From the NCBI GenBank assembly GCA_016742275.1, contig JACVCD010000011.1:1-64000 (forward strand): a DNA stretch of 64,000 bases. The letters run 5' to 3'. The position numbers were made by a program, and so were the translations under genes. This document shows positions 1 to 64,000 of this stretch, piece after piece; position 1 is the first letter of the stretch, and the number at the start of each line of letters is the position of its first letter. The notes under the pieces are model-generated. The model did no database searches and had not been told where the DNA came from. It was given only the letters and a program-made list of their open reading frames with translations. This DNA comes from Gemmatimonadaceae bacterium (lineage in GTDB: Bacteria; Gemmatimonadota; Gemmatimonadetes; Gemmatimonadales; Gemmatimonadaceae).

Positions 1-63
1 CCCACTCTCTACCGCTTGCAGGATCTCGACGATCTGACTCTCGGTAAACTTCGATCGGCGCAT
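1..63 (-). CDS. IS3-family transposase OrfA, N-terminal fragment (partial)
   Basis: This minus-strand frame was read by hand and is too short and open-ended to show up as a complete ORF. It begins MRRSKFTESQIVEILQAVES, the typical start of the HTH_Tnp_1 helix-turn-helix protein of IS3-family elements, which binds the IS ends. The ATG at 63 is preceded by a perfect AGGAGG Shine-Dalgarno (plus-strand 68-73). Only the first 21 codons are present because the window ends here. The family call rests on this short, characteristic N-terminus; the group within IS3 cannot be decided. Confidence 0.75.
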   Translation of the reverse strand, partial: MRRSKFTESQIVEILQAVESG

Positions 64-117
64 GGTACCTCCTGAAATGCACCGTCAAAGTCTAGCTCAC
101 ACTGTCTGCTCTTGGGG
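1..117 (-). mobile_element. Left-edge part of an IS3-family insertion sequence (partial)
   Basis: The 5' end of an IS3-type orfA lies on the minus strand at 1-63 and reads out of the window. The neighbouring ABC exporter reading frame (minus strand) is normal down to about position 118 and then runs into non-homologous codons and a stop at 97. The element's terminal repeat should therefore lie at about 97-117. The exact boundary, inverted repeat and target duplication cannot be fixed because the other end is outside the window. Confidence 0.7.
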
Positions 118-1125
118 GAAGCTTACGTACGCACTGAATGCAATGAACGAACCAACGGACAGTTCTCCTCCGAGTACCATGCGCCACGAGTAGAAACCGA
201 AAACTAGAGCGCCCAGGGCCTGAACGCTGGCATTCAGAAATCCCGCGCTTATCTGCACACGGGCCGCACGCATCTGTGTGTCGAAGATACCATCAAGGCG
301 GTTCATGACGTGTGATGTCGCCTGATACTCGAGCGCGAGCGGTTTCAGTCCGCGCATCTGAGAGAGTATTTCGAACTGGTAGGCGCTCAGATCGGCGCGA
401 GCCTCCGCGTTCCGTTTGATGTGCTTCTGCGCCATTTTGCTGGAATACACACTGACGAATACCGTGATCGGCAGCACGATCACGGACAGGAGTGTGAGCT
501 GCCAATTGAGATACAGCATGACCAACGGAACGATTGCCAGATGTATCCCGCTCACGAGAATGGTCTGTATGACACCCGAGACAGTGCTGAGACTCGATCG
601 AAGATCGCCGAATCGGCTCATGATTTCGCCGGAAGGACGATGCTCGAAAAACGCCATGGGCAGGTGCTGAATGTGATTGAAGAACATTAGATCTGCCGAC
701 ACTGTGAGCCGACCAGAATACGTTTGTGTCAAATACGAAGACCCCGCGGTGAGAATCGCGGTGGTCAGCGTGATCACGAATATTGAAGTGACAAGCAACA
801 AGGCAAACGGGACGTCTCGCGACGGATAGGCTTCGTCGAATAGAAGCTTCGAGAGCAGAGGCGTTGCTGTTCCAACTAGACCGATGACAACGGTCACCCC
901 CGTGTTTCGGAGCATCCATGACCAGAACGGACGCATGAGTAGAAAAACTCTACGCGCCAGTCGAAATGACTCCCTGAGAGAGAGTGGGTCATGCTTTACT
1001 GCATTGTCTTGCAAGAGAACACCCGCTGTATGACGAAGTACAATCTGAATACTTGGTAGCCAAAGCATCGCAAAAACCTGCAATACGACAATGATGCGTT
1101 GGCTTCTTGAGGTATATGTCGACAA
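97..1125 (-). pseudogene. ABC exporter transmembrane domain, 3' end removed by the IS
   Basis: This inner-membrane ABC exporter half carries an ABC transporter type-1 transmembrane domain. Six hydrophobic segments lie at about residues 70-335, with motifs typical of peptide/bacteriocin or toxin exporters (HLPMAFFEHRPSGEIMSRF, then GLKPLALE). The frame ends FSAYVSF followed by foreign residues, just where the domain should continue into the nucleotide-binding domain; Walker A/B and the signature motif are absent. The start used is TTG at 1125, since an in-frame TAG lies at 1132-1134. The N-terminus may have been longer, for instance with a C39-like domain, before decay. Base composition is visibly less GC-rich than in the nuo operon, which suggests acquired DNA. 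The substrate cannot be told. Confidence 0.75.
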
Positions 1126-1641
1126 TCTGGTCTACGAAGCTTCATCCTAATGGAACTCCAATACTCCTCCTCGACAAGAGGGATTTTCAATTGAGAGGAG
1201 TTGATCTATCACGATGCGCCGCTGCGGGTGATCACGTTGATCCTCTGCACTCGAGCAGGGCAGGGACGAAAACAACAACCCGCCGTGAAGGAATCGAAGG
1301 CTGCAACCTTTCACAGACGAATCGGTCGACTGTCCCGAAATCGTACTATACGCTTGATCTCTGATCCCATGCGTGTCAAAATTGTGACAGTTCGTCCCGT
1401 CGTACCGACATCCCTTCGTGTGGAGCGGAAGGCTGCCCAGCCGAAGTCGCCTTGCGATAGTGGGTGTCAGCATTTTCCGTCTTGACGGGCCATGTGCGCG
1501 TGGGCACGTTGACGGCTTAGTCCTGTCCGATGGCAAACGCCCTCGGGCTGACCATCGCAATTCTGAAGTGGAAGACGCCCCCCTCCTGCGCCTTGCCTCT
1601 TCGGACTTTCCTGGGAGTCCCGGCCGGATCGTGTCCCCCCG
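1126..1641. other. Gene-poor stretch between the broken exporter and nuoA
   Basis: About 0.5 kb without a credible gene. All reading frames here give compositionally odd proteins with no recognisable motif. No RNA gene was seen. The nuo promoter should lie in this stretch or just upstream of 1642, but no convincing -35/-10 pair was found. The nuoA start also lacks a Shine-Dalgarno. Confidence 0.5.
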
Positions 1642-2007
1642 ATGACGCCGTATCTCACTTTCCTGCTGTATGCCCTGGCCATCGTGGGCTTCGTTGGTCT
1701 CGCGCTCGCGCTGAATGCGCTGCTCGGGCCCAAACCGATCGCCAACGCCACCAAACTCGAGCCATTCGAGTGTGGTGCGACGCCCGTCGAGACGCTCAAC
1801 GTCAAAGCGGTGCCCATCAAGTTCTACGCAGTTGCCATCATTTTCCTGCTGTTCGATCTCGAAACCATGTTCCTGTTCATCTGGGCGCTCGGCGCGCGTC
1901 CGCTGTCCGGGTTCATGGTTTTTACGTTCTTCTTCTTTACGGTATTGCTGGTGCTCTGCCTGTTGTACGTCTATCGGGCGCGCATCCTCGAAGCCGTGAC
2001 CGAGTAA
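1642..2007 (+). CDS. nuoA: NADH-quinone oxidoreductase subunit A
   Basis: Small membrane subunit of complex I (121 aa, normal length), placed at the junction of the quinone-reducing arm and the proton-pumping arm. Three transmembrane helices are visible (about residues 5-28, 58-80, 87-110). The family landmarks are present: the FECG motif in the first loop, with the cysteine at the quinone-site loop, and the acidic FDLETMFLF segment in helix 2. It is the first gene of the nuo operon, with 3 nt to nuoB. The ATG at 1642 has no clear Shine-Dalgarno. Confidence 0.95.
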   Translation: MTPYLTFLLYALAIVGFVGLALALNALLGPKPIANATKLEPFECGATPVETLNVKAVPIKFYAVAIIFLLFDLETMFLFIWALGARPLSGFMVFTFFFFTVLLVLCLLYVYRARILEAVTE

Positions 2008-2010
2008 GCC

Positions 2011-2625
2011 ATGTACGGCAAGCGACTGCCCATACTCGATATGGGCCCGATGGGTCAGACTCTGGCGGGTGCCGCAGGTGTTGGCTCGATTCCGCTGGGT
2101 GGGGGCATCAGCTCCGGTGCCACCTCTCTCGCCAAGCCGGGTCAGTCCAAGGCGGCCACGTTCGAGTTCCTCACCACCCGCAAGGATGAATTGGTGGGGT
2201 GGGCGCGAAAGTTTTCGCTCTTTCCCTACCCATTCGTGACCGCATGCTGTGCCATGGAATTCATGGCCGTGAGCGCGTCACACTACGACACCGATCGCTT
2301 CGGCGCAGCACTGCCACGCTTCTCGCCCCGGCAAGCCGATCTGCTCATGGTCGTCGGCACGGTAACACAGAAGCAGGCGCCCATTCTGCTCAAGGTCTAC
2401 GAGCAGATGTGCGAGCCCAAATGGGTGATGGCTTTTGGTGTCTGTGCCAGCACTGGCGGCTTTTATCAGAACTATGCCTCGCTGCCGGGCATCGATCGCA
2501 TCATCCCGGTGGACATCTATGTGCCCGGCTGTCCGCCGCGCCCGGAGATGGTCATTGACGGCATCATGCGACTCCAGGAAAAGATCGCGTCGTCGCCGCA
2601 TCCCATCGTGAACGACCGATTCTGA
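2011..2625 (+). CDS. nuoB: NADH-quinone oxidoreductase subunit B (N2 cluster)
   Basis: Peripheral-arm subunit that carries FeS cluster N2, the last electron donor to quinone. The four ligand cysteines are visible: the adjacent pair in TACCAMEFM, one in GVCASTGG and one in VPGCPPRPE. At 204 aa it is slightly long because of a Gly/Ser-rich N-terminal extension of about 50 residues that lacks family motifs. It sits between nuoA and nuoC with 3-4 nt gaps, so translation is probably coupled. Confidence 0.96.
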   Translation: MYGKRLPILDMGPMGQTLAGAAGVGSIPLGGGISSGATSLAKPGQSKAATFEFLTTRKDELVGWARKFSLFPYPFVTACCAMEFMAVSASHYDTDRFGAALPRFSPRQADLLMVVGTVTQKQAPILLKVYEQMCEPKWVMAFGVCASTGGFYQNYASLPGIDRIIPVDIYVPGCPPRPEMVIDGIMRLQEKIASSPHPIVNDRF

Positions 2626-2629
2626 TCTG

Positions 2630-3160
2630 ATGGTACCGATACTCGATCAACTCCATCTGCAGTACGCCATCCAGCTCGCCGAAGGCGATAGTGTCGAAGC
2701 TCCGCACGGTGCGGTACGATCGCGCGGTGTGCAGCATGGCACACTGGTGCTTGAGATCGACGCCGCAGTTCTATTCAACATTGTGGCGACGCTGCGAGAC
2801 CAGCACGCGTTCGACATGTTGCTCGACGTGACAGCAGTTGATTGGCCGGATGCGCCCCTGCGATTTGAAGTGGTGTGGCATCTGTTGAGCACCACGCACA
2901 AGGTGCGCGTGCGTCTCAAGACGCGAGTGTCGGCTCAGGATCCCACCGTCGATTCCCTGACAGCGTTGTTCGGATCTGCTGGTTATATGGAACGGGAGTG
3001 TCATGACATGTACGGCATCCGTTTCCGCGGTAACGCCGACATGCGCCCGATCCTGCTGTACGAAGGCTTCCACGGCCATCCCCTGCGCAAGGACTATCCC
3101 AAGCAGAAGGAGCAGCCGCTCGTTCCGTACCGCCCGCCCCAGAGTGCCCTTGTCCGCTAG
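2630..3160 (+). CDS. nuoC: NADH-quinone oxidoreductase subunit C
   Basis: The 30-kDa subunit of the hydrophilic arm (176 aa). It has the complex I 30-kDa signature in its C-terminal third (ERECHDMYGIRFRGN, then LRKDYP). It holds no cofactor and contacts NuoD to form the quinone pocket. NuoC and NuoD are separate genes here, unlike the fused NuoCD of Escherichia coli. The 3' end abuts or slightly overlaps nuoD, depending on the nuoD start. Confidence 0.94.
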   Translation: MVPILDQLHLQYAIQLAEGDSVEAPHGAVRSRGVQHGTLVLEIDAAVLFNIVATLRDQHAFDMLLDVTAVDWPDAPLRFEVVWHLLSTTHKVRVRLKTRVSAQDPTVDSLTALFGSAGYMERECHDMYGIRFRGNADMRPILLYEGFHGHPLRKDYPKQKEQPLVPYRPPQSALVR

Positions 3161-3164
3161 CACC

Positions 3165-4379
3165 GTGGCGTCCGCCATTCCGAACCCGGTCCGTCCGGTT
3201 TTCGCGCCCACGCGTGAAGACACGGTGGTGGTCAATATCGGACCGTCGCACCCGGCCACGCACGGCACGGTGCAAATCATCGCCGAGCTCGATGGCGAGA
3301 AAGTGCTACGCACGGATGTGCACTGCGGCTATCTGCATCGCGGATTCGAGAAGGAGTGCGAGGATCATACCTGGCACAATCTCATCCCCTACGTCGATCG
3401 TCTGAACTACTGCTCGGCGCTCATCAACAACTTCGCCTATTGCGATGGTGTCGAGCAGTTGATGGGGATAGAGATTACGCCGCGCACGAAGTATCTGCGC
3501 ACGCTACTGGCGGAGTATTCGCGACTGGCGGATCACCTGACATGTGTGGCGGCGCAGCTCATGGAGCTGGGTGCCATGACGGCGTTTCTCTATCTCGTCA
3601 CGGTGCGCGATCACATGTATGAGCACCTCGCGGCCATTACCGGCGCGCGAGTGACGTATTCATACGGGCGCATTGGCGGGTTGGCGTGCGATGTGCCGGC
3701 GGGCTGGTTCACGCGTCTCGAAGAGATCTTGCGTGAGTACGAAGAGTACGTCGAGCGCGTGCACGGGCTGGTCGATCGCAATCGCATCTTCATCGACCGT
3801 ATGCGTAACGTGGGCGTGCTCAGCACGGCCGAGGCGCTGCACTGGGGCTTTACGGGTCCTGTGTTGCGGTCCACTGGCGCGCCACGTGACCTGCGCAAGG
3901 ACACGCCGTATCTCGCGTACGGCGAGCTCGATTTCGATGTACCCGTGGGCATCAAGGGCGATAACTACGATCGCTACTACGTGCGCATGCGTGAAATGGA
4001 TGAGTCGGTATACATGATGCGCCAGCTCATGGAGATCATGCCCGATGGACCGATCAATGTGGACGATCGGCGCTGCGTGTTTCCCGACAAGCAGCTCGTG
4101 TACACCGAGATCGAATCACTCATCAATCATTTCAAGCTCGTGATGGAAGGGCCGGTGGTGCCGGCTGGCGATGTGTATGTCGCTCATGAAGGCGCCAACG
4201 GAGAGCTTGGCTTCTATATCGTCAGTAACGGCAGCGGCACACCACACAAGGTTCATGTGCGCTCACCCAGCTTTGTGCACATGGGTGGCGTGCATCGCAT
4301 GCTCGATGGCTACCAGCTCGCCGACATCGTTACCACCTTCGGGTCGGTGAACATGATCGGCGGCGAGTGCGACCGATGA
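3165..4379 (+). CDS. nuoD: NADH-quinone oxidoreductase subunit D (quinone site)
   Basis: The 49-kDa subunit that lines the quinone-reduction site (404 aa from this start). The hallmark N-terminal NIGPSHPATHGT, with its quinone-loop histidines, is present, as are HCGYLHRGFEK and a C-terminus ending GECDR. The open frame extends upstream to 3003 inside nuoC. The conserved part begins near residue 20, so the GTG at 3165 is chosen; TTG at 3150 and GTG at 3144 are alternatives that would overlap nuoC. No good Shine-Dalgarno favours any of them. Confidence 0.93.
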   Translation: MASAIPNPVRPVFAPTREDTVVVNIGPSHPATHGTVQIIAELDGEKVLRTDVHCGYLHRGFEKECEDHTWHNLIPYVDRLNYCSALINNFAYCDGVEQLMGIEITPRTKYLRTLLAEYSRLADHLTCVAAQLMELGAMTAFLYLVTVRDHMYEHLAAITGARVTYSYGRIGGLACDVPAGWFTRLEEILREYEEYVERVHGLVDRNRIFIDRMRNVGVLSTAEALHWGFTGPVLRSTGAPRDLRKDTPYLAYGELDFDVPVGIKGDNYDRYYVRMREMDESVYMMRQLMEIMPDGPINVDDRRCVFPDKQLVYTEIESLINHFKLVMEGPVVPAGDVYVAHEGANGELGFYIVSNGSGTPHKVHVRSPSFVHMGGVHRMLDGYQLADIVTTFGSVNMIGGECDR

Positions 4380-4386
4380 TTCAGCG

Positions 4387-4863
4387 ATGAACGGCATACA
4401 GCATCTCATACCGGAATTCGAGCGCTGGAAGCAGCGCTATCCGGCTGGCTTCGAAGGCTCGCTCACCATTCCGTGTCTGCGCCGCATTCAAGAAGAGCGT
4501 GGCTATATCGCGGACAGCGATATTGAGGAACTGGTGGCATACTTGGGCGTGTCGCGCATTCAGGTGGACGAAGTCCTGGGCTTCTACACCATGTTCACGC
4601 GTGAGCCGCTCGGGCACTACCACCTGCAGGTGTGTCACAACGTGTCGTGTTCTCTGCGTGGTGCCGACGGATTGGTGCGCTACCTGTGCGGTCGCCTTGG
4701 CATCAAGCCGGGAGAAACCACACCGGATGGCAAGTTCACACTGAGCACGGCGGAGTGTTTGGCCTCGTGCGGCACCGCGCCGATGATGATGGTGAACGAG
4801 ACGTATCATGAGGACCTCACGCCGGCGAAAGTGGATGCCTTGCTCGAGGGTCTCATCAAGTGA
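4387..4863 (+). CDS. nuoE: NADH-quinone oxidoreductase subunit E (N1a cluster)
   Basis: The 24-kDa thioredoxin-like subunit of the NADH-oxidising module, holding [2Fe-2S] cluster N1a (158 aa). The ligands are visible as CHNVSC and CLASC, in the family's CX4C...CX3C spacing. An N-terminal helical bundle precedes the thioredoxin-like fold. The stop codon overlaps the GTG start of nuoF (GTGA), indicating translational coupling. A paralogue, fdsG, lies in the formate dehydrogenase operon on the other strand. Confidence 0.95.
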   Translation: MNGIQHLIPEFERWKQRYPAGFEGSLTIPCLRRIQEERGYIADSDIEELVAYLGVSRIQVDEVLGFYTMFTREPLGHYHLQVCHNVSCSLRGADGLVRYLCGRLGIKPGETTPDGKFTLSTAECLASCGTAPMMMVNETYHEDLTPAKVDALLEGLIK

Positions 4864-6236
4864 CCGCGCCAACGACTGAAGCACCGACACTCTCCGGCAA
4901 GAAGTTCTTCATGAACTTCCCGGTGACGGATGATTCGCATTCGCTGGCTGCGTATCGTGCACGGGGAGGTTACCAAGGCCTCACGAAAGTGCTCGGCGGC
5001 ATGCAACCCACGGACGTGACCAAGGAAGTTGCGGCCTCCGGCATTCTCGGCCACGGTGGCGCTGCATTTCCCGCCGGACGCAAGTGGGGCGTGATCAAGC
5101 TGAATGATGGTGAGCCGCACTACGTGTGCATGAATGCGGACGAGGGCGAGCCCGGCACGTTCAAGGATCGCTGGTTGCTTGAGTGTGTGCCGCACATGTG
5201 TCTCGAAGGACTGATCATCGCGTCCTACGCGTTGATGGGGCGGAACGCCTTCATCTACATGCGCGGTGAATTCGATCTGCCGTACCGTCGTTTGCAGGGT
5301 GCCATTGAGGAAGCGTACGAGGCTGGTTTGCTCGGCCAGAACATCATGGGCTCGGGCTACTCGCTTGATGTCGTGCTGTATCGCGGCGCTGGTTCTTATG
5401 TGTGCGGTGAAGCCTCGGCCATGCTGGCATCGCTCGAAGGCAAGAAAGGCTGGCCGCGCAATCGTCCGCCGCGTCTCACGGTGAAGGGGCTGTATCAGAA
5501 GCCCACCGTGGTGAACAACGTGGAGACGCTGGCCAATGTGCCGGTCATTCTCACCATGGGTGCGGCCGAGTTCAAGAAGGTCGGTATGCCGCGCAGCCCG
5601 GGTACGCAGATGATTTCGATCTCCGGGCATGTCAAACGTCCCGGCGTGTATGAAGTCGAGTACGGTTATTCGTGGGAGAAGTTCATCTACGAAGACTGCG
5701 GCGGTATGCTCGAGGACAAGGGACTCAAGTGCATCATCCCGGGCGGTGTGTCGACCAAGATTCTCGACGCCAATGAACTCAAGGGCGTGAATCTCGATCA
5801 CAACAGCGCGGTGGCGGCTGGCTCGCAGCTCGGCTCCGGTGGCATGATCGCCGTTGCGGAAGGCACGTGCATGGTGCGTTTGGCTCGTGTGATTCAGCGC
5901 TTCTATCATCACGAATCGTGTGGTCAGTGTACGCCGTGTCGTGAGGGCATGGGGTGGATGGAGCGCATCCTCGATCGCATCGTGCGTGGTGAAGGGCGCC
6001 CGGAAGATATCGATCGACTGTATCACATCTCGACGGCGAACGATGGCACCACCATCTGCAGTCTCGGTGACTCGGCGGGTTATGCCTGCTCTGCCATTCT
6101 CGATCACTATCGCGAAGAGTTCGAGTACTACATCAAGAATGGCCGTTCGATGTATGACGGTCGTTTGACCGTGACCGACGCATTTGAAGGTGTGGAAGCC
6201 GCGCCGCTGTATGCTGCCGTGGGGGCTCAGTCATGA
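4860..6236 (+). CDS. nuoF: NADH-quinone oxidoreductase subunit F (NADH/FMN site)
   Basis: The 51-kDa subunit that oxidises NADH through FMN and cluster N3 (458 aa). The glycine-rich FMN/NADH loop GHGGAAFPAGRKWG, the acidic NADEGEPGT motif and the N3 ligands ESCGQCTPCREG plus TICSLGD are all present in order. It starts at GTG 4860, overlapping the nuoE stop by 4 nt, and ends with a 4-nt ATGA overlap with nuoG. Confidence 0.96.
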   Translation: MTAPTTEAPTLSGKKFFMNFPVTDDSHSLAAYRARGGYQGLTKVLGGMQPTDVTKEVAASGILGHGGAAFPAGRKWGVIKLNDGEPHYVCMNADEGEPGTFKDRWLLECVPHMCLEGLIIASYALMGRNAFIYMRGEFDLPYRRLQGAIEEAYEAGLLGQNIMGSGYSLDVVLYRGAGSYVCGEASAMLASLEGKKGWPRNRPPRLTVKGLYQKPTVVNNVETLANVPVILTMGAAEFKKVGMPRSPGTQMISISGHVKRPGVYEVEYGYSWEKFIYEDCGGMLEDKGLKCIIPGGVSTKILDANELKGVNLDHNSAVAAGSQLGSGGMIAVAEGTCMVRLARVIQRFYHHESCGQCTPCREGMGWMERILDRIVRGEGRPEDIDRLYHISTANDGTTICSLGDSAGYACSAILDHYREEFEYYIKNGRSMYDGRLTVTDAFEGVEAAPLYAAVGAQS

Positions 6237-7753
6237 GCATCGACCCAACGGTGACGATCGACTTCTTCATCAATGGCCAGCCGGCTACGGCATTTGATGG
6301 TGAGACGGTCATTCAGGCGGCACGTCGGGCGGGTGTGACCGTCCCGCATTTCTGCTGGCATCCCAACCTGTCAGTGCCCGGCAATTGCCGCATCTGTATG
6401 GTGGAAGTCGAATCGGACAACGGTGATCCGTGGTTTGATATCGGCTGCAACATGCCGGTCACTGCGGGCATGCGCGTACTCACCGAGTCGGACACGGTGA
6501 AGAAGCTGCGCATGGACACGATGCAGTTCATCACGCTGAATCACCCGGTCGATTGCGGCATCTGCAACAAGTCGGGTGAGTGCCTGCTGCAGGACTATCA
6601 CTACGAACACAACGGCAAGCCGTCGCTGTCTATCGATCGCAAGAATCACGCGACCAAGTTCTATCCGTTGTCCGATCGCATCATGCTGGACAACGAGCGC
6701 TGCATCATGTGCACGCGCTGCGTGCGATTCACGCATGAAGTGTCCAAGACGGGTGCGCTCGGGGCCGTGTATCGCGGTGATCATTCGCTGATCCGGCCCG
6801 CCGAGGACGCCAACTTCAATGAAGACGTCTACTCGGACAATGTCATTGACATCTGTCCGGTGGGCGCGTTGTTGTCGCGCGAACAGTTGGACCATTCGCG
6901 CGTGTGGTACACGCAGGCCACGCCGTCGACCTGTCCGGGTTGTTCACGTGGGTGCAGCATCAACGTGTGGCATCGCAAACCGGAATGGGCGCTCAAGGCT
7001 CTCGATCCGACGCTCAATGTGCGCGTGGAGCGTGTAACGCCCATTGATAACCCGGATGTGAACGGTCCGTGGATCTGCAACAAGGGACGGGATCTCGCCA
7101 AGATCTGGGAGCGCGAGCGCGCGACTGAGGCTACGGTGGGCGGTGTGCCGAGTGTGCTCGAGGCAGCCCTTGATCGTGCTGCGGGGTTGATCGCTGGCGC
7201 AAAGAAGGGTGTTGTGCTCGTGTCGAGCTGGGCTTCCAATGAAGAGCTGGAGGCTTTGCGGTCGGCTTTCGCGGATCGATTGAGTTCCAACTGGTCGGCG
7301 CGCGTGAAATTTGATCATGTGCCGCAGCCTGGTGAGACCGTCGAAGACGACATCCTTATTACGAGTGATAAGAACCCCAATCGCCGTGGTGCATTGGCGC
7401 TGTTTGGCGATGCTGGAACCGACTTGGCCGGCGCCATGCTTGGGGCAGATGTTGTGCTGGTATGGGGCGAAGGTGTGAACGATGCCGATATCCCAGCCGG
7501 TGCCCAGGTGGTTCGTCTTGGCAGCTATGCGCAGGACGCTGCGGCACGCTCGGATGTGTTTGTGCCTATCAGTATTCAGACAGAACGCAGCGGACACTAC
7601 ACCAATGTGAACGGCGTGATCACGGCATTTGCCGCGTGCTTTGCCCCGAAGGGCAGTGTGGTGCACGCGGCTGACGTATTTGCGGCCATTACGGGGAACC
7701 GCAAGGCGCAGCAGCGGGCGCTCACCATGGCGGCAGCGGGAGCAGCTACATGA
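6233..7753 (+). CDS. nuoG: NADH-quinone oxidoreductase subunit G, short form
   Basis: The 75-kDa electron-wiring subunit. In order it carries the N1b [2Fe-2S] site (HFCWHP, GNCRICMVEV), the His-Cys N5 site (HPVDCGICNKSGEC), the N4 site (RCIMCTRC with DICPVGA) and an extra CPGCSRGC...ICNKG motif matching cluster N7. At 506 aa it is much shorter than the Escherichia coli (about 908 aa) and Thermus (about 783 aa) proteins. The molybdopterin-like C-terminal domain is largely cut down, leaving only about 230 residues after N7. The frame looks intact, so this is a naturally short form rather than a broken gene. Confidence 0.93.
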   Translation: MSIDPTVTIDFFINGQPATAFDGETVIQAARRAGVTVPHFCWHPNLSVPGNCRICMVEVESDNGDPWFDIGCNMPVTAGMRVLTESDTVKKLRMDTMQFITLNHPVDCGICNKSGECLLQDYHYEHNGKPSLSIDRKNHATKFYPLSDRIMLDNERCIMCTRCVRFTHEVSKTGALGAVYRGDHSLIRPAEDANFNEDVYSDNVIDICPVGALLSREQLDHSRVWYTQATPSTCPGCSRGCSINVWHRKPEWALKALDPTLNVRVERVTPIDNPDVNGPWICNKGRDLAKIWERERATEATVGGVPSVLEAALDRAAGLIAGAKKGVVLVSSWASNEELEALRSAFADRLSSNWSARVKFDHVPQPGETVEDDILITSDKNPNRRGALALFGDAGTDLAGAMLGADVVLVWGEGVNDADIPAGAQVVRLGSYAQDAAARSDVFVPISIQTERSGHYTNVNGVITAFAACFAPKGSVVHAADVFAAITGNRKAQQRALTMAAAGAAT

Positions 7754-8916
7754 GTGAGACCGTGACGTCGGTGTGGCCTGATCTCGTCGTGGCGCTGGTG
7801 TTCATCTCATACGCCATGGTAATGCTGCTCAGCTTTGGTGGACTGCTCACCTGGGTTGAACGCAAGCAGTCAGCGGTGATGGCGGATCGTGTGGGCGCGA
7901 ATCGTGCGTACATCCGTATTCCGTTCACCGACATCAAGCTGGTGTGGCTTGGCTTGTTTCATGGTATGGCGGACGGGCTCAAGATGCTTCTCAAGGAGAA
8001 CTTCAAGCCCAATGCGCACGACAAGGTCGGCTACTTTCTGGCGCCCTTCATCGTGTTCACGCCAGTGTTGTTGGTGTTTGCCGTGGTGCCGTTTGGGGGT
8101 ACCATCGTTCCGGGACAGTTGATTCCCGCATTGGCCGACTGGTTTGGCGATCGCAGTTATCCCATGCAGATCGCTACACTCGATGCTGGTCTGCTGGTCG
8201 TCTTCGCATTCAGTAGCATGGGCATCATTGGTGCCATGCTCGCCGGGTGGGCGTCGGAGAACAAGTTTTCGCTGCTTGGCGGTTTGCGTGCCGGTTCCCA
8301 GATGATCTCCTACGAGCTCGTCATGGGGCTCACGGTGCTTGGGCTCATTCTGGTGTATGGCACGCTCGATCTGGGCGATATCGTGCGGCAGCAGTCGGGC
8401 ACGATTGGAGGAGTGCTGCCGGCCTGGGGCGTTTTCTATCAGCCGTTCGCGGCATTTCTGTTTTTGACGGCGGCGATCGCTGAAAACAAGCGCATTCCAT
8501 TCGACCTGCCGGAAGCAGAATCGGAGTTGATCGCGGGGTATTTTACGGAATACAGCGCGATGAAAATGGGATTGTTCATGTTCGCCGAGTTCATTCAGAT
8601 CGCCGTGGTTGGTGCGTTGTTCACCACGCTGTTCCTTGGTGGCTACAATCTGCCGTTCATGACCGACGCAGGATTCTCTCTGCCTGGTGGGCGGGAAATC
8701 GCGCTGAGTCAGGGGCTTCGTGTCCCGCTGCAACTGGTGACCTTCCTCGGCAAGGTCGCCTTCATGTGTCTCGTCCAGATTCAGATCCGCTGGACATTGC
8801 CGCGCTTCCGCTATGACCAGATGCTTGGTCTGTCCTGGAAGATGCTGTTGCCATTGTCACTCGCCAATCTCGCCGTGACGGTCGTGGCGGTGTGGCTGCT
8901 TCGCGGAGGACAGTAA
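7750..8916 (+). CDS. nuoH: NADH-quinone oxidoreductase subunit H
   Basis: Membrane subunit linking the quinone site to the antiporter-like subunits (388 aa, about eight or nine transmembrane segments). The conserved ERKQSAVMADRVGANR, the acidic-rich loop (ENKRIPFDLPEAESELIAGY) and the C-terminal WTLPRFRYDQ are all visible. Overlaps nuoG by 4 nt (ATGA). Confidence 0.96.
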   Translation: MSETVTSVWPDLVVALVFISYAMVMLLSFGGLLTWVERKQSAVMADRVGANRAYIRIPFTDIKLVWLGLFHGMADGLKMLLKENFKPNAHDKVGYFLAPFIVFTPVLLVFAVVPFGGTIVPGQLIPALADWFGDRSYPMQIATLDAGLLVVFAFSSMGIIGAMLAGWASENKFSLLGGLRAGSQMISYELVMGLTVLGLILVYGTLDLGDIVRQQSGTIGGVLPAWGVFYQPFAAFLFLTAAIAENKRIPFDLPEAESELIAGYFTEYSAMKMGLFMFAEFIQIAVVGALFTTLFLGGYNLPFMTDAGFSLPGGREIALSQGLRVPLQLVTFLGKVAFMCLVQIQIRWTLPRFRYDQMLGLSWKMLLPLSLANLAVTVVAVWLLRGGQ

Positions 8917-8918
8917 TC

Positions 8919-9563
8919 ATGTCGAACCAGCAGAGCTCGGGAACGGCACCGAAGCGCAGTACGGTTCGCTACGCGCGCAAGGAATACTGGAACGAGCCTG
9001 AGATGTCGTGGTACGAGCGCGCCTATCTGCCTGAAGTGCTCAAGGGGCTCGCCATCACGACAGGTGTGTTCCTGCGGAACATGGGGAAGTGGCTCACCGG
9101 TCGTCGCGGCGCCATTACCACGTACTATCCTGAAGAGCGTCGGGCGGATTTCGCTCCGCGCAATCGTGGCAAGCATATCCTCACGCAGCGACCCGATGGA
9201 TCGCCGCAGTGCATTGCCTGCAACATGTGTGCGACGGTGTGTCCAGCCAAAGTCATCGAGATTGAAGCCGGATTCGATGCCAACGATCCCGCGCACCCCA
9301 AGTATCCGGTGCGATTCGAGATCGACTACTCGCGCTGCGTGTTTTGTGGCATGTGCGTGGAGGCTTGTCCGGAAGACGCCATTCGCATGCAGGATGATGT
9401 GCCGGATCTCGTCTCGACCGATCGTTACAACATGTGGCTCGGCATGGAAGAGATGCTGACGTGGAAACCGCAGCAGGATGTCGCGAAGCCGTATCCCCCC
9501 AAACCAGTGCCGCTGACATTGAGCGAGCAAGCACGGCGAGGACGCGACCGATCGACACACTAG
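8919..9563 (+). CDS. nuoI: NADH-quinone oxidoreductase subunit I (N6a/N6b)
   Basis: Ferredoxin-like subunit with two [4Fe-4S] clusters (N6a, N6b) carrying electrons between NuoG and NuoB (214 aa). The motifs are CIACNMCATVC and CVFCGMCVEAC, each with its partner CP. An amphipathic/hydrophobic helix near residues 30-50 anchors it to the membrane. The frame opens at 8892 inside nuoH, but ATG 8919 is preferred: it follows the nuoH stop and has GGAGGA (8905-8910) 8 nt upstream. Confidence 0.95.
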   Translation: MSNQQSSGTAPKRSTVRYARKEYWNEPEMSWYERAYLPEVLKGLAITTGVFLRNMGKWLTGRRGAITTYYPEERRADFAPRNRGKHILTQRPDGSPQCIACNMCATVCPAKVIEIEAGFDANDPAHPKYPVRFEIDYSRCVFCGMCVEACPEDAIRMQDDVPDLVSTDRYNMWLGMEEMLTWKPQQDVAKPYPPKPVPLTLSEQARRGRDRSTH

Positions 9564-10099
9564 TCCTGATCGTCTTCGGACTGCTGGCGCTGGTGAGCGC
9601 CGCGTCGATGCTGATCCTGCGAGAGCCGATGCGCGTGGCGCTGGCGCTCATCACGTCCATGACGTCATTGGGTGCCGTGTACGGCCTCATGGGCGTGCAC
9701 TTCATTGCCGCCTTTCAGGTGCTGATCTATGTAGGCGCCGTGATGGTGTTCATGGTCTACGTCATCATGTTGCTTCAGTTGCGCGAGGCACCAACGGCTG
9801 AGCGGTGGAGCAAGTCGTTGATTCCAGGAGTTGTGACTGGCGTGCTTCTACTGGCCAGTCTTGGCGTTGTGGCTGCGCGTACGGATTCGGCACGCGTACC
9901 GCGTGCTCCGATGGGTGAATCCTTCACGCTGACAGAATTCTCCACGCGCTTTCTGAGCACCTACTGGCTCGAGTTCGAACTCACGACAGTGTTCCTCGTG
10001 GGAGCCATCGTTGCGGCGCTGGCGGTGATCGGTGTGAGTCGGCGTCAGGGCGCCATGCAAGGAGCAGTGATCACCGGCAAGGAGGACACCCGTGGATAA
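9461..10099 (+). CDS. nuoJ: NADH-quinone oxidoreductase subunit J
   Basis: Membrane subunit with five predicted helices. The family's helix 3 segment with the flexible glycine is visible (FQVLIYVGAVMVFMVYVIML). The start is uncertain. Homology begins near 9560, directly after the nuoI stop, yet no in-frame ATG, GTG or TTG lies there. The usual-codon choices are GTG 9461 or 9434, deep inside nuoI, or GTG 9593, which would cut into helix 1. ATT 9518 and ATC 9551 are in-frame rare-start options. GTG 9461 is listed as a compromise. Overlaps nuoK by 8 nt. Confidence 0.85.
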   Translation: METAAGCREAVSPQTSAADIERASTARTRPIDTLVLIVFGLLALVSAASMLILREPMRVALALITSMTSLGAVYGLMGVHFIAAFQVLIYVGAVMVFMVYVIMLLQLREAPTAERWSKSLIPGVVTGVLLLASLGVVAARTDSARVPRAPMGESFTLTEFSTRFLSTYWLEFELTTVFLVGAIVAALAVIGVSRRQGAMQGAVITGKEDTRG

Positions 10100-10394
10100 G
10101 GTGAGCTTTCTGCTGTTTGTCGCCGGTGGTCTCTTCACGCTTGGCTTGTTAGGCGTGATCGTTCGCCGCAATGCCCTGGTGATGCTCATGTGCATGGAAC
10201 TCATGCTGAATGGCGTCAACCTGAGCCTCGTGACGTTTGCGCAGCAGCGTGGTGATGCGGCTGGCGCCATCATGGTGTTCCTCACATTCGTGGTGGCCAC
10301 GGCGGAAATCGCGCTGGCCATTCCCATCGTGCTGCTGCTGGTGCGCCAGTGGCGTACGCTCGATGCGGCTCGCTATTCCCAGCTCAAGGGCTAG
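10092..10394 (+). CDS. nuoK: NADH-quinone oxidoreductase subunit K
   Basis: Small antiporter-like membrane subunit (100 aa, three helices). The two membrane-buried glutamates of the family are in place (MCMELMLNGVNL and VVATAEIALAI). The GTG start at 10092 overlaps the end of nuoJ, with GGAGG (10081-10085) upstream as ribosome binding site. Six nt separate it from nuoL. Confidence 0.95.
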   Translation: MDKVSFLLFVAGGLFTLGLLGVIVRRNALVMLMCMELMLNGVNLSLVTFAQQRGDAAGAIMVFLTFVVATAEIALAIPIVLLLVRQWRTLDAARYSQLKG

Positions 10395-10400
10395 TCGCGC

Positions 10401-12296
10401 ATGACGCATCCGTTGGCGCTCATTGCGCTACTGCCGCTGTTCGGCTTTCTGCTCAACGGCGTGTTTGCTACGGCGATTGGCGGGCATCGTTTCTCGCATC
10501 GGACCGCGGCACTGGTCGGATGTGCGGGACCGATGGCTGCTTTTGCGCTCACCATCTCGATGTTCCTGCAACTCCAGGCCGGTGACTACGCGCCGATTGT
10601 CGCTCCGCTCTATCGGTGGGCGTCCTTTGGTGAGCAGGGCTTTGATATCGGTTTCTACTTCGATCGACTGAGCGCGATCATGACGCTAGTGGTGACGGGT
10701 GTTGGCTCCGTCATCCATGTGTACTCCACCGGCTACATGCACGACGACAAGAGCTTTGGACGCTTCTTCGCGTACCTGAATCTCTTCTTGTTCTTCATGC
10801 TACTGCTGGTGCTCGGCCGCTCGATGCTGGTGCTGTTTGTCGGCTGGGAGGGCGTGGGACTGGCGTCGTATCTGTTGATCGGCTTCTGGTTCGATGAATC
10901 CGCCAACGCAGTGGCGGGTCGCAAGGCGTTCATCACCAACCGTATCGGTGACGCGGGCTTCCTGCTTGGCATGTTCCTGCTGTACCGCACATTCGGTACC
11001 CTCGACATGGATGTCATCAACCAAGCGATCGCGAGTGGGCAGGGGGCGATCCTTCCGGCGGCGCTGGTCGGATTGTTTCTGTTCATCGGAGCCACCGGCA
11101 AGTCGGCGCAAATCCCACTGTATGTATGGTTGCCCGACGCCATGGCTGGTCCAACGCCGGTGTCCGCGCTTATTCACGCGGCGACGATGGTCACGGCTGG
11201 CGTGTATCTCGTGGCGCGCATGTCGGGGGTGTACATCATGGCCCCCGAGACCTCACAGCTGATCGCCACCGTTGGCGTACTGACAGCCTTCATGGCGGCG
11301 ACGATTGCGCTGGTGCAGACCGACATCAAGAAGGTGCTGGCCTACTCCACAGTGTCGCAGCTTGGTTTCATGTTCCTGGCGCTCGGCGTCGGCGCATATG
11401 GCGTGGCCATCTTCCATGTCGTTACGCACGCCTTCTTCAAGGCCTGTCTCTTCCTTGGTGCCGGCAGTGTGATTCACGCGCTCGGTGGCGAACAGGACAT
11501 CCGGAAGATGGGCGCGCTGCGCAAGCACATTCCCATCACGTTCTGGACGTTCCTGATTGCCACGGCCGCCATCGCGGGTTTGCCGGGGTTGGCTGGTTTC
11601 TTCTCGAAGGATGAGATCCTGTGGTTCGCTTTTGCGAGCCAGTCGGGTGGCGCTCCGTGGCTGTGGGCTCTTGCGGCCACGACTGCGTTCCTGACGGCGT
11701 TCTACATGTTCCGGCTGTTGTGGCTGGTGTTCTTCGGTACGTCGCGTATGACGCCCGAAGTGGAGCATCATGTGCACGAGTCGCCCTGGTCGATGACCAG
11801 TGTGCTGATCGTGCTGGCCGTGCTTTCTGCTGTGGGTGGGTATATCCACATCCCGGAGTTTCTGGCGCCGATGCTTCCGTTGCCGGCGCTCGTGCCTTCG
11901 CTCGAACACTATGAGCACACGTTGCTCTATGTGTCCATCGCCATTGCTGTGTCGGGCGTTGGGCTGGCGATTTTCCTTTACAGCGGGCCGGAGTCGCGTG
12001 TGCAATCGATTGCGCGTAAAGCGGCTCCGCTGGTTGCACTGTTCCGCGGCAAGTACTTCGTGGACGAGCTCTATGATCGTGTGCTGAATCGTCCGCTGGT
12101 TTGGATTTCAGAGCACGTGCTGCTGCGCGGCGGCGATCGCATGCTGCTTGATGGCTCTCTCAACGGTCTTGCCGCACTGGCACAGCGTTGTGCTGGTGGG
12201 TTAGCGCGACTGCAGACCGGACAACTGCACTGGTACGCACTCCTCGTGATGGTCGGTCTGGTTGGTGGAATTCTGTGGGGGTGGCGCGGTGTCTGA
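10401..12296 (+). CDS. nuoL: NADH-quinone oxidoreductase subunit L (proton pump)
   Basis: Mrp-antiporter-like proton-channel subunit at the distal end of the membrane arm (631 aa, usual length). About 15-16 transmembrane segments are visible. The conserved glutamate in FVGWEGVGLASYLLIGFW, the lysine in ATGKSAQIPLYVWLPDAM and the broken-helix region are present. The C-terminal part holds the long lateral helix and a last membrane anchor. The ATG at 10401 follows a weak AAGGG. The stop overlaps the GTG of nuoM. Confidence 0.96.
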   Translation: MTHPLALIALLPLFGFLLNGVFATAIGGHRFSHRTAALVGCAGPMAAFALTISMFLQLQAGDYAPIVAPLYRWASFGEQGFDIGFYFDRLSAIMTLVVTGVGSVIHVYSTGYMHDDKSFGRFFAYLNLFLFFMLLLVLGRSMLVLFVGWEGVGLASYLLIGFWFDESANAVAGRKAFITNRIGDAGFLLGMFLLYRTFGTLDMDVINQAIASGQGAILPAALVGLFLFIGATGKSAQIPLYVWLPDAMAGPTPVSALIHAATMVTAGVYLVARMSGVYIMAPETSQLIATVGVLTAFMAATIALVQTDIKKVLAYSTVSQLGFMFLALGVGAYGVAIFHVVTHAFFKACLFLGAGSVIHALGGEQDIRKMGALRKHIPITFWTFLIATAAIAGLPGLAGFFSKDEILWFAFASQSGGAPWLWALAATTAFLTAFYMFRLLWLVFFGTSRMTPEVEHHVHESPWSMTSVLIVLAVLSAVGGYIHIPEFLAPMLPLPALVPSLEHYEHTLLYVSIAIAVSGVGLAIFLYSGPESRVQSIARKAAPLVALFRGKYFVDELYDRVLNRPLVWISEHVLLRGGDRMLLDGSLNGLAALAQRCAGGLARLQTGQLHWYALLVMVGLVGGILWGWRGV

Positions 12297-13824
12297 CGCG
12301 TTTCTCCTGAACCTCGTGTTGTGGTTGCCGGTGGCCGGGTTGTTGCCGGTGGCAGTGGTGCGCGCGCAGGCCGCAACCGTGCGTCTGGTGACGACCGGAA
12401 TCATGCTGATACAGTTTGCGGCGGCGGTGTTGCTGTATCTGCACTTTGATGGCACCAACGGAGCGCTGCAGGCTGCCACGATGGTGCCATGGATTGCCGA
12501 TTGGGGCGTGTCCTACCACATCGGTCTCGATGGTCTCAATATCCTGCTGGTGTTGCTGACGGCGTTCCTTGGACCGCTCGTGGTCATCGGTGCATGGACC
12601 GCCATCGAAGAACAGGTTGCGCTATTCCATGTGATGCTGCTGTTGTTGCAGTTCGCCATGGTAGGCGCTCTGGTCGCACAGGATCTCTTCCTGTTTTATG
12701 TGTTCTGGGAGGCGATGCTCATTCCGATGTTCTTCATGATCGGAATCTGGGGTGGCGCGCGCCGCAGCTATGCGACGATCAAGTTTGTGCTGTATACGGC
12801 ATTCGGCAGCATCCTCATGTTGGGTGCCATCATCTATTTGGTGTATGCCTGGCGCCAGCAGGGCGGGGTCGCGTCATTTGCGTTTGCCGATCTGCTGACG
12901 GTGGCACTGCCGGCGAATGTGCAGGTCTGGCTGTTTGCCGCCTTCGCGCTGTCGTTTGCGATCAAGGTGCCGATGGTGCCACTGCATACGTGGCTTCCTG
13001 ACGCGCACGTGGAAGCGCCAACGCCAGGTTCCGTGATTCTGGCCGGCGTGCTGCTCAAGATGGGTACCTACGGCTTCATCAAGTTGGGATTCCCGCTGTT
13101 CCCGGATGCCACGCGAATCTTTGCACCGTGGCTGATGTCGCTTTCCGTCATCAGCATTGTGTACGGCGCCTGTCTCGCCTTGGTCCAGCAGGACATCAAG
13201 AAGATCATCGCGTATTCGTCCGTCAGTCACCTCGGCTACGTGATGCTCGGTCTGCTGAGCCTCGACATTGCCGGAGTACAGGGCGCCATCGTGCAGATGG
13301 TCAGTCACGGCATCGTGGCGGCTGGACTCTTTCTACTGGTCGGCGTGATCTACGAGCGCTGCCACACGCGTGAGCTGTCAGCATACGGTGGACTCGCCAG
13401 ACAGACGCCCGTGTATGCGCTGTTTTTCGTGATCTTCATGCTGGCATCGGTCGGCTTGCCTACTACGAGTGGCTTCACGGGTGAGTTTATGGTGCTGCTC
13501 GGAGCATTCAACGCGGCGTGGCCACAGCACCTTGATGGCAACAATCAGCCGTTGATTCTCGCCATCGTGGCGGTGTCCGGTGTGGTGCTCGGTGCGCTCT
13601 ATATGCTGCGATTCGCGTTGACATTCCTGTTCGGTGAGCAGAAGGCTCCGCATCAGCCATTGGCTGATCTCACGTCACGTGAGCTGGGAGTGCTCGGAGT
13701 ACTCACGGCAGCGGTGTTCTTCCTCGGGCTTTTCCCCGATGGAGCGCTCCGCAAAACCGAATTGGCCGCGCGACGCTATCAGGAGTTGGTCATGACTTCG
13801 AGGGTGCCGTCCAATGCCCCCTAA
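12289..13824 (+). CDS. nuoM: NADH-quinone oxidoreductase subunit M (proton pump)
   Basis: Second antiporter-like pump subunit (511 aa, about 14 helices). Family features are FYVFWEAMLIPMFFMIGIWG, with the functional glutamate, and KVPMVPLHTWLPDAHVEAPT. GTG 12289 is chosen over the more upstream TTG 12262 because homology starts with the first membrane helix right after it and the codon overlaps the nuoL stop region. The 3' end overlaps nuoN by 11 nt. Confidence 0.95.
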   Translation: MSDAFLLNLVLWLPVAGLLPVAVVRAQAATVRLVTTGIMLIQFAAAVLLYLHFDGTNGALQAATMVPWIADWGVSYHIGLDGLNILLVLLTAFLGPLVVIGAWTAIEEQVALFHVMLLLLQFAMVGALVAQDLFLFYVFWEAMLIPMFFMIGIWGGARRSYATIKFVLYTAFGSILMLGAIIYLVYAWRQQGGVASFAFADLLTVALPANVQVWLFAAFALSFAIKVPMVPLHTWLPDAHVEAPTPGSVILAGVLLKMGTYGFIKLGFPLFPDATRIFAPWLMSLSVISIVYGACLALVQQDIKKIIAYSSVSHLGYVMLGLLSLDIAGVQGAIVQMVSHGIVAAGLFLLVGVIYERCHTRELSAYGGLARQTPVYALFFVIFMLASVGLPTTSGFTGEFMVLLGAFNAAWPQHLDGNNQPLILAIVAVSGVVLGALYMLRFALTFLFGEQKAPHQPLADLTSRELGVLGVLTAAVFFLGLFPDGALRKTELAARRYQELVMTSRVPSNAP

Positions 13825-15223
13825 CGACGCGTTGCTCGCCCTGTTGCCTGAGCACCTGGTGCTTGCAGGCATGTTGGTGCTGATCGTGCTCGCCCTCGGC
13901 AAGCGCCCGGCGCCGAGCGGCGTTTCGCTGGCGGTCGGAGTGCTGAGTGCCGGTGGAGCGGCAGCAGCGGCGTTTGTGCTGGCGAGCCAGGGACTCACGG
14001 TTTCCCTGTTTGATGGACAACTCGCGCTCTCGCCATCGGTCTACATGACCAAGGGACTGCTCCTGTCTCTGGCCGTTCCGGTGCTGCTCATGTCGCGCAC
14101 GGATTTCCAGGACGGTGAGTTTCCGCTGTTGTTGTTGTCATCCTTGTATGGTCTGAGTCTACTGCCCAGTGCACAAAGTGCGCTGGTGCTGTTTCTCGGA
14201 CTCGAGATGCTATCGGTGCCGGTGTATGCGTTGATCGTGCTGGCGATGCGGCGTCCGGAAAGTGCAGAGGCGGCACTCAAGTATCTGGTGTTGAGTGGTG
14301 CTGCATCGGCCACGTTTCTTATGGGCATTTCATTGCTCTATGGAACGACCGGTAGTATGCAGGTGGATGCCGTCGCGCAGGCGATGACCGCCTCGGATCC
14401 GGTTGCAACCTCCGCGCTCGTTTTGATTGTGCTGGCACTGTTCCTCAAGGGTGCCGTTGTGCCATTTCACGCTTGGGCGCCCGATACGTACGAAGGCGCG
14501 AGTGTGCCAGTGGCTGCATACATGGCCACTCTGTCCAAGGCCGCGGTACTGATTGTTGGTGTGCAGCTGTTCGCTGGTGTGACCGTGGAAGGCCCGCTGG
14601 TTGAACTGCTGGCCGTTTTGCCACTCATCAGCATCATCTGGGGCAACCTGACCGCGATGCGTCAGGATTCATTGCGCCGTATGATCGCGTATTCATCTAT
14701 CGCGCACGCGGGTTACCTGTTTTATGCGTTCCTTGGTGATCCCTCCACGCGTACCGATGCGGTCGTGTTCTACGTCGTGGTATACGCGGCAGCGAATCTG
14801 TTGGCGTTCGCGGTGTTGCCCACCAATGAAGATGATCAGGCCCGTGATCAGTTGAGTGCCCTCGATGGCCTCATGCATCGCAAGCCATTGGCGGCATCAC
14901 TCATGGCCATCGCGATGTTCTCGTTGGCTGGACTCCCACCGTTCCCCGGCTTCACCGCCAAGTTTCTCATTTTCCGCACCGTCATCGAAGCTGGCTATCC
15001 GGTGTATGCGATTCTTGGCCTTGTAGGTAGCTTTCTCGGCCTGTTCTTCTATCTGCGGGTCGTACAGCGCATGTTCATGCGTCCGGAGACCGCAGACGCC
15101 GCGACTTCTCCCGCGGCTGCTCTGTCCCCGGCTGCTGCGCTCTCACAGACGGCCGGTGTACTCTGCGGCGTAGCGACGCTGCTCCTGACGCTGGTACCCG
15201 GCTGGATCCTTTCGCGCGTCTGA
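13814..15223 (+). CDS. nuoN: NADH-quinone oxidoreductase subunit N (proton pump)
   Basis: Third antiporter-like pump subunit, next to NuoK (469 aa, about 14 helices). The conserved GLEMLSVPVYALI and KGAVVPFHAWAPDTYEGA motifs are present with their charged residues. Near the C-terminus is a short Ala/Ser/Pro duplication (SPAAALSPAAALS) between the last two helices, which looks like linker expansion. It is the last complex I gene and is separated by 23 nt from the malic enzyme gene. Confidence 0.95.
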   Translation: MPPNDALLALLPEHLVLAGMLVLIVLALGKRPAPSGVSLAVGVLSAGGAAAAAFVLASQGLTVSLFDGQLALSPSVYMTKGLLLSLAVPVLLMSRTDFQDGEFPLLLLSSLYGLSLLPSAQSALVLFLGLEMLSVPVYALIVLAMRRPESAEAALKYLVLSGAASATFLMGISLLYGTTGSMQVDAVAQAMTASDPVATSALVLIVLALFLKGAVVPFHAWAPDTYEGASVPVAAYMATLSKAAVLIVGVQLFAGVTVEGPLVELLAVLPLISIIWGNLTAMRQDSLRRMIAYSSIAHAGYLFYAFLGDPSTRTDAVVFYVVVYAAANLLAFAVLPTNEDDQARDQLSALDGLMHRKPLAASLMAIAMFSLAGLPPFPGFTAKFLIFRTVIEAGYPVYAILGLVGSFLGLFFYLRVVQRMFMRPETADAATSPAAALSPAAALSQTAGVLCGVATLLLTLVPGWILSRV

Positions 15224-15246
15224 TCGACGCGCTGGTATTTCGAACG

Positions 15247-16896
15247 ATGACGCTTTCTGATCTGCCGGTCGCCAAGCGCGGCGCGGCACTGCTGAACGAT
15301 TCCGAGCTCAACAAGGGCACAGCGTTTACCGAAGCAGAGCGCGACGCGCTCGGACTCCGTGGCCTGTTGCCGCCGCGAGTGATGACGCAGGACGATCAGC
15401 TCGCGCGTATTCTGCCCGGGGTTCGTTCGCGCCCCACGATGATCGATCAGTACTCGTATCTGGTGGCACTGTACGATCGCAATGTGACGCTGTTCTATCG
15501 CCTCGTGATGGATCATCTCGAGGAGCTGATGCCGGTGCTGTACACGCCGACAGTCGGGCAGGCCTGCGAAGAGTTCGGTCGCATTTTTCGACGTAATCGT
15601 GGGTTGTTCATTACAGCCGATGATCGCGGACATGTGCGTGATGTGTTGGCGCATTGGCCGAACGACGATGTGCGCATGATTGTCGTGACCGACGGTGAGC
15701 GCATCCTCGGTCTTGGCGATCTGGGTGCGAATGGTATGGGTATCCCCATTGGCAAGCTCACGCTGTACACGGCCTGTGCGGGTGTGTCTCCGCAGCAGTG
15801 TCTGCCTATCGCTATCGATGTGGGTACCGATAACGCGGAACTCCGCGAGAGCGATGCGTACATGGGGCTTCGTCAGCCGCGCTTGCGTGGCCCGGAGTAC
15901 GATGCGCTGCTCACGGAGTTCGTGGAGGCGGTGCAGGAGCGGTTCCCCCTCGCGTGCATCCAGTTCGAAGACTTCGGCAATCACAACGCCTTCTCGTTGC
16001 TCGAGACGTGGCGCGACAAGGTGTGCACGTTCAACGACGACATTCAGGGCACGGCGTCGGTGACGCTGGCTGGTCTGTTGTCGGCGTCACGTCTGGTTGG
16101 TGTGCCGCTCCGTGATATGCGTTTGCTGTTCCTCGGCGCAGGTGAAGCGGGCATCGGCATTGGTGACCTCGTGGTGGAGGCCCTGGTCGAGGATGGCATG
16201 AGTGTAGACGAGGCGCGTCGTCATTGCTGGTTCGTTGACAGTCGCGGGCTGGTCGAGTCATCACGTACGGATCTGGCGTCGCACAAACAGCGCTTTGCGC
16301 ATCAGCATGCGCCGACCCGCTCGTTGCTCGAGGCCGTGGAGTCCATCAAGCCCCACGCGCTGATCGGAGTGAGTGGTACGCCGAGCACGTTTACACCCGC
16401 GGTGCTGGAGGCCATGGCGAAGCATCATGCCCGTCCGGTCATCATGGCGTTGTCCAACCCCACGTCAAAGGCCGAATGCACGGCGCGTGAAGCGTACACA
16501 TGCACGGATGGACATGCCGTATTTGCCAGCGGCAGTCCGTTTGCACCGGTTACTCATAAGGGGCGCACCCACGTGCCGGGTCAGGGTAACAATGCCTACA
16601 TCTTCCCCGGTGTTGGACTTGGTGTTCTGGTGGCACAGTCGACGCGTGTGACCGAGGAGATGTTCGCGGCGGCGGCGCGCGTGTTGGCGGATATGGTAAC
16701 AGCTGACGATCTGGCGATGGGACGTATCTATCCGGCTTTGTCGCGCATTCGTGAAGTGTCGCGTGCCATTGCCATTGAGGTGGCACGGATCGCGTTCGAA
16801 CGTGGGCTTGCGCGTGGGCCGCGTCCGGTGGACCTGGCGGCGGCGGTCACGGAGGCGATGTACGAGCCGGTGTACCGCAACTACGTGAGCGCGTAG
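15247..16896 (+). CDS. maeA: NAD-type malic enzyme (oxaloacetate-decarboxylating)
   Basis: Cytosolic enzyme turning malate plus NAD(P)+ into pyruvate, CO2 and NAD(P)H. At 549 aa it is the large SfcA/MaeA type without a phosphotransacetylase domain. The family landmarks are the catalytic tyrosine in VLYTPTVGQACEEF, the lysine in IPIGKLTLY, metal ligands in FEDFGNHNAF and FNDDIQGTA, and the dinucleotide loop FLGAGEAGIG. It lies 23 nt after nuoN on the same strand with no terminator between, so it is probably cotranscribed with complex I. The ATG has no strong Shine-Dalgarno. NAD preference is inferred from the subfamily. Confidence 0.92.
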   Translation: MTLSDLPVAKRGAALLNDSELNKGTAFTEAERDALGLRGLLPPRVMTQDDQLARILPGVRSRPTMIDQYSYLVALYDRNVTLFYRLVMDHLEELMPVLYTPTVGQACEEFGRIFRRNRGLFITADDRGHVRDVLAHWPNDDVRMIVVTDGERILGLGDLGANGMGIPIGKLTLYTACAGVSPQQCLPIAIDVGTDNAELRESDAYMGLRQPRLRGPEYDALLTEFVEAVQERFPLACIQFEDFGNHNAFSLLETWRDKVCTFNDDIQGTASVTLAGLLSASRLVGVPLRDMRLLFLGAGEAGIGIGDLVVEALVEDGMSVDEARRHCWFVDSRGLVESSRTDLASHKQRFAHQHAPTRSLLEAVESIKPHALIGVSGTPSTFTPAVLEAMAKHHARPVIMALSNPTSKAECTAREAYTCTDGHAVFASGSPFAPVTHKGRTHVPGQGNNAYIFPGVGLGVLVAQSTRVTEEMFAAAARVLADMVTADDLAMGRIYPALSRIREVSRAIAIEVARIAFERGLARGPRPVDLAAAVTEAMYEPVYRNYVSA

Positions 16897-16920
16897 CAGG
16901 CTGCAAGTTAGTTTGAACTG

Positions 16921-16950
16921 CGCACGCAGAGCCACAGAGCTCTGCGTGCG
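16921..16950. terminator. Strong hairpin between maeA and mobA
   Basis: Perfect 11-bp inverted repeat (arms 16921-16931 and 16940-16950, 8-nt loop), followed on the plus strand by ATTTTCT. It lies 25 nt after the maeA stop and 24 nt before the mobA stop on the opposite strand, so it can end both convergent transcripts. Confidence 0.85.
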
Positions 16951-16973
16951 ATTTTCTGAGGGGCCTGCAGTAT

Positions 16974-17570
16974 CTACGGTGCTCTTAATTCGAGCGCCCG
17001 CAGCTGCTCCGGATTATCAATGCTGATCATACAGGCGCCAAGATCCGTCGCGTCCACGGCCACGGCGCCTTGCGACACGAGCCACTCGCGCACCGATAGC
17101 GACTGCGACTCCAGATGGTTCGGAGCGGTGGCAAGCACTGAATCCGAAACAAGCGCAAAAAGCGGTTGCAATCGCTCCCCATCATGCGCCACTCGAGCGA
17201 CTCGAGATTCCGCTGACGCATGGTCCGCGAGTCGCTTCACGAGCGCGGACTCAATGAATGGCGTATCCCCCGCACAGATGAATGCCCATGGCGTTGTAAC
17301 GTGCGGCGCTGCTGCGGCAATGCCGCCCAATGGTCCAAGTCCCGTTTTTTCGTCGAGGATGACACGATAGCCGAGCGCACGATATGCGTCGAATGACCGG
17401 TTCGCGACGATCACGATGTCACCCACCGCATGATGCAGTCCATCGATCACGTGCTGAACGAGAGGCATGCCACGAAAAAGCACCAGTGGTTTGTCGGCAC
17501 CACCCATGCGGCGGCCTTCACCACCACACAATACGATCGCGGTGATATCCTGTGACGTGATCGGTACCAA
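16974..17570 (-). CDS. mobA: Molybdenum cofactor guanylyltransferase
   Basis: Joins GMP from GTP to molybdopterin to make the guanine-dinucleotide cofactor used by formate dehydrogenases. The 198-aa protein starts with the nucleotide-binding loop LCGGEGRRMGGADKPL and has the metal-binding aspartate in ICAGDTPFI. The TTG start at 17570 sits directly after the fdsD stop, so it is probably read by coupled translation as the last gene of the formate dehydrogenase operon, which explains its role here. Confidence 0.92.
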   Translation of the reverse strand: MVPITSQDITAIVLCGGEGRRMGGADKPLVLFRGMPLVQHVIDGLHHAVGDIVIVANRSFDAYRALGYRVILDEKTGLGPLGGIAAAAPHVTTPWAFICAGDTPFIESALVKRLADHASAESRVARVAHDGERLQPLFALVSDSVLATAPNHLESQSLSVREWLVSQGAVAVDATDLGACMISIDNPEQLRALELRAP

Positions 17571-17801
17571 CTACTCGTCTACCTGCCGCGCGAGTCTGAG
17601 AGCGGCATGATGGGCCAACGGATGCAACTCGCGATCGGACGTCATTATGCCGTGCACCACGGCGAGCAATTCCTTGCGCTGCGATGGCGGCCAGAACTTT
17701 TCCATATGATCTGCGACGCCAGCAATGGCCTCATCCTGCGGATACGGTGCAAAAAACCCCGCGATCTGGTTGGCCATGCGAACAACATCGTCAGCCGACA
17801 T
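17571..17801 (-). CDS. fdsD: Formate dehydrogenase delta subunit
   Basis: Small accessory subunit of soluble NAD-dependent formate dehydrogenases (76 aa). The family pattern is visible: MSADDVVRMANQIAGFF at the start, then DHMEKFWPPSQRKELL and a C-terminal LHPLAHHAALRLA. The longer upstream frame to 17894 lies inside fdhD and carries no homology, so ATG 17801 is chosen. The family is linked to assembly or stability of the FdsA catalytic subunit; the precise role is not shown by sequence. Confidence 0.88.
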   Translation of the reverse strand: MSADDVVRMANQIAGFFAPYPQDEAIAGVADHMEKFWPPSQRKELLAVVHGIMTSDRELHPLAHHAALRLARQVDE

Positions 17802-18648
17802 GATGCCCCGTGGACTCGTGATGCCCGATGTTTGAAGAGATAGCGGATGCAAAATGCACCACCTGCGTTTGACGAGTCGCATCGCGGGCCACACTCATGA
17901 CCGGCAATTTGATATGGCGCGACCATTCGAGTGCCATGGTCGTAGGGGCCGACCAGGTGGCGAGCAGACGGGCAGGCGTGTGGGCCGCCTTGTGTATGAG
18001 CTCGTAACTGCAGCGACTGGACATGATGAGGAATCCGTCAGCTGGCATCCCATGATTCAGGAGGGCACCAATCAGTTTGTCGAGGGCATTGTGACGACCA
18101 ACGTCTTCGCGCACGAGTACAATGTCTCCCGATGCCGTGCACCACGCGGCCGCGTGCGCCGAGTGTGTGGCGGCGTGCAGTGGCTGCTGGGCGGTCAGCG
18201 ACTCAAAGGCTGCAAGAATCGCCTCGTCACTCACCTGATGCGGCGATACACGTGCGCTGCTTGGTGTCCGCGACGCGAGGTCGGCCAGCGCTTCAACACC
18301 GCAAAGCCCACAGGCACTGTTGGCCATGAGACTCTGTCCCCGCGCCCGCAGTCGTGCGGCATCATCGTCAGCCAGTGTCACCTCGACCCGGTACTCACCC
18401 ATTGCGGAGTCCACCGCAATGGAGATGGGTTGTGTCGATGCCTGGAGGCCGAGTTCCGTATGCAACACCCCACGAGCCAGATCGTCGAGATGATCTGGCG
18501 TAGCCATGAGCACCGTGCGCGTCTCCCCGTTAACGACCAGATGTATCGGAGACTCCGGCACGATGCCCCACAGCACCTCTGATGCGCTATGCTGACCAAT
18601 GCGAACCTGCTCGTGTGGAACGGCCACGCGCGCCATCGCATCAATCAA
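17791..18648 (-). CDS. fdhD: Formate dehydrogenase sulfurtransferase FdhD
   Basis: Carries sulfur from a cysteine desulfurase to the molybdenum cofactor, a step needed for active formate dehydrogenase (285 aa). The persulfide-carrying CGLCG motif lies near residue 113, and the conserved VREDVGRHNALDKLIG and SSRCSYELIHKAA segments follow. The TTG start at 18648 has GAGGTG upstream at good spacing; ATG 18636 is an alternative. It overlaps fdsA by 8 nt and fdsD by 11 nt, consistent with one operon. Confidence 0.93.
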   Translation of the reverse strand: MIDAMARVAVPHEQVRIGQHSASEVLWGIVPESPIHLVVNGETRTVLMATPDHLDDLARGVLHTELGLQASTQPISIAVDSAMGEYRVEVTLADDDAARLRARGQSLMANSACGLCGVEALADLASRTPSSARVSPHQVSDEAILAAFESLTAQQPLHAATHSAHAAAWCTASGDIVLVREDVGRHNALDKLIGALLNHGMPADGFLIMSSRCSYELIHKAAHTPARLLATWSAPTTMALEWSRHIKLPVMSVARDATRQTQVVHFASAISSNIGHHESTGHHVG

Positions 18649-21352
18649 CGGGACGCACCTCGACTGCCGTGACTTTGTATTCAGGGCAGTTGGTGGCCCA
18701 ATCGGAGAACTCCGTCGTCACGACATTCGCCGCTGCTTCGGGATGATGGAATGTCGTGTACACAATGCCTTCCGGAACACGATCGGTTACACGCGCGTGC
18801 AGTGTGATGGCGCCCTTTCGACTGGCAAGCTGTACGCCGTCTCCGGAGCCAATGCCGCGTACTTCAGCGTCGTGCGGGTGAATCTCCAGCACATCTTCTG
18901 CGTGCCATGCCGTGTTGCCAGTGCGACGTGTCTGTGTGCCAACGTTGTACTGACTGAGAATGCGTCCGGTTGTGAGTAGTAACGGGAAACGCCGAGTGGA
19001 CCGTTCCTCCGTTGGAACATACTGCGTGATGAGGAAACGCCCCTTACCGCGCACAAACCCGCTTTCATGCATAATGCGCGTGCCACGCGGTTGTTTTTCG
19101 TTGCACGGCCATTGCACGCTGCCTACTTCGTCGAGGTAGGAAAATGACACACCGGCAAACGATGGCGTGAGTGCGGAAATCTCATCCATGATGGCCGCTG
19201 CTGACGGATAGGACATGGTGTATCCCATGGCCGACGCCAGTCGACACACGGCTTCCCATTCGTGCAGTCCCGTACGCGGCGGCATCGTGGGTCGCACCCG
19301 ATTGATTCGTCGCTCGGCGTTGGTGAACGTGCCGTCCTTCTCGAGAAACGCTGTGCCCGGCAGGAAGACGTGGGCGTACTTGGCCGTTTCGTTCAGGAAG
19401 AGATCCTGAACAACCACACACTCCATGGCCGACAGACCGGCCGTGACATGCAGCGTATCCGGGTCGGACTGCGCCAGATCCTCGCCCTGGATGAACATGC
19501 CCTTGAACTGACCACTGCGAGCCGATGCCAGCATGTTGGGAATGCGCATGCCTGGTTCGTTGTCGAGCGTGACATCCCACGCCGACTCGAAGCTGGCGCG
19601 CACGGTATCGTCCGAGATATGCCGGTAGCCGGGTAGCTCGTGCGGGAATGATCCCATGTCGCACGACCCCTGCACATTGTTCTGTCCACGCAGCGGGTTC
19701 ACACCTGTTCCTTCACGCCCCACGTGCCCTGCAGCCATGGCCAAGTTGGCGATGCCAAGCACCATGGTGCTTCCCTGACTGTGTTCCGTGACGCCGAGGC
19801 CGTAGTAGATGGCGCTATTGCCTCCTTGGGCGTACAGACGTGCCGCAGCGCGCAGCTCTGCAGCCGGAACACCGGTGGTGGCCTCCGTCGTTTCCGGGCT
19901 GTTCTCCTCACGGGCAATGAACTGTCGCCATTGCTCGAACGAGTGCGCATCACAGCGCTCCGCGACAAACGCTTCGTTCACCAGACCTTCGGTGACAATG
20001 GTGTGTGCCAGCGCGTTGATGACGGCCACATTCGTTCCCGGCCGAAGCGGGAGATGATGGGCTGCGGCAATGTGCGGGCTTCGCACCAGATCGATGCGTC
20101 GGGGATCGATCACGATGAGTTTGGCGCCTTCGCGCAGACGTCGCTTCATGCGTGCGGCGAAAACCGGATGCGCATCGGTCGGGTTGGCGCCGATCACCAC
20201 GATCACATCGGCATGCGCAACCGACTTGAAGTCCTGTGTGCCAGCCGAAGTACCGAAGGTTTGTTTGAGTCCGTAGCCCGTTGGTGAATGACATACCCGG
20301 GCGCAGGTGTCGATGTTGTTGTTGTGAAACGCGGCGCGCACCATCTTCTGCACCACGTACACTTCTTCGTTGGTGCACCGCGATGATGACACGCCACCAA
20401 TGGCGTCGCGTCCATGACGCGCCTGAATGTCGAGGAAGCGCTGGGCCGCGTGGGCAATGGCCTCGTCCCACGTCACTTCACGCCAGGGCTCACTGATGTG
20501 ATCGCGAATCATGGGATGCAGCACACGGTCTGCGTGCGACGCATAGCCCCAGGCGAATCGCCCCTTCACGCAGGAGTGGCCCTCGTTGGCACCACCACTG
20601 TCGTCTGGCGTCATACGTACGACCTGATTCCCCTTGAGCTCGGCCACAAACGAGCAGCCCACGCCGCAATAGGCACAGGTGGTGCGGACTTCGCGATCGG
20701 GCTGTCCGGCGTCAATGACTGTTTTTTCAATCAGCGTGGCGGTTGGACAGGCTTGAACGCACGCGCCGCAGGAGACACACTCGGACGAAAGGAAATCTTC
20801 GTCCATTCCGGCGGAAACCTTGGACGCAAATCCGCGATCCGTAATGCTGAGCGCGAATGTGCCTTGCACCTCGTCGCAGGCGCGCACGCAGCGCGAGCAC
20901 ACAATGCACTTGGACGGATCGAAGGTGAAGTACGGGTTCGATTCGTCTTTCTCTGCTGTCAGATGGTTTGCGCCAGCGTAGCCATAGCGCACTTCACGAA
21001 GCCCAACAGCACCCGCCATATCCTGCAGCTCGCAGTCACCATTCGCGGCGCAGGTGAGGCAGTCGAGCGGGTGGTCAGAAATGTAGAGCTCCATGACATT
21101 CCGCCGCACACGCGCCAGCGTTGGTGTCTGCGTGCGAACCACCATGCCTGATTCGAGTGGAGTGGTGCAGGAGGCGGGAAGTCCCTTGCGACCATCGATC
21201 TCCACTACGCACAGGCGGCACGAGCCAAATGGCTTGAGCGAGTCGGTGGCGCACAGTTTCGGTATTGGCAGTCCGGCCGCCTTGGCAGCCTGCATCACCG
21301 TGGTACCCGTGGGAACGGCGACTTCAACACCATCGATGCGTGCGGTGATCAT
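18641..21352 (-). CDS. fdsA: Molybdenum formate dehydrogenase, catalytic alpha subunit
   Basis: Oxidises formate to CO2 (reversibly in this family) at a molybdenum bis-MGD centre (903 aa). In order: an N-terminal [2Fe-2S] domain (GSCRLCVVEI), a His/Cys [4Fe-4S] site (HPLDCLTCAANGDCELQD), two ferredoxin clusters (CIVCSRCVRAC, CVSCGACVQAC), a cluster next to the active site (TTCAYCGVGCSF) and the molybdopterin oxidoreductase domain. The Mo ligand is a cysteine (DTCARVCHSPTGYGL), not selenocysteine. No signal peptide, so it is cytoplasmic. ATG 21352 overlaps the fdsB stop (ATGA); the longer frame to 21475 is inside fdsB. Confidence 0.95.
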   Translation of the reverse strand: MITARIDGVEVAVPTGTTVMQAAKAAGLPIPKLCATDSLKPFGSCRLCVVEIDGRKGLPASCTTPLESGMVVRTQTPTLARVRRNVMELYISDHPLDCLTCAANGDCELQDMAGAVGLREVRYGYAGANHLTAEKDESNPYFTFDPSKCIVCSRCVRACDEVQGTFALSITDRGFASKVSAGMDEDFLSSECVSCGACVQACPTATLIEKTVIDAGQPDREVRTTCAYCGVGCSFVAELKGNQVVRMTPDDSGGANEGHSCVKGRFAWGYASHADRVLHPMIRDHISEPWREVTWDEAIAHAAQRFLDIQARHGRDAIGGVSSSRCTNEEVYVVQKMVRAAFHNNNIDTCARVCHSPTGYGLKQTFGTSAGTQDFKSVAHADVIVVIGANPTDAHPVFAARMKRRLREGAKLIVIDPRRIDLVRSPHIAAAHHLPLRPGTNVAVINALAHTIVTEGLVNEAFVAERCDAHSFEQWRQFIAREENSPETTEATTGVPAAELRAAARLYAQGGNSAIYYGLGVTEHSQGSTMVLGIANLAMAAGHVGREGTGVNPLRGQNNVQGSCDMGSFPHELPGYRHISDDTVRASFESAWDVTLDNEPGMRIPNMLASARSGQFKGMFIQGEDLAQSDPDTLHVTAGLSAMECVVVQDLFLNETAKYAHVFLPGTAFLEKDGTFTNAERRINRVRPTMPPRTGLHEWEAVCRLASAMGYTMSYPSAAAIMDEISALTPSFAGVSFSYLDEVGSVQWPCNEKQPRGTRIMHESGFVRGKGRFLITQYVPTEERSTRRFPLLLTTGRILSQYNVGTQTRRTGNTAWHAEDVLEIHPHDAEVRGIGSGDGVQLASRKGAITLHARVTDRVPEGIVYTTFHHPEAAANVVTTEFSDWATNCPEYKVTAVEVRPVD

Positions 21353-22956
21353 GTGACCTCCGAATGCTCTCCAACTGCAGCGCTGGCGGGCGTACCAGTT
21401 GGCGCGAGCAAGTCGGTGGAAAAGTGTTTCATAACGCTGCGAACGGGCATGGGCGTCAACCCGCCCATCGCACACAGCGACCCGAGCTCCATCGTTTCAC
21501 ATAGCTCTTCGAGCAGTTCCCAATTGGCACGAGTCTTTTCGCGTTGACGCAGACGCTGAATCACTTCTACACCTCGCGTCGAACCGAGACGACACGGTGT
21601 GCACTTGCCGCACGATTCGTGAGCGCAGAATTCCATGGCAAACTGTGCCTGTTCGGCCATATCCACGGTATCGTCGAACATCACGATACCGCCGTGACCC
21701 AGCATGGCGCCGATAGCGGCAAAGTGCTCATAGGTGAGTGGTGTGTCCCACTGCGATGAGGGCAGGTAAGCACCAAGCGGTCCGCCGACCTGTACGGCAC
21801 GGAGCGCACGACCACTGCGTGTGCCGGCGCCAAATGTCTCCATCAGCTCACGGAGTGAGATGCCGAAGGGCAATTCCACCAATCCGCCGCGCGCCACATT
21901 GCCGGCAAGTTGGAACGGCATGGTGCCCTTGGAGCGGTCGACACCATGACCCGCATAGTGTGGTGACCCGTCGGCCAGAATATGCGGAACAGCCGCTAAT
22001 GTCAGCACATTGTTGATGACGGTTGGACAACCGAACAGGCCTTCGAGGGCGGGAAGAGGTGGTTTGCTGCGAACCTGACCGCGCTTGCCCTCCAGACTCT
22101 CCAGCAGAGCTGTTTCTTCGCCGCAGATGTAGGCACCGCCACCGACACGAAGCTCAATGTCGAATACGTGTGCACTGCCGAGTAGGCTGACGCCGAGCAA
22201 GCCTTTATCGCGGGCGATCGCCAGCGCTTGTCTGAAGACATGAATGGCGTGTGGATATTCGGAGCGCAGGTAGACGTACCCCTGCGCAGCTCCGACGGCG
22301 ATTCCTGCAATGGCCATCCCTTCAATAAGAAGAAATGGGTCGGCCTCAAACAGCAGACGATCAGCGAATGTGCCGGAGTCGCCTTCGTCCGCATTGCAGA
22401 CGATGTACTTGGTTTGGCTGGAGGCCTGTTGCACGGTTCGCCATTTGATGCCGGCCGGAAATGCGGCACCGCCACGCCCACGCAGACCGCTATCGAGAAC
22501 GTCCTGCACGATGGCGGCCTGGTGCATGGTAATTGCGCGCTCGAGACCTGCCATGCCGCCGTGGGCGCGATACTCATCAATCGACAGCGGATCAATACGG
22601 CCGATACGTGCAAACGTCAGACGTGTCTGCATACGGAACCATGGAAACTCGTCCACGACACCAATGCAGCTCGGGTGCCGTAGGTCGGGCTCGCCAACAC
22701 CCAGAATCTCGTCCACCATTTTGGGAGTGACGTTGGCAAAGCCTACACGCCCTTCCGGCGTGTCAATTTCGAGCAGCGGTTCGAGCCAGGCCGCACCACG
22801 GGAGCCGTTGCGAACCACCTGCGCCAGCATGCCGTTCGAAAGCCCGACCTCGCGGCTCCAGCGCTCTGTTGCCGCCGCCACGGCATCCGCACCAACAGAG
22901 CGCGCTGCGGTATCGTTGGGCACGTATAGGCGCGTCACGGACGCAGGCGCGATCAT
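21349..22956 (-). CDS. fdsB: Formate dehydrogenase beta subunit (NAD/FMN site)
   Basis: NuoF-like subunit passing electrons from FdsA to NAD+ (535 aa). It has RGRGGAAFPAGIKW, NADEGDSGTFADR and the [4Fe-4S] motif ESCGKCTPCRLG. About 110 extra N-terminal residues form a thioredoxin-like extension without the cluster cysteines, as in other FdsB proteins. ATG 22956 overlaps the fdsG stop (ATGA), so the longer frame to 23085 is rejected. Confidence 0.94.
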   Translation of the reverse strand: MIAPASVTRLYVPNDTAARSVGADAVAAATERWSREVGLSNGMLAQVVRNGSRGAAWLEPLLEIDTPEGRVGFANVTPKMVDEILGVGEPDLRHPSCIGVVDEFPWFRMQTRLTFARIGRIDPLSIDEYRAHGGMAGLERAITMHQAAIVQDVLDSGLRGRGGAAFPAGIKWRTVQQASSQTKYIVCNADEGDSGTFADRLLFEADPFLLIEGMAIAGIAVGAAQGYVYLRSEYPHAIHVFRQALAIARDKGLLGVSLLGSAHVFDIELRVGGGAYICGEETALLESLEGKRGQVRSKPPLPALEGLFGCPTVINNVLTLAAVPHILADGSPHYAGHGVDRSKGTMPFQLAGNVARGGLVELPFGISLRELMETFGAGTRSGRALRAVQVGGPLGAYLPSSQWDTPLTYEHFAAIGAMLGHGGIVMFDDTVDMAEQAQFAMEFCAHESCGKCTPCRLGSTRGVEVIQRLRQREKTRANWELLEELCETMELGSLCAMGGLTPMPVRSVMKHFSTDLLAPTGTPASAAVGEHSEVT

Positions 22957-23441
22957 GACCGGACCTCGTCGGCAAGCAGTGCATCCAGCCGTTCCGGTGT
23001 AACTCGCCCGTGAATAGCATCGCCAATACGCACGGAAGGCCCCAGTGCACAGTTGCCAAGGCAATAAGTCGCTTCGGCATGCCATGACTGTCCATCGACA
23101 ATGGTCCCAAGTGCAACACCACGCCGCCGTTCCACATGCAGCGCCAAATCCCGGCAGCCAACCGCCTGACAGGCCTCGGCCATGCAGACCTGAACCACAG
23201 TGTCTCCAACCGGCTCTTCGCGAAGGTCATGATAGAACGACACCACACCGTACACTTCAGCGCGGGACACGTTGACGTGTGCGGCTACCGCACGCATGGC
23301 CGCCTGGGATACAAAACCCACGCGCGCCTGCACCTGCTGCAACAACGGCAGCAGGTACGAGGCGCGCGCGGGAGTGGCGGCAAAGAGTTGGTGCAGGATG
23401 GCGAGTTCGTCGTCAGCCGACACCGAGTTCTCAATTGACAT
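22953..23441 (-). CDS. fdsG: Formate dehydrogenase gamma subunit
   Basis: NuoE-like [2Fe-2S] subunit (162 aa) forming, with FdsB, the NAD-reducing module. Ligand cysteines are in VCMAEACQAVGC and CLGNCALGPS. It starts only 6 nt after the korB stop, with no terminator between, which ties the formate dehydrogenase genes to the 2-oxoglutarate oxidoreductase genes. Confidence 0.93.
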   Translation of the reverse strand: MSIENSVSADDELAILHQLFAATPARASYLLPLLQQVQARVGFVSQAAMRAVAAHVNVSRAEVYGVVSFYHDLREEPVGDTVVQVCMAEACQAVGCRDLALHVERRRGVALGTIVDGQSWHAEATYCLGNCALGPSVRIGDAIHGRVTPERLDALLADEVRS

Positions 23442-23447
23442 GACGCC

Positions 23448-24503
23448 TCAGCGATAGCGCTCCATCAGGGAATTGAGTGCTGAGCTACCCGGGCACAGCG
23501 ACTCGTAAGGCAAGTCCACCAACGGAGTTGCCGGAGTCTTGAGATAGTCGTGCATGTCCCGTCCATGTTCGTCCACGAACAGCAGGCCGGTCGCGATCTC
23601 ACCGCGTGCCTGACAGGTGCGTACATGCGAATACGCGGACTCCCGATTGGTGGGATCGTAATCTTCGGCAGTTGCCCGCAAGCGCACCATGCTGCCGTCA
23701 TGCATGGTCACCGTACGCACTTCTTCGTTCGTTTCTGGGACCGTGATTTCGCGCTGCAGCGGCACGAAGTCGGCGTGCACCGCTTCCACTTCATGCTCGC
23801 GCGTGAACGAGTAGCTCTTGGTTGAGCCTTCGTGGTCGTTGAAGCTCACGCACGGGGAGATGATATCGATGATCGCAAATCCCTTGTGCGCGATGCCGGC
23901 CTTGATGATGGGCACGAGCTGCTTCTTGTCACCAGAGAAGCTTCGCGCCACGAACGTGGCACCGATGGTGAGCGCCAGCAGCACCGGATCAATGGGCGAC
24001 TGCTCGTTGGCTTCACCTTTCTTGGACTTCGACCCGACATCGGCCGACGCCGAGAACTGTCCCTTGGTGAGTCCGTATACACCGTTGTTCTCGAGCAGGT
24101 ACAGCATGTTCACATTGCGCCGGATGGCGTGTGACATCTGTCCGAGACCAATCGAGAGTGAATCTCCGTCGCCGGAAACACCGATGTACGTGAGGGCCCG
24201 ATTGGCCGCAGCCGCACCCGAGGTAACCGATGGCATGCGACCATGCACGGAGTTGAAGCCGTGCGACTGCTTCATGAAGTACGCAGTGGTTTTGGACGAG
24301 CAGCCAATGCCACTCATCTTGCCCACGCGATGTGGTTCGAGTTCTAGCTCCCACGCGGCTTGCACTACAGCTGCCGTCACGGAGTCGTGACCACAGCCGG
24401 CACACAACGTGGACATGGTGCCTTCGTAGTCGCGCAATGTGAGGCCGAGGCCGTTGGTGCGCGAGCTGGGGTGCCTTACTGGTGGCTTGGCAATAGAGGT
24501 CAT
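23448..24503 (-). CDS. korB: 2-oxoglutarate:ferredoxin oxidoreductase, beta subunit
   Basis: Thiamine-diphosphate subunit of a 2-oxoacid:ferredoxin oxidoreductase (351 aa). Four cysteines that fit a [4Fe-4S] cluster are visible (LCAGCGHDS, GIGCSSK, ISPCVSF). The ThDP/Mg motif GDGDSLSIGLGQ followed by ENNGVYGLTKGQ is intact. The two-subunit architecture and length fit KOR (2-oxoglutarate) better than pyruvate enzymes, but substrate is inferred. Overlaps korA by 4 nt. Confidence 0.88.
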   Translation of the reverse strand: MTSIAKPPVRHPSSRTNGLGLTLRDYEGTMSTLCAGCGHDSVTAAVVQAAWELELEPHRVGKMSGIGCSSKTTAYFMKQSHGFNSVHGRMPSVTSGAAAANRALTYIGVSGDGDSLSIGLGQMSHAIRRNVNMLYLLENNGVYGLTKGQFSASADVGSKSKKGEANEQSPIDPVLLALTIGATFVARSFSGDKKQLVPIIKAGIAHKGFAIIDIISPCVSFNDHEGSTKSYSFTREHEVEAVHADFVPLQREITVPETNEEVRTVTMHDGSMVRLRATAEDYDPTNRESAYSHVRTCQARGEIATGLLFVDEHGRDMHDYLKTPATPLVDLPYESLCPGSSALNSLMERYR

Positions 24504-26299
24504 GCGGGCACCTGCGCGAGATGACGGAGCACACCGTCAACGACCACCTTGGCCGTGAGTGGCATGCCGCCGTAGTCGAGGATGGAAGTCATGTTGTCAC
24601 GCGGGATGCCGAGTTCGATGGCGAGCAGCGAGCGCAGCTGTGCGTCGCGATTCTGTTCGATGACGAAGTTGCGCTCGTGGCTGTCGAAGAATTCGCGGAC
24701 CTCTTGGCCAAACGGGAAGGCGCGGATGCGCATAACATCCACCATGACCCCCTGATCACGGAGCCGGTCCGCGGCCTCACGCACAGCAGCATCACAACCA
24801 CCAATGGTGACGAGGCCGACCTCACTGCCGGTTTGCAGCGTAAACGCTGGCTTGGGCATCACGGTGGACGCGTGCTCGAACTTACGCTTCAGGCGATCCA
24901 CCAGTTCCTGATACGCATCCGAGTCTTCGGTGTACGCAGCGTGCTTGTCGTGGCCGGATCCACGTACAAAGTAGGCACCCTTGCCGCCAACACCCGGCAG
25001 CGTGCGTGCAGCAATGCCATCGCCGTCCACGTCGAGATACCGCGAGAACTTCTGGATCTTGTCGAGGTCTTCCTTATGAAGGACCTTGCCACGATCGGGC
25101 CGATAGTTGTCGTCCCAGGTGAAACGCTTCACCATCCAGTCATTCATGCCGATATCGAGATCGGTTGCCACGAACACTGGCGTCTGGAATCGCTCAGCCA
25201 TATCGAATGACTGCACCGCCATCTCGAATGCTTCGCCCGGATTGCAGGGGAAGAGCACGAGATGCTTGGTGTCGCCATGTGACGCATAGGCCAACGACAT
25301 GAGGTCGGCCTGCTGCGTGCGCGTGGGCATACCGGTCGCGGGGCCGCAACGCTGAATGTCGAAGAAGACGGCGGGAATATCGGTGTAGTACGCGAGTCCG
25401 ATGAACTCCTGCATCAGCGAAATGCCAGGACCCGAGGTGTTCGTGAATGAACGCGCGCCTGCCCAGCCGGCTCCAATGATGATGCCTGCGGCAGCCAGTT
25501 CATCTTCGGCCTGCAGAATGGCGTAGTTCTTCTCTCCAGTGACCTTGTCTACGCGGAAGCGCTCACAGAATGCCGTGAACTGCTCCATCAATGCCGTAGC
25601 CGGCGTGATGGGATACCACGCACCAACGGTGGCACCTGCGTACACCGCACCCAGCGCGCATGCGGTGTTGCCGTCGATCAGAATGGATTCGCTGGTCGCG
25701 TCCATCTTGCCGAGGTGGAACGGCAACGGGCAGGTGAAGTTGGTCTTGGCGTATTCGTAGCCAAGCTGAATGGCCTTGTGATTCGATTCGAGCAGCTTGG
25801 GCTTCTTGCCGTACTTCTCCGACAGCATACCCGACACGACGTCCATGTCGATGTTGAGCAGTGCTGCGAGCGAACCCGCGTACACGATATTGCGGAGCAG
25901 CGTGCGGTCGCGGTCGCCCTTGAAGTTCTCCACGCAGATGCGACCGAACGGAATCCCCATGATGGTGATGCCTTCGCGCACCAGATCTGGATCGAGCGGC
26001 CACGACGAATCGTACAGCAGGAATCCACCCGGACGGACCGTTGCCACATCCTTGGCATACGTGGATGGATTGAGCGCCACCACGAGATCCACTTCGGAGG
26101 GACGCGCGGTGTAGCCATCCTTGCTCACACGGATTTCATACCATGTGGGCAGGCCCTGAATGTTGGACGGAAAAATGTTTTTGCCGGTGACCGGGATGCC
26201 CATGCGGAAAATCGCCTGCATGAGCAACCCATTGGCGCTGGCAGAGCCTGTGCCATTCACCGTTCCGATCTTGAAGGCAAAATCGTTCACGCCGTTCAT
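24500..26299 (-). CDS. korA: 2-oxoglutarate:ferredoxin oxidoreductase, alpha subunit
   Basis: Fusion of the gamma domain (about residues 1-190, KIGTVNGTGSASANGLL) with the alpha domain (about 200-599), as in two-subunit KorAB enzymes. The alpha domain has the substrate-loop motif YPITPATALMEQF and a TSGPGISLMQEF stretch. With KorB it would convert 2-oxoglutarate plus CoA into succinyl-CoA, CO2 and reduced ferredoxin. ATG 26299 overlaps the upstream gene's stop (ATGA); the longer frame to 26410 is inside that gene. Confidence 0.9.
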   Translation of the reverse strand: MNGVNDFAFKIGTVNGTGSASANGLLMQAIFRMGIPVTGKNIFPSNIQGLPTWYEIRVSKDGYTARPSEVDLVVALNPSTYAKDVATVRPGGFLLYDSSWPLDPDLVREGITIMGIPFGRICVENFKGDRDRTLLRNIVYAGSLAALLNIDMDVVSGMLSEKYGKKPKLLESNHKAIQLGYEYAKTNFTCPLPFHLGKMDATSESILIDGNTACALGAVYAGATVGAWYPITPATALMEQFTAFCERFRVDKVTGEKNYAILQAEDELAAAGIIIGAGWAGARSFTNTSGPGISLMQEFIGLAYYTDIPAVFFDIQRCGPATGMPTRTQQADLMSLAYASHGDTKHLVLFPCNPGEAFEMAVQSFDMAERFQTPVFVATDLDIGMNDWMVKRFTWDDNYRPDRGKVLHKEDLDKIQKFSRYLDVDGDGIAARTLPGVGGKGAYFVRGSGHDKHAAYTEDSDAYQELVDRLKRKFEHASTVMPKPAFTLQTGSEVGLVTIGGCDAAVREAADRLRDQGVMVDVMRIRAFPFGQEVREFFDSHERNFVIEQNRDAQLRSLLAIELGIPRDNMTSILDYGGMPLTAKVVVDGVLRHLAQVPA

Positions 26300-28089
26300 A
26301 CGCTGGCCATCCCGGCGAGCATGCCCGCCACCGGCTTCTTGAGGTCGAAGAGTTGCATGTCCCACGCTGCCGTGGGGCATCGTTCCGCGCAGAGTCCGCA
26401 ATGCAGGCACACGTCTTCGTCCTTCACCATCACCCGTTTGGTCTGCGGCAGCGCGTCAGACACGTACACCGCCTGATCCATGTTGGCGGCCGGTGCAGAC
26501 AGGCGCGTGCGTAGATCCGCTTCCGACGTGCCGTTTGTGGTAATGGTGAGACAACTCGTGGGACACACATCGACACAGGCGTCACACTCGATGCACTGCG
26601 ACGCCGTGAACTGCGTCTGGATATCGCAGTTGAGACAGCGTCCCACTTCCGTGGCGATCTGTTCGGCGGTGAAACCGAGTTCCACTTCAGTGACGAGATC
26701 TTTGAAGCGCGTGGCGAGATCCTCGTGCTTCATCTTCGCGCGCTTGGCGCCTTCGTAGTCGTTGTCGTACGCCCATGAATGCATGCCCACCTTGGCACTG
26801 ACCAAGGTCATGCCATACGGCGGACGATCATTCACATCGCGTCCATGACACTGCGCATCGATGGAGATGGCTGTGGCATGTCCGTGCGCGACGGCCCAGA
26901 TGATGTTTTCGGGACCCCACGCCGCGTCACCACCAAAGAACACCTGCGGGTGCGTGCTCTGATGCGTGGTCTTGCTCACCTTCGGCATACCCTTGCCATC
27001 AAACTCGACGCCGATATCACGCTCGATCCACTCGAACGCGTTGTCCTGGCCGATGGCGAGAATGACCTGATCACACGGCATGATGATGGTGCCGGTGACG
27101 GTGCTCGTCTGCTTACCCGAAGCATCTTCGGTCCACTGCAGCACTTCGAACTCCATGCCAACCAGCTTGCCGTTCTCGATCACCATGCGCTTGGGCGCAT
27201 GATTTTCGATGATTTCGACTTGCTCTTCCTCTGCGTCCTCGAGCTCCCACGGCGAAGCCTTGAAGTGCTTGCGACCACGACGCGCAATGACCTTCACGTC
27301 GGTTGCGCCAAGGCGCTTGGACGTGCGGCAGCAGTCCATAGCCGTGTTGCCTACACCGATGATGATGACACGCGGTCCGAGCTTTTCGATGTGACCGAAG
27401 TGCACGTTGGCGAGGAACTCGATGCCGATGTGCACCTGTTCCGGCGCATCCCACCGACCGGGGATATCGAGTTCCTTGCCCTTGGGTGCACCACTGCCAA
27501 CGAACACGGCATCGTAGCCTTCGTCGAGCAAACCTTTGAGGCTCGTGACGGCCGTGCCGTACTTCATCGTCGCGCCCATGTCGATCACGTACGCGCATTC
27601 CTCATCGAGCACCTGCGAGGGCAGGCGGAATGACGGAATGTTGATGCGCATGAGACCACCTGGTGTCGCATTGCGCTCGTAGATCGTGACGTCGTAGCCG
27701 AGTGGCAACAAGTCATTCGCAACGGTGAGCGACGCGGGGCCCGCGCCGACGAGCGCGACGCGCTTGCCATTCTTGACTGGTGGAGCCTTGGGCAGGAACG
27801 CGCTGATCTCGTCGCGATGATCGGAGGCAACGCGCTTCAGTCGACAGATCGCGACCGGCTTCTCCTCGACACGACCGCGACGACACGCGGGCTCGCAGGG
27901 ACGGTCACACACACGTCCAAGAATGCCGGGAAAAACATTGGATTCACGGTTGAGCAGGTACGATTCCGTGTACCGGCCCTGAGCGATCAGGCGAATGTAT
28001 CCAGGAACGTTCGTATGGGCCGGACAGGCCCACTGGCAATCCACGACCCGGTGGAAGTATTGCGGGTCGGAGACATCGGTCGCTGCCAT
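26296..28089 (-). CDS. GltD/NfnB-like FAD oxidoreductase with C-terminal ferredoxin domain
   Basis: FeS flavoprotein related to the small subunit of glutamate synthase and to NfnB (597 aa). The N-terminal cysteine-rich domain (DCQWACPAHTNVPGY, RVCDRPCEPACRRG) binds [4Fe-4S] clusters. Two nucleotide-binding motifs follow (VALVGAGPASLTVANDL for FAD; VIIIGVGNTAMDCCR for NAD(P)H). After residue 480 a two-cluster ferredoxin domain follows (CIECDACVDVCP and CLHCGLCAERCP). As first gene of the kor operon it probably takes electrons from KorAB and reduces NAD(P)+. It is not glutamate synthase: no large subunit is nearby. AAGGAG lies upstream of ATG 28089. Confidence 0.85.
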   Translation of the reverse strand: MAATDVSDPQYFHRVVDCQWACPAHTNVPGYIRLIAQGRYTESYLLNRESNVFPGILGRVCDRPCEPACRRGRVEEKPVAICRLKRVASDHRDEISAFLPKAPPVKNGKRVALVGAGPASLTVANDLLPLGYDVTIYERNATPGGLMRINIPSFRLPSQVLDEECAYVIDMGATMKYGTAVTSLKGLLDEGYDAVFVGSGAPKGKELDIPGRWDAPEQVHIGIEFLANVHFGHIEKLGPRVIIIGVGNTAMDCCRTSKRLGATDVKVIARRGRKHFKASPWELEDAEEEQVEIIENHAPKRMVIENGKLVGMEFEVLQWTEDASGKQTSTVTGTIIMPCDQVILAIGQDNAFEWIERDIGVEFDGKGMPKVSKTTHQSTHPQVFFGGDAAWGPENIIWAVAHGHATAISIDAQCHGRDVNDRPPYGMTLVSAKVGMHSWAYDNDYEGAKRAKMKHEDLATRFKDLVTEVELGFTAEQIATEVGRCLNCDIQTQFTASQCIECDACVDVCPTSCLTITTNGTSEADLRTRLSAPAANMDQAVYVSDALPQTKRVMVKDEDVCLHCGLCAERCPTAAWDMQLFDLKKPVAGMLAGMASV

Positions 28090-28221
28090 GTGGCGGGGCT
28101 CCTTGCGGGGAGAGTGTGGCTGGCTCTCGCTAGCATGTGCTTGGGACCGTCACTCGGCAAGAAGGGAAAGGCTGACTGCGCGAGTGAAAACACATGTTTG
28201 TACGTGCGTCGGCAGGAATGC

Positions 28222-29256
28222 TCAGGGAGCGGTCGTCCGATGCTGTCGTCGCCAGGCACCGGGACCAACACCTTGCACACGCGTAAACGCCTTGGCGAAT
28301 GCCACTGGGTTGGCATACCCCACATGTTCGGCGACGGTCGCCACACTTTCTTCGCTGGCCTCGAGACGCAGTGCCGCCTGGGTCATGCGCCAACGGGTCA
28401 CGTACATGAGCGGCGGTTCGCCGACGAGACGCGTGAACAAGGCGGAAAAAGCCGAACGGGACATGTCCACGGACTGGGCCAGACTGTCGACCGTCCAGGA
28501 TTCGGCGGGACGCGCGTGGATGAGACGCAGGGCGCGACCAATGTTGGGATTCACGACGGCATGCAGACCGCAGGTATGAGCGCCCGCGTTCGCGATCCAG
28601 TATCGCAGTGCGTGAATGAGCAGCAGGTCAGCCAATCGGGCCAGAACGATGTTGGAGCCAGGTCCCGGCGCCGCGCTTTCGCCCAAAATGAGCGGCATGA
28701 TGCCGGCCAGCGGCGAGCCGGGAACGGCCGCAGAGGCGGGAATGTGCAGGATGGCGGGAAATGTGCCGAGCAGCGGGTTGCCCGCGGCGCTTCCTCCAAA
28801 CCGAAAATGCCCAATCACCAGCGAGGTGACGGGGCCGTCCCCTCCAAATACGGCGTGATCGCCGATCCAGGGCCTGGGACAGGCCTGATGATCGAGCTCG
28901 AGGGGGGCGGTCTTGGTGGATGGGTGATCGACCAGCCAGTGCGCCTGCCCGCGGGGCAACAGCAGAATGTCGCCGGCCGACAGGGCCACCGGTGGATAAG
29001 GCTGAGCCGGTCCGTGAGGGCCTTCCGGGATTGTCCCCGCGACCTGCACCCAGCCCCCACCGCGTGCCACCACGTAAAAGCTCAGCGTGCCGGATGCCGG
29101 CAAACCAATACGCCAGGGAGCACCCAGGTCCATGCGCCCATACATCGACGTGGTGAGGTGGGCGGAGGCGAGGATCTCACTGACCACATCAACGCCAGAT
29201 GCGTGTTCGTCCAATTTGATTGGACGATTAGGCTCAAAATGTGGACTGTTCGGCAT
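28222..29256 (-). CDS. AraC-family transcriptional regulator with cupin sensor
   Basis: DNA-binding regulator (344 aa). The N-terminal half resembles the AraC-type cupin sensor (LSAGDILLLPRGQAHWLVD). The C-terminal about 100 residues hold the two AraC helix-turn-helix units (WTVDSLAQSVDMSRSAFSAL; then VATVAEHVGYANPVAFAKAF). It is divergent from the doxX-pirin pair, with only 59 nt between starts, so these are its likely targets and it may regulate itself. The ligand is unknown. Confidence 0.88.
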   Translation of the reverse strand: MPNSPHFEPNRPIKLDEHASGVDVVSEILASAHLTTSMYGRMDLGAPWRIGLPASGTLSFYVVARGGGWVQVAGTIPEGPHGPAQPYPPVALSAGDILLLPRGQAHWLVDHPSTKTAPLELDHQACPRPWIGDHAVFGGDGPVTSLVIGHFRFGGSAAGNPLLGTFPAILHIPASAAVPGSPLAGIMPLILGESAAPGPGSNIVLARLADLLLIHALRYWIANAGAHTCGLHAVVNPNIGRALRLIHARPAESWTVDSLAQSVDMSRSAFSALFTRLVGEPPLMYVTRWRMTQAALRLEASEESVATVAEHVGYANPVAFAKAFTRVQGVGPGAWRRQHRTTAP

Positions 29257-29315
29257 AGTTGATCTTCATATCACCAGGCTTATTCCGTCAAGTCTTTCCC
29301 CTCACGGAGTATGTC

Positions 29316-29861
29316 ATGACGTTCGTTCCGGCGGTTTCCGGTCCTGTTCCGGGCCTCGAAGTTGGGTTGGGTTTGTTGATCGCGCGTCTGGTGGTGGGCG
29401 GCTACATGGCTGCGCACGGGGCGCAGAAGTTATGGGGCTGGTTTGGCGGCTACGGTCTCGATGCCACGGCCGGGTTTTTCGAGGGCATTGGCTATCGTCC
29501 GGGACGCCTCTTCGTGGCCATGGCGGCGGGTACCGAGGTGCTGAGCGGCCTACTGGTGATGCTTGGGTTGTTGGGCCCCGTTGGTCCCGCACTGATGATC
29601 GCGGTCATGATCGTGGCGGCCGTCACGGTGCATTGGGCGCACGGCTGGTTTGTGGCGAGCAACGGTATAGAACTCACGCTGATGTTTTCGAGTAGCGCGG
29701 TGGTGTTGGCGCTGACTGGGTTTGGTTCGCTGTCACTCGATCACGTGTTGCAGCTGACCGGGTACTTCACACCGACGTTGACGAGTCTCGTGATAGTCGG
29801 TGGTCTCATTGGTGGAGTGGTGGGTTTGGCCATTCGTTCACCGCAGGTGCAAGAGAGCTGA
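29316..29861 (+). CDS. DoxX family membrane protein
   Basis: Integral inner-membrane protein (181 aa) with four to five hydrophobic helices and the DoxX/TQO small-subunit-like pattern LLIARLVVGGYMAAHGAQKL. Members are linked to redox or sulfur stress but the reaction here is unknown. ATG 29316, with GGAG a few nt upstream, is preferred over the TTG at 29259. It is followed after 3 nt by the pirin gene and is probably controlled by the divergent AraC regulator. Confidence 0.82.
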   Translation: MTFVPAVSGPVPGLEVGLGLLIARLVVGGYMAAHGAQKLWGWFGGYGLDATAGFFEGIGYRPGRLFVAMAAGTEVLSGLLVMLGLLGPVGPALMIAVMIVAAVTVHWAHGWFVASNGIELTLMFSSSAVVLALTGFGSLSLDHVLQLTGYFTPTLTSLVIVGGLIGGVVGLAIRSPQVQES

Positions 29862-29864
29862 GTC

Positions 29865-30743
29865 ATGATCGGGACAATCGTTGGTGGTGCGCCGGCTCGA
29901 CGTGTACGTGGTGTGATTGATGTCCCACCACATACACCAGGCTTTGGCGGCGAAGGACATCTGGCATCGTTCGTGATCAAGCCGGATCGCTTCAGCGAGC
30001 AGGATCCATTTCTCGTTCTGGCGGATGACATGCTGGATATGCCACCGGGAGCCAATGTCGGCGGCGCGCATCCGCATGCCGGTTTCGAGATCGTCACCTA
30101 TGCCGTATCGGGCCATCTGGACGAAGGGCCGGAGGGTGAACTGCACGAGGGTGATGTGCAATTCACGACGGCCGGAATGGGTGTCGTACATGGTGAGCAG
30201 GTGCGCACCCATCAACCCACACGCATTCTGCAGCTCTGGGTCGCGTTGCCCGAGTCGCAACAGTGGACGGTGCCGGGGGTGAGTGTCATGCGCCGCGCGC
30301 AGGCGCAGCATTTGAGCGCATCCGGTGTGGACGTGCGTCGGTATCGGCCAGACACTGGCGCATCGCACACCATTGTGCCTGTCACAGTCGTTGACATCCG
30401 ACTCGATCCAAATGCGCGTCATGCGCTCGATGTGCCCGCCGCAGATACGGCCTTTGTCTATGTTCTGGAGGGCGCAGTGTCGATCGGCGGCGATACGGCT
30501 GTCGAAGCCGGGCAGGTGGCATGGTTCTCTCCACTTGGCGGCGCAGGAGACAGCACGGTGTTGTTCGAATCCGGAGCACAGGGCGCACGCCTGGTGCTCT
30601 ATTCGGCCCCGCCGCAGGGTGGCACTGTGACCATGCACGGGTCGTTCGTGGGACGCACGCCATCCGATATCTCGCGGATGTTTCGTGCGTATGCGCGCGG
30701 AGAATTCACGCGCGCGGGTTCAATCGGGGTGCGGGAGTACTGA
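29865..30743 (+). CDS. Pirin family protein
   Basis: Bicupin, probably Fe-dependent, cytosolic protein (292 aa). The N-terminal cupin has the metal-binding pattern GGAHPHAGFEIVTYAVSG and, further on, TAGMGVVHGE, typical of pirins; a second pirin C-terminal cupin follows (about residues 175-275). Some pirins act as quercetinases, others as regulators; nothing here decides. The stop codon lies inside the loop of the terminator hairpin at 30729-30754. Confidence 0.9.
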   Translation: MIGTIVGGAPARRVRGVIDVPPHTPGFGGEGHLASFVIKPDRFSEQDPFLVLADDMLDMPPGANVGGAHPHAGFEIVTYAVSGHLDEGPEGELHEGDVQFTTAGMGVVHGEQVRTHQPTRILQLWVALPESQQWTVPGVSVMRRAQAQHLSASGVDVRRYRPDTGASHTIVPVTVVDIRLDPNARHALDVPAADTAFVYVLEGAVSIGGDTAVEAGQVAWFSPLGGAGDSTVLFESGAQGARLVLYSAPPQGGTVTMHGSFVGRTPSDISRMFRAYARGEFTRAGSIGVREY

Positions 30744-30754
30744 CACTCCCGCAC
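30729..30754. terminator. Hairpin overlapping the pirin stop codon
   Basis: Perfect 10-bp inverted repeat (arms 30729-30738 and 30745-30754), with the TGA stop of the pirin gene at 30741-30743 inside the 6-nt loop. It lies between convergent genes and probably ends both transcripts, although the T-tract is poor on each side. Confidence 0.6.
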
Positions 30755-30762
30755 TCCGCATT

Positions 30763-31230
30763 TCAGTTCCCTCCGTCGCCGCCAGCGCCGAGATGCAACG
30801 CGATCTGGCGCAACATGAGTGACCAGCCCTTTTCTGTCTGAGGCACCCACTCGGCCCAGCGAACGTCCATACTGTGCACGATGGTGGCGCGACATCCGCT
30901 GGCGAGCGGTTCAATGGTGAGCGTGACGACGGAGTTGTTCTCCCGCTCCTCTTCTTCGGACGTGAACCAGGTAAAGACGAGCTTTCGCGGGCGGTCGATC
31001 TCGCGGTAGTACCCCCAATGCACCGCTTCACCATCGGCGCGCATGTCCGAGAACGTGAACTTGCCGCCGACCCGGGCATCGATCTCGATGCGGCGAACGT
31101 CGGTTACTGGTCCGCCAACCGGCTGCGCCACCCACGAGCGGACCTTGGCCGGGTCGAGCCATGCATCGAATACCCGCTCGGCAGACGCGCGGAATTCGTG
31201 AACCGTTCGCGCCTCGATTCGATTCGCCAT
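30763..31230 (-). CDS. AHSA1/SRPBCC domain protein
   Basis: Hydrophobic-pocket START-like protein (155 aa) of the activator-of-Hsp90-ATPase-1-like family. Visible family features are FRASAERVFDAWLDPAKVRSW near the N-terminus and GWSLMLRQIALHL at the C-terminus. No catalytic role can be given. ATG 31230 lies one nt after the arsR-type gene's stop; the frame upstream to 31257 overlaps that gene. This regulator/AHSA1 pairing is very common and usually forms one operon. Confidence 0.85.
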   Translation of the reverse strand: MANRIEARTVHEFRASAERVFDAWLDPAKVRSWVAQPVGGPVTDVRRIEIDARVGGKFTFSDMRADGEAVHWGYYREIDRPRKLVFTWFTSEEEERENNSVVTLTIEPLASGCRATIVHSMDVRWAEWVPQTEKGWSLMLRQIALHLGAGGDGGN

Positions 31231-31231
31231 C

Positions 31232-31609
31232 TTACTCTTCCTCGTGAATGGGTTCATCGCCTGCTGTGTCGCGCGCCGCGTCTTCCGCCGTCAACAGATC
31301 ATCGATGGCCTGCAGTCGACTTGCCCAGTACGTCTGCTGCGAGGCAATCCATTGTTGTGCTGCCGCCAGTGGCTCCGGGCGAAACCGCAGCGTGTGTTCA
31401 CGCCACGAAACACGGCGCTCGATCAGTCCGGCCCGTTCGAGCATCCGGATGTGCTTGCTGATCGAGTTCAGTGAGATTGGGAATGCGGCGGCTACATCGG
31501 TGACTCGCGCCTCCGACACCGCCAGCCGTTGCAGTATTTGTCGACGTACGGGATCCGCGATCGCGATGAGTGTGCGATCCAGGTCTCCCGTTGCCCCATC
31601 GTAGCGCAT
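31232..31609 (-). CDS. ArsR-family winged-helix regulator
   Basis: DNA-binding repressor (125 aa) with the ArsR fold: ADPVRRQILQRLAV, then the recognition helix region FPISLNSISKHIRMLERAGL and the wing. The metal-binding cysteine pair of true ArsR/SmtB sensors is absent, so it likely responds to something other than thiol-bound metals. It is the first gene of a two-gene operon with the AHSA1 protein. A good sigma70 promoter and an inverted repeat lie directly upstream, suggesting self-repression. Confidence 0.9.
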   Translation of the reverse strand: MRYDGATGDLDRTLIAIADPVRRQILQRLAVSEARVTDVAAAFPISLNSISKHIRMLERAGLIERRVSWREHTLRFRPEPLAAAQQWIASQQTYWASRLQAIDDLLTAEDAARDTAGDEPIHEEE

Positions 31610-31611
31610 TG

Positions 31612-31629
31612 TTCACCCCTTTAGGTGAA
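31612..31629 (-). promoter_or_regulatory. Probable operator of the ArsR-type regulator
   Basis: Inverted repeat TTCACC-N6-GGTGAA directly upstream of the regulator's ATG (31609) and abutting its -10 box. It overlaps the Shine-Dalgarno AGGGG. The position fits autorepression by the ArsR-type protein. Confidence 0.65.
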
Positions 31630-31657
31630 TGATAGAAGCGACGTAATCAATTGACAA
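31629..31657 (-). promoter_or_regulatory. Sigma70-type promoter of the arsR-AHSA1 operon
   Basis: On the minus strand TTGTCA (plus 31652-31657) and TATCAT (plus 31629-31634) are separated by exactly 17 nt. Predicted transcription begins about 12 nt before the ATG at 31609. Confidence 0.7.
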
Positions 31658-31718
31658 GACTTCGCGCCCTCTCAGAGGGGAAATCAACGCTAGGTCCGTG
31701 CACTTCATATATTCGAGC

Positions 31719-31799
31719 ATGACGCACGAGTACCGCCCCACCTCGCTGTTCGCCTCCGCCTTTGCTTCCGCGCCGGTCCCGGCCGCCGGAGACCGCTGA
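31719..31799 (+). CDS. Possible 26-codon leader ORF ahead of icmF
   Basis: Small open frame read by hand: ATG 31719 to TGA 31797-31799, its stop overlapping the icmF ATG (TGATG). The peptide starts [15 protein letters not shown] and is Ala/Pro-rich with no known motif. A TATATT box (31708-31713) would place transcription start at or next to this ATG, giving a leaderless message. It has no Shine-Dalgarno. It could be a coupled leader or chance. Confidence 0.3.
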
Positions 31800-34700
31800 T
31801 GACTACTAGCACGCCGCCGCTCCCGCGCACGTCTGGCAATCGGACTACCGCCGTCGCCCCGACACCGGCTTCCGCCGATTCGTCACCGCCGGAGCACTAC
31901 CGGGCCCGCCACACGATCCGCATTGTCACCGCCGCTTCGCTCTTTGACGGCCACGACGCGTCGATCAACATCATGCGGCGCATCCTCCAGGCCAGCGGCG
32001 CCGAGGTCATCCACCTCGGCCATGACCGTTCGGTGGACGAGGTGGTAGCCTGCGCCATCCAGGAGGACGCCAACGCCATCGCGATGACGTCGTACCAGGG
32101 CGGCCACGTCGAGTACCTCAAGTACATGCATGATCGGCTGGAGGCCGAGGGCTGCGGCCACATCCGCATCTTTGCTGGCGGTGGCGGTGTGATTCTGCCT
32201 GACGAAGTTCGCGAGCTCGAGGCCTACGGCATCGAGCGCATTTACTCGCCGGACGACGGCCGCTCGCTGGGGCTGCAGGGCATGATCGACGACCTGCTGC
32301 GCCGCTGCGACTTTGCGACCGGCAAGGATGTCACGGCTCAGGACGTTGAGGCCGCTCGCCAGCGCGAACCGCGCTCCATCGGACGCCTCATCTCGGCGGC
32401 GGAAAATTTCCGCGATGAACACACCGGGCTGCTCGATTCCATCCGCGCCGATGCCGTCACGCGTCCGGTACCCGTGCTTGGCATCACCGGCACTGGTGGC
32501 GCGGGCAAGTCGTCGCTGGTGGACGAACTGGTGCGCCGGTTCCTCATGGATCACCCCGATCGCACCATCGGCATCATTTCGGTGGATCCCAGCAAGCGTC
32601 GCACGGGTGGGGCGCTGCTCGGCGATCGCATTCGCATGAACGCCATTCACACGCCGCGTGTGTACATGCGTTCGCTCGCCACGCGTCAGGCCAACCTGGC
32701 CTTGTCGGGTCACGTACGCGATGCGCTGGCCGTGCTCACCATTGCCGGTTTCGATCTCATCATCCTCGAGACGTCGGGCATTGGACAGAGTGACACGGAA
32801 ATCGTGGATCACTCCGATGTCTCGCTGTATGTGATGACGCCCGAGTACGGCGCGGCAACGCAGCTCGAGAAGATCGACATGCTCGACTTCGCCGATGTGG
32901 TGGCCATCAACAAGTTCGACAAGCGCGGCGCGCTCGATGCGCTGCGTGATGTGCGCAAGCAGTATCAGCGCAATCACAAGCGCTTCACACAGCCGGCGGA
33001 TTCGATGCCGGTGTTTGCCACCATTGCGTCGCAGTTCAACGACCCCGGTACCACGCGACTCTATCGTGCGGTGATGGAGCGGGTCGTCGAGAAAACGAGT
33101 GCTTCGCTGGCGCCGACAATCACGGCAGCCGGAGACTCGGAGAAGGTCCGCATCATTCCACCGGAGCGTGCACGGTATCTCGCTGAGATTTCCGAGACGA
33201 TTCGCGCCTACAATCGCCGCGCAGACGAGCAGAGTGCGTTGGCGCGTCAGGTGCAGGCGATGCGTGAGTCGGAGTTGTTGCTCGGTGACGACGAAGCCGC
33301 GTCGATCGTGCGCACGCGGCGCGAAGAGCTGGAGCGCAAGCTCGACGGTGAATACCGGGCAATGCTGGAGAACTGGCCGGCCACCCGTGAAGCGTATGCC
33401 GGTGATGAGTTCGTGTATCAGGTGCGCGGAAAGGATGTGCGCGTGCCGATCACGACCGAAACATTGTCCCGCAAGTCGGTGCCGAAGGTTGCACTCCCGA
33501 CATACACGGGATGGGGCGACCTGCTGCGTTGGATGCTGCAGGAAAATCTACCGGGTAGCTTCCCGTATACGGCCGGCGTATTCCCGTTCAAGCGCGAAGG
33601 TGAAGATCCGACGCGCATGTTTGCGGGTGAGGGTGGCCCGGAGCGCACCAATCGCCGCTTCCACTATGTGTCGCACGGCTTGCCGGCGCATCGTCTTTCA
33701 ACGGCGTTTGACTCGGTCACGCTATACGGCAATGACCCGGCTACGCGTCCCGACATCTACGGCAAGATCGGCAACTCGGGTGTCAGCGTCTGCTGCCTCG
33801 ACGATGCCAAGAAGCTCTATTCGGGCTTTGATCTGGCCGCTCCGACGACGTCGGTGTCGATGACGATCAACGGCCCGGCGCCGATGCTCACGGCGTTCTT
33901 CATGAACGCGGCCATCGATCAGCAGTGCGAGAAGTACATTCGCGCGAACGGTATGGAGGCCGAAGTCGAAGCGAAGCTCGAAGCCTTCTTCAGCGAGCGT
34001 GGCACGCCGCGCCCGCGTTACGAGGGACCGCTGCCCGAGGGGAATGACGGTCTGGGTCTCATGCTGCTGGGTGTGACGGGCGACCGTGTGCTGCCGCGGG
34101 AGGTGTACGACCGCATCAAGAAGGAAACGATGTCGGCGGTGCGCGGCACGGTACAGGCGGACATCCTCAAGGAAGATCAGGCACAGAATACGTGCATCTT
34201 CTCGACCGAGTTCTCGCTCAAGCTGATGGGCGACGTGCAGGAGTATTTCACGCACAACGATGTGCGGAACTTCTACTCGGTGTCGATCTCGGGCTACCAC
34301 ATTGCCGAGGCGGGTGCCACGCCCATTACGCAGTTGGCGTTCACGCTGGCCAACGGCCTGACGTACGTCGAGTACTACCTGTCGCGTGGACTGCCCATCG
34401 ACAGCTTCGCGCCCAACCTGTCGTTCTTCTTCTCGAACGGCGTGGACCCCGAGTACGCGGTCATCGGACGTGTGGCGCGGCGTATCTGGGCCAAGGCCAT
34501 CAAGCTCCGGTACGCCGGCGCTGCGCGTTCGCAGATGCTCAAGTATCACGTGCAGACCAGCGGACGTTCGCTGCATGCGCAGGAGATCGCCTTCAACGAC
34601 ATTCGCACCACGTTGCAGGCGCTCTACGCGATCTTTGACAACTGCAATTCGCTGCACACCAACGCATACGACGAAGCCATCACCACGCCCACCGAAGAAA

Positions 34701-35242
34701 GTGTGCGGCGAGCCATGGCCATCCAGCTCATCATCAATCACGAATTCGGTCTCGCCAAGAACCAGAATCCGTGGCAGGGCTCCTTCATCATCGAGCAACT
34801 CACCGACCTCGTGGAAGAGGCCGTGCTGCAGGAGTTCGAGCGCATCAGTGAGCGTGGCGGTGTGCTGGGCGCGATGGAGACCATGTACCAGCGCGGCAAG
34901 ATCCAGGAAGAGTCGCTGCATTACGAAACGCTCAAGCACGACGGACGCTTCCCGGTGATTGGCGTGAACACGTTCCTGTCTAAGGACGGTTCACCGACCA
35001 TGCTGCCGGCCGAAGTGATTCGTTCGACCACGGAAGAGAAGGACGCACAGATCGCGACGGTGGACGCGGTGCACGCGTGCTACGCGAACGAGCGCGGCGC
35101 CGCCCTGGCTCGCCTTCGTGACCGGGCGTTGGCCAACGTCAACGTCTTCGAGGAGCTGATGGAGACGACCAAGGTGTGCACGTTGGGTGAAATCGCGCGC
35201 GCGCTGTTTGAAGTGGGTGGGCAGTATCGCCGCAACATGTAG
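31799..35242 (+). CDS. icmF: Fused isobutyryl-CoA mutase IcmF
   Basis: B12-dependent acyl-CoA mutase interconverting isobutyryl-CoA and n-butyryl-CoA (1147 aa). Order: B12-binding domain with base-off histidine H52 ([10 protein letters not shown]); MeaI-type GTPase chaperone with P-loop at 228-239 ([12 protein letters not shown]); mutase domain from about 550. Two substrate-pocket residues argue against methylmalonyl-CoA: F595 (VFPFKR) replaces the mutase tyrosine, and Q796 (EDQAQNT) replaces the carboxylate-binding arginine seen in the neighbouring MutB. A pivalyl-CoA mutase variant is not excluded. ATG 31799 has GGAG 8 nt upstream. First gene of the icmF-mutA-mutB-meaB operon. Confidence 0.95.
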
Positions 35243-35245
35243 GTG

Positions 35246-37231
35246 ATGCACGCTTCGCTTGCTTCCGAGGCTGCCGAATCCCCGGCGGCCGAGCCCCTGA
35301 CGGCTGATTTCGATCAGTTCACCATCGACGCCTGGCGCGCGCTGGCGGAACGTTCGCTCAAGGGGCGTTCGCTTGATACGCTGGTCAGTCGCACCGATGA
35401 CGGGATCGCCATAGCGCCGTTGCTCACGGCGCTCGATGCACCCGCGCTGGCTCCGTCGGCAGCGCGCGTGCCGCATGGTGCGTGGGATGTTCGGCAGGCG
35501 CATGCGCATGTTGATCCGGCACGCGCCAACGCGCAGTTGCTCGAGGATCTGATCGGCGGAGCCACGTCGATTGTGTTGCATGCCGATCCCACCGGCGCAC
35601 GCGGCACTCGTGTGCGGAGCGCCGCGGATCTGGATCGTGCCCTCGAGGGTGTGTTTCTCGAGATGGCAGGTGTGCATCTCGCGCCGCATGGGCCGTGGGA
35701 GGCGTTGGCTGAAACATTCCGTCGCTGGCTCGTGGCACATGCACCTGCCAGTTACCCCGTGCGGGGTGGTCTCGGTGCCGATCCGTTGGGTGCATTGGTC
35801 TCGACGGGCTCGCTCGATACTTCGATGGACGATGCCCTGCAGCGCTTGGGCGCATTGGCGGTCCGCACCCATGAAGCACTGCCAGGTGTTCGCGCGGTCC
35901 GTGTGTCGTCACTGCCGTATCACGGTGCGTGGGCTTCGGAGGCCATCGAACTGGCAAGTCTCGTGGCGACCGGCATCACCTATCTGCGTGCGCTGGTGGA
36001 CTCAGGCCTCGACCTGACGTCTGCCGCAGCGCAGATCGAATTCGAGTTGGCTGCGGACGGAGACCAGTTCCTCACCATCGCCAAGGTGCGCGCGGCACGT
36101 CGACTCTGGGCGCGTGTGATCGAGGCGTGTGACGGCGATCCCATAGCGACGCCGATGTCGCTGGCTGCGGTCACTGCGCCGCGCATGTACACGCGACACG
36201 ATCCGTACGTGAACGTGCTGCGCGCAACTACGGCCGCGTTTTCGGCAGGCGTCGGCGGTGTGGATGCGATCACCGTGTTGCCGCACGATACGTGCCTCGG
36301 CTATCCGGGCGCGCGCGCACGACGTATCGCCCGCAATCTGCATCATGTGCTGATTGCCGAGGGGCAGTTGCGGCGCGTAGACGACCCGGCCGGTGGTGCG
36401 TGGTTGTACGAGCGACTCACTGAAGACTTGGTGCAAGGCGCGTGGTTGTTGGTGCAGGAGTTCGAGCGCGCCGGTGGTATGGGCGCTGCGCTTGTGGATG
36501 GATTGGTGGCGGCGCGTATCGCCAAGGTGGCGTCTGCGCGCTGGACGCGCATCTGCACACGCCGTGAGGCGCTGGTGGGTACGAGTGTGTTCCCGATGCG
36601 CGACGCGCCGGTGCTTGATACCGAGCCACGTGCGAACACTGCGTCCGCCTCCACGGAGGCGCTTTCGCTCGCGCCAGTGGCGTCCTCCAGCGGAGGCGTG
36701 ACCGTTGCGCCGTTCCCAGCCATGCGACTGGCCGCGCCCTATGAGGCACTGCGTGATGCTTCCGATGCGGCACTCACTGCAACGGGATCACGTCCACGTG
36801 TAGCGCTGGTGGCCATTGGTGCTGTGGCTGACCATGCGGCGCGTGTGGGCTTTGCACGTCAGCTGCTTGCCGCCGGTGGCATCGACGACACCACGATTGC
36901 CGTTCCAGTTGGGGATGGTGGCACACTCGATCTCGAAGGACTCACACAGGCGTTCGTGAACAGCGAAACGCGTGTCGTGTGCCTGTGCGCCAGCGATGAC
37001 GACTATGCGCAGCATGCTGCAAGCGTCGCGCGTGTTGTGCACGCCGCCGGTGCGCGTGGTGTGTGGATGGCTGGGCGTCCCGGCGAGCACGAAGCGGCGT
37101 GGCGCGAAGCTGGTGTGACCGGCTACGTGTACCTCGGCTGTGATGTGCCCGCGGCGCTGCGTTCCATGTTAACCGCACTCGGTATTGCGGTTGAGCCGGT
37201 GCTTCCTCCGTTTGCGACAGCTGCCGTATGA
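35246..37231 (+). CDS. mutA: Methylmalonyl-CoA mutase small subunit
   Basis: Non-catalytic partner of MutB (661 aa). It has the same barrel-plus-B12-domain layout, but the C-terminal domain lacks the DxHxxG cobalamin motif (the segment reads [15 protein letters not shown]), as expected for the small subunit. GTG 35243 immediately follows the icmF stop; ATG 35246 is taken as start. It ends with an ATGA overlap with mutB. Divergence from MutB is strong, especially at the N-terminus. Confidence 0.92.
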
Positions 37232-39432
37232 AGACCAAGACCGTCATTCCCGATTTCTCGACGGTCGCGTGGCAGGACGCCGCGAATGCCGTGCCTTCTG
37301 CTGCAGAAGCAGTCGCAGAATCTGTCGCAGAGTCTGTAGCACCGTGGGAAACGCCCGAAGGCATCACTGTGCGTTCCTCCTATGGTCCGGAGGACACACG
37401 CGCAATCGACTTCCTCGACACGTACCCTGGGCTCGCGCCATTTCTGCGCGGACCATATCCCACGATGTACGTGGCCAAGCCGTGGACCGTGCGGCAGTAT
37501 GCCGGATTCTCCACCGCTGAGGAGTCGAATGCGTTCTACCGCCGTAATCTCGCGGCGGGGCAGATGGGTCTGAGTGTGGCCTTCGATCTGGCCACGCACC
37601 GCGGCTATGACAGCGATCACCCGCGTGTGCGCGGTGATGTGGGCATGGCCGGTGTGGCGATCGACAGCATTCTCGATATGCGCACGCTCTTCGCGGGCAT
37701 TCCGCTCGATCGTATGAGCGTATCCATGACGATGAACGGCGCGGTGCTGCCCATTCTTTCGCTCTACATCGTGGCAGCGGAAGAGCAGGGTGTGGCACCC
37801 GCGCTGCTCTCAGGCACGATTCAGAACGACATCCTCAAGGAATTCATGGTGCGGAACACCTACGTGTTCCCACCGGCGCCGAGCATGCGCATCATCGCCG
37901 ATATCTTTGCGTACACGGCGCGCGAGATGCCCAAGTTCAATTCCATCTCCATCTCCGGCTATCACATGCAGGAGGCTGGAGCCACCGCCGATCTCGAGCT
38001 CGCGTACACGCTGGCCGATGGCGTGGAGTACGTGCGCACCGGTATTGCCGCAGGGCTGAACGTGGATGCGTTTGCGCCGCGCCTCAGCTTCTTCTGGGCG
38101 ATCGGCATGAACCACTTCATGGAAGTGGCCAAGATGCGGGCCGCGCGGTTGCTGTGGGCGCGTCTCATGCGGCAGTTCGAACCGAAGGACGCGCGCTCCC
38201 TGTCATTGCGCACGCATAGTCAGACGTCGGGTTGGAGTCTTACGGCGCAGGATGTGTTCAACAATGTGCCGCGTACGATGCTGGAAGCCATGGCGGCGAC
38301 AGCAGGGCACACGCAATCGCTGCACACAAACGCCCTCGACGAAGCGCTGGCGTTGCCCACGGACTTCAGCGCGCGCATTGCCCGTAACACGCAGCTCGTG
38401 TTGCAGCAGGAAAGTGGCACGACACGCAGTGCAGATCCGTGGGGTGGCAGCTGGTACGTGGAGCGTCTCACCCATGATCTCGCCGTGCGTGCACTCGCGC
38501 ACATCGAAGAAGTGGAGCGGCTTGGCGGCATGGCCAAGGCCATCGAAGCTGGCATTCCGAAACTGCGTATCGAAGAAGCCGCTGCGCGCACGCAGGCCCG
38601 TATCGACTCCGGATCGCAGGTGGTGGTGGGCGTGAACGCCTATCGCCCCGAGTCCGACGAAGTGATCGATGTGCTCAAGGTGGACAATGGCGCAGTGCGT
38701 GACGCACAGATTGCGCGTCTTGAGCAACTCCGTCGGGAGCGAGATGGCACACGTACGCAGGCCGCACTTGATGCGCTCACGCGTGCTGCGGCATCGGGCG
38801 AAGGCAATCTGCTCGCGCTCAGCGTAGAAGCGGCGCGCGCGCGGGCTACGGTTGGAGAAATGACCGCAGCTCTTGAGCAGGTGTTTGGACGTCATGTCGC
38901 GACCGTGCGCGCCATCACGGGAGTCTACAAGCGGGAGGTGGGCGTGGATTCCGTACGTGTACAGCGCGTGTTGCAACTGGTGGAGCGCTTCGCCGAGTTG
39001 GAGGGACGTCGTCCGCGTATCCTCGTGGCCAAAATGGGGCAGGATGGACACGATCGCGGTCAGAAAGTCATTGCGTCTGCGTTTGCTGACCTCGGATGGG
39101 ATGTCGACATCGGTCCGCTGTTTCAGACGCCGGAGGAAGCGGCACGTCAGGCGGTTGAGAATGACGTGCATGTCGTGGGAGCGAGTTCGCTAGCGGCCGG
39201 TCACCTCACGTTGGTGCCGGCGCTGCGTGATGCACTGCGCGATGCCGGACGTGAAGACATTCTCGTCGTGGTTGGCGGAGTGATTCCCCCGCAGGACGAG
39301 CCCGCGCTCCGTGCCGCAGGTGCATCAGCGATCTTCCCGCCCGGTACGGTCATCGTGGACGCGGCTGAGTCGCTGCTGCGCACGCTGGCAGCGTCGTTGG
39401 GCCACACCTTGCCCGAGATGCCGACGGCGTGA
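37228..39432 (+). CDS. mutB: Methylmalonyl-CoA mutase large (catalytic) subunit
   Basis: Converts (R)-methylmalonyl-CoA to succinyl-CoA with adenosylcobalamin, the last step in propionate and branched-chain breakdown (734 aa). Y77 (RGPYPTMY) and R209 (FMVRNTY) correspond to the substrate-binding residues of the Propionibacterium enzyme. The C-terminal cobalamin domain has H608 in GQDGHDRG, with SSLAAGH and VVVGG further on. A run of Ala/Glu-rich repeats ([13 protein letters not shown]) lies near residues 29-42. Overlaps mutA and meaB by 4 nt each. Confidence 0.97.
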
Positions 39433-41102
39433 GTCGCGTCCCGGAAGGGTCCCCGAACGATGACGTCGCGTCGCTCGCGCAGCGTGTGCTGGCGGGTGAT
39501 CGTGCGGCGTTGGCTCGGGCGATTACGCGTGTTGAATCGCGTCGCGCTGAACATCGTGTGAGTGCGGAACAGTTGCTGGCGGCGCTCGCTCCACACGCCG
39601 GCCGCAGTGTGCGTGTGGGAATCAGCGGTCTGCCTGGCGCGGGCAAGAGTACGTTCATCGATGCTTTTGGATCCATGCTCACTGCACGAGGTCATCGCGT
39701 GGCCGTGCTTGCCGTGGATCCATCCTCGTCACGCACCGGCGGCAGCATTCTGGGCGACAAGACGCGCATGACGCAGTTGGCGGTCGATGCCAATGCTTAT
39801 GTGCGTCCGTCACCCACCGGTGGTACACTCGGCGGCGTCACGCGCTCAACACGCGAGGCGATTCTCGTGTGTGAAGCCGCAGGCTTTGACGTCGTTCTCG
39901 TGGAAACCGTCGGCGTAGGACAGAGCGAGATCGCCGTGGCCGACATGGTGGACTTCTTTCTCGTGCTCATGCTGGCCGGTGGCGGCGACGAACTGCAGGG
40001 CATCAAGAAAGGTGTGCTGGAGCTCGCGGACTGCATTGCCATCACCAAGGCCGATGGCGACAACGTGCTGCCGGCCAAGCAGGCAGCGGCCGACTATCAG
40101 CGTGCCCTGCGCATTCTCACCCCGCACACTGCCGAATGGCAGCCACCGGTGGTGACCACGAGTTCGGTGGAGGGGAATGGACTCGCCGAGCTGTGGACAT
40201 TGATCGAGGGTTACCGCAATCGACGTTCGGCCAGCGGTGCGTGGGCACGTCGCCGTAGTGAACAGCGCACGCGGTGGATGTGGGCGCTGGTGGAGGATGA
40301 GCTCAAGCGCGGCGTGTTGGAGCATGCTGCGGTGCGCGCACTGGCACCGTCGCTCGAGCAACAAGTCGCTGATGGTGAGATCGAGCCTACGGCAGCGGCT
40401 TCACGTGTGCTTGAGGCGGCGCGAAGTGCACGTCGTGGTGACATCGATCCGGTTGCCGTGGTCGACGCGGTGCTGCGCGAGCGACACACACGTAAGCTGT
40501 TGGCCGATGCACCGCTCGATGTGCGAACCGATCGCGCGCTCATTGAGCAGATTGTCGCCGCTGCGGGTTGGGCGCCGTTCCATCTGCTCGCCGCGCCCGA
40601 GCATCGTCGTGAGGGCGAACCACTCGCGGCGATCATGCCGTGGCGTGTGCACCTGCTCGATGCGGGCGCCTGTCGTGCGCTGCGAGGCTATCTGCTTGCC
40701 AATGGCGACGGCAGCACGTTTCCACGACTGTTGGCCGCCGCTGCCGCGCTAGCCATGGTTACGTGGCTTCCCGATGCTCCGACGGTGCCGCTCGCGCCCA
40801 ATGAGCTCTTTGCTGGCACGCGCGAAAACATGGAGCACGTGGCTGCGGCATCCGCTGCAGTGCAAAACCTTTTGCTCGCTGCGACGGCGCGTGGCGTGCC
40901 CACCTTCTGGGCGACAGGCGGACCACTCCGTGATGCGGTAACGCTGGAGAGGCTCGGCATTGGAGCCGGCGAAGTGCTGTTGGGCGCCGTGTTCCTCTCG
41001 CCACCAGGATTTGAGGCGGAAGAGGGCAGGGAAGTGAAGACCAGCAGCCTGCGCGATAGACGCGGTCCCTTGAGCGGTTGGGTCCGCTGGGTAGACAACT
41101 AA
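39429..41102 (+). CDS. meaB: MeaB GTPase fused to a C-terminal nitroreductase-like domain
   Basis: Residues 1-335 are a complete MeaB/ArgK G3E GTPase that guards and reactivates methylmalonyl-CoA mutase: P-loop G67-S74 in [41 protein letters not shown]. From about residue 338 a second domain follows ([46 protein letters not shown]) with the pattern of the flavin-binding nitroreductase fold, ending near 545. Usual MeaB is about 325 aa. The frame is continuous, so this is a fusion, not a readthrough. It starts with a 4-nt overlap with mutB. A role in cobalamin reduction is an inference. Confidence 0.88.
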
Positions 41103-41110
41103 ACGCTGCA

Positions 41111-41192
41111 TGCGAACGCCCGGACTCGAACCGGGATGGGTTGCCCCGCCAGCTCCTAAGGCTGGTGCGTCTACCAATTTCGCCACGTCCGC
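41111..41192 (-). tRNA. tRNA-Leu (anticodon UAG)
   Basis: Cloverleaf folded by hand on the minus strand: acceptor stem GCGGACG pairs with CGTTCGC (one G-U), the anticodon stem CCAGC/GCTGG encloses CTTAGGA with anticodon TAG, a class II variable arm follows, and the T arm has GGTTCGAGTCC. The discriminator is A, as leucine tRNAs need. CCA is not encoded. The gene lies 35 nt downstream of the decarboxylase gene on the same strand and 8 nt from the meaB stop on the other. Confidence 0.95.
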
Positions 41193-41197
41193 AAACC

Positions 41198-41212
41198 GGG
41201 CTCAGCGAGCCC
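41198..41212 (-). terminator. Short hairpin between the decarboxylase gene and tRNA-Leu
   Basis: Inverted repeat GGGCTC-N3-GAGCCC, followed on the minus strand by GGTTT. It lies 16 nt after the decarboxylase stop and just before the tRNA 5' end. It may be a weak terminator or a processing hairpin. Confidence 0.4.
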
Positions 41213-41227
41213 AGTTCTGAAAGATAA

Positions 41228-42694
41228 TCAGTCCCGGGTGCCGAGTGTGCCTCCCGCACGCTCCAGCGCCGCTTCTTCCGTCTGGAACTGTTCCAATCGC
41301 GCCAGCGACGACTCCACATCGCCGAGCGTGCCGGACGGATGAATGGTGCACATGCGGAGTGCTGGCCGGTCGCCCAGCATCGTGGACATGATCAAGGCAT
41401 GCCCGTCGAGACGCATGCGATCGACGGCGCGCGCCGTGGCCGCGTCTACCTGGCCGGCCGACAGCCCAGCCTCTGCATAGCGGAACGTGACAATACCCAT
41501 CTGGGCCGGCGTTACGATCTGCCAAACTCCTGACGCACGAAGCCACGTCTCCGCATGCTCGGCCTGCGCAAATCCACTCTCGATGGCACTCCGGAATGCC
41601 GGTAGTCCAAACGCACGCATGGAGAGCCACAGCTTGATGGCCTTGGCGCTGCGTGTGAGCTGAATCCCACGATCATAGAAATTGACGTTCTCCTGCACAT
41701 GACGCGCGACATCGGCCAGGTAGTCGGCGTGATTGTCGTCGCCCACATGGAACGCGTGCACAAGATGGCGTGGGTCGCGCACGAGCAGGCAGCCCAACTC
41801 GTACGACTGGAACAACCACTTGTGTGGATCGAGCGTGATCGAGTCGGCGCGCTCGATGCCCGCGAGCAACTCGCGGCCTCGCGGAGTCAAGGTTGCTGCT
41901 GCCCCGTACGCGCCGTCGACATGCATCCACACATCGTGTGCGGCACACACATCGGCGATGTCTGACAGCGGGTCGATGGCGCCCGTGTTGGTTGTCCCGG
42001 CATTCGCGACCACACACAAGGGCCTAAGCCCAGCCGCGATGTCCGCCTCAATGGCCAAACGAAGCGCAGGCACATCAAGCCGTAACTCGGAGTCCGTCGG
42101 AATCACCCGACGTTGTTCGCGCGAAAAGCCCAGCACACGCAACGCCTTGAAAAGCGACGAGTGTGTCTGATCCGAGCAGTAGATCACCGCCCGTGCATCA
42201 TGCGCACCCATCTTCACTTCGCGCGCGGTCACAATGGCCGACAGATTGGCCATCGAGCCCCCACTCACGAAGATCCCGCTTGAGCCCGCAGGAAATCCGC
42301 ATAGCGTACACAGCCACTCCAGCACCGTGAGCTCGATTTGCGACGCCGCTGACGAGGCCAGCCAGTGTCCGGCAAACAGGTTGTGTCCGCTGATCAGGAA
42401 GTCAGCCACCGCACTCACGAAATTGGTGGGGCTCGGAACAAAGGCGTAGAATCTGGGGTGATCGGCGTGGAATGAATTCGGAAACACATCGCGCGCCAGA
42501 ATGTCGAGCAACTGCTCGGGCGATGTGGGCGTTTCCGGCAATTCGGTGTGCAAGCGGGCCACGGCGTCGACTTGTGTGATCGTCGTCGCAGTATGGAGTT
42601 CCCGGCGGGTCGCGAAGTGGTGTATCACCATCTCAAGTGCGCGGTCGCCCAGGGCGCGCATCTCGGCACGTGTCAGCTCAAGTGGGGTAGTCAT
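41228..42694 (-). CDS. PLP-dependent group II amino-acid decarboxylase
   Basis: Fold-type I pyridoxal-phosphate decarboxylase (488 aa) of the aromatic-amino-acid/glutamate decarboxylase family. Visible are the PLP-stacking histidine region CSDQTHSSLFKA, the cofactor aspartate in HVDGAYGA and the Schiff-base lysine in LDPHKWLFQ. Homology to aromatic-L-amino-acid decarboxylases looks best, but substrate cannot be read from sequence. ATG 42694 is used; the frame opens at 42730. It is divergent from the small barrel protein gene, with 52 nt between. Confidence 0.88.
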   Translation of the reverse strand: MTTPLELTRAEMRALGDRALEMVIHHFATRRELHTATTITQVDAVARLHTELPETPTSPEQLLDILARDVFPNSFHADHPRFYAFVPSPTNFVSAVADFLISGHNLFAGHWLASSAASQIELTVLEWLCTLCGFPAGSSGIFVSGGSMANLSAIVTAREVKMGAHDARAVIYCSDQTHSSLFKALRVLGFSREQRRVIPTDSELRLDVPALRLAIEADIAAGLRPLCVVANAGTTNTGAIDPLSDIADVCAAHDVWMHVDGAYGAAATLTPRGRELLAGIERADSITLDPHKWLFQSYELGCLLVRDPRHLVHAFHVGDDNHADYLADVARHVQENVNFYDRGIQLTRSAKAIKLWLSMRAFGLPAFRSAIESGFAQAEHAETWLRASGVWQIVTPAQMGIVTFRYAEAGLSAGQVDAATARAVDRMRLDGHALIMSTMLGDRPALRMCTIHPSGTLGDVESSLARLEQFQTEEAALERAGGTLGTRD

Positions 42695-42746
42695 CACGCG
42701 CCAAATGTAGTCAGCGGTACTCAGATTCACTCAAGCCGGAGGCAGG

Positions 42747-43379
42747 ATGCGAGCAACGACGCAAGCACTGACACAGACAACTCAACGCCCTCGGAGGACG
42801 GTCCGGGCCATAGCGACCGCCTTGGTGGCGATAGCGACGATGGCTGCCGCGCCCGCGGGCGCGCAGAGCGGGAATACACGTGGGCTCTTCGTAGGTCTTC
42901 AGTACTCCGGTGCCTCCGTGAGCGTGAAGGAGGCAGCTGAGAATCTGGAATTCGGCAGCGGTTTTGGTCTGCATGCCGGACTCGGGATCAGCGACAATGT
43001 GTCGTTCCTCGTGAACTTCGATCGAAACGTGCTGAATCGGCGCCGCGACAATAACGACGTGACGGTCACGAACTACGACGCCCTGCTTCGCTATCACCTC
43101 TTCCCGGCGGCAGGGTCACCCCTCCGCGTATTTGGCACCGTGGGTGCCACGGGCCGTGCGGCCACCGGGACCACGGAGTTCGAAGGGGTCGCCCCGACGG
43201 CCGGTGCCGGTCTCCATATCAACGTCACCCCCATGATCGGCCTGACCGGTACCGCGCTCTGGACCTTCGGCAACATGACGAGTCTCCAGGACCTTACGGG
43301 TGGCGGAACCACCCGCGAGACATTCCGGTCCACGGCGACCCGTGTGCAGGTGGGTGCGTCGCTCTACCTTTTCCGGTAG
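42747..43379 (+). CDS. Small outer-membrane beta-barrel protein
   Basis: Exported protein (210 aa) with a signal peptide (basic region to about residue 20, hydrophobic core, cleavage after APAGA). The mature part alternates hydrophobic and polar residues in about eight strands and ends LYLFR, typical of an OmpA/OmpX-like barrel closing on an aromatic residue. No conserved function is recognised. GGAGG precedes ATG 42747. It lies 67 nt upstream of the exported M55 peptidase and may be cotranscribed with it. Confidence 0.75.
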   Translation: MRATTQALTQTTQRPRRTVRAIATALVAIATMAAAPAGAQSGNTRGLFVGLQYSGASVSVKEAAENLEFGSGFGLHAGLGISDNVSFLVNFDRNVLNRRRDNNDVTVTNYDALLRYHLFPAAGSPLRVFGTVGATGRAATGTTEFEGVAPTAGAGLHINVTPMIGLTGTALWTFGNMTSLQDLTGGGTTRETFRSTATRVQVGASLYLFR

Positions 43380-43446
43380 CGCTCCGCCCGGGGGCGCCGA
43401 TCGCTTGAAGCTGATCGTTTGGCGCCCCCACCCTGCCGGAGCATCA

Positions 43447-44343
43447 ATGGTTCGACTGCTGCGTGTCCTGCCTGTCGCGTCTCTTTTTCTTCTGACGCTG
43501 TCGTCGACCGGACTCGAGGCCCAGGCCGCGAAGAAGGTCTACATCTCGGTAGACATGGAAGGCATCAGCGGGATCAATAGCGACAATCAGACGTCGGCCA
43601 CCGGCGCCGAATATGGCCGAGCGCGCAAACTGATGGTGGAGGACGCCAATGCGGCCATTCGCGGGGCCTTCGAAGGCGGCGCCACTGATGTTCTGGTCAA
43701 TGACTCACACGGCAGCCAGCGCAATCTGCTCCCCGAGGATCTCGATTCACGCGCGCGCCTCATCAGTCACAGCTTCAAGCGCCATGGCATGATGGAAGGT
43801 CTCGACTCCACCTTCGATGCGGTGTTGTTCATTGGCTATCACGCCAAGGCAGGCACACCGCGTGGTGTGTTCGCTCACACCGGTTCGGGTGTCGTGAGTG
43901 ATCTGCTCGTGAATGGCGTGTCGGTTGGCGAAGGTGGTATGAACGCCATCCTTGCGCAGTGGTTTGGCGTGCCGGTGGTTCTCGTGACCGGCGACGACGT
44001 AGCCGTGCAGGAGCAGAAAACCACTGTGCCGAATGTTCGTGGTGTCGTGGTCAAGCGCGCCATCAATACGAGGGCAGTGGAACTGCGCCCGCTGGCCGAA
44101 GCGCGCCGCGATATTCAACAGGCCGCGAAGGAAGCGGTGGCTGGCGCACGTCGCGGTACTCCGCAGCGTTCGGCGCAGTACACGGTGCGCATGACATTTC
44201 AGAATCCCAATATCCCCGAAGTGGCCACGGGATTTCGAGAAGTGAAACTGGTGAATCCCACCACGGTGGAATTCACGCGCGAGAACATGCCCGACGCCTA
44301 CCGTCTCATTCGCGTGCTGTACCGGTTCATTAATCCCGACTGA
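43447..44343 (+). CDS. Exported M55-family (DppA-like) D-aminopeptidase
   Basis: Zinc aminopeptidase of the DppA family (298 aa). Metal ligands are visible in order: SVDMEGISGI (D, E), NDSHG (H), IGYHA (H) and GEGGMNA (E). Classic DppA is cytoplasmic, but this protein begins with a clear signal peptide (MVRLLRVLPVASLFLLTLSS, cut near LEAQA), so it should act in the periplasm, perhaps on D-amino-acid peptides from cell-wall turnover. The open frame starts upstream at 43300 inside the barrel gene; ATG 43447 is chosen because the signal peptide begins there. Confidence 0.88.
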   Translation: MVRLLRVLPVASLFLLTLSSTGLEAQAAKKVYISVDMEGISGINSDNQTSATGAEYGRARKLMVEDANAAIRGAFEGGATDVLVNDSHGSQRNLLPEDLDSRARLISHSFKRHGMMEGLDSTFDAVLFIGYHAKAGTPRGVFAHTGSGVVSDLLVNGVSVGEGGMNAILAQWFGVPVVLVTGDDVAVQEQKTTVPNVRGVVVKRAINTRAVELRPLAEARRDIQQAAKEAVAGARRGTPQRSAQYTVRMTFQNPNIPEVATGFREVKLVNPTTVEFTRENMPDAYRLIRVLYRFINPD

Positions 44344-44376
44344 ATTCGCGCGGAGTTTGGCGAACAAATGCAAAGT

Positions 44377-44405
44377 GGGGCGTCCGATATCTCATCGGAC
44401 GCCCC
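44377..44405. terminator. Bidirectional terminator between the M55 peptidase and degP-like genes
   Basis: Perfect 12-bp inverted repeat (arms 44377-44388 and 44394-44405, 5-nt loop), flanked by AAAG and CTTT, which give short A/T tracts in each direction. It lies between convergent genes. Confidence 0.85.
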
Positions 44406-44431
44406 GCTTTCATGTCTTCACCGCGAATGAC

Positions 44432-45970
44432 TCAGCTGCCGACTCGCAGATTCACCACGCGCTCACCGATGGTTCGTCCATCGCGCGGGTCAAACGCCTG
44501 CACGAGCAAGCTCACATAGTCGCCGTCCTTGAGACCAGCCAGGACATCCTGCAGATCCTTCACCGTGCGAATATCGCGGCGCGGTGTGGGATACAGCACC
44601 GCAAGCACGACATCGCTGCCGGCAAAAATCTTGTCGCGCGCCGGACCGTCTTCCGACACATCCGAAACACGAACACCGCGTCCATTCGTGCGGAGCTGCG
44701 TGGCAATAGCGGCGGGCAGCGGTTCCACCGACAAGCCCAACTTGCCAGAGGCCGGATTGCTGGTCGCGGCAGGGCTCTGCGGGTTCGCGGCAACACGAGC
44801 CGCCGCTTCTGCTTCCACCAACCTGACCTTAAACGTCTTCTTGGTGCCGAAGCGCATCACCTCAACGGGAATCACATCGTCAACGCGACGCTGACGCACG
44901 GCACGCTGCAGCGAGCTCACACGATCCACGGGCTTGCCATCGACTGTGATGATGAGGTCACCCACTTCGATACCGGCAGCCTTGGCCGGACCTGCATCAG
45001 CAGGATTGAAGCCGGCAACCTTCACACCAGTGACGCGACCCAAACCGTTGATGCCCGCATCTTCCGGTTCAGCGCGCGTGACCGACACACCCATGACGGG
45101 CAGACGGACGCGGCCTTCCTTGATGAGCGCGTCAGTAACGTTCTTGACCAGCGTGATGGGGATAGCGAAACCGTATCCGGAGTAGAAGCCGGTCTGACTG
45201 GCGATGGCGCTGTTCAAACCAATGACTTCACCACGCATGTTGATGAGCGGACCACCCGAATTACCCGGATTGATCGCTGCGTCGGTCTGAATGAAGTCGG
45301 ACACCGTGAAGCTGCCGGAGCTCGGCAGATTGATTTCTGCACCACGACCCTTGGCCGAGATGATGCCAGCGGTGACGGTGAAATCGAGACCCAACGGATT
45401 GCCAACAGCCAGCACCCACTCGCCAATGCGGGTGAGTTCGTCATCGCCAATCGTGAGCGTGGGCAGTCCACGTGCATCGATCTTGACTACGGCTACGTCG
45501 GTGGTGGAGTCGGTGCCGATAACACGGGCGCGGAACACGCGACCATCACTCAGCGTGATCGATACCTGATCGGCATCGGCTACCACGTGATTGTTCGTGA
45601 CGATGTAGCCGTCACTGGTCATAATGAACCCCGAACCTTCGCCGCGCTGCTGCCGTGGCTGCGGCGCACCGAACTGTTCGAGGAAATCTTCCATGCCCTG
45701 CGGTGGACGTGCGCGCACATTGCCGCGCGGTCGCACAGAGCGAGTGGTATTTACCGCGACAACGCCGGGGGTGACGCGTTCGGCGATATCAGCAAATGTG
45801 GATGTGCCTTCGGGACTGGCAGGGCCTCGCACAACAGTCGGTCGATTGCCGGAGGTGCTTTGGGCCCAACTGATCTTGGTCCAGTCCATACCGGACGCAA
45901 AGAGCACACCGCCAGCGAAGCACACAGCAGCAGCGGTGGCAAAGCGGAAACGTGAGTAGTGCGCAGTCAT
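44432..45970 (-). CDS. Periplasmic DegP/HtrA-type serine protease (Do family)
   Basis: Envelope protein-quality protease (512 aa). It has a signal sequence or anchor (residues about 8-27), a trypsin-like domain with catalytic H128 (TNNHVV), D158 (TTDVAVVKI) and S238 (GNSGGPL), then two PDZ domains (about 285-375 and 410-505). It is the first of two stress genes on this strand side by side with dnaK, although the hairpin at 46019-46056 separates them. Which of degP, degQ or degS it matches most closely is not decided by sequence alone; two PDZ domains exclude DegS. Confidence 0.93.
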   Translation of the reverse strand: MTAHYSRFRFATAAAVCFAGGVLFASGMDWTKISWAQSTSGNRPTVVRGPASPEGTSTFADIAERVTPGVVAVNTTRSVRPRGNVRARPPQGMEDFLEQFGAPQPRQQRGEGSGFIMTSDGYIVTNNHVVADADQVSITLSDGRVFRARVIGTDSTTDVAVVKIDARGLPTLTIGDDELTRIGEWVLAVGNPLGLDFTVTAGIISAKGRGAEINLPSSGSFTVSDFIQTDAAINPGNSGGPLINMRGEVIGLNSAIASQTGFYSGYGFAIPITLVKNVTDALIKEGRVRLPVMGVSVTRAEPEDAGINGLGRVTGVKVAGFNPADAGPAKAAGIEVGDLIITVDGKPVDRVSSLQRAVRQRRVDDVIPVEVMRFGTKKTFKVRLVEAEAAARVAANPQSPAATSNPASGKLGLSVEPLPAAIATQLRTNGRGVRVSDVSEDGPARDKIFAGSDVVLAVLYPTPRRDIRTVKDLQDVLAGLKDGDYVSLLVQAFDPRDGRTIGERVVNLRVGS

Positions 45971-46018
45971 GGTTGGAAATATTTGGTGTCGCAGGGTGAA
46001 ACGGACTACGGATCAGAC

Positions 46019-46056
46019 ACCGAAGCCCCGCCGGGAGTTTCCGGCGGGGCTTCGGT
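46019..46056. terminator. Hairpin between dnaK and the degP-like gene
   Basis: Perfect 16-bp inverted repeat (arms 46019-46034 and 46041-46056, 6-nt loop). It lies 56 nt after the dnaK stop and 48 nt before the protease start, both minus strand. The T-tract is weak, but the stem is very GC-rich, so it should end or attenuate dnaK transcription. Confidence 0.75.
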
Positions 46057-46112
46057 AATACTACACACATCGCGTTAGGCGTGTGTGCTATCTCCCGCCT
46101 TGTATCAAATCC

Positions 46113-48059
<1,947 letters not shown>

Positions 48060-48152
48060 GGGAGTCTCGATTGGGGTCCAGAAGTGGCGGGCTGATGCGG
48101 CCGATTCGCCGCCTCATGCCACCGCGTTGCCACATTGCAGCCACTGCTACCC

Positions 48153-48165
48153 TTGCCATTGGCAA
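48153..48165. repeat. Small inverted repeat in the dnaK leader
   Basis: TTGCCA-T-TGGCAA, a 6-bp inverted repeat about 94 nt upstream of the dnaK ATG, inside the presumed leader. Could be an operator or a chance palindrome; it is not a CIRCE element. Confidence 0.35.
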
Positions 48166-48188
48166 TGGGCGGGCCGCAATTCTTCTGC

Positions 48189-48215
48189 CCTATAGGCGGT
48201 TTGCGTGTCTGCCAA
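48189..48215 (-). promoter_or_regulatory. Possible dnaK promoter
   Basis: On the minus strand TTGGCA (plus 48210-48215) and TATAGG (plus 48189-48194) are 15 nt apart, a short spacer for sigma70. A heat-shock sigma could also be used, but no clear CTTGAAA/CCCCAT pair is present. Confidence 0.35.
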
Positions 48216-48291
48216 GCACGAATCAGGCTGTCGGATCGGCAGTCTGCCCTTGTCCTGTCATTTTGACCTGAGTCTGAGCGACTAAACTGCC

Positions 48292-49062
48292 ATGTTCCCC
48301 ATCGCAGACGACAACCCAACGTTGCGAACACCGGTCATGACCATCGCCATTCTGGTGGTCACCTGGGCGGTCTGGCTTTTCGTTCAGGGGGCGGGGAGTC
48401 CGCTGCCGCTGGCCATCAGCGTGTGCGACCTGGGGTTTGTGCCGGGGGAGATCAGCGGTCGGGCGCCCGTAGGATTTGGTGTGCCGCTCGGGCAGGTAAA
48501 TGGTCGGGCATTAGGGTGCTTCATCGACGAGCAACCCATCAATTGGCTGACCCCGATCATGTCGATGTTTCTGCACGGGAGCTGGGGCCACATCATCGGC
48601 AATTCCCTGTACCTCTGGGTATTTGGGAACAATGTCGAGGACAGCATGGGACGCGGCCGGTTCCTCGTGTTTTACCTACTGACGGGTGTGGCGGCAGCGT
48701 TTGCTCACCTGGCGGTTGATCCGGCGTCACCGGTGCCCACGGTCGGCGCGTCGGGGGCCATTTCTGGCATTATGGGTGCCTATCTGCTGCTTTATCCGCG
48801 CGTGCGGGTGCAGACGTATTTCCCGCCCATTTTCGTGTTCTCATTGCCCGCGTGGGCAGTACTGATTTTCTGGTTTGCGAGTCAGGTCGTGGCTGGACTT
48901 CCCGAGCTTTCCCCGCTTCGCCGAGAGATTTCCGGCGGCGTGGCCGTTTGGGCACACGTGGGTGGGTTTGTGGCTGGTGCGTTGCTCGTACGCCTGTTTG
49001 AGAACGTGGAGCTCGTGAAGCGTCGGCGGACAGTCTCCGACGCAAAGGCCGTTTGGTCCTGA
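48292..49062 (+). CDS. Rhomboid-family intramembrane serine protease
   Basis: Inner-membrane protease (256 aa) with about six helices. The catalytic serine is in VGASGAISGIMGAY, the partner histidine in WAHVGGFVAG, and the oxyanion-site region shows HGSWGHIIGNSLYLWVFGN. An insertion of about 40 residues lies between helix 1 and the HGSWGH loop. The substrate is unknown. It is divergent from dnaK, with 232 nt between starts, and is followed by an inverted repeat at 49105-49134. Confidence 0.93.
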   Translation: MFPIADDNPTLRTPVMTIAILVVTWAVWLFVQGAGSPLPLAISVCDLGFVPGEISGRAPVGFGVPLGQVNGRALGCFIDEQPINWLTPIMSMFLHGSWGHIIGNSLYLWVFGNNVEDSMGRGRFLVFYLLTGVAAAFAHLAVDPASPVPTVGASGAISGIMGAYLLLYPRVRVQTYFPPIFVFSLPAWAVLIFWFASQVVAGLPELSPLRREISGGVAVWAHVGGFVAGALLVRLFENVELVKRRRTVSDAKAVWS

Positions 49063-49104
49063 ACTGTTCGCTGCTCAATGCGTTGTGAGTGACATGTATC
49101 GCGT

Positions 49105-49134
49105 GTGTCACGAAGCTCAAGCATTTCGTGACAC
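49105..49134. repeat. 10-bp perfect inverted repeat upstream of the phosphate genes
   Basis: GTGTCACGAA and TTCGTGACAC separated by 10 nt. It lies 42 nt after the rhomboid stop and about 150 nt before the DUF47 gene. No T-tract follows, so an operator for the phosphate operon is as likely as a terminator. Confidence 0.6.
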
Positions 49135-49286
49135 GATGTGGCGCGAGAGGCCTCGTCACGCGAACGTTACAGTCTTCGCCGTATCCGTGTGATCGTCACC
49201 GTACTTCGTTTCCTGCGGCGGCGATTCCACATCAGGACCATCGCTCCGCGAACTCGGTCCGCTTTTCATTCAGCCTACACGCCACC

Positions 49287-49898
49287 GTGAAGCTTTTCTC
49301 CAAAGACGAGACGTTCTTCGACCTGTTCCGCCAACAGGCTGTGTACATCGGCGATGCCGCCACGTTGCTGCGCACGATGTTCGAGAACCCGTCGAACGCC
49401 GCGCAGATTTCCGTGCAGATCAAGAAGGTCGAAACGGATGGCGATGCCATCGTGCACACGATCAATCAGCGCATCGACACGAGCTTCGTGACACCGCTGG
49501 ATCGTGAAGACATTCACTTGCTCGCCAAGCGTCTCGACAATGTCATCGACCTCATCAACGGCGCGTCACGTCGTGTGGTGATGTTCCGTGTGACATCGGC
49601 GCGTGACGGTGGCGTGCAGATGGCTGACGTGCTGGTGCGCTGCGGCAAGGAGATTCTGGCTTCGGTTGGTGACGTCACCAAGCGTCAGCGCATGCTCGAA
49701 CATGGCCGCGCGATCAAGCAGCTCGAGGAAGAGGGTGATGTGTTGTACGCCCAGTCGGTGGGTGCACTGTTTGAACGCGACGAACCGGCGATCGAAGTGC
49801 TGAAGTGGAAGGAAATCTTCGATGCGCTGGAAGAAGCAATCGACGAATGCGAGGACGTATCGAACGCCCTCGAGAGCATCGCGCTCAAGAACAGCTGA
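49287..49898 (+). CDS. DUF47 (PhoU-like) phosphate transport accessory protein
   Basis: All-helical PhoU-like protein (203 aa), usually encoded beside PiT phosphate transporters and thought to control them. Homology starts at KLFSKDETFFDLFRQQA, so GTG 49287 is used; the upstream frame to 49089 has no homology. Family acidic, metal-binding helices are visible (KKVETDGDAIVH, KQLEEEGDVLYA and DALEEAIDECEDVSNALE). Eighteen nt separate it from the PiT gene. Confidence 0.92.
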   Translation: MKLFSKDETFFDLFRQQAVYIGDAATLLRTMFENPSNAAQISVQIKKVETDGDAIVHTINQRIDTSFVTPLDREDIHLLAKRLDNVIDLINGASRRVVMFRVTSARDGGVQMADVLVRCGKEILASVGDVTKRQRMLEHGRAIKQLEEEGDVLYAQSVGALFERDEPAIEVLKWKEIFDALEEAIDECEDVSNALESIALKNS

Positions 49899-49916
49899 CG
49901 AATCACGTCCCCTCCC

Positions 49917-50954
49917 GTGGCTACATTCGTCATCTTCATCGTCGCTGTCGCACTCGCGTTCGATTTCATCAACGGCTTTCATGATTCGGCCAACTCGATC
50001 GCTACGATCGTGGGCACCCGTGTGCTCAGTCCGCTCGCGGCCGTGGTGTGGGCAGCCGTCTTCAATTTCTCGGCCCTGTTCTTCGTGGGCACGGCCGTCG
50101 CCAAGTCCGTTGCCGCCGGTTTCATCGATCTTGGTGTCGTGGACGCCAATGTCATTCTCGGTGGACTCCTCGGCGCGATCATCTGGAATCTGATCACCTG
50201 GTGGTTCGGCATTCCGTCGAGCTCTTCGCACGCACTGATCGGCGGCTATGCCGGTGCTGCCGTGGCGAAGGCCGGATTTGCCGCACTGCTGTGGGGCAAG
50301 AAGTGGATCGAGACACTCTCGGCCATTGTGCTTTCCCCGACGCTGGGCGCACTCATGGGCTTCCTGCTCATGATCATCGTCTTCAATACGTTCCGACACG
50401 TGGCGAACGCGAAGGCCGAGAAGTTCTTCAGGGTCGCGCAGCTCACAAGTTCCGCGTTGTTGTCACTGGCCCATGGGGGCAATGACGCGCAGAAGACCAT
50501 GGGTATCATCGTCGGATTGCTGGTGGCTACGCAGGCCACCTTTGCCAATCAGACGGGTATGTTGGCCCATCTGCACGTGACATCGCTGGATCATATCCCG
50601 CTTTGGGTCGAGCTCAGCGCGTACACGATGATCTCGCTGGGCACGCTGTTTGGTGGCTGGCGTATCGTACACACGATGGGTACGCGCATCACGAAGCTGC
50701 GCCCGGTGGGTGGCTTCTGCGCAGAAACCGGCGGTGCGCTGGTCATTCTGGCCGCGTCCAAGCTGGGTATTCCGGTGAGCACCACGCACACCATCACCGG
50801 CGCCATTGTTGGTGTCGGTGCGACCAATCGTCTGTCCGCTGTGCGGTGGGGATTGGCCGGTCGCATCGTGTGGGCATGGGTGGTGACGATTCCCGCGAGC
50901 GCTGCGATGGCGGCGCTGACGTACTGGTTGCTCGCAGCCTTCAATCCTCTTTGA
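49917..50954 (+). CDS. PiT-family inorganic phosphate transporter
   Basis: Low-affinity, ion-coupled phosphate permease of the inner membrane (345 aa, about nine to ten helices). Both inverted-repeat signatures are visible: FINGFHDSANSIATIVGTR near the N-terminus and ALAHGGNDAQKTMG-type sequence (LSLAHGGNDAQKTMGI) in the second half, plus VSTTHTITGAIVGVG. GTG start. The DUF47 neighbour is the usual partner. In some bacteria such pairs export or cotransport metal phosphate. Confidence 0.94.
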   Translation: MATFVIFIVAVALAFDFINGFHDSANSIATIVGTRVLSPLAAVVWAAVFNFSALFFVGTAVAKSVAAGFIDLGVVDANVILGGLLGAIIWNLITWWFGIPSSSSHALIGGYAGAAVAKAGFAALLWGKKWIETLSAIVLSPTLGALMGFLLMIIVFNTFRHVANAKAEKFFRVAQLTSSALLSLAHGGNDAQKTMGIIVGLLVATQATFANQTGMLAHLHVTSLDHIPLWVELSAYTMISLGTLFGGWRIVHTMGTRITKLRPVGGFCAETGGALVILAASKLGIPVSTTHTITGAIVGVGATNRLSAVRWGLAGRIVWAWVVTIPASAAMAALTYWLLAAFNPL

Positions 50955-50997
50955 CCTGGAGACGCGCGATCGCCATCAGGCGGTCGCGCGTACCGTG

Positions 50998-53130
50998 ATG
51001 TCCTCGGCGACGTCGTTGTCCCTGCCGTACCTGAATCGCGAGCTCTCGTGGCTTGAGTTCAATGCCCGAGTGCTGGAGGAGGCGCTCGACGAGCGTGTGC
51101 CCCTGCTCGAGCGCCTCAAGTTCCTGGCCATTTTCAGCACCAACCTCGACGAGTTCTACATGGTCCGCGTGGCGGGCCTGCGTCGAAAGGCGGCCGCTGG
51201 AGCGTCGCAATATGCCTCCGATCCGCTCACACCCGCCGAACAGCTTGTCGCCATTCGCGAGCGCGTTGCCGAGTTGCTGCAGCGTCGGCGTCAGTTGTTG
51301 CGCCGCGAATTGCTGCCGGTGCTGGCCACCAAGGGTATTCAGCTGGTCTCGGTGGCTTCGTTGAGCGCAGGGGAGCGTGAACGCATTCAAGCGTTCTTCG
51401 AGGCACAGGTGTTTCCGGTGCTGACGCCACTAGCCGTCGACCCCGGGCATCCATTCCCGTACATCTCGAATCTTTCGTTGTCGCTGGCGGTGGACATCAT
51501 CGATCCGGTGACGGGCAAGGAGCACTTCGCGCGCGTGAAAGTGCCGCGGCTGTTGTCGCGGTGGGTGCCAACGGGCAGTGGGCATCACTACGTGCCGCTG
51601 GAAGAGGTGATTGCCGCGAACCTGGGTTCGCTGTTTCCCGGCATGGAAGTGCGACGCTCGTCGCTGTTTCGCATCACACGCTATTCCGACCTCGATCTGG
51701 GGCAGATGGATCAGCCGGAAGATCTGCTTGAGACGATCGAGCAGCAGGTCTTCCAGCGTCGGTTCGGTGAAGTCGTGCGTCTCGAAGTGCAACGCGATAT
51801 GCCCGAGGCGTTCCGCACCATTCTGCTCGAAGAACTCGGCGCGAGTGAAACGCAGGAAGTCGCGCCGCTGCAAGAGCATGATGTGCATGATCTCGACGAA
51901 CTGCTCGAGCTTGGCGATCTGATTCAGCTTGCCGGACTCGACATGCCGGAACTGCGAGACCCGCCGCACACACCGGTGATTCCTCCGGCGTTCCGCGATG
52001 CGCGCAATATGTTCGATGCCATTCGCGAACGTGATGTGATGGTGCACCACCCGTACGAGTCGTTCAGTTCATCTGTCGAAGCTTTCCTCGAAGCGGCGGC
52101 CAACGATCCGCAGGTGTTGGCCATCAAGCTCACGCTCTACCGCACTTCGGGCGACACGGCCATCGTGCGTGCGCTTACGGAAGCCGCCGAAGCAGGCAAG
52201 CAGGTGGCGGTGCTCATTGAATTGCAGGCGCGATTCGACGAACAGAACAACATCAGCTTCGCACGTACCATGGAAAGCTTCGGCATCCATGTGGCGTATG
52301 GATTGGCCGGGCTCAAGACACACGCCAAGACGGTACTGGTCGTTCGACGTGAAGCGGACGGCATCCGGCGTTACGTGCACATCGGAACGGGTAACTACAA
52401 CTCCAAGACGGCCAGACTCTACACCGATATCGGTTTGTTTACGTGCAATCCGGAAATCGGTGCGGACTTGAGTGATTTGTTCAACTCACTCACGGGTGTG
52501 TCGCGTCAGCGTTTCTATCGGCGTCTCGCGGTGGCTCCAATTGGACTCCGGGCCAAGGTGCTCGAGTTGATCGATCGCGAGACCGCACATGCGCAGGGCG
52601 GTCGTGGGGGACGCATTATCGCCAAGATGAATGCGCTGGTGGATCCCGAGGTCATTGCGGCGCTCTATCGCGCGTCGCAGGCCGGTGTGGAGATCGATCT
52701 GATTGTGCGCGGGATCTGCTGTCTCGTGCCCGGCCTGCAGGGAGTGAGCGAACGCATCCGCGTCATCAGCATCATTGGACGTTTTCTCGAGCATTCCCGC
52801 GTGGCGTATTTCGCCAATGGCGGCAATCCGGAGTACTACATCGGTTCTGCCGATTGGATGCCACGCAATTTCGATCGTCGTGTGGAATCCATGGTGCCCA
52901 TCGATGATCCGCAGTTGCATCGCGGACTCGAGTTGGTGTTGGCGACCTGTCTCTCGGACAATCGCCAGGCCTGGGAGCTTGGTTCAGATGGCCGTTACCG
53001 TCGGCGGACGCCGAACGGTGATGAGGTGCGCGCCACGCAGCCGACGCTGGTACGTCACCCGTGGGGAGTCGTACCAGCCAAGGCCAAGACCGCGACGTCT
53101 ACTCGCTCTCGCCGTCGTCGTCCGCAATGA
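50998..53130 (+). CDS. ppk1: Polyphosphate kinase 1
   Basis: Makes polyphosphate from ATP (reversible) (710 aa). The N-terminal domain (YLNRELSWLEFNARVLEEA), a head domain and the two catalytic phospholipase-D-like C domains are present. The autophosphorylated histidine is H442 (LKTHAKTVLVVRR) and the second catalytic histidine is H599 (LEHSRVAYFAN). GTG 50995 directly precedes ATG 50998. The 3' end overlaps the convergent ppx gene by 32 bp. Confidence 0.97.
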   Translation: MSSATSLSLPYLNRELSWLEFNARVLEEALDERVPLLERLKFLAIFSTNLDEFYMVRVAGLRRKAAAGASQYASDPLTPAEQLVAIRERVAELLQRRRQLLRRELLPVLATKGIQLVSVASLSAGERERIQAFFEAQVFPVLTPLAVDPGHPFPYISNLSLSLAVDIIDPVTGKEHFARVKVPRLLSRWVPTGSGHHYVPLEEVIAANLGSLFPGMEVRRSSLFRITRYSDLDLGQMDQPEDLLETIEQQVFQRRFGEVVRLEVQRDMPEAFRTILLEELGASETQEVAPLQEHDVHDLDELLELGDLIQLAGLDMPELRDPPHTPVIPPAFRDARNMFDAIRERDVMVHHPYESFSSSVEAFLEAAANDPQVLAIKLTLYRTSGDTAIVRALTEAAEAGKQVAVLIELQARFDEQNNISFARTMESFGIHVAYGLAGLKTHAKTVLVVRREADGIRRYVHIGTGNYNSKTARLYTDIGLFTCNPEIGADLSDLFNSLTGVSRQRFYRRLAVAPIGLRAKVLELIDRETAHAQGGRGGRIIAKMNALVDPEVIAALYRASQAGVEIDLIVRGICCLVPGLQGVSERIRVISIIGRFLEHSRVAYFANGGNPEYYIGSADWMPRNFDRRVESMVPIDDPQLHRGLELVLATCLSDNRQAWELGSDGRYRRRTPNGDEVRATQPTLVRHPWGVVPAKAKTATSTRSRRRRPQ

Positions 53131-54691
53131 CTTCCGTTCCGTCGGGCATGACCACGACGACGGGACGATCCAGCACATCTTCGAGCAGATGTCGCTTGCG
53201 GCTTGCGCCCCAGCATTCGAGACGGATGTTGGTGGCGCCGTCGGTTTCGCTTGGCATCACACGCAGCGCATCTGACGTCCATTTCACGGAGAGCGTGCCG
53301 ACTGCGGCAACATGCCCGCGGTCCATGCCATCAGCAAAGCGCAGAATCGCAGAGAGCTTGGTGATGCGATCGCGCATGGTCTTGTCCAGCTGACCATAGC
53401 CGGCGTGCTTGAGCTTCGGTGGCGCGCCGCGGTGATAGCGCGCGATATGAGCAATGGCCACCTGTTCGGCCGGTGTCATGCCCAACAGTTCTGCGTGGGA
53501 AATGAGATGGAACGAATGTTTGTGGTGCTTCTCGTAGTTGATGTGGTATCCCACATCGTGCAGCAGTGCGGCATCAGCCAGCATACGCCGGTCATCGGGT
53601 GAGAGACCGAGTCGCGGAGCCAGCGCATCAAACAACTGAAGCGAGAGCGCCTGCACCTGACGCGCGTGCGGCGCCTCGTAGTGACAGCGTTCGGCGAATT
53701 CGCGAACGGAACGTTCACGAGCCACGCCGGGATCCGCTACAACAGGCGTGACACGCGCGGTCTCGAGGAGCAATCCTTCACGAATGCCGTAAGCCGACAC
53801 GAGAAGATCATGCGGATCGAATCGCGACAGCACTTCGGCGGCGACGGCGAGGCCGGCCACGATGATGTCGGCGCGCGCCGGATTGAGGCCGGGCACCAAA
53901 TGCCGCTCATCGCTGTCGAGACGCTGCAGCCAATCGAGGGCGTGCTCGAGCTCAACGCGAGTCACCCGCGTTCCGTGTGGTGAGCGCACACTGACATGCT
54001 GACGCGCGAGTACAATACCGGCCAGGTTCGTGAACGTGCCACCCGATCCGATGATCTGTGCCCCGCGCCAATCCTTGACCGGCACTGCTTTCTTGAGGCC
54101 CTCGCGCACATACTCGCGAAGCGCACGTACGCGCTTCGGGCGAACGGTCGGCAGCAGAAACTTTTCGGTCATGCGCACCGCGCCAAATGGTAGCGAGGCC
54201 ACGCGCTCGATGAGACCGTCCTTGGCGAGCACCAGTTCGAGAGAGCCGCCACCGATGTCCATGACCACGGTGCGACCGGCGCCCAGTTCGAAGTGCGCCA
54301 ATGCGCTTCGGAAAGAGAGCAGGGCCTCTTCTTCGCCGCTCAGAACCCGCACGCGTTCACCGGTTGCTTCGTAGACCTGCTCGGTGAATTCAATGGCGTT
54401 GGCGGCGTCTCGCACGGCGCTGGTAGCCACGATTTCCAGTCGGGCGGCACCGAGCTGCCGAGCCAGCAGGACCATGCGCTGTACGGCCGACACGGCGAGC
54501 GCGATGGCATCCGGTGACAGTGCACCGCTCGACTCGAGTCCGTCGCCCAGTCGCGGCATCGCCTTCATTTCGTCGACAACACGGATCTGTCCAGCGGGTG
54601 ACACGTCGGCAATGATCTGCCGAACCGAGTTGGAACCGATGTCGATGGCCGCGATGCGGACATCGGTGCCGGAGGCAATCGGTGCACTCAT
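53099..54691 (-). CDS. ppx: Exopolyphosphatase / pppGpp phosphohydrolase (Ppx/GppA)
   Basis: Hydrolyses polyphosphate ends or pppGpp (530 aa). The actin-like ATPase fold shows AAIDIGSNSVRQII, VMDIGGGSLELVLA and GSGGTFTNLAGI; an HD-type C-terminal domain follows (ALLHDVGYHINYEKHHKHS) as in the long Ppx/GppA form. It is convergent with ppk1, and their 3' ends overlap by 32 bp, opposing polyphosphate synthesis and breakdown genes. Which substrate is preferred cannot be read from sequence. Confidence 0.93.
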   Translation of the reverse strand: MSAPIASGTDVRIAAIDIGSNSVRQIIADVSPAGQIRVVDEMKAMPRLGDGLESSGALSPDAIALAVSAVQRMVLLARQLGAARLEIVATSAVRDAANAIEFTEQVYEATGERVRVLSGEEEALLSFRSALAHFELGAGRTVVMDIGGGSLELVLAKDGLIERVASLPFGAVRMTEKFLLPTVRPKRVRALREYVREGLKKAVPVKDWRGAQIIGSGGTFTNLAGIVLARQHVSVRSPHGTRVTRVELEHALDWLQRLDSDERHLVPGLNPARADIIVAGLAVAAEVLSRFDPHDLLVSAYGIREGLLLETARVTPVVADPGVARERSVREFAERCHYEAPHARQVQALSLQLFDALAPRLGLSPDDRRMLADAALLHDVGYHINYEKHHKHSFHLISHAELLGMTPAEQVAIAHIARYHRGAPPKLKHAGYGQLDKTMRDRITKLSAILRFADGMDRGHVAAVGTLSVKWTSDALRVMPSETDGATNIRLECWGASRKRHLLEDVLDRPVVVVMPDGTEVIADDDGESE

Positions 54692-54760
54692 GATGCGCGT
54701 GTGTTGTCGGGGGGCGGGCCGAGGCGGGGCATACCGGAAAACTAGTCGCCGGTCGCGCGT

Positions 54761-55897
54761 TCAGCGCTCCGAATTATCCAGGAGACCGTCGAGTCGGCGA
54801 AGCACGTCCTCGGTCGCCGCAGCAGGCAATGTGACGTAACCCATGGTCGAGGTGATGGTGCTGCCATCACGAAGTGCCCAATGAAGAAAGTCCACCAACT
54901 GACGAGTGCGCGGATTTCCGAGAACTGTGGGTGAAAATACGATCCACGTAAAGGAAGCGATGGGGTATGACTGCGCGCCGGGAGCGTCCACCAGCGAAAG
55001 TCGATAGTCGGGCGGAGCCGCTGCCGCACGATCCCGCGAAAGACCCTCGAGCGTTGCCGATGCCGCCGACGCAACCTCGAATGGCATGGGAGAGACAAAA
55101 CGACCGGCGCGATTCTGCACGTGCGCGAGGGGCAGGCGATTCTGACGGCCATAAACCGTCTCGAGATAGCCCACCGCACCCACCGTCTGTTTCACTTCAC
55201 CGGCAACGCCTTCATTGCCATGCGCGCCGCGCCCCACGGGCCAGTCTACTGTGCTCCCGCGTCCTGCAATGCGCACCCAGTCCGCGCTGACGGCCGACAG
55301 ATAGTCGCTGAAAATGTACGATGTGCCGCTGTCATCGTCTCGCACCACCACCACCACCGAATCCGATGGCAATTTCACATCCGGATTGAGGGCTTGCAGA
55401 CGTGGGTCATTCCACCGACCAATACGGCCGAGAAAAAGATCGGCGATGACCGCGGGACTGAGGCGAAGCGGACGAGCGATTGTCGGCAGATTGTACGTAA
55501 TCCCTACGGCGCCAACCGCTGTGGGAATGTGCAGCACCTGCGCGCCGACGCGGCGCATTTGCGCGTCGCTCATAGGCACATCAGTCGCACCAAAATCCGC
55601 CGAACGATTGATCACATGGCGAATGCCTTCGCCCGAACTTTCTGCACGATAGTTGATGCGTACGCGAGCGATGGGGGCGTACTCATTGAACCATCGCGCA
55701 TACAGCGGATACGGAAACGACGCGCCGCCGCCGGTGAGATCGACATGAGTCGATGCGGCGAAGGCTTGCTGCGCACTGTCCGTGGCGGAGTCGCCAGATC
55801 CCAGGCGTGAACGGGTCGCTCCACGTGGACCGGCATCAGTACATCCCGCACATATGACAGTCAGTGCGGCCAACAGGAATCGCGATGTGCGCAGCAT
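54761..55897 (-). CDS. pstS: Phosphate-binding lipoprotein (PstS-like)
   Basis: Periplasmic phosphate receptor of a PstSCAB uptake system (378 aa), made as a lipoprotein (hydrophobic signal, lipobox VICAGC). The family's phosphate-loop motifs are present (GGGASFPYPLYARWF, DFGATDVPM, RDDDSGTSYIFSDYL). No pstC, pstA or pstB lies in the window, so it must work with a system encoded elsewhere. ATG 55897 is chosen because the signal peptide starts there; 8 nt follow the upstream lipoprotein gene. Confidence 0.9.
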   Translation of the reverse strand: MLRTSRFLLAALTVICAGCTDAGPRGATRSRLGSGDSATDSAQQAFAASTHVDLTGGGASFPYPLYARWFNEYAPIARVRINYRAESSGEGIRHVINRSADFGATDVPMSDAQMRRVGAQVLHIPTAVGAVGITYNLPTIARPLRLSPAVIADLFLGRIGRWNDPRLQALNPDVKLPSDSVVVVVRDDDSGTSYIFSDYLSAVSADWVRIAGRGSTVDWPVGRGAHGNEGVAGEVKQTVGAVGYLETVYGRQNRLPLAHVQNRAGRFVSPMPFEVASAASATLEGLSRDRAAAAPPDYRLSLVDAPGAQSYPIASFTWIVFSPTVLGNPRTRQLVDFLHWALRDGSTITSTMGYVTLPAAATEDVLRRLDGLLDNSER

Positions 55898-55905
55898 TCG
55901 AGGTG

Positions 55906-56559
55906 TCAGAGACGGTTGGCGTAACCGACGAATTTGAATCGACCACCGCGCTCGAGGATCGTGCCGAAGAATTGACCTGATGCACGTGCCTCGCCTTTCA
56001 CAGAGAAGGTCAGTGTGCACCGTGTCCAGGTTCGGTTGTCACCTTCAACAACGGCAGAGTCAGGGCAGGCAAGCGCTGGATTGCTCAGTGACTTTCCGGC
56101 GTACCGGTTCAGCACCTTGGGCAACCCTTCATTCGAACTGGCCATGATCTGTCCCCAGAGCAGCTGCGGCGGAGCTTCGTACGGCGGTGCCGCCATTGGC
56201 GATGAGGGGAAATACAGAAAGGCAAACTCGGCGCGGTCCAAAAGCAGCGAAGTCAGTGTCGTTGTGTCGCTGGCGGACACGGCGGTGAGCCAACGCGACA
56301 CCAGCGCTTCACGAGTTGGTGCAGCACTGCGCAGCGTATCAGGCGCGGTCATACCTTCGCGAAAGCGGCGCAGATGCTCGGCCATCGGGAGGATCGAGTC
56401 GACCTTGCCACCGGCAGCAATGACTTCGGCGACGTGAGCTGCCTGAGAATCGGCGGCGGTGCGCGGTGTGTTGTCGGTGCACGCCAGTGCCGAGAGTGCT
56501 GCGAGTACGGTTACGACGTTCAACGCCTTCATGATGCGAATCGGATGTTGCACAGACAT
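55906..56559 (-). CDS. Putative lipoprotein of unknown function
   Basis: No family recognised. It is a 217-aa protein with a signal peptide and lipobox (ALSALAC, then TDN). The mature part has a predicted compact alpha/beta domain with AFLYFPSSPMAAPPYEAPPQ and a C-terminal strand region (GQFFGTILERGGRFKFVGY). ATG 56559 gives a proper signal sequence; ATG 56532 is an alternative. It directly precedes pstS by 8 nt, so a role in phosphate binding or assembly is possible but not shown. Confidence 0.6.
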   Translation of the reverse strand: MSVQHPIRIMKALNVVTVLAALSALACTDNTPRTAADSQAAHVAEVIAAGGKVDSILPMAEHLRRFREGMTAPDTLRSAAPTREALVSRWLTAVSASDTTTLTSLLLDRAEFAFLYFPSSPMAAPPYEAPPQLLWGQIMASSNEGLPKVLNRYAGKSLSNPALACPDSAVVEGDNRTWTRCTLTFSVKGEARASGQFFGTILERGGRFKFVGYANRL

Positions 56560-56606
56560 GGGAATCCCGGAGTCGGTCCTGCTGGAATCGGTACTGCTGG
56601 AAAGCA

Positions 56607-56640
56607 CACGGTGGGCGCCGCGCGTGCGACGCCCACCGTG
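56607..56640 (-). terminator. Hairpin after the beta-helix lipoprotein gene
   Basis: Perfect 11-bp inverted repeat (arms 56607-56617 and 56630-56640, 12-nt loop), 14 nt after the stop of the large lipoprotein gene. On the minus strand it is followed by TGCTTTCC. It likely ends or attenuates that transcript before the small lipoprotein and pstS genes. Confidence 0.7.
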
Positions 56641-56654
56641 CATTCTACCGCGAA

Positions 56655-58652
56655 TTAGTTGCGGGCGTAGTTGGTCCAGCCTTCCCACCACTTCGTGCCA
56701 CCCGGTGCCGCGGCACCGCGGTAGGCGGTCGGCGTGATGAAGGTGCCCACACGGGCCGCGATACGCGGATCGGCGGCGAAGGTGGCCAAACCACCCGTCG
56801 CGATCGGCGAGTTGGCAGCCGGCGACCAGTCAAGGCTGGCCGCGTTGGTCGGCGTAGCCGGTAGCGCCGTGAACAGGCTCGCAGCCGTGACCGCAGCCGC
56901 ACCCACCACAATGTTCGAGTTGCGGGCGGCGAACGCCGTTTCCTGACCGAAGTTCGTGCCGACGGCGTCGAAGTTGGCGCCGTTCACGAGTGCGCCGTTC
57001 TCGGCGAGATACAGGTTGCGCACGATGAGCGAGTCCACGAGGAAGCGGTTGTTCGTGGTGGAGTCACGCATCGAGATCGCGCCGCGGCCCCAGCGAGCGA
57101 GCACACCGTTCACGTAGTAGCCGCCCGTACCGCGACGGAGCACCGCACCCACGCCACCCGAACCCGGCACGGTCACGCCAGTGGCCGGACCGATGAGCGT
57201 GAAGTTCGCGAACACGTTCATGTTCCACAGGCCTTCGTCGCGGCCAGCGCTCTGCGCGTTGGCGTTGCTCGGAGCCACGCAACCACCGCCGTTGCAACCG
57301 TCGATTTCGAAGCCCTGCGGGTCGCTCGACACCGCACCGGCGCCGGCACGTGGCGTCAGGTACGTGCTCTGCAGACCGATCATGAACTGATTGAGACCAC
57401 GGTAGCCTTCCGAACCGTCGAAGTGGTCGTCACCCGACTCGTACGACACGAGGTACTTGCCGTTCACCGTGCCGCCGAACCACTCGAAGTGGTCGTCGAG
57501 GCCGGCCATGGCCTGCACGTATTCCACCGTCGTGCCGCTGCCGACTGCGGCGAACGTGAAGGAGTTGAGCTCAGCGTCCGTCAGTGTGGCGTAGCCAGCG
57601 AATTCGACGCGCACATAGCGCAGCGTGCCGCTGTTGTCCGTGTCCACCGTACCGCCGGTGTAGACGACGCCGTTCGGATCGGCACCAACCACTGAACCGT
57701 TCGAGCCTTCCACGATCACGTTGCCCGTGCGATTCGCGCGAGCGTTACCAACGATGATCAGACCGCCCCAGTCACCAGGCTGACGATTGCCAGCGGAGCG
57801 CTGCGACGTGAACACAACCGGCTGCGTGGCCGTACCGTTGGCGACAATGCGTGCGCCACGGAGAATGAAGAGCGCCGAGCCGAGCGCCGTGGTGTCACCA
57901 ACGATGCGCGTGCCGGCATTCACCGTGAGCGTGGCGCCGCTGCTCACATACACGAATCCACGGAGCACGTAGTTCGTGTCAGCCGTGAGTGTACGGTTCG
58001 CCGCGATCGAGCCAGTCAGCGTGACCGTGGGATTCGGCGCAACCGCGTAGGCCACCGAGGCCGTCGCTGTGCCACCAGCCGTCACGTTGACCGGCGAACC
58101 AGTGACCGTGCCCGTGTAGCGCGTCGAACCGCTGGTCACCGCTGCTGCCGCAACGGTGTAGCTGCCCGTCGCGACGGTGGCGGTGTTCGTGGCCGTGAGT
58201 GTCTGGTTGTAGTTGTTCGGTCCCGTGACCGTCACTGCGCCGTTCACACCAGCCGGGAGACCCGTCACGTTCACGGTGAGCGAACCCGTCGTGGGAGCAG
58301 CCGCGGAATACGTCACGGACACCGTAGCCGAACCACCTGCCGTAACCGTTGCCGGCGAACCGGTGACGGTTGCGTTGTACGTGACACTGCTCGCAGTGAC
58401 AGACGCGGCAGTGACGGTGTAGCTGCCGGTTGCGGCCGTCGGCAATGAAGTCGAAGCCGTCACCGACTGCGAGAAACTGTTCGGGCCGGTGATGGTCACG
58501 GCGCCGTTGGTACCGGCCGGGAGACCGCTCACGTTGACGGCCAGCGTGCCCGTCGTGGGCCCCGTGGGCTCGTCGTCATCGCTGCACGCAGCCAGCGCGA
58601 AAGCGGCAAGCGTCGTGAGGGCGAGGGCGCGGAAACGCGCATTCATCGTCAT
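56655..58652 (-). CDS. Large exported lipoprotein with two repeats and a beta-helix-like domain
   Basis: Surface or periplasmic lipoprotein (665 aa): lipobox FALAAC with C23, an acidic stretch SDDDEPT, two Ig-like repeats (residues about 34-121 and 122-208, period 88), then a long Gly/Asn/Val-rich region that looks like a right-handed beta-helix (LTVNAGTRIVGDTTALGSAL, GDWGGLIIVGNA, GLDDHFEWFGG). Such proteins are commonly encoded next to large TonB receptors. The ligand is unknown. ATG 58652 is used. Confidence 0.75.
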   Translation of the reverse strand: MTMNARFRALALTTLAAFALAACSDDDEPTGPTTGTLAVNVSGLPAGTNGAVTITGPNSFSQSVTASTSLPTAATGSYTVTAASVTASSVTYNATVTGSPATVTAGGSATVSVTYSAAAPTTGSLTVNVTGLPAGVNGAVTVTGPNNYNQTLTATNTATVATGSYTVAAAAVTSGSTRYTGTVTGSPVNVTAGGTATASVAYAVAPNPTVTLTGSIAANRTLTADTNYVLRGFVYVSSGATLTVNAGTRIVGDTTALGSALFILRGARIVANGTATQPVVFTSQRSAGNRQPGDWGGLIIVGNARANRTGNVIVEGSNGSVVGADPNGVVYTGGTVDTDNSGTLRYVRVEFAGYATLTDAELNSFTFAAVGSGTTVEYVQAMAGLDDHFEWFGGTVNGKYLVSYESGDDHFDGSEGYRGLNQFMIGLQSTYLTPRAGAGAVSSDPQGFEIDGCNGGGCVAPSNANAQSAGRDEGLWNMNVFANFTLIGPATGVTVPGSGGVGAVLRRGTGGYYVNGVLARWGRGAISMRDSTTNNRFLVDSLIVRNLYLAENGALVNGANFDAVGTNFGQETAFAARNSNIVVGAAAVTAASLFTALPATPTNAASLDWSPAANSPIATGGLATFAADPRIAARVGTFITPTAYRGAAAPGGTKWWEGWTNYARN
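58029..58553 (-). repeat. Two tandem 88-residue coding repeats in the lipoprotein gene
   Basis: The segments coding residues about 34-121 (58553-58290) and 122-208 (58289-58029) align position by position, each beginning TG[TS]L[AT]VNV[ST]GLPAG and ending in an AGG-[ST]AT-[AV]SV pattern. They probably form two beta-sandwich modules between the lipid anchor and the beta-helix. Confidence 0.85.
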
Positions 58653-58737
58653 CGGAAGTCCAGGTTGGGGGAACTCGTGGTATCGGATGTTCGACACCTG
58701 TGCAGGCAATCACGTCAATCCATGTGGTGAATGCGTC

Positions 58738-58775
58738 ATGGCCCGGTCACGGTTCTGTCACCGTGCCGGGCCATG
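58738..58775. terminator. Strong hairpin between the TonB receptor and lipoprotein genes
   Basis: A stem of 15 paired positions with one bulged T (arms 58738-58752 area and 58761-58775, loop TTCTGTCA). It lies 74 nt after the receptor stop and 85 nt before the lipoprotein start, both minus strand. There is no T-tract on the minus strand, so it may be an attenuator or mRNA-stability element rather than a full terminator. Confidence 0.6.
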
Positions 58776-58848
58776 AATTGTTTCCTGTAACGGGTGTCAC
58801 GACTCACCGAGTGCGCATCAACACATGTTCATGCGCACACCGGCATGA

Positions 58849-61632
58849 CTACTGACGCCAGCTGAGCCCCATCGAGATGTTGCGGCCGCTGTTGAAGCCT
58901 TCACGCTCGAGGTTGCCCTGCATGAATCGCGTACGGGCGTCGAGCAGATTACGCGCGTCGACACGGCCCGACAAGCTGCCGGCAACAGGGAAGCGGAACG
59001 ACAGGTCGAGCAGATGACGCGGCTTCTCGACGATGTTCGGAAGCGGCAACACACCAGCCGCCGTGATACGCTCACCCACGACATTGTAGAGAATCGTCGC
59101 GTTGGTGCTGCCCGACAGATTCGAATAGGTAAGACCCGAGTTCACGACATACGGAGCCTGACCCACCAGACGACGCGTGGCGTCGGTCACAGTAAGACCA
59201 CCCGTGGAGTCGAGCTTCACGCGCGAGCTCATGAGCGTAAGGTTGCTGAAGGCGGTGAACGCCTCGCCCCATGCGCCAAGCATGCCGAGTTGCTTACGGA
59301 TTTCGAGTTCGACACCGTAGTTGGTCGCGCTCAAGGCGTTCTGGAAACGCGCCTGATATGCACCCGACGTGGCCTGCTCGAGGCGCTCGATCGGACGATC
59401 GAAGCGCTTGGCGAAGAGACCGATGCTGAGCACTTCGCCAGGATTCGGGAAAGCTTCCCAACGCAGGTCGACGTTGTCGATCAGCGAGCGCACGAGGCTT
59501 GCGTTACCAGTCACGCTGACACCGCCGAGCACGTCGCGGAATGTCACCGGCGCGAGTTCACGATACTCGGGGCGAGCCAGCGTGCGCGTGATACCGAAGC
59601 GGAGATTCTGCGTTTCCGAGATCTTCGTGTTGAGCAGCAGCGACGGCAGCACGTCGGTGTTGTCGAGCTTCGCATCGGTGGTGAAACCACCCTGCGTGCT
59701 CGCGGCAACATCGATACGCGCCTGCTCCATACGAGCACCGGCAATCATGCGGATGCGCGAGGTGAGGCCGAAGTCCGCCATCAGGTAGCCGGCCGCCGTG
59801 CGATCATCGGCGGTGTAGGAACCGGCCTGTCCGATGGGCTGCACATTGATATTGCTGCACGATGCGCAGGCCTGATCGGCGCCGAAGATGACATCAGGTG
59901 ACTGACGCACGACTTCGATCGGAGCGCGCGAGATGAACGCGTAGATCGGCGCATCAGCACGACGATCGGTGGAGCGGAGATAGGCGCCAACCTTGAGGGT
60001 GTTCTGATTGGCAACCGAACCGATGTTGATCGTGTGATCGACCTGACCAGTGAGGTTGTTCTCTTCAAGGTCGAAGTAGAGACGACGGGCACCGTCGAGT
60101 GAGGCGAGGATCTGGTAGCCGCCTTCCGGTGCACGCACGTACACCACATCAGAACGATCCGGCTCACGGCGTGCCGTGTTACCGTAGGACAGCGACCAGT
60201 TGGTCTTCTGACGTTCGCCGAGCTGATGTTCGCCGACGCCAGTCAACGTCGCCACACCACGCTCCACGTAGCGCAGCGTCGTGCGCTTGATGGAGTCATT
60301 CAGGTTTTCGTCGAAGCCGTGGTCGGTGCGGGCTTCGTTATCAGCGCTGCGCGTGATCGTGCTGTTGATCGAGAGGCGCGAGCCGCGGCCGATCAGCGTG
60401 GACAGGTTGGCGATACCGCCCCACTGCGCGCTGCTGCGGCCAGTCTGACCACGCAGCTCGGTGAGAGGAACCACCGTGTTGTTCGCGCCCTGATTGCCGA
60501 TCGCGTAGCGCTCGTCGGCACGCACTTCTTCCGAATAGCCATAGTTGCCGCTCAACACGTAGCCGATGCGCTTGCCCAGCAGCGTATTGCCGCCGGTGGA
60601 CATGCCGAACGAACCATTCGCGCCACCGTTGCGCACCGTGGGCGCCCACACGTTGCGCTGCTGCAGCGCCATCTGGTTGAACTGCTGCTGATTCACATTG
60701 CCGAGGAAGTTTGCTTCGGCAATAGCGGCCGGGATGCGACGATTCGACGACGCCATGCCGAACAGCTCACCACCCGCGCGCGGCGCGAAGGGCAGCGACT
60801 GACCCATGACACGATCACCGAAACCGAAGCTGGTGGAGTAGTTCACCTGGCGACGCGCCGGGAATTCACGCGTGCGGATGTTCACATTCGCGCCGGCAAA
60901 GTCGCCCGGCTGGTCGGGAGTGAACGTCTTGCTGGTGGTCACGTCCTGGAGCAGCGAGGCAGGGAACAGATCGAGCGGCACAACCTTGCGCTCGGGTTCC
61001 GGACTCGGGATACGTGCACCGTTCAGCGAGGCCGTGGTGTAGCGCTCGCTGAGACCACGCACCTGCAGATACTTGCCATCCTGCACGGTAACGCCACTGA
61101 CGCGCTGCGCTGCCGCAGCGGCATCGCTGTCCGGGCTGCGAGCGATCTGCTCGGCGGTGATCGAGTTCACCACGTTCGTGGCATTCTTCTGCTGATTGAG
61201 TGCTTCGTTGACGGTGCCCTTTTCCTTGGTCGCCGTGGTCGTCACGGCCGCCAATTGCAGCTCGGCAGTGGTCAGCGAGATGTTCTGTTCAATCGTACCG
61301 CCGGCTGGGACGATGATGCCGGTGATGGTCTTGGGGCCGTAACCGATGCGACGAACCTGGAGCGTCACCGTACCAGAAGGCACGTTGATGATGCTGAAGC
61401 GTCCATCAACACCGGACTGTGCGCCGAGTGTCGGGACGCCAACGACTTGAATGCCGGCAGCGGTGATGCCCTGACCGGAGGCGGCATCAACGACACGACC
61501 GGTAATTCGGCCGTTGGCGGGAGCGCCCTGCGCGTGAATGCTATCGGGAGTAATCGCGGGAACGACGGCGGCCAGGGTCGCAAGCATCAGGCGACGCGCG
61601 ATCCGGGAGAACACCATGGCGTAGATCCGCAT
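58849..61632 (-). CDS. TonB-dependent outer-membrane receptor with carboxypeptidase-like domain
   Basis: Large outer-membrane transporter (927 aa). It has a signal peptide (LATLAAVVPAITPDSIHAQG), a carboxypeptidase regulatory-like domain (GRITGRVVDAASGQGITAAG, residues about 40-125), a plug domain (EQIARSPDSDAAAAAQRVSG; LQVRGLSERYTTASLNG; KTFTPDQPGDFAGANVNIRT) and a 22-strand barrel ending MGLSWRQ. It is the PDSD-type receptor class, often paired with a beta-helix lipoprotein. Substrate unknown. ATG 61632 is used; ATG 61617 is possible. Confidence 0.92.
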   Translation of the reverse strand: MRIYAMVFSRIARRLMLATLAAVVPAITPDSIHAQGAPANGRITGRVVDAASGQGITAAGIQVVGVPTLGAQSGVDGRFSIINVPSGTVTLQVRRIGYGPKTITGIIVPAGGTIEQNISLTTAELQLAAVTTTATKEKGTVNEALNQQKNATNVVNSITAEQIARSPDSDAAAAAQRVSGVTVQDGKYLQVRGLSERYTTASLNGARIPSPEPERKVVPLDLFPASLLQDVTTSKTFTPDQPGDFAGANVNIRTREFPARRQVNYSTSFGFGDRVMGQSLPFAPRAGGELFGMASSNRRIPAAIAEANFLGNVNQQQFNQMALQQRNVWAPTVRNGGANGSFGMSTGGNTLLGKRIGYVLSGNYGYSEEVRADERYAIGNQGANNTVVPLTELRGQTGRSSAQWGGIANLSTLIGRGSRLSINSTITRSADNEARTDHGFDENLNDSIKRTTLRYVERGVATLTGVGEHQLGERQKTNWSLSYGNTARREPDRSDVVYVRAPEGGYQILASLDGARRLYFDLEENNLTGQVDHTINIGSVANQNTLKVGAYLRSTDRRADAPIYAFISRAPIEVVRQSPDVIFGADQACASCSNINVQPIGQAGSYTADDRTAAGYLMADFGLTSRIRMIAGARMEQARIDVAASTQGGFTTDAKLDNTDVLPSLLLNTKISETQNLRFGITRTLARPEYRELAPVTFRDVLGGVSVTGNASLVRSLIDNVDLRWEAFPNPGEVLSIGLFAKRFDRPIERLEQATSGAYQARFQNALSATNYGVELEIRKQLGMLGAWGEAFTAFSNLTLMSSRVKLDSTGGLTVTDATRRLVGQAPYVVNSGLTYSNLSGSTNATILYNVVGERITAAGVLPLPNIVEKPRHLLDLSFRFPVAGSLSGRVDARNLLDARTRFMQGNLEREGFNSGRNISMGLSWRQ

Positions 61633-61775
61633 AGAGAGTCGAGTCTGGAGATTTGGTGCGTAACAGCCGTCCGGAGATGTCGGGCGGATGTCGTCAAAGC
61701 TCCGTGACCCACGTTTCGAACAACCCACGGTCGTGCAACAAATCGGTCACGACGTGTGCGCCAGCCGGCGTTTCT

Positions 61776-61791
61776 GGCCGTTACAACGGCC
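61776..61791. promoter_or_regulatory. 16-bp palindrome upstream of the TonB receptor gene
   Basis: GGCCGTT-AC-AACGGCC, a perfect 7-bp inverted repeat with a 2-nt centre, in the 274-nt divergent region between the receptor gene and the sir2 gene. Operator candidate for either direction. Confidence 0.5.
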
Positions 61792-61821
61792 CGGTCCTGT
61801 TACGGCCGATTGACCGCACCG

Positions 61822-61843
61822 ACATCAAATCCTCATCAAATCC
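61822..61843. repeat. Two adjacent 11-bp direct repeats between the TonB receptor and sir2 genes
   Basis: ACATCAAATCC is followed at once by TCATCAAATCC, with only the first base differing. The 11-bp period is that of PhoB/OmpR-family operators. It lies 190-211 nt upstream of the receptor start on one side and 64 nt upstream of the sir2 start on the other. Confidence 0.55.
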
Positions 61844-61906
61844 ATTCCATTGTGTGCGTATTCATGTCTGGTGCGCGGGCGCCTCCTGTTGTATTGTCGC
61901 GACAGC

Positions 61907-62746
61907 ATGGTGCCACCAGATCCGACTCTGCCCCGGCGGCGTGTTGCCTCCCCGCCGACCACCGACCCGCAAACGCGGGCAGAAGCCTTGGCCGTTGCTG
62001 CCAAGGCCTTGCGTTCAGCCGAACATGTTTGCGTCCTGACCGGCGCTGGCATCTCGGCTGAAAGCGGAATTCCTACGTTTCGTGAGGCGCAAACTGGCCT
62101 TTGGGCCCAGTATTCGCCTCAGGAACTGGCAACGGCTGCGGCCTTCGCTTCGCACCCGGCGCGTGTCTGGCAGTGGTATGCGGCCAGACGCGCCTCCGTA
62201 CGCGTCGCACAGCCCAACCCCGCACATCTCGCGCTGGCCACGCTGGCGCAGCGGGTTTCGCACTGCTCGCTCATCACGCAGAACGTGGATGACCTGCACG
62301 AACGTGCCGGATCCCGTGACGTGATTCGGCTGCATGGCTCACTCATGCATGCGCGGTGCAGCAACGGCTGCGCGGGCTCGGTACTACCTACGGATGAGCA
62401 GCACGGTGATCCGCCGCCGTGCCCGACGTGCGGCGCGCTGATGCGGCCGGATGTCGTTTGGTTCGGCGAGCCGCTGCCTATGGGACCGTTCGAGGCCGCG
62501 CGCAACGCCGCTGTGGCCTGTGACGTGTTTCTCTCGATTGGTACGTCCAATCTGGTCGAACCGGCGGCGTCTCTTCCGTGGATCTCTGCCACGCATGGCG
62601 CGACCGTGATCGTGGTCAATCAGTCGATGGAAGGACAGCGCAAGGGGCCCAGCATTCTGCCGCTCGAGGGTCCGGCTGGTGTGTTGTTGCCGCGACTGAT
62701 CGCTGAGGCTTTTGCCGGTCGGCGTCCGCGACGTCAGGCGGAATAG
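61907..62746 (+). CDS. Sir2-family NAD-dependent protein deacylase
   Basis: Sirtuin (279 aa): VCVLTGAGISAESGIPTFRE (NAD loop), TQNVDDLHERAG, the catalytic histidine in IRLHGSLMHARC and a zinc-binding set of cysteines (ARCSNGC and PPCPTCG). Removes acetyl or other acyl groups from lysines, releasing nicotinamide. The N-terminal about 45 residues are a non-conserved Pro/Arg-rich extension. ATG 61907 is preferred over the upstream in-frame start at 61850. Convergent with the histidine kinase gene, 22 nt apart. Confidence 0.92.
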   Translation: MVPPDPTLPRRRVASPPTTDPQTRAEALAVAAKALRSAEHVCVLTGAGISAESGIPTFREAQTGLWAQYSPQELATAAAFASHPARVWQWYAARRASVRVAQPNPAHLALATLAQRVSHCSLITQNVDDLHERAGSRDVIRLHGSLMHARCSNGCAGSVLPTDEQHGDPPPCPTCGALMRPDVVWFGEPLPMGPFEAARNAAVACDVFLSIGTSNLVEPAASLPWISATHGATVIVVNQSMEGQRKGPSILPLEGPAGVLLPRLIAEAFAGRRPRRQAE

Positions 62747-62768
62747 TCGAACTCAGGCGAGTCGGCCG

Positions 62769-64000
62769 TCAGTCCGAATCTTCGTCTATTGATGCACCAG
62801 ATGGCGGTGTGGGGAACCAGGCAGCAATGGTGGTCCCTACGCCGACGGTGCTCTCCGCCTTGACTCGTCCGCCGTGTGTTTCGGTCAGGTGGCGCACGAT
62901 GGCAAGACCGAGACCGGTGCCGCCGGCTTCCCGTGAACGACCCGGGTCCGCGCGATAGAAGCGTTCGAAAATGCGGGGCAGATGTTCTGCCGCGATGCCG
63001 CTTCCCGTATCGCGTACGCCAATCCACGTACCCTCGCCCTCAGTCTGCGAAAACAGCTCGACCTTGCCGGCGGTTGTGTGGCGCAACGCGTTTTCGGCGA
63101 GGTTGCTGAGGATCTGTCTTACGGCCGTCTGGTCACCAAAGACCCAGCGCACACCAATTTCCGTGCGCAACTGCACGCCCTTCAGTTTCGCGCGCTCCTG
63201 AAGAGGTGCCAGCACCTCACCGGCGGTCAACGCCAGATCGAGCGGTTCAGGATCAGGAACCCATCCACCTGATTCAATGCGAGACAGATCGAGCAGATCA
63301 TCCACGATGCGCTGCATGCGCAGCACATTGGATGCAGCCATGCCAAGGAACTGCCGTCGAAGCGGAGGCGGCAGTTCTTCATCCTGCAATGTTTCGACGA
63401 AACCGCTGATGATCGTGAGCGGTGTACGCAGTTCGTGCGACACATTGGCCACGAAGTCACTTCGTACGGTTTCGAGTCGGCGAATGGGCGTCAGGTCGAG
63501 CAATGCAAGCACCGCACCGCCGCCACGCAACGGCCGTACTGTCAGTACGAGCGTGCGCTCATCGATGCGCAGTTCACGCACGATGGTTTGTGAACCCGAC
63601 AGCACCAACTGCAGCGAATCCTGCAGCCCACTCTCCATGGGCAGTTCACTCGAAGGGAAGGGCAGTGCCTGCCGCAGCCCCAGCATCTGTCGTCCACGTT
63701 CATTGATACGGACGACGCGCTTGCGCGCATCCACGGCGATGACGCCTTCGTTCAGCGATTCGGTGAGCGCCACGAGCAACGCTTCTTCCGACTGCAGTTC
63801 CCAAAGACGCGTTTCGAGCTGTTCGCTCATGCGGCGCAGCGCGTCAGCCAAGTCGCCCACTTCACCACCGGTAATCGTGCGCGACGGGCGACGCGACAGA
63901 TCACCGGCGGCCAGGCTGCGCGCGATGTCGCGCAATTCTTCGATAGGTCGGGCAACGGGGCGCGCGAGTGCACGCGCAAGGACAACGCCAATGAGCAGCG
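62769..64000 (-). CDS. PhoR-like sensor histidine kinase (partial, N-terminus off-window)
   Basis: The window ends inside the gene; the codons up to 63998 stay in frame through a membrane-helix end and a HAMP linker (RPVARPIEELRDIARSLAAG). Then a PAS-like domain (ESLNEGVIAVDARKRVVRIN), the phosphorylation box FVANVSHELRTPLTIISGF and the ATPase lobes (NLAENALRHT; DTGSGIAAEHLPRIFERF; GTGLGLAIVRHL). The TTG that starts the shorter open frame at 63935 is internal. Domain order and phosphate neighbours suggest PhoR; the response regulator is outside the window. Confidence 0.88.
   Translation of the reverse strand, partial: LLIGVVLARALARPVARPIEELRDIARSLAAGDLSRRPSRTITGGEVGDLADALRRMSEQLETRLWELQSEEALLVALTESLNEGVIAVDARKRVVRINERGRQMLGLRQALPFPSSELPMESGLQDSLQLVLSGSQTIVRELRIDERTLVLTVRPLRGGGAVLALLDLTPIRRLETVRSDFVANVSHELRTPLTIISGFVETLQDEELPPPLRRQFLGMAASNVLRMQRIVDDLLDLSRIESGGWVPDPEPLDLALTAGEVLAPLQERAKLKGVQLRTEIGVRWVFGDQTAVRQILSNLAENALRHTTAGKVELFSQTEGEGTWIGVRDTGSGIAAEHLPRIFERFYRADPGRSREAGGTGLGLAIVRHLTETHGGRVKAESTVGVGTTIAAWFPTPPSGASIDEDSD

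Follow-up and report, generated by a model that had tools for sequence, protein, structure and literature searches.

KorC, a GltD-like protein with a C-terminal ferredoxin-type domain, as the probable pyridine-nucleotide subunit of a three-subunit 2-oxoacid:NADP+ oxidoreductase

The window, a stretch of 64,000 nucleotides from a Gemmatimonadaceae bacterium, carries on its reverse strand the consecutive genes korC, korA and korB. The first, korC (26296..28089), begins with ATG and encodes a protein of 597 residues and 65.4 kDa, assigned from its open reading frame and its Pfam and NCBIfam matches. Its TGA overlaps the ATG of korA at 26299-26296, the ATGA junction described in an earlier, sequence-only reading of this DNA, and korA and korB overlap in the same four letters. 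KorA (24500..26299, 599 residues) is a fusion of POR (gamma) and POR_N (alpha) that scores above the cut-off of TIGR03710, and korB (23448..24503) encodes the thiamine-diphosphate subunit of 351 residues, in which C34, C37, C68 and C218 probably ligate a [4Fe-4S] cluster belonging to this subunit. A Pfam search detected no Fer4 domain in KorA or KorB. Six bases past korB, on the same strand, begin fdsG-fdsB-fdsA-like genes for an NAD-dependent formate dehydrogenase (18641..23441), which are probably co-transcribed with korCAB. They are no conserved part of it; among loci L031-L130, many of which end early, only L046 and L052 have them. That no separate ferredoxin gene lies at korCAB, as had been stated, holds for a Fer4_7 search: the other Fer4_7 sites of the window are at 9207-9380 (NuoI-like by eye) and at 20738-20911, inside the formate-dehydrogenase alpha subunit. 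On another contig the same genome encodes an 87-residue ferredoxin, FdxA-like by eye, and the genome also has a gene for 2-oxoglutarate dehydrogenase E1 (above cut-off).

KorC itself joins a GltD-like FAD/NAD(P)H core to a 2[4Fe-4S] domain at its C-terminus. Pfam places, each above its curated cut-off, a Fer4_20 domain at residues 17-94 (27808..28041), the FAD- and NAD(P)H-binding folds of Pyr_redox_2 at residues 110-403 (26881..27762), the core of which also matches by fold, and a Fer4_7 dicluster at residues 498-575 (26365..26598), all on the reverse strand like the gene. The two [4Fe-4S] motifs that had been recognized beyond residue 480 are thus borne out, with eight cysteines in two CxxCxxCxxxC motifs (C499-C502-C505-C509 and C561-C564-C567-C571) that are separated by a long loop and predicted to bind two clusters. 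A third cysteine pair beyond residue 480, absent from the earlier account, is found in the RCLNCD segment (C485 and C488; residues 466-490, 26620..26694, reverse strand, placed by a weak NfnL alignment), and is probably part of a GltD-type cluster outside the ferredoxin domain. When the ferredoxin domain is taken alone, the FdxA, PorD, NuoI and HgcB models score it alike, at 35-37 bits; it gives PorD/KorD no preference, which counts against the interpretation favored below. The NCBIfam model nearest to the whole protein carries the name "NAD(P)-binding protein".

An AlphaFold model of KorC has a mean pLDDT of 69 and a pTM of 0.64. pLDDT is below 50 in residues 1-24, most of 429-512, and 558-580, and the parts of low confidence include the N-terminus, RCLNCD and both cysteine motifs of the ferredoxin domain, a further point against the favored interpretation. 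Foldseek confirmed only the GltD core, which matches structures of Nfn, Stn, GltD and dihydropyrimidine dehydrogenase (DPD); the two longest of its top alignments have an rmsd of 16-17 and are uninformative on the ferredoxin domain.

The cysteines of this domain are conserved to a degree that rules out a chance origin of the motif. An alignment of 127 rows, which with repeats of the same gene represent 120 distinct homologues and from which four gap-split copies were excluded beforehand, retains all eight in 118/120; the exceptions are L062, with an ambiguous residue at the site, and L043, a remote relative of 35% identity. Seven GltD-type cysteines, C485 and C488 among them, are present in 120/120. 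The Fer4_20 region contributes conserved C18, C22, C61, C65 and C69 together with K85, which is likewise found in all 120 and aligns with K170 of StnC. Residues 466-490 align to the segment of NfnL that precedes its N-terminal cluster cysteines, at 8.5 bits, a weak match on its own. From these positions we infer that C485 and C488 complete the distal GltD-type cluster, so that the cysteines of KorC would suffice for four clusters, of which one would draw its ligands from both the N-terminus and the displaced RCLNCD. The text of the Stn paper leaves the cysteines of its cluster C6 unnamed, and the split-ligand reading thus draws on the cysteine counts in the alignment and the weak NfnL match. 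In the dinucleotide-binding part, R270 is invariant in 40 sequences and R271 is not, the latter position being serine in KorC of Aromatoleum aromaticum EbN1.

The same domain order recurs beside other korAB pairs, as the sequence-only reading had proposed looking for. A close KorA (E <= 1e-100, a threshold that distant KorA types without KorC would escape) is encoded in 76 of 150 genomes of the phylum, which are related and therefore do not represent independent samples, and KorC is found in 76/76 of these, in a set hand-picked from the best matches listed at no less than 61% identity. KorC lies directly upstream of KorA on the same strand in 73 of the 76; in two others (G053, G112) the genes are on different contigs and in one (G051) KorC is in pieces. 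In G097, a 264-residue piece of KorC is present and no KorA passes E <= 1e-100. Among the pattern matches listed from genome contigs, 594 of 596 were confirmed as KorC relatives; one set of 30 loci includes the window itself. Among the best 80 of 594, a selection that favors full-length relatives, KorA is directly downstream of KorC in 75 named loci, and KorC, KorA and KorB occur together in 67, with 11 of the other 13 reaching a contig end. In the eight of these 80 that have KorA and lack KorB, the sequence ends within 38 bases of KorA. Three of the five without KorA are contig ends; the other two are Ignavibacteriae loci in which no KorA is seen within the 2.3 and 8 kb visible, and these count against the favored interpretation. 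A 1198-residue KorC-KorA reading in L062, which crosses an ambiguous residue, and the split KorC of G124 and G074, whose halves border X runs derived from Ns, were tentatively taken as assembly artefacts rather than natural variants.

Taken with this linkage, the domain content makes it quite probable that KorC serves as the pyridine-nucleotide subunit in KorCAB, a 2-oxoacid:NADP+ oxidoreductase of three subunits that most likely acts on 2-oxoglutarate. Sequence separates neither 2-oxoglutarate from other 2-oxoacids nor, with R270 invariant but R271 variable, NADP from NAD, which weighs against this degree of specificity. As KorA and KorB show no Fer4 domain, the electrons of KorB could plausibly go to the fused 2[4Fe-4S] module, and as FAD and dinucleotide folds are in the same protein, the final acceptor is likely NAD(P)+, as for the 2-oxoglutarate:NADP+ oxidoreductase published from Azoarcus evansii. 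The module is therefore best read as an internal relay, from KorAB through the ferredoxin clusters and two GltD-type clusters to FAD and NAD(P)+. Of the idea that KorC supplies a built-in ferredoxin acceptor for KorAB, the electron-transfer partnership is supported (KorC in 76/76) and the role of acceptor is plausible, whereas PRK12771 and DPD speak against an unusual addition, and the FAD and dinucleotide folds against its being the terminal acceptor.

In this favored reading KorA, judged by its domains, would bind the 2-oxoacid and CoA, and KorB would carry thiamine diphosphate and one [4Fe-4S] cluster, from which electrons would enter the C-terminal domain of KorC, the putative replacement for the delta (PorD/KorD) ferredoxin subunit missing from two-subunit KorAB. 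They would then pass to a distal cluster with candidate ligands C18, C69, C485 and C488, split across the NAD(P)H domain, to a proximal cluster (C22, C61, C65) ligated by K85 as in StnC and, by analogy with StnC, NfnL and DPD, to a non-bifurcating FAD and NADP+. Since 2-oxoglutarate is far more strongly reducing than NADPH, the oxidative direction is most likely, and KorCAB would yield succinyl-CoA and NADPH alongside the ordinary 2-oxoglutarate dehydrogenase. In a fuller proposal, to which we give an even chance, KorC would form a continuous wire of four [4Fe-4S] clusters, one of them with the split ligands and the proximal one with the lysine, and with its C-terminal domain in the place of the delta subunit a ferredoxin-type KOR would become a direct producer of NADPH in many phyla.

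It could instead be that the fused ferredoxin domain is the acceptor proper, passing electrons to other partners, with the GltD part secondary or running from NADPH to ferredoxin. The A. evansii enzyme is said to be able to give electrons to ferredoxin as well as to NADP+, and the conserved ferredoxin cysteines and the locus without a free Fer4_7 ferredoxin gene fit this idea. In PMC8163825, moreover, the A. evansii paper is the reference given for regeneration of reduced ferredoxin by an NADP-dependent oxidoreductase, so that ferredoxin may be a physiological partner, which counts against the favored reading. However, the FAD and dinucleotide folds of KorC are intact and conserved, the best fold match is to the GltD core, and a free ferredoxin gene exists elsewhere in the genome; we consider this alternative improbable.

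Flavin-based bifurcation or confurcation at the FAD of KorC, which would link the 2-oxoacid reaction to both NAD(P)H and ferredoxin, is suggested by the best-matching solved structures, which come from the bifurcating complexes NfnABC, StnABC and NfnI. The glutamate that characterizes the proximal cluster of bifurcating NfnB/NfnL is, however, replaced in all 120 homologues by the StnC-type lysine, and according to the Stn paper K170 ligates a cluster beside an FAD reported to be non-bifurcating. On this residue a bifurcating flavin in KorC was rejected; korCAB also has no second flavin subunit, an adjoining FdsB-like flavoprotein being found elsewhere only in L046 and L052 (among L031-L130), and the idea is very unlikely. 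Equally hard to credit is the reverse reaction, in which NADPH and reduced ferredoxin would drive reductive carboxylation of succinyl-CoA in CO2 fixation. The 2-oxoacid:ferredoxin oxidoreductases are a reversible class of enzymes, and formate dehydrogenase genes lie downstream of korB, but NADPH by itself does not have the reducing power, and the FAD of KorC looks non-bifurcating.

An NADP+-linked oxidoreductase remains the preferred reading, and it has consequences for annotation. Relatives of KorC are common (at least 594) yet carry generic names, and naming the set as 2-oxoacid:NADP+ oxidoreductase alters metabolic reconstructions: KorAB here probably works oxidatively as a source of NADPH, and its presence alone is no evidence of a reductive TCA cycle.

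The generalization that the NAD(P)H domain is normally the last one in GltD homologues proved wrong, as DPD and the PRK12771 protein beside nifJ share the modules of KorC. PRK12771 (NF009410) is a curated family of GltD-like proteins with a C-terminal ferredoxin domain, the domain order of KorC over its full length, and its member on the Phenylobacterium zucineum plasmid adjoins nifJ as KorC adjoins a 2-oxoacid oxidoreductase. That protein is 32% identical to KorC and its ferredoxin region is compact and PorD-like; KorC matches NF009410 over nearly its full length at 393.4 bits, below the cut-off of 516, and KorC of EbN1 scores 389. In DPD, as described in PMC8097209, a GltD-like part and a C-terminal 8Fe ferredoxin domain supply the four clusters that connect FAD with the partner site; the modules are those of KorC, arranged around an extra dihydroorotate-dehydrogenase-like FMN domain that KorC lacks. 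StnC and NfnA (of NfnABC) have GltD modules like that of KorC, with RCxxC beyond the dinucleotide domain, a proximal lysine and the best fold matches, but they are chains of 963-1178 residues with further domains in bifurcating complexes, whereas KorC adds a ferredoxin domain only and pairs with KorAB; NfnB differs in its proximal glutamate. GltD of NADPH glutamate synthase shares Fer4_20 and the FAD/NADPH folds. KorC, unlike it, lacks the first cysteine pair at the N-terminus, has a matching pair at 485/488, carries the extra ferredoxin domain and has KorAB as its partner. A role as the GltD of a glutamate synthase was rejected on that partner and on scores below the cut-off of all 25 best of 55 NCBIfam models, among them TIGR01317 (175/448 bits), TIGR01318 (208/483) and TIGR01316 (248/472).

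Closest is the Azoarcus/Aromatoleum group. The 2003 A. evansii paper reportedly gave the GltD-like subunit only two clusters and the dimer about 24 Fe; the ligands of KorC would suffice for four, and that iron content is lower than the 40 implied by the favored reading, which counts against it. The purified subunits, said to be of about 62, 63 and 37 kDa, resemble KorC, KorA and KorB (computed masses 65, 66 and 38 kDa) as three subunits of matching kinds. The enzyme, published in 2003, is cited in PMC10134865, where a tree places its KGOR-alpha subunit among GltD and NfnB homologues, and PMC11231019 shows A. evansii in the Aromatoleum lineage; EbN1 is related to A. evansii. Plasmid 2 of EbN1 has korC-korA-korB (EBN1_RS21825-21835) in the same order with 4-base overlaps, at 55/52/59% identity, its KorC being recorded as "FAD-dependent oxidoreductase". 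By way of these sequences the subunits are homologous to those of the group, and the adjacent genes for GltD-like, gamma-alpha fused and thiamine-diphosphate subunits are those of the KGOR/KorABC type, the differences being the Gemmatimonadota host and the fds genes that follow directly. KorCAB is thus a further example of an enzyme type already described in 2003 and widespread in bacteria.

The korC gene (26296-28089, minus strand) is an ORF of 597 aa encoding a GltD-like protein, KorC, with three Pfam domains above cut-off: Fer4_20 (residues 17-94), Pyr_redox_2 (110-403) and Fer4_7 (498-575). Besides the GltD-type cysteines, eight further cysteines make up a C-terminal 2[4Fe-4S] domain, and all eight are kept in 118 of 120 distinct KorC homologues. 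The C-terminal ferredoxin (Fd) feature described in the sequence-only reading is true and conserved. Directly 3' lies korA, encoding a fused gamma-alpha 2-oxoacid:acceptor oxidoreductase subunit of 599 aa (TIGR03710, above cut-off), followed by korB, encoding the thiamine-diphosphate beta subunit (351 aa). The ATGA joint reported for korC and korA is present as the overlap of the korC stop with the korA start, and korA and korB are joined likewise. A Pfam search found no Fer4 domain in KorA or KorB.

The guess that KorAB is the partner of KorC was right. A survey of the phylum (150 genomes) found close KorC (61% identity or more) in 77 genomes, among them all 76 that have close KorA (E <= 1e-100); in 73 of these 76, KorC stands directly upstream of KorA on the same strand, the aligned ends lying -7 to 352 bases apart. 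KorA is downstream of KorC in 30/30 of the best phylum loci, the window's own included. Four loci in two single-contig genomes (L041, L042, L044 and L045; G124 and G074) carry KorC halves, which look like scaffolding errors rather than real gene splits because the halves adjoin X runs derived from Ns.

In the named collection, 594 of the 596 pattern matches listed encode a KorC relative, giving at least 594 relatives, the best 80 of which underlie the following counts. KorA is present in 75/80 and KorB as well in 67/80; in the eight with KorA but without KorB, the sequence stops at most 38 bases past KorA. Three of the five loci without KorA stop within 137 bases, and KorA was not found downstream of full-length KorC in two Ignavibacteriae loci, L065 and L082 (2.3 and 8 kb, with other genes there). 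Titles of the 80, which belong to metagenome-assembled genomes and are possibly wrong in places, name Gemmatimonadota, Proteobacteria, Acidobacteria, Actinobacteria, Myxococcota, Ignavibacteriae, Planctomycetota and Binatia; by title, the 12 best relatives comprise eight Gemmatimonadota, three Planctomycetota or Pirellulales and one "bacterium".

The GltD core of KorC matches the NfnABC, StnABC, NfnI, GltD and DPD (dihydropyrimidine dehydrogenase) structures in sequence and fold. Profile alignment shows the first cysteine pair missing from the KorC N-terminus. Residues 466-490, which include RCLNCD (C485/C488), align to NfnL 24-48, the segment immediately before the next NfnL cysteines, at 8.5 bits, a score weak alone. 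The GltD-like part of StnC spans residues 102-565 and holds two clusters, according to a passage of PMC10482914; with lysine K170 as one ligand, seven cysteines are needed, a need that would be satisfied if the CxxC aligned with that of KorC (562-565, counted on the alignment) joins the five N-terminal cysteines. K170 aligns with KorC K85, and K85 and the seven GltD-type cysteines are kept in 120/120 distinct homologues. FAD neighbouring the K170-ligated cluster was read by the Stn authors as non-bifurcating (PMC10482914).

Electrons would pass from the KorB cluster through the Fd domain, the distal cluster, the proximal cluster and FAD to NADP+. What the sequences show is which domains are present, how the genes are linked and how far they are conserved; the bound clusters, the transfer order, and the substrate and cofactor of KorCAB are predicted. 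The earlier emphasis on a built-in terminal ferredoxin needs correcting, as the proposed path ends at NADP+. The Fd domain alone gives similar, weak scores against FdxA, PorD, NuoI and HgcB models. A free ferredoxin of 87 aa, FdxA-like by eye, is encoded elsewhere in the genome (contig C20, L142 958-1221, minus strand) and is a candidate partner for low-potential electrons.

Genes for an FdsGBA-type NAD-dependent formate dehydrogenase (18641-23441) begin 6 bases past korB; among loci L031-L130, many too short to show them, fds genes follow korB elsewhere only at L046 and L052. At 29259-29861 (plus strand) lies a gene for a 200-aa protein, DoxX-like by eye, with a sub-threshold match (46.9/80 bits) to HvfX, a Cu-binding RiPP maturation family. 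Within 31799-37231, a gene for an isobutyryl-CoA mutase fused to a GTPase (IcmF, above cut-off) comes immediately before one for a 662-aa protein resembling the methylmalonyl-CoA mutase small subunit (376/617 bits, below cut-off); this second mutase-like subunit is of possible interest.

The premise that the NAD(P)H domain is where GltD proteins end needs correcting as well. In DPD, as described in a part of PMC8097209, a GltD-like domain and a C-terminal 8Fe ferredoxin domain occur together with one further domain; in the same account AegA/YgfT are GltD-like, with the Fd at the N-terminus. A Phenylobacterium zucineum protein of PRK12771, a curated GltD-like family (742 bits, above cut-off), has the KorC-type architecture and adjoins nifJ; after its own family, its Fd region scores best with PorD/KorD delta subunits. 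Another GltD-like protein (L043 in genome G007, 672-2336), 35% identical to KorC and with an extra C-terminal Fd region, perhaps represents the same architecture with another partner. It adjoins a putative sulfite/nitrite reductase fragment (motif by eye).

On plasmid 2 of Aromatoleum aromaticum EbN1 the three genes recur in unchanged order with four-base overlaps (55, 52 and 59% identity), and the KorC encoded there has every KorC cysteine discussed here. Variovorax plasmids encode KorC relatives at 57-58% identity, with korA and korB downstream in the one plasmid examined. The purified Azoarcus evansii 2-oxoglutarate:NADP+ oxidoreductase described in 2003 reportedly consists of alpha, beta and gamma subunits, contains FAD, thiamine diphosphate and about 24 Fe per dimer, and reduces NADP+. 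A passage of PMC8163825 cites that work for an NADP-dependent oxidoreductase regenerating reduced ferredoxin, and a reference title in PMC11231019 places A. evansii in what is now the Aromatoleum lineage. The architecture and the three-gene set are already known, and KorCAB adds another member, of specialist interest only for the cluster count and split ligand set of KorC.
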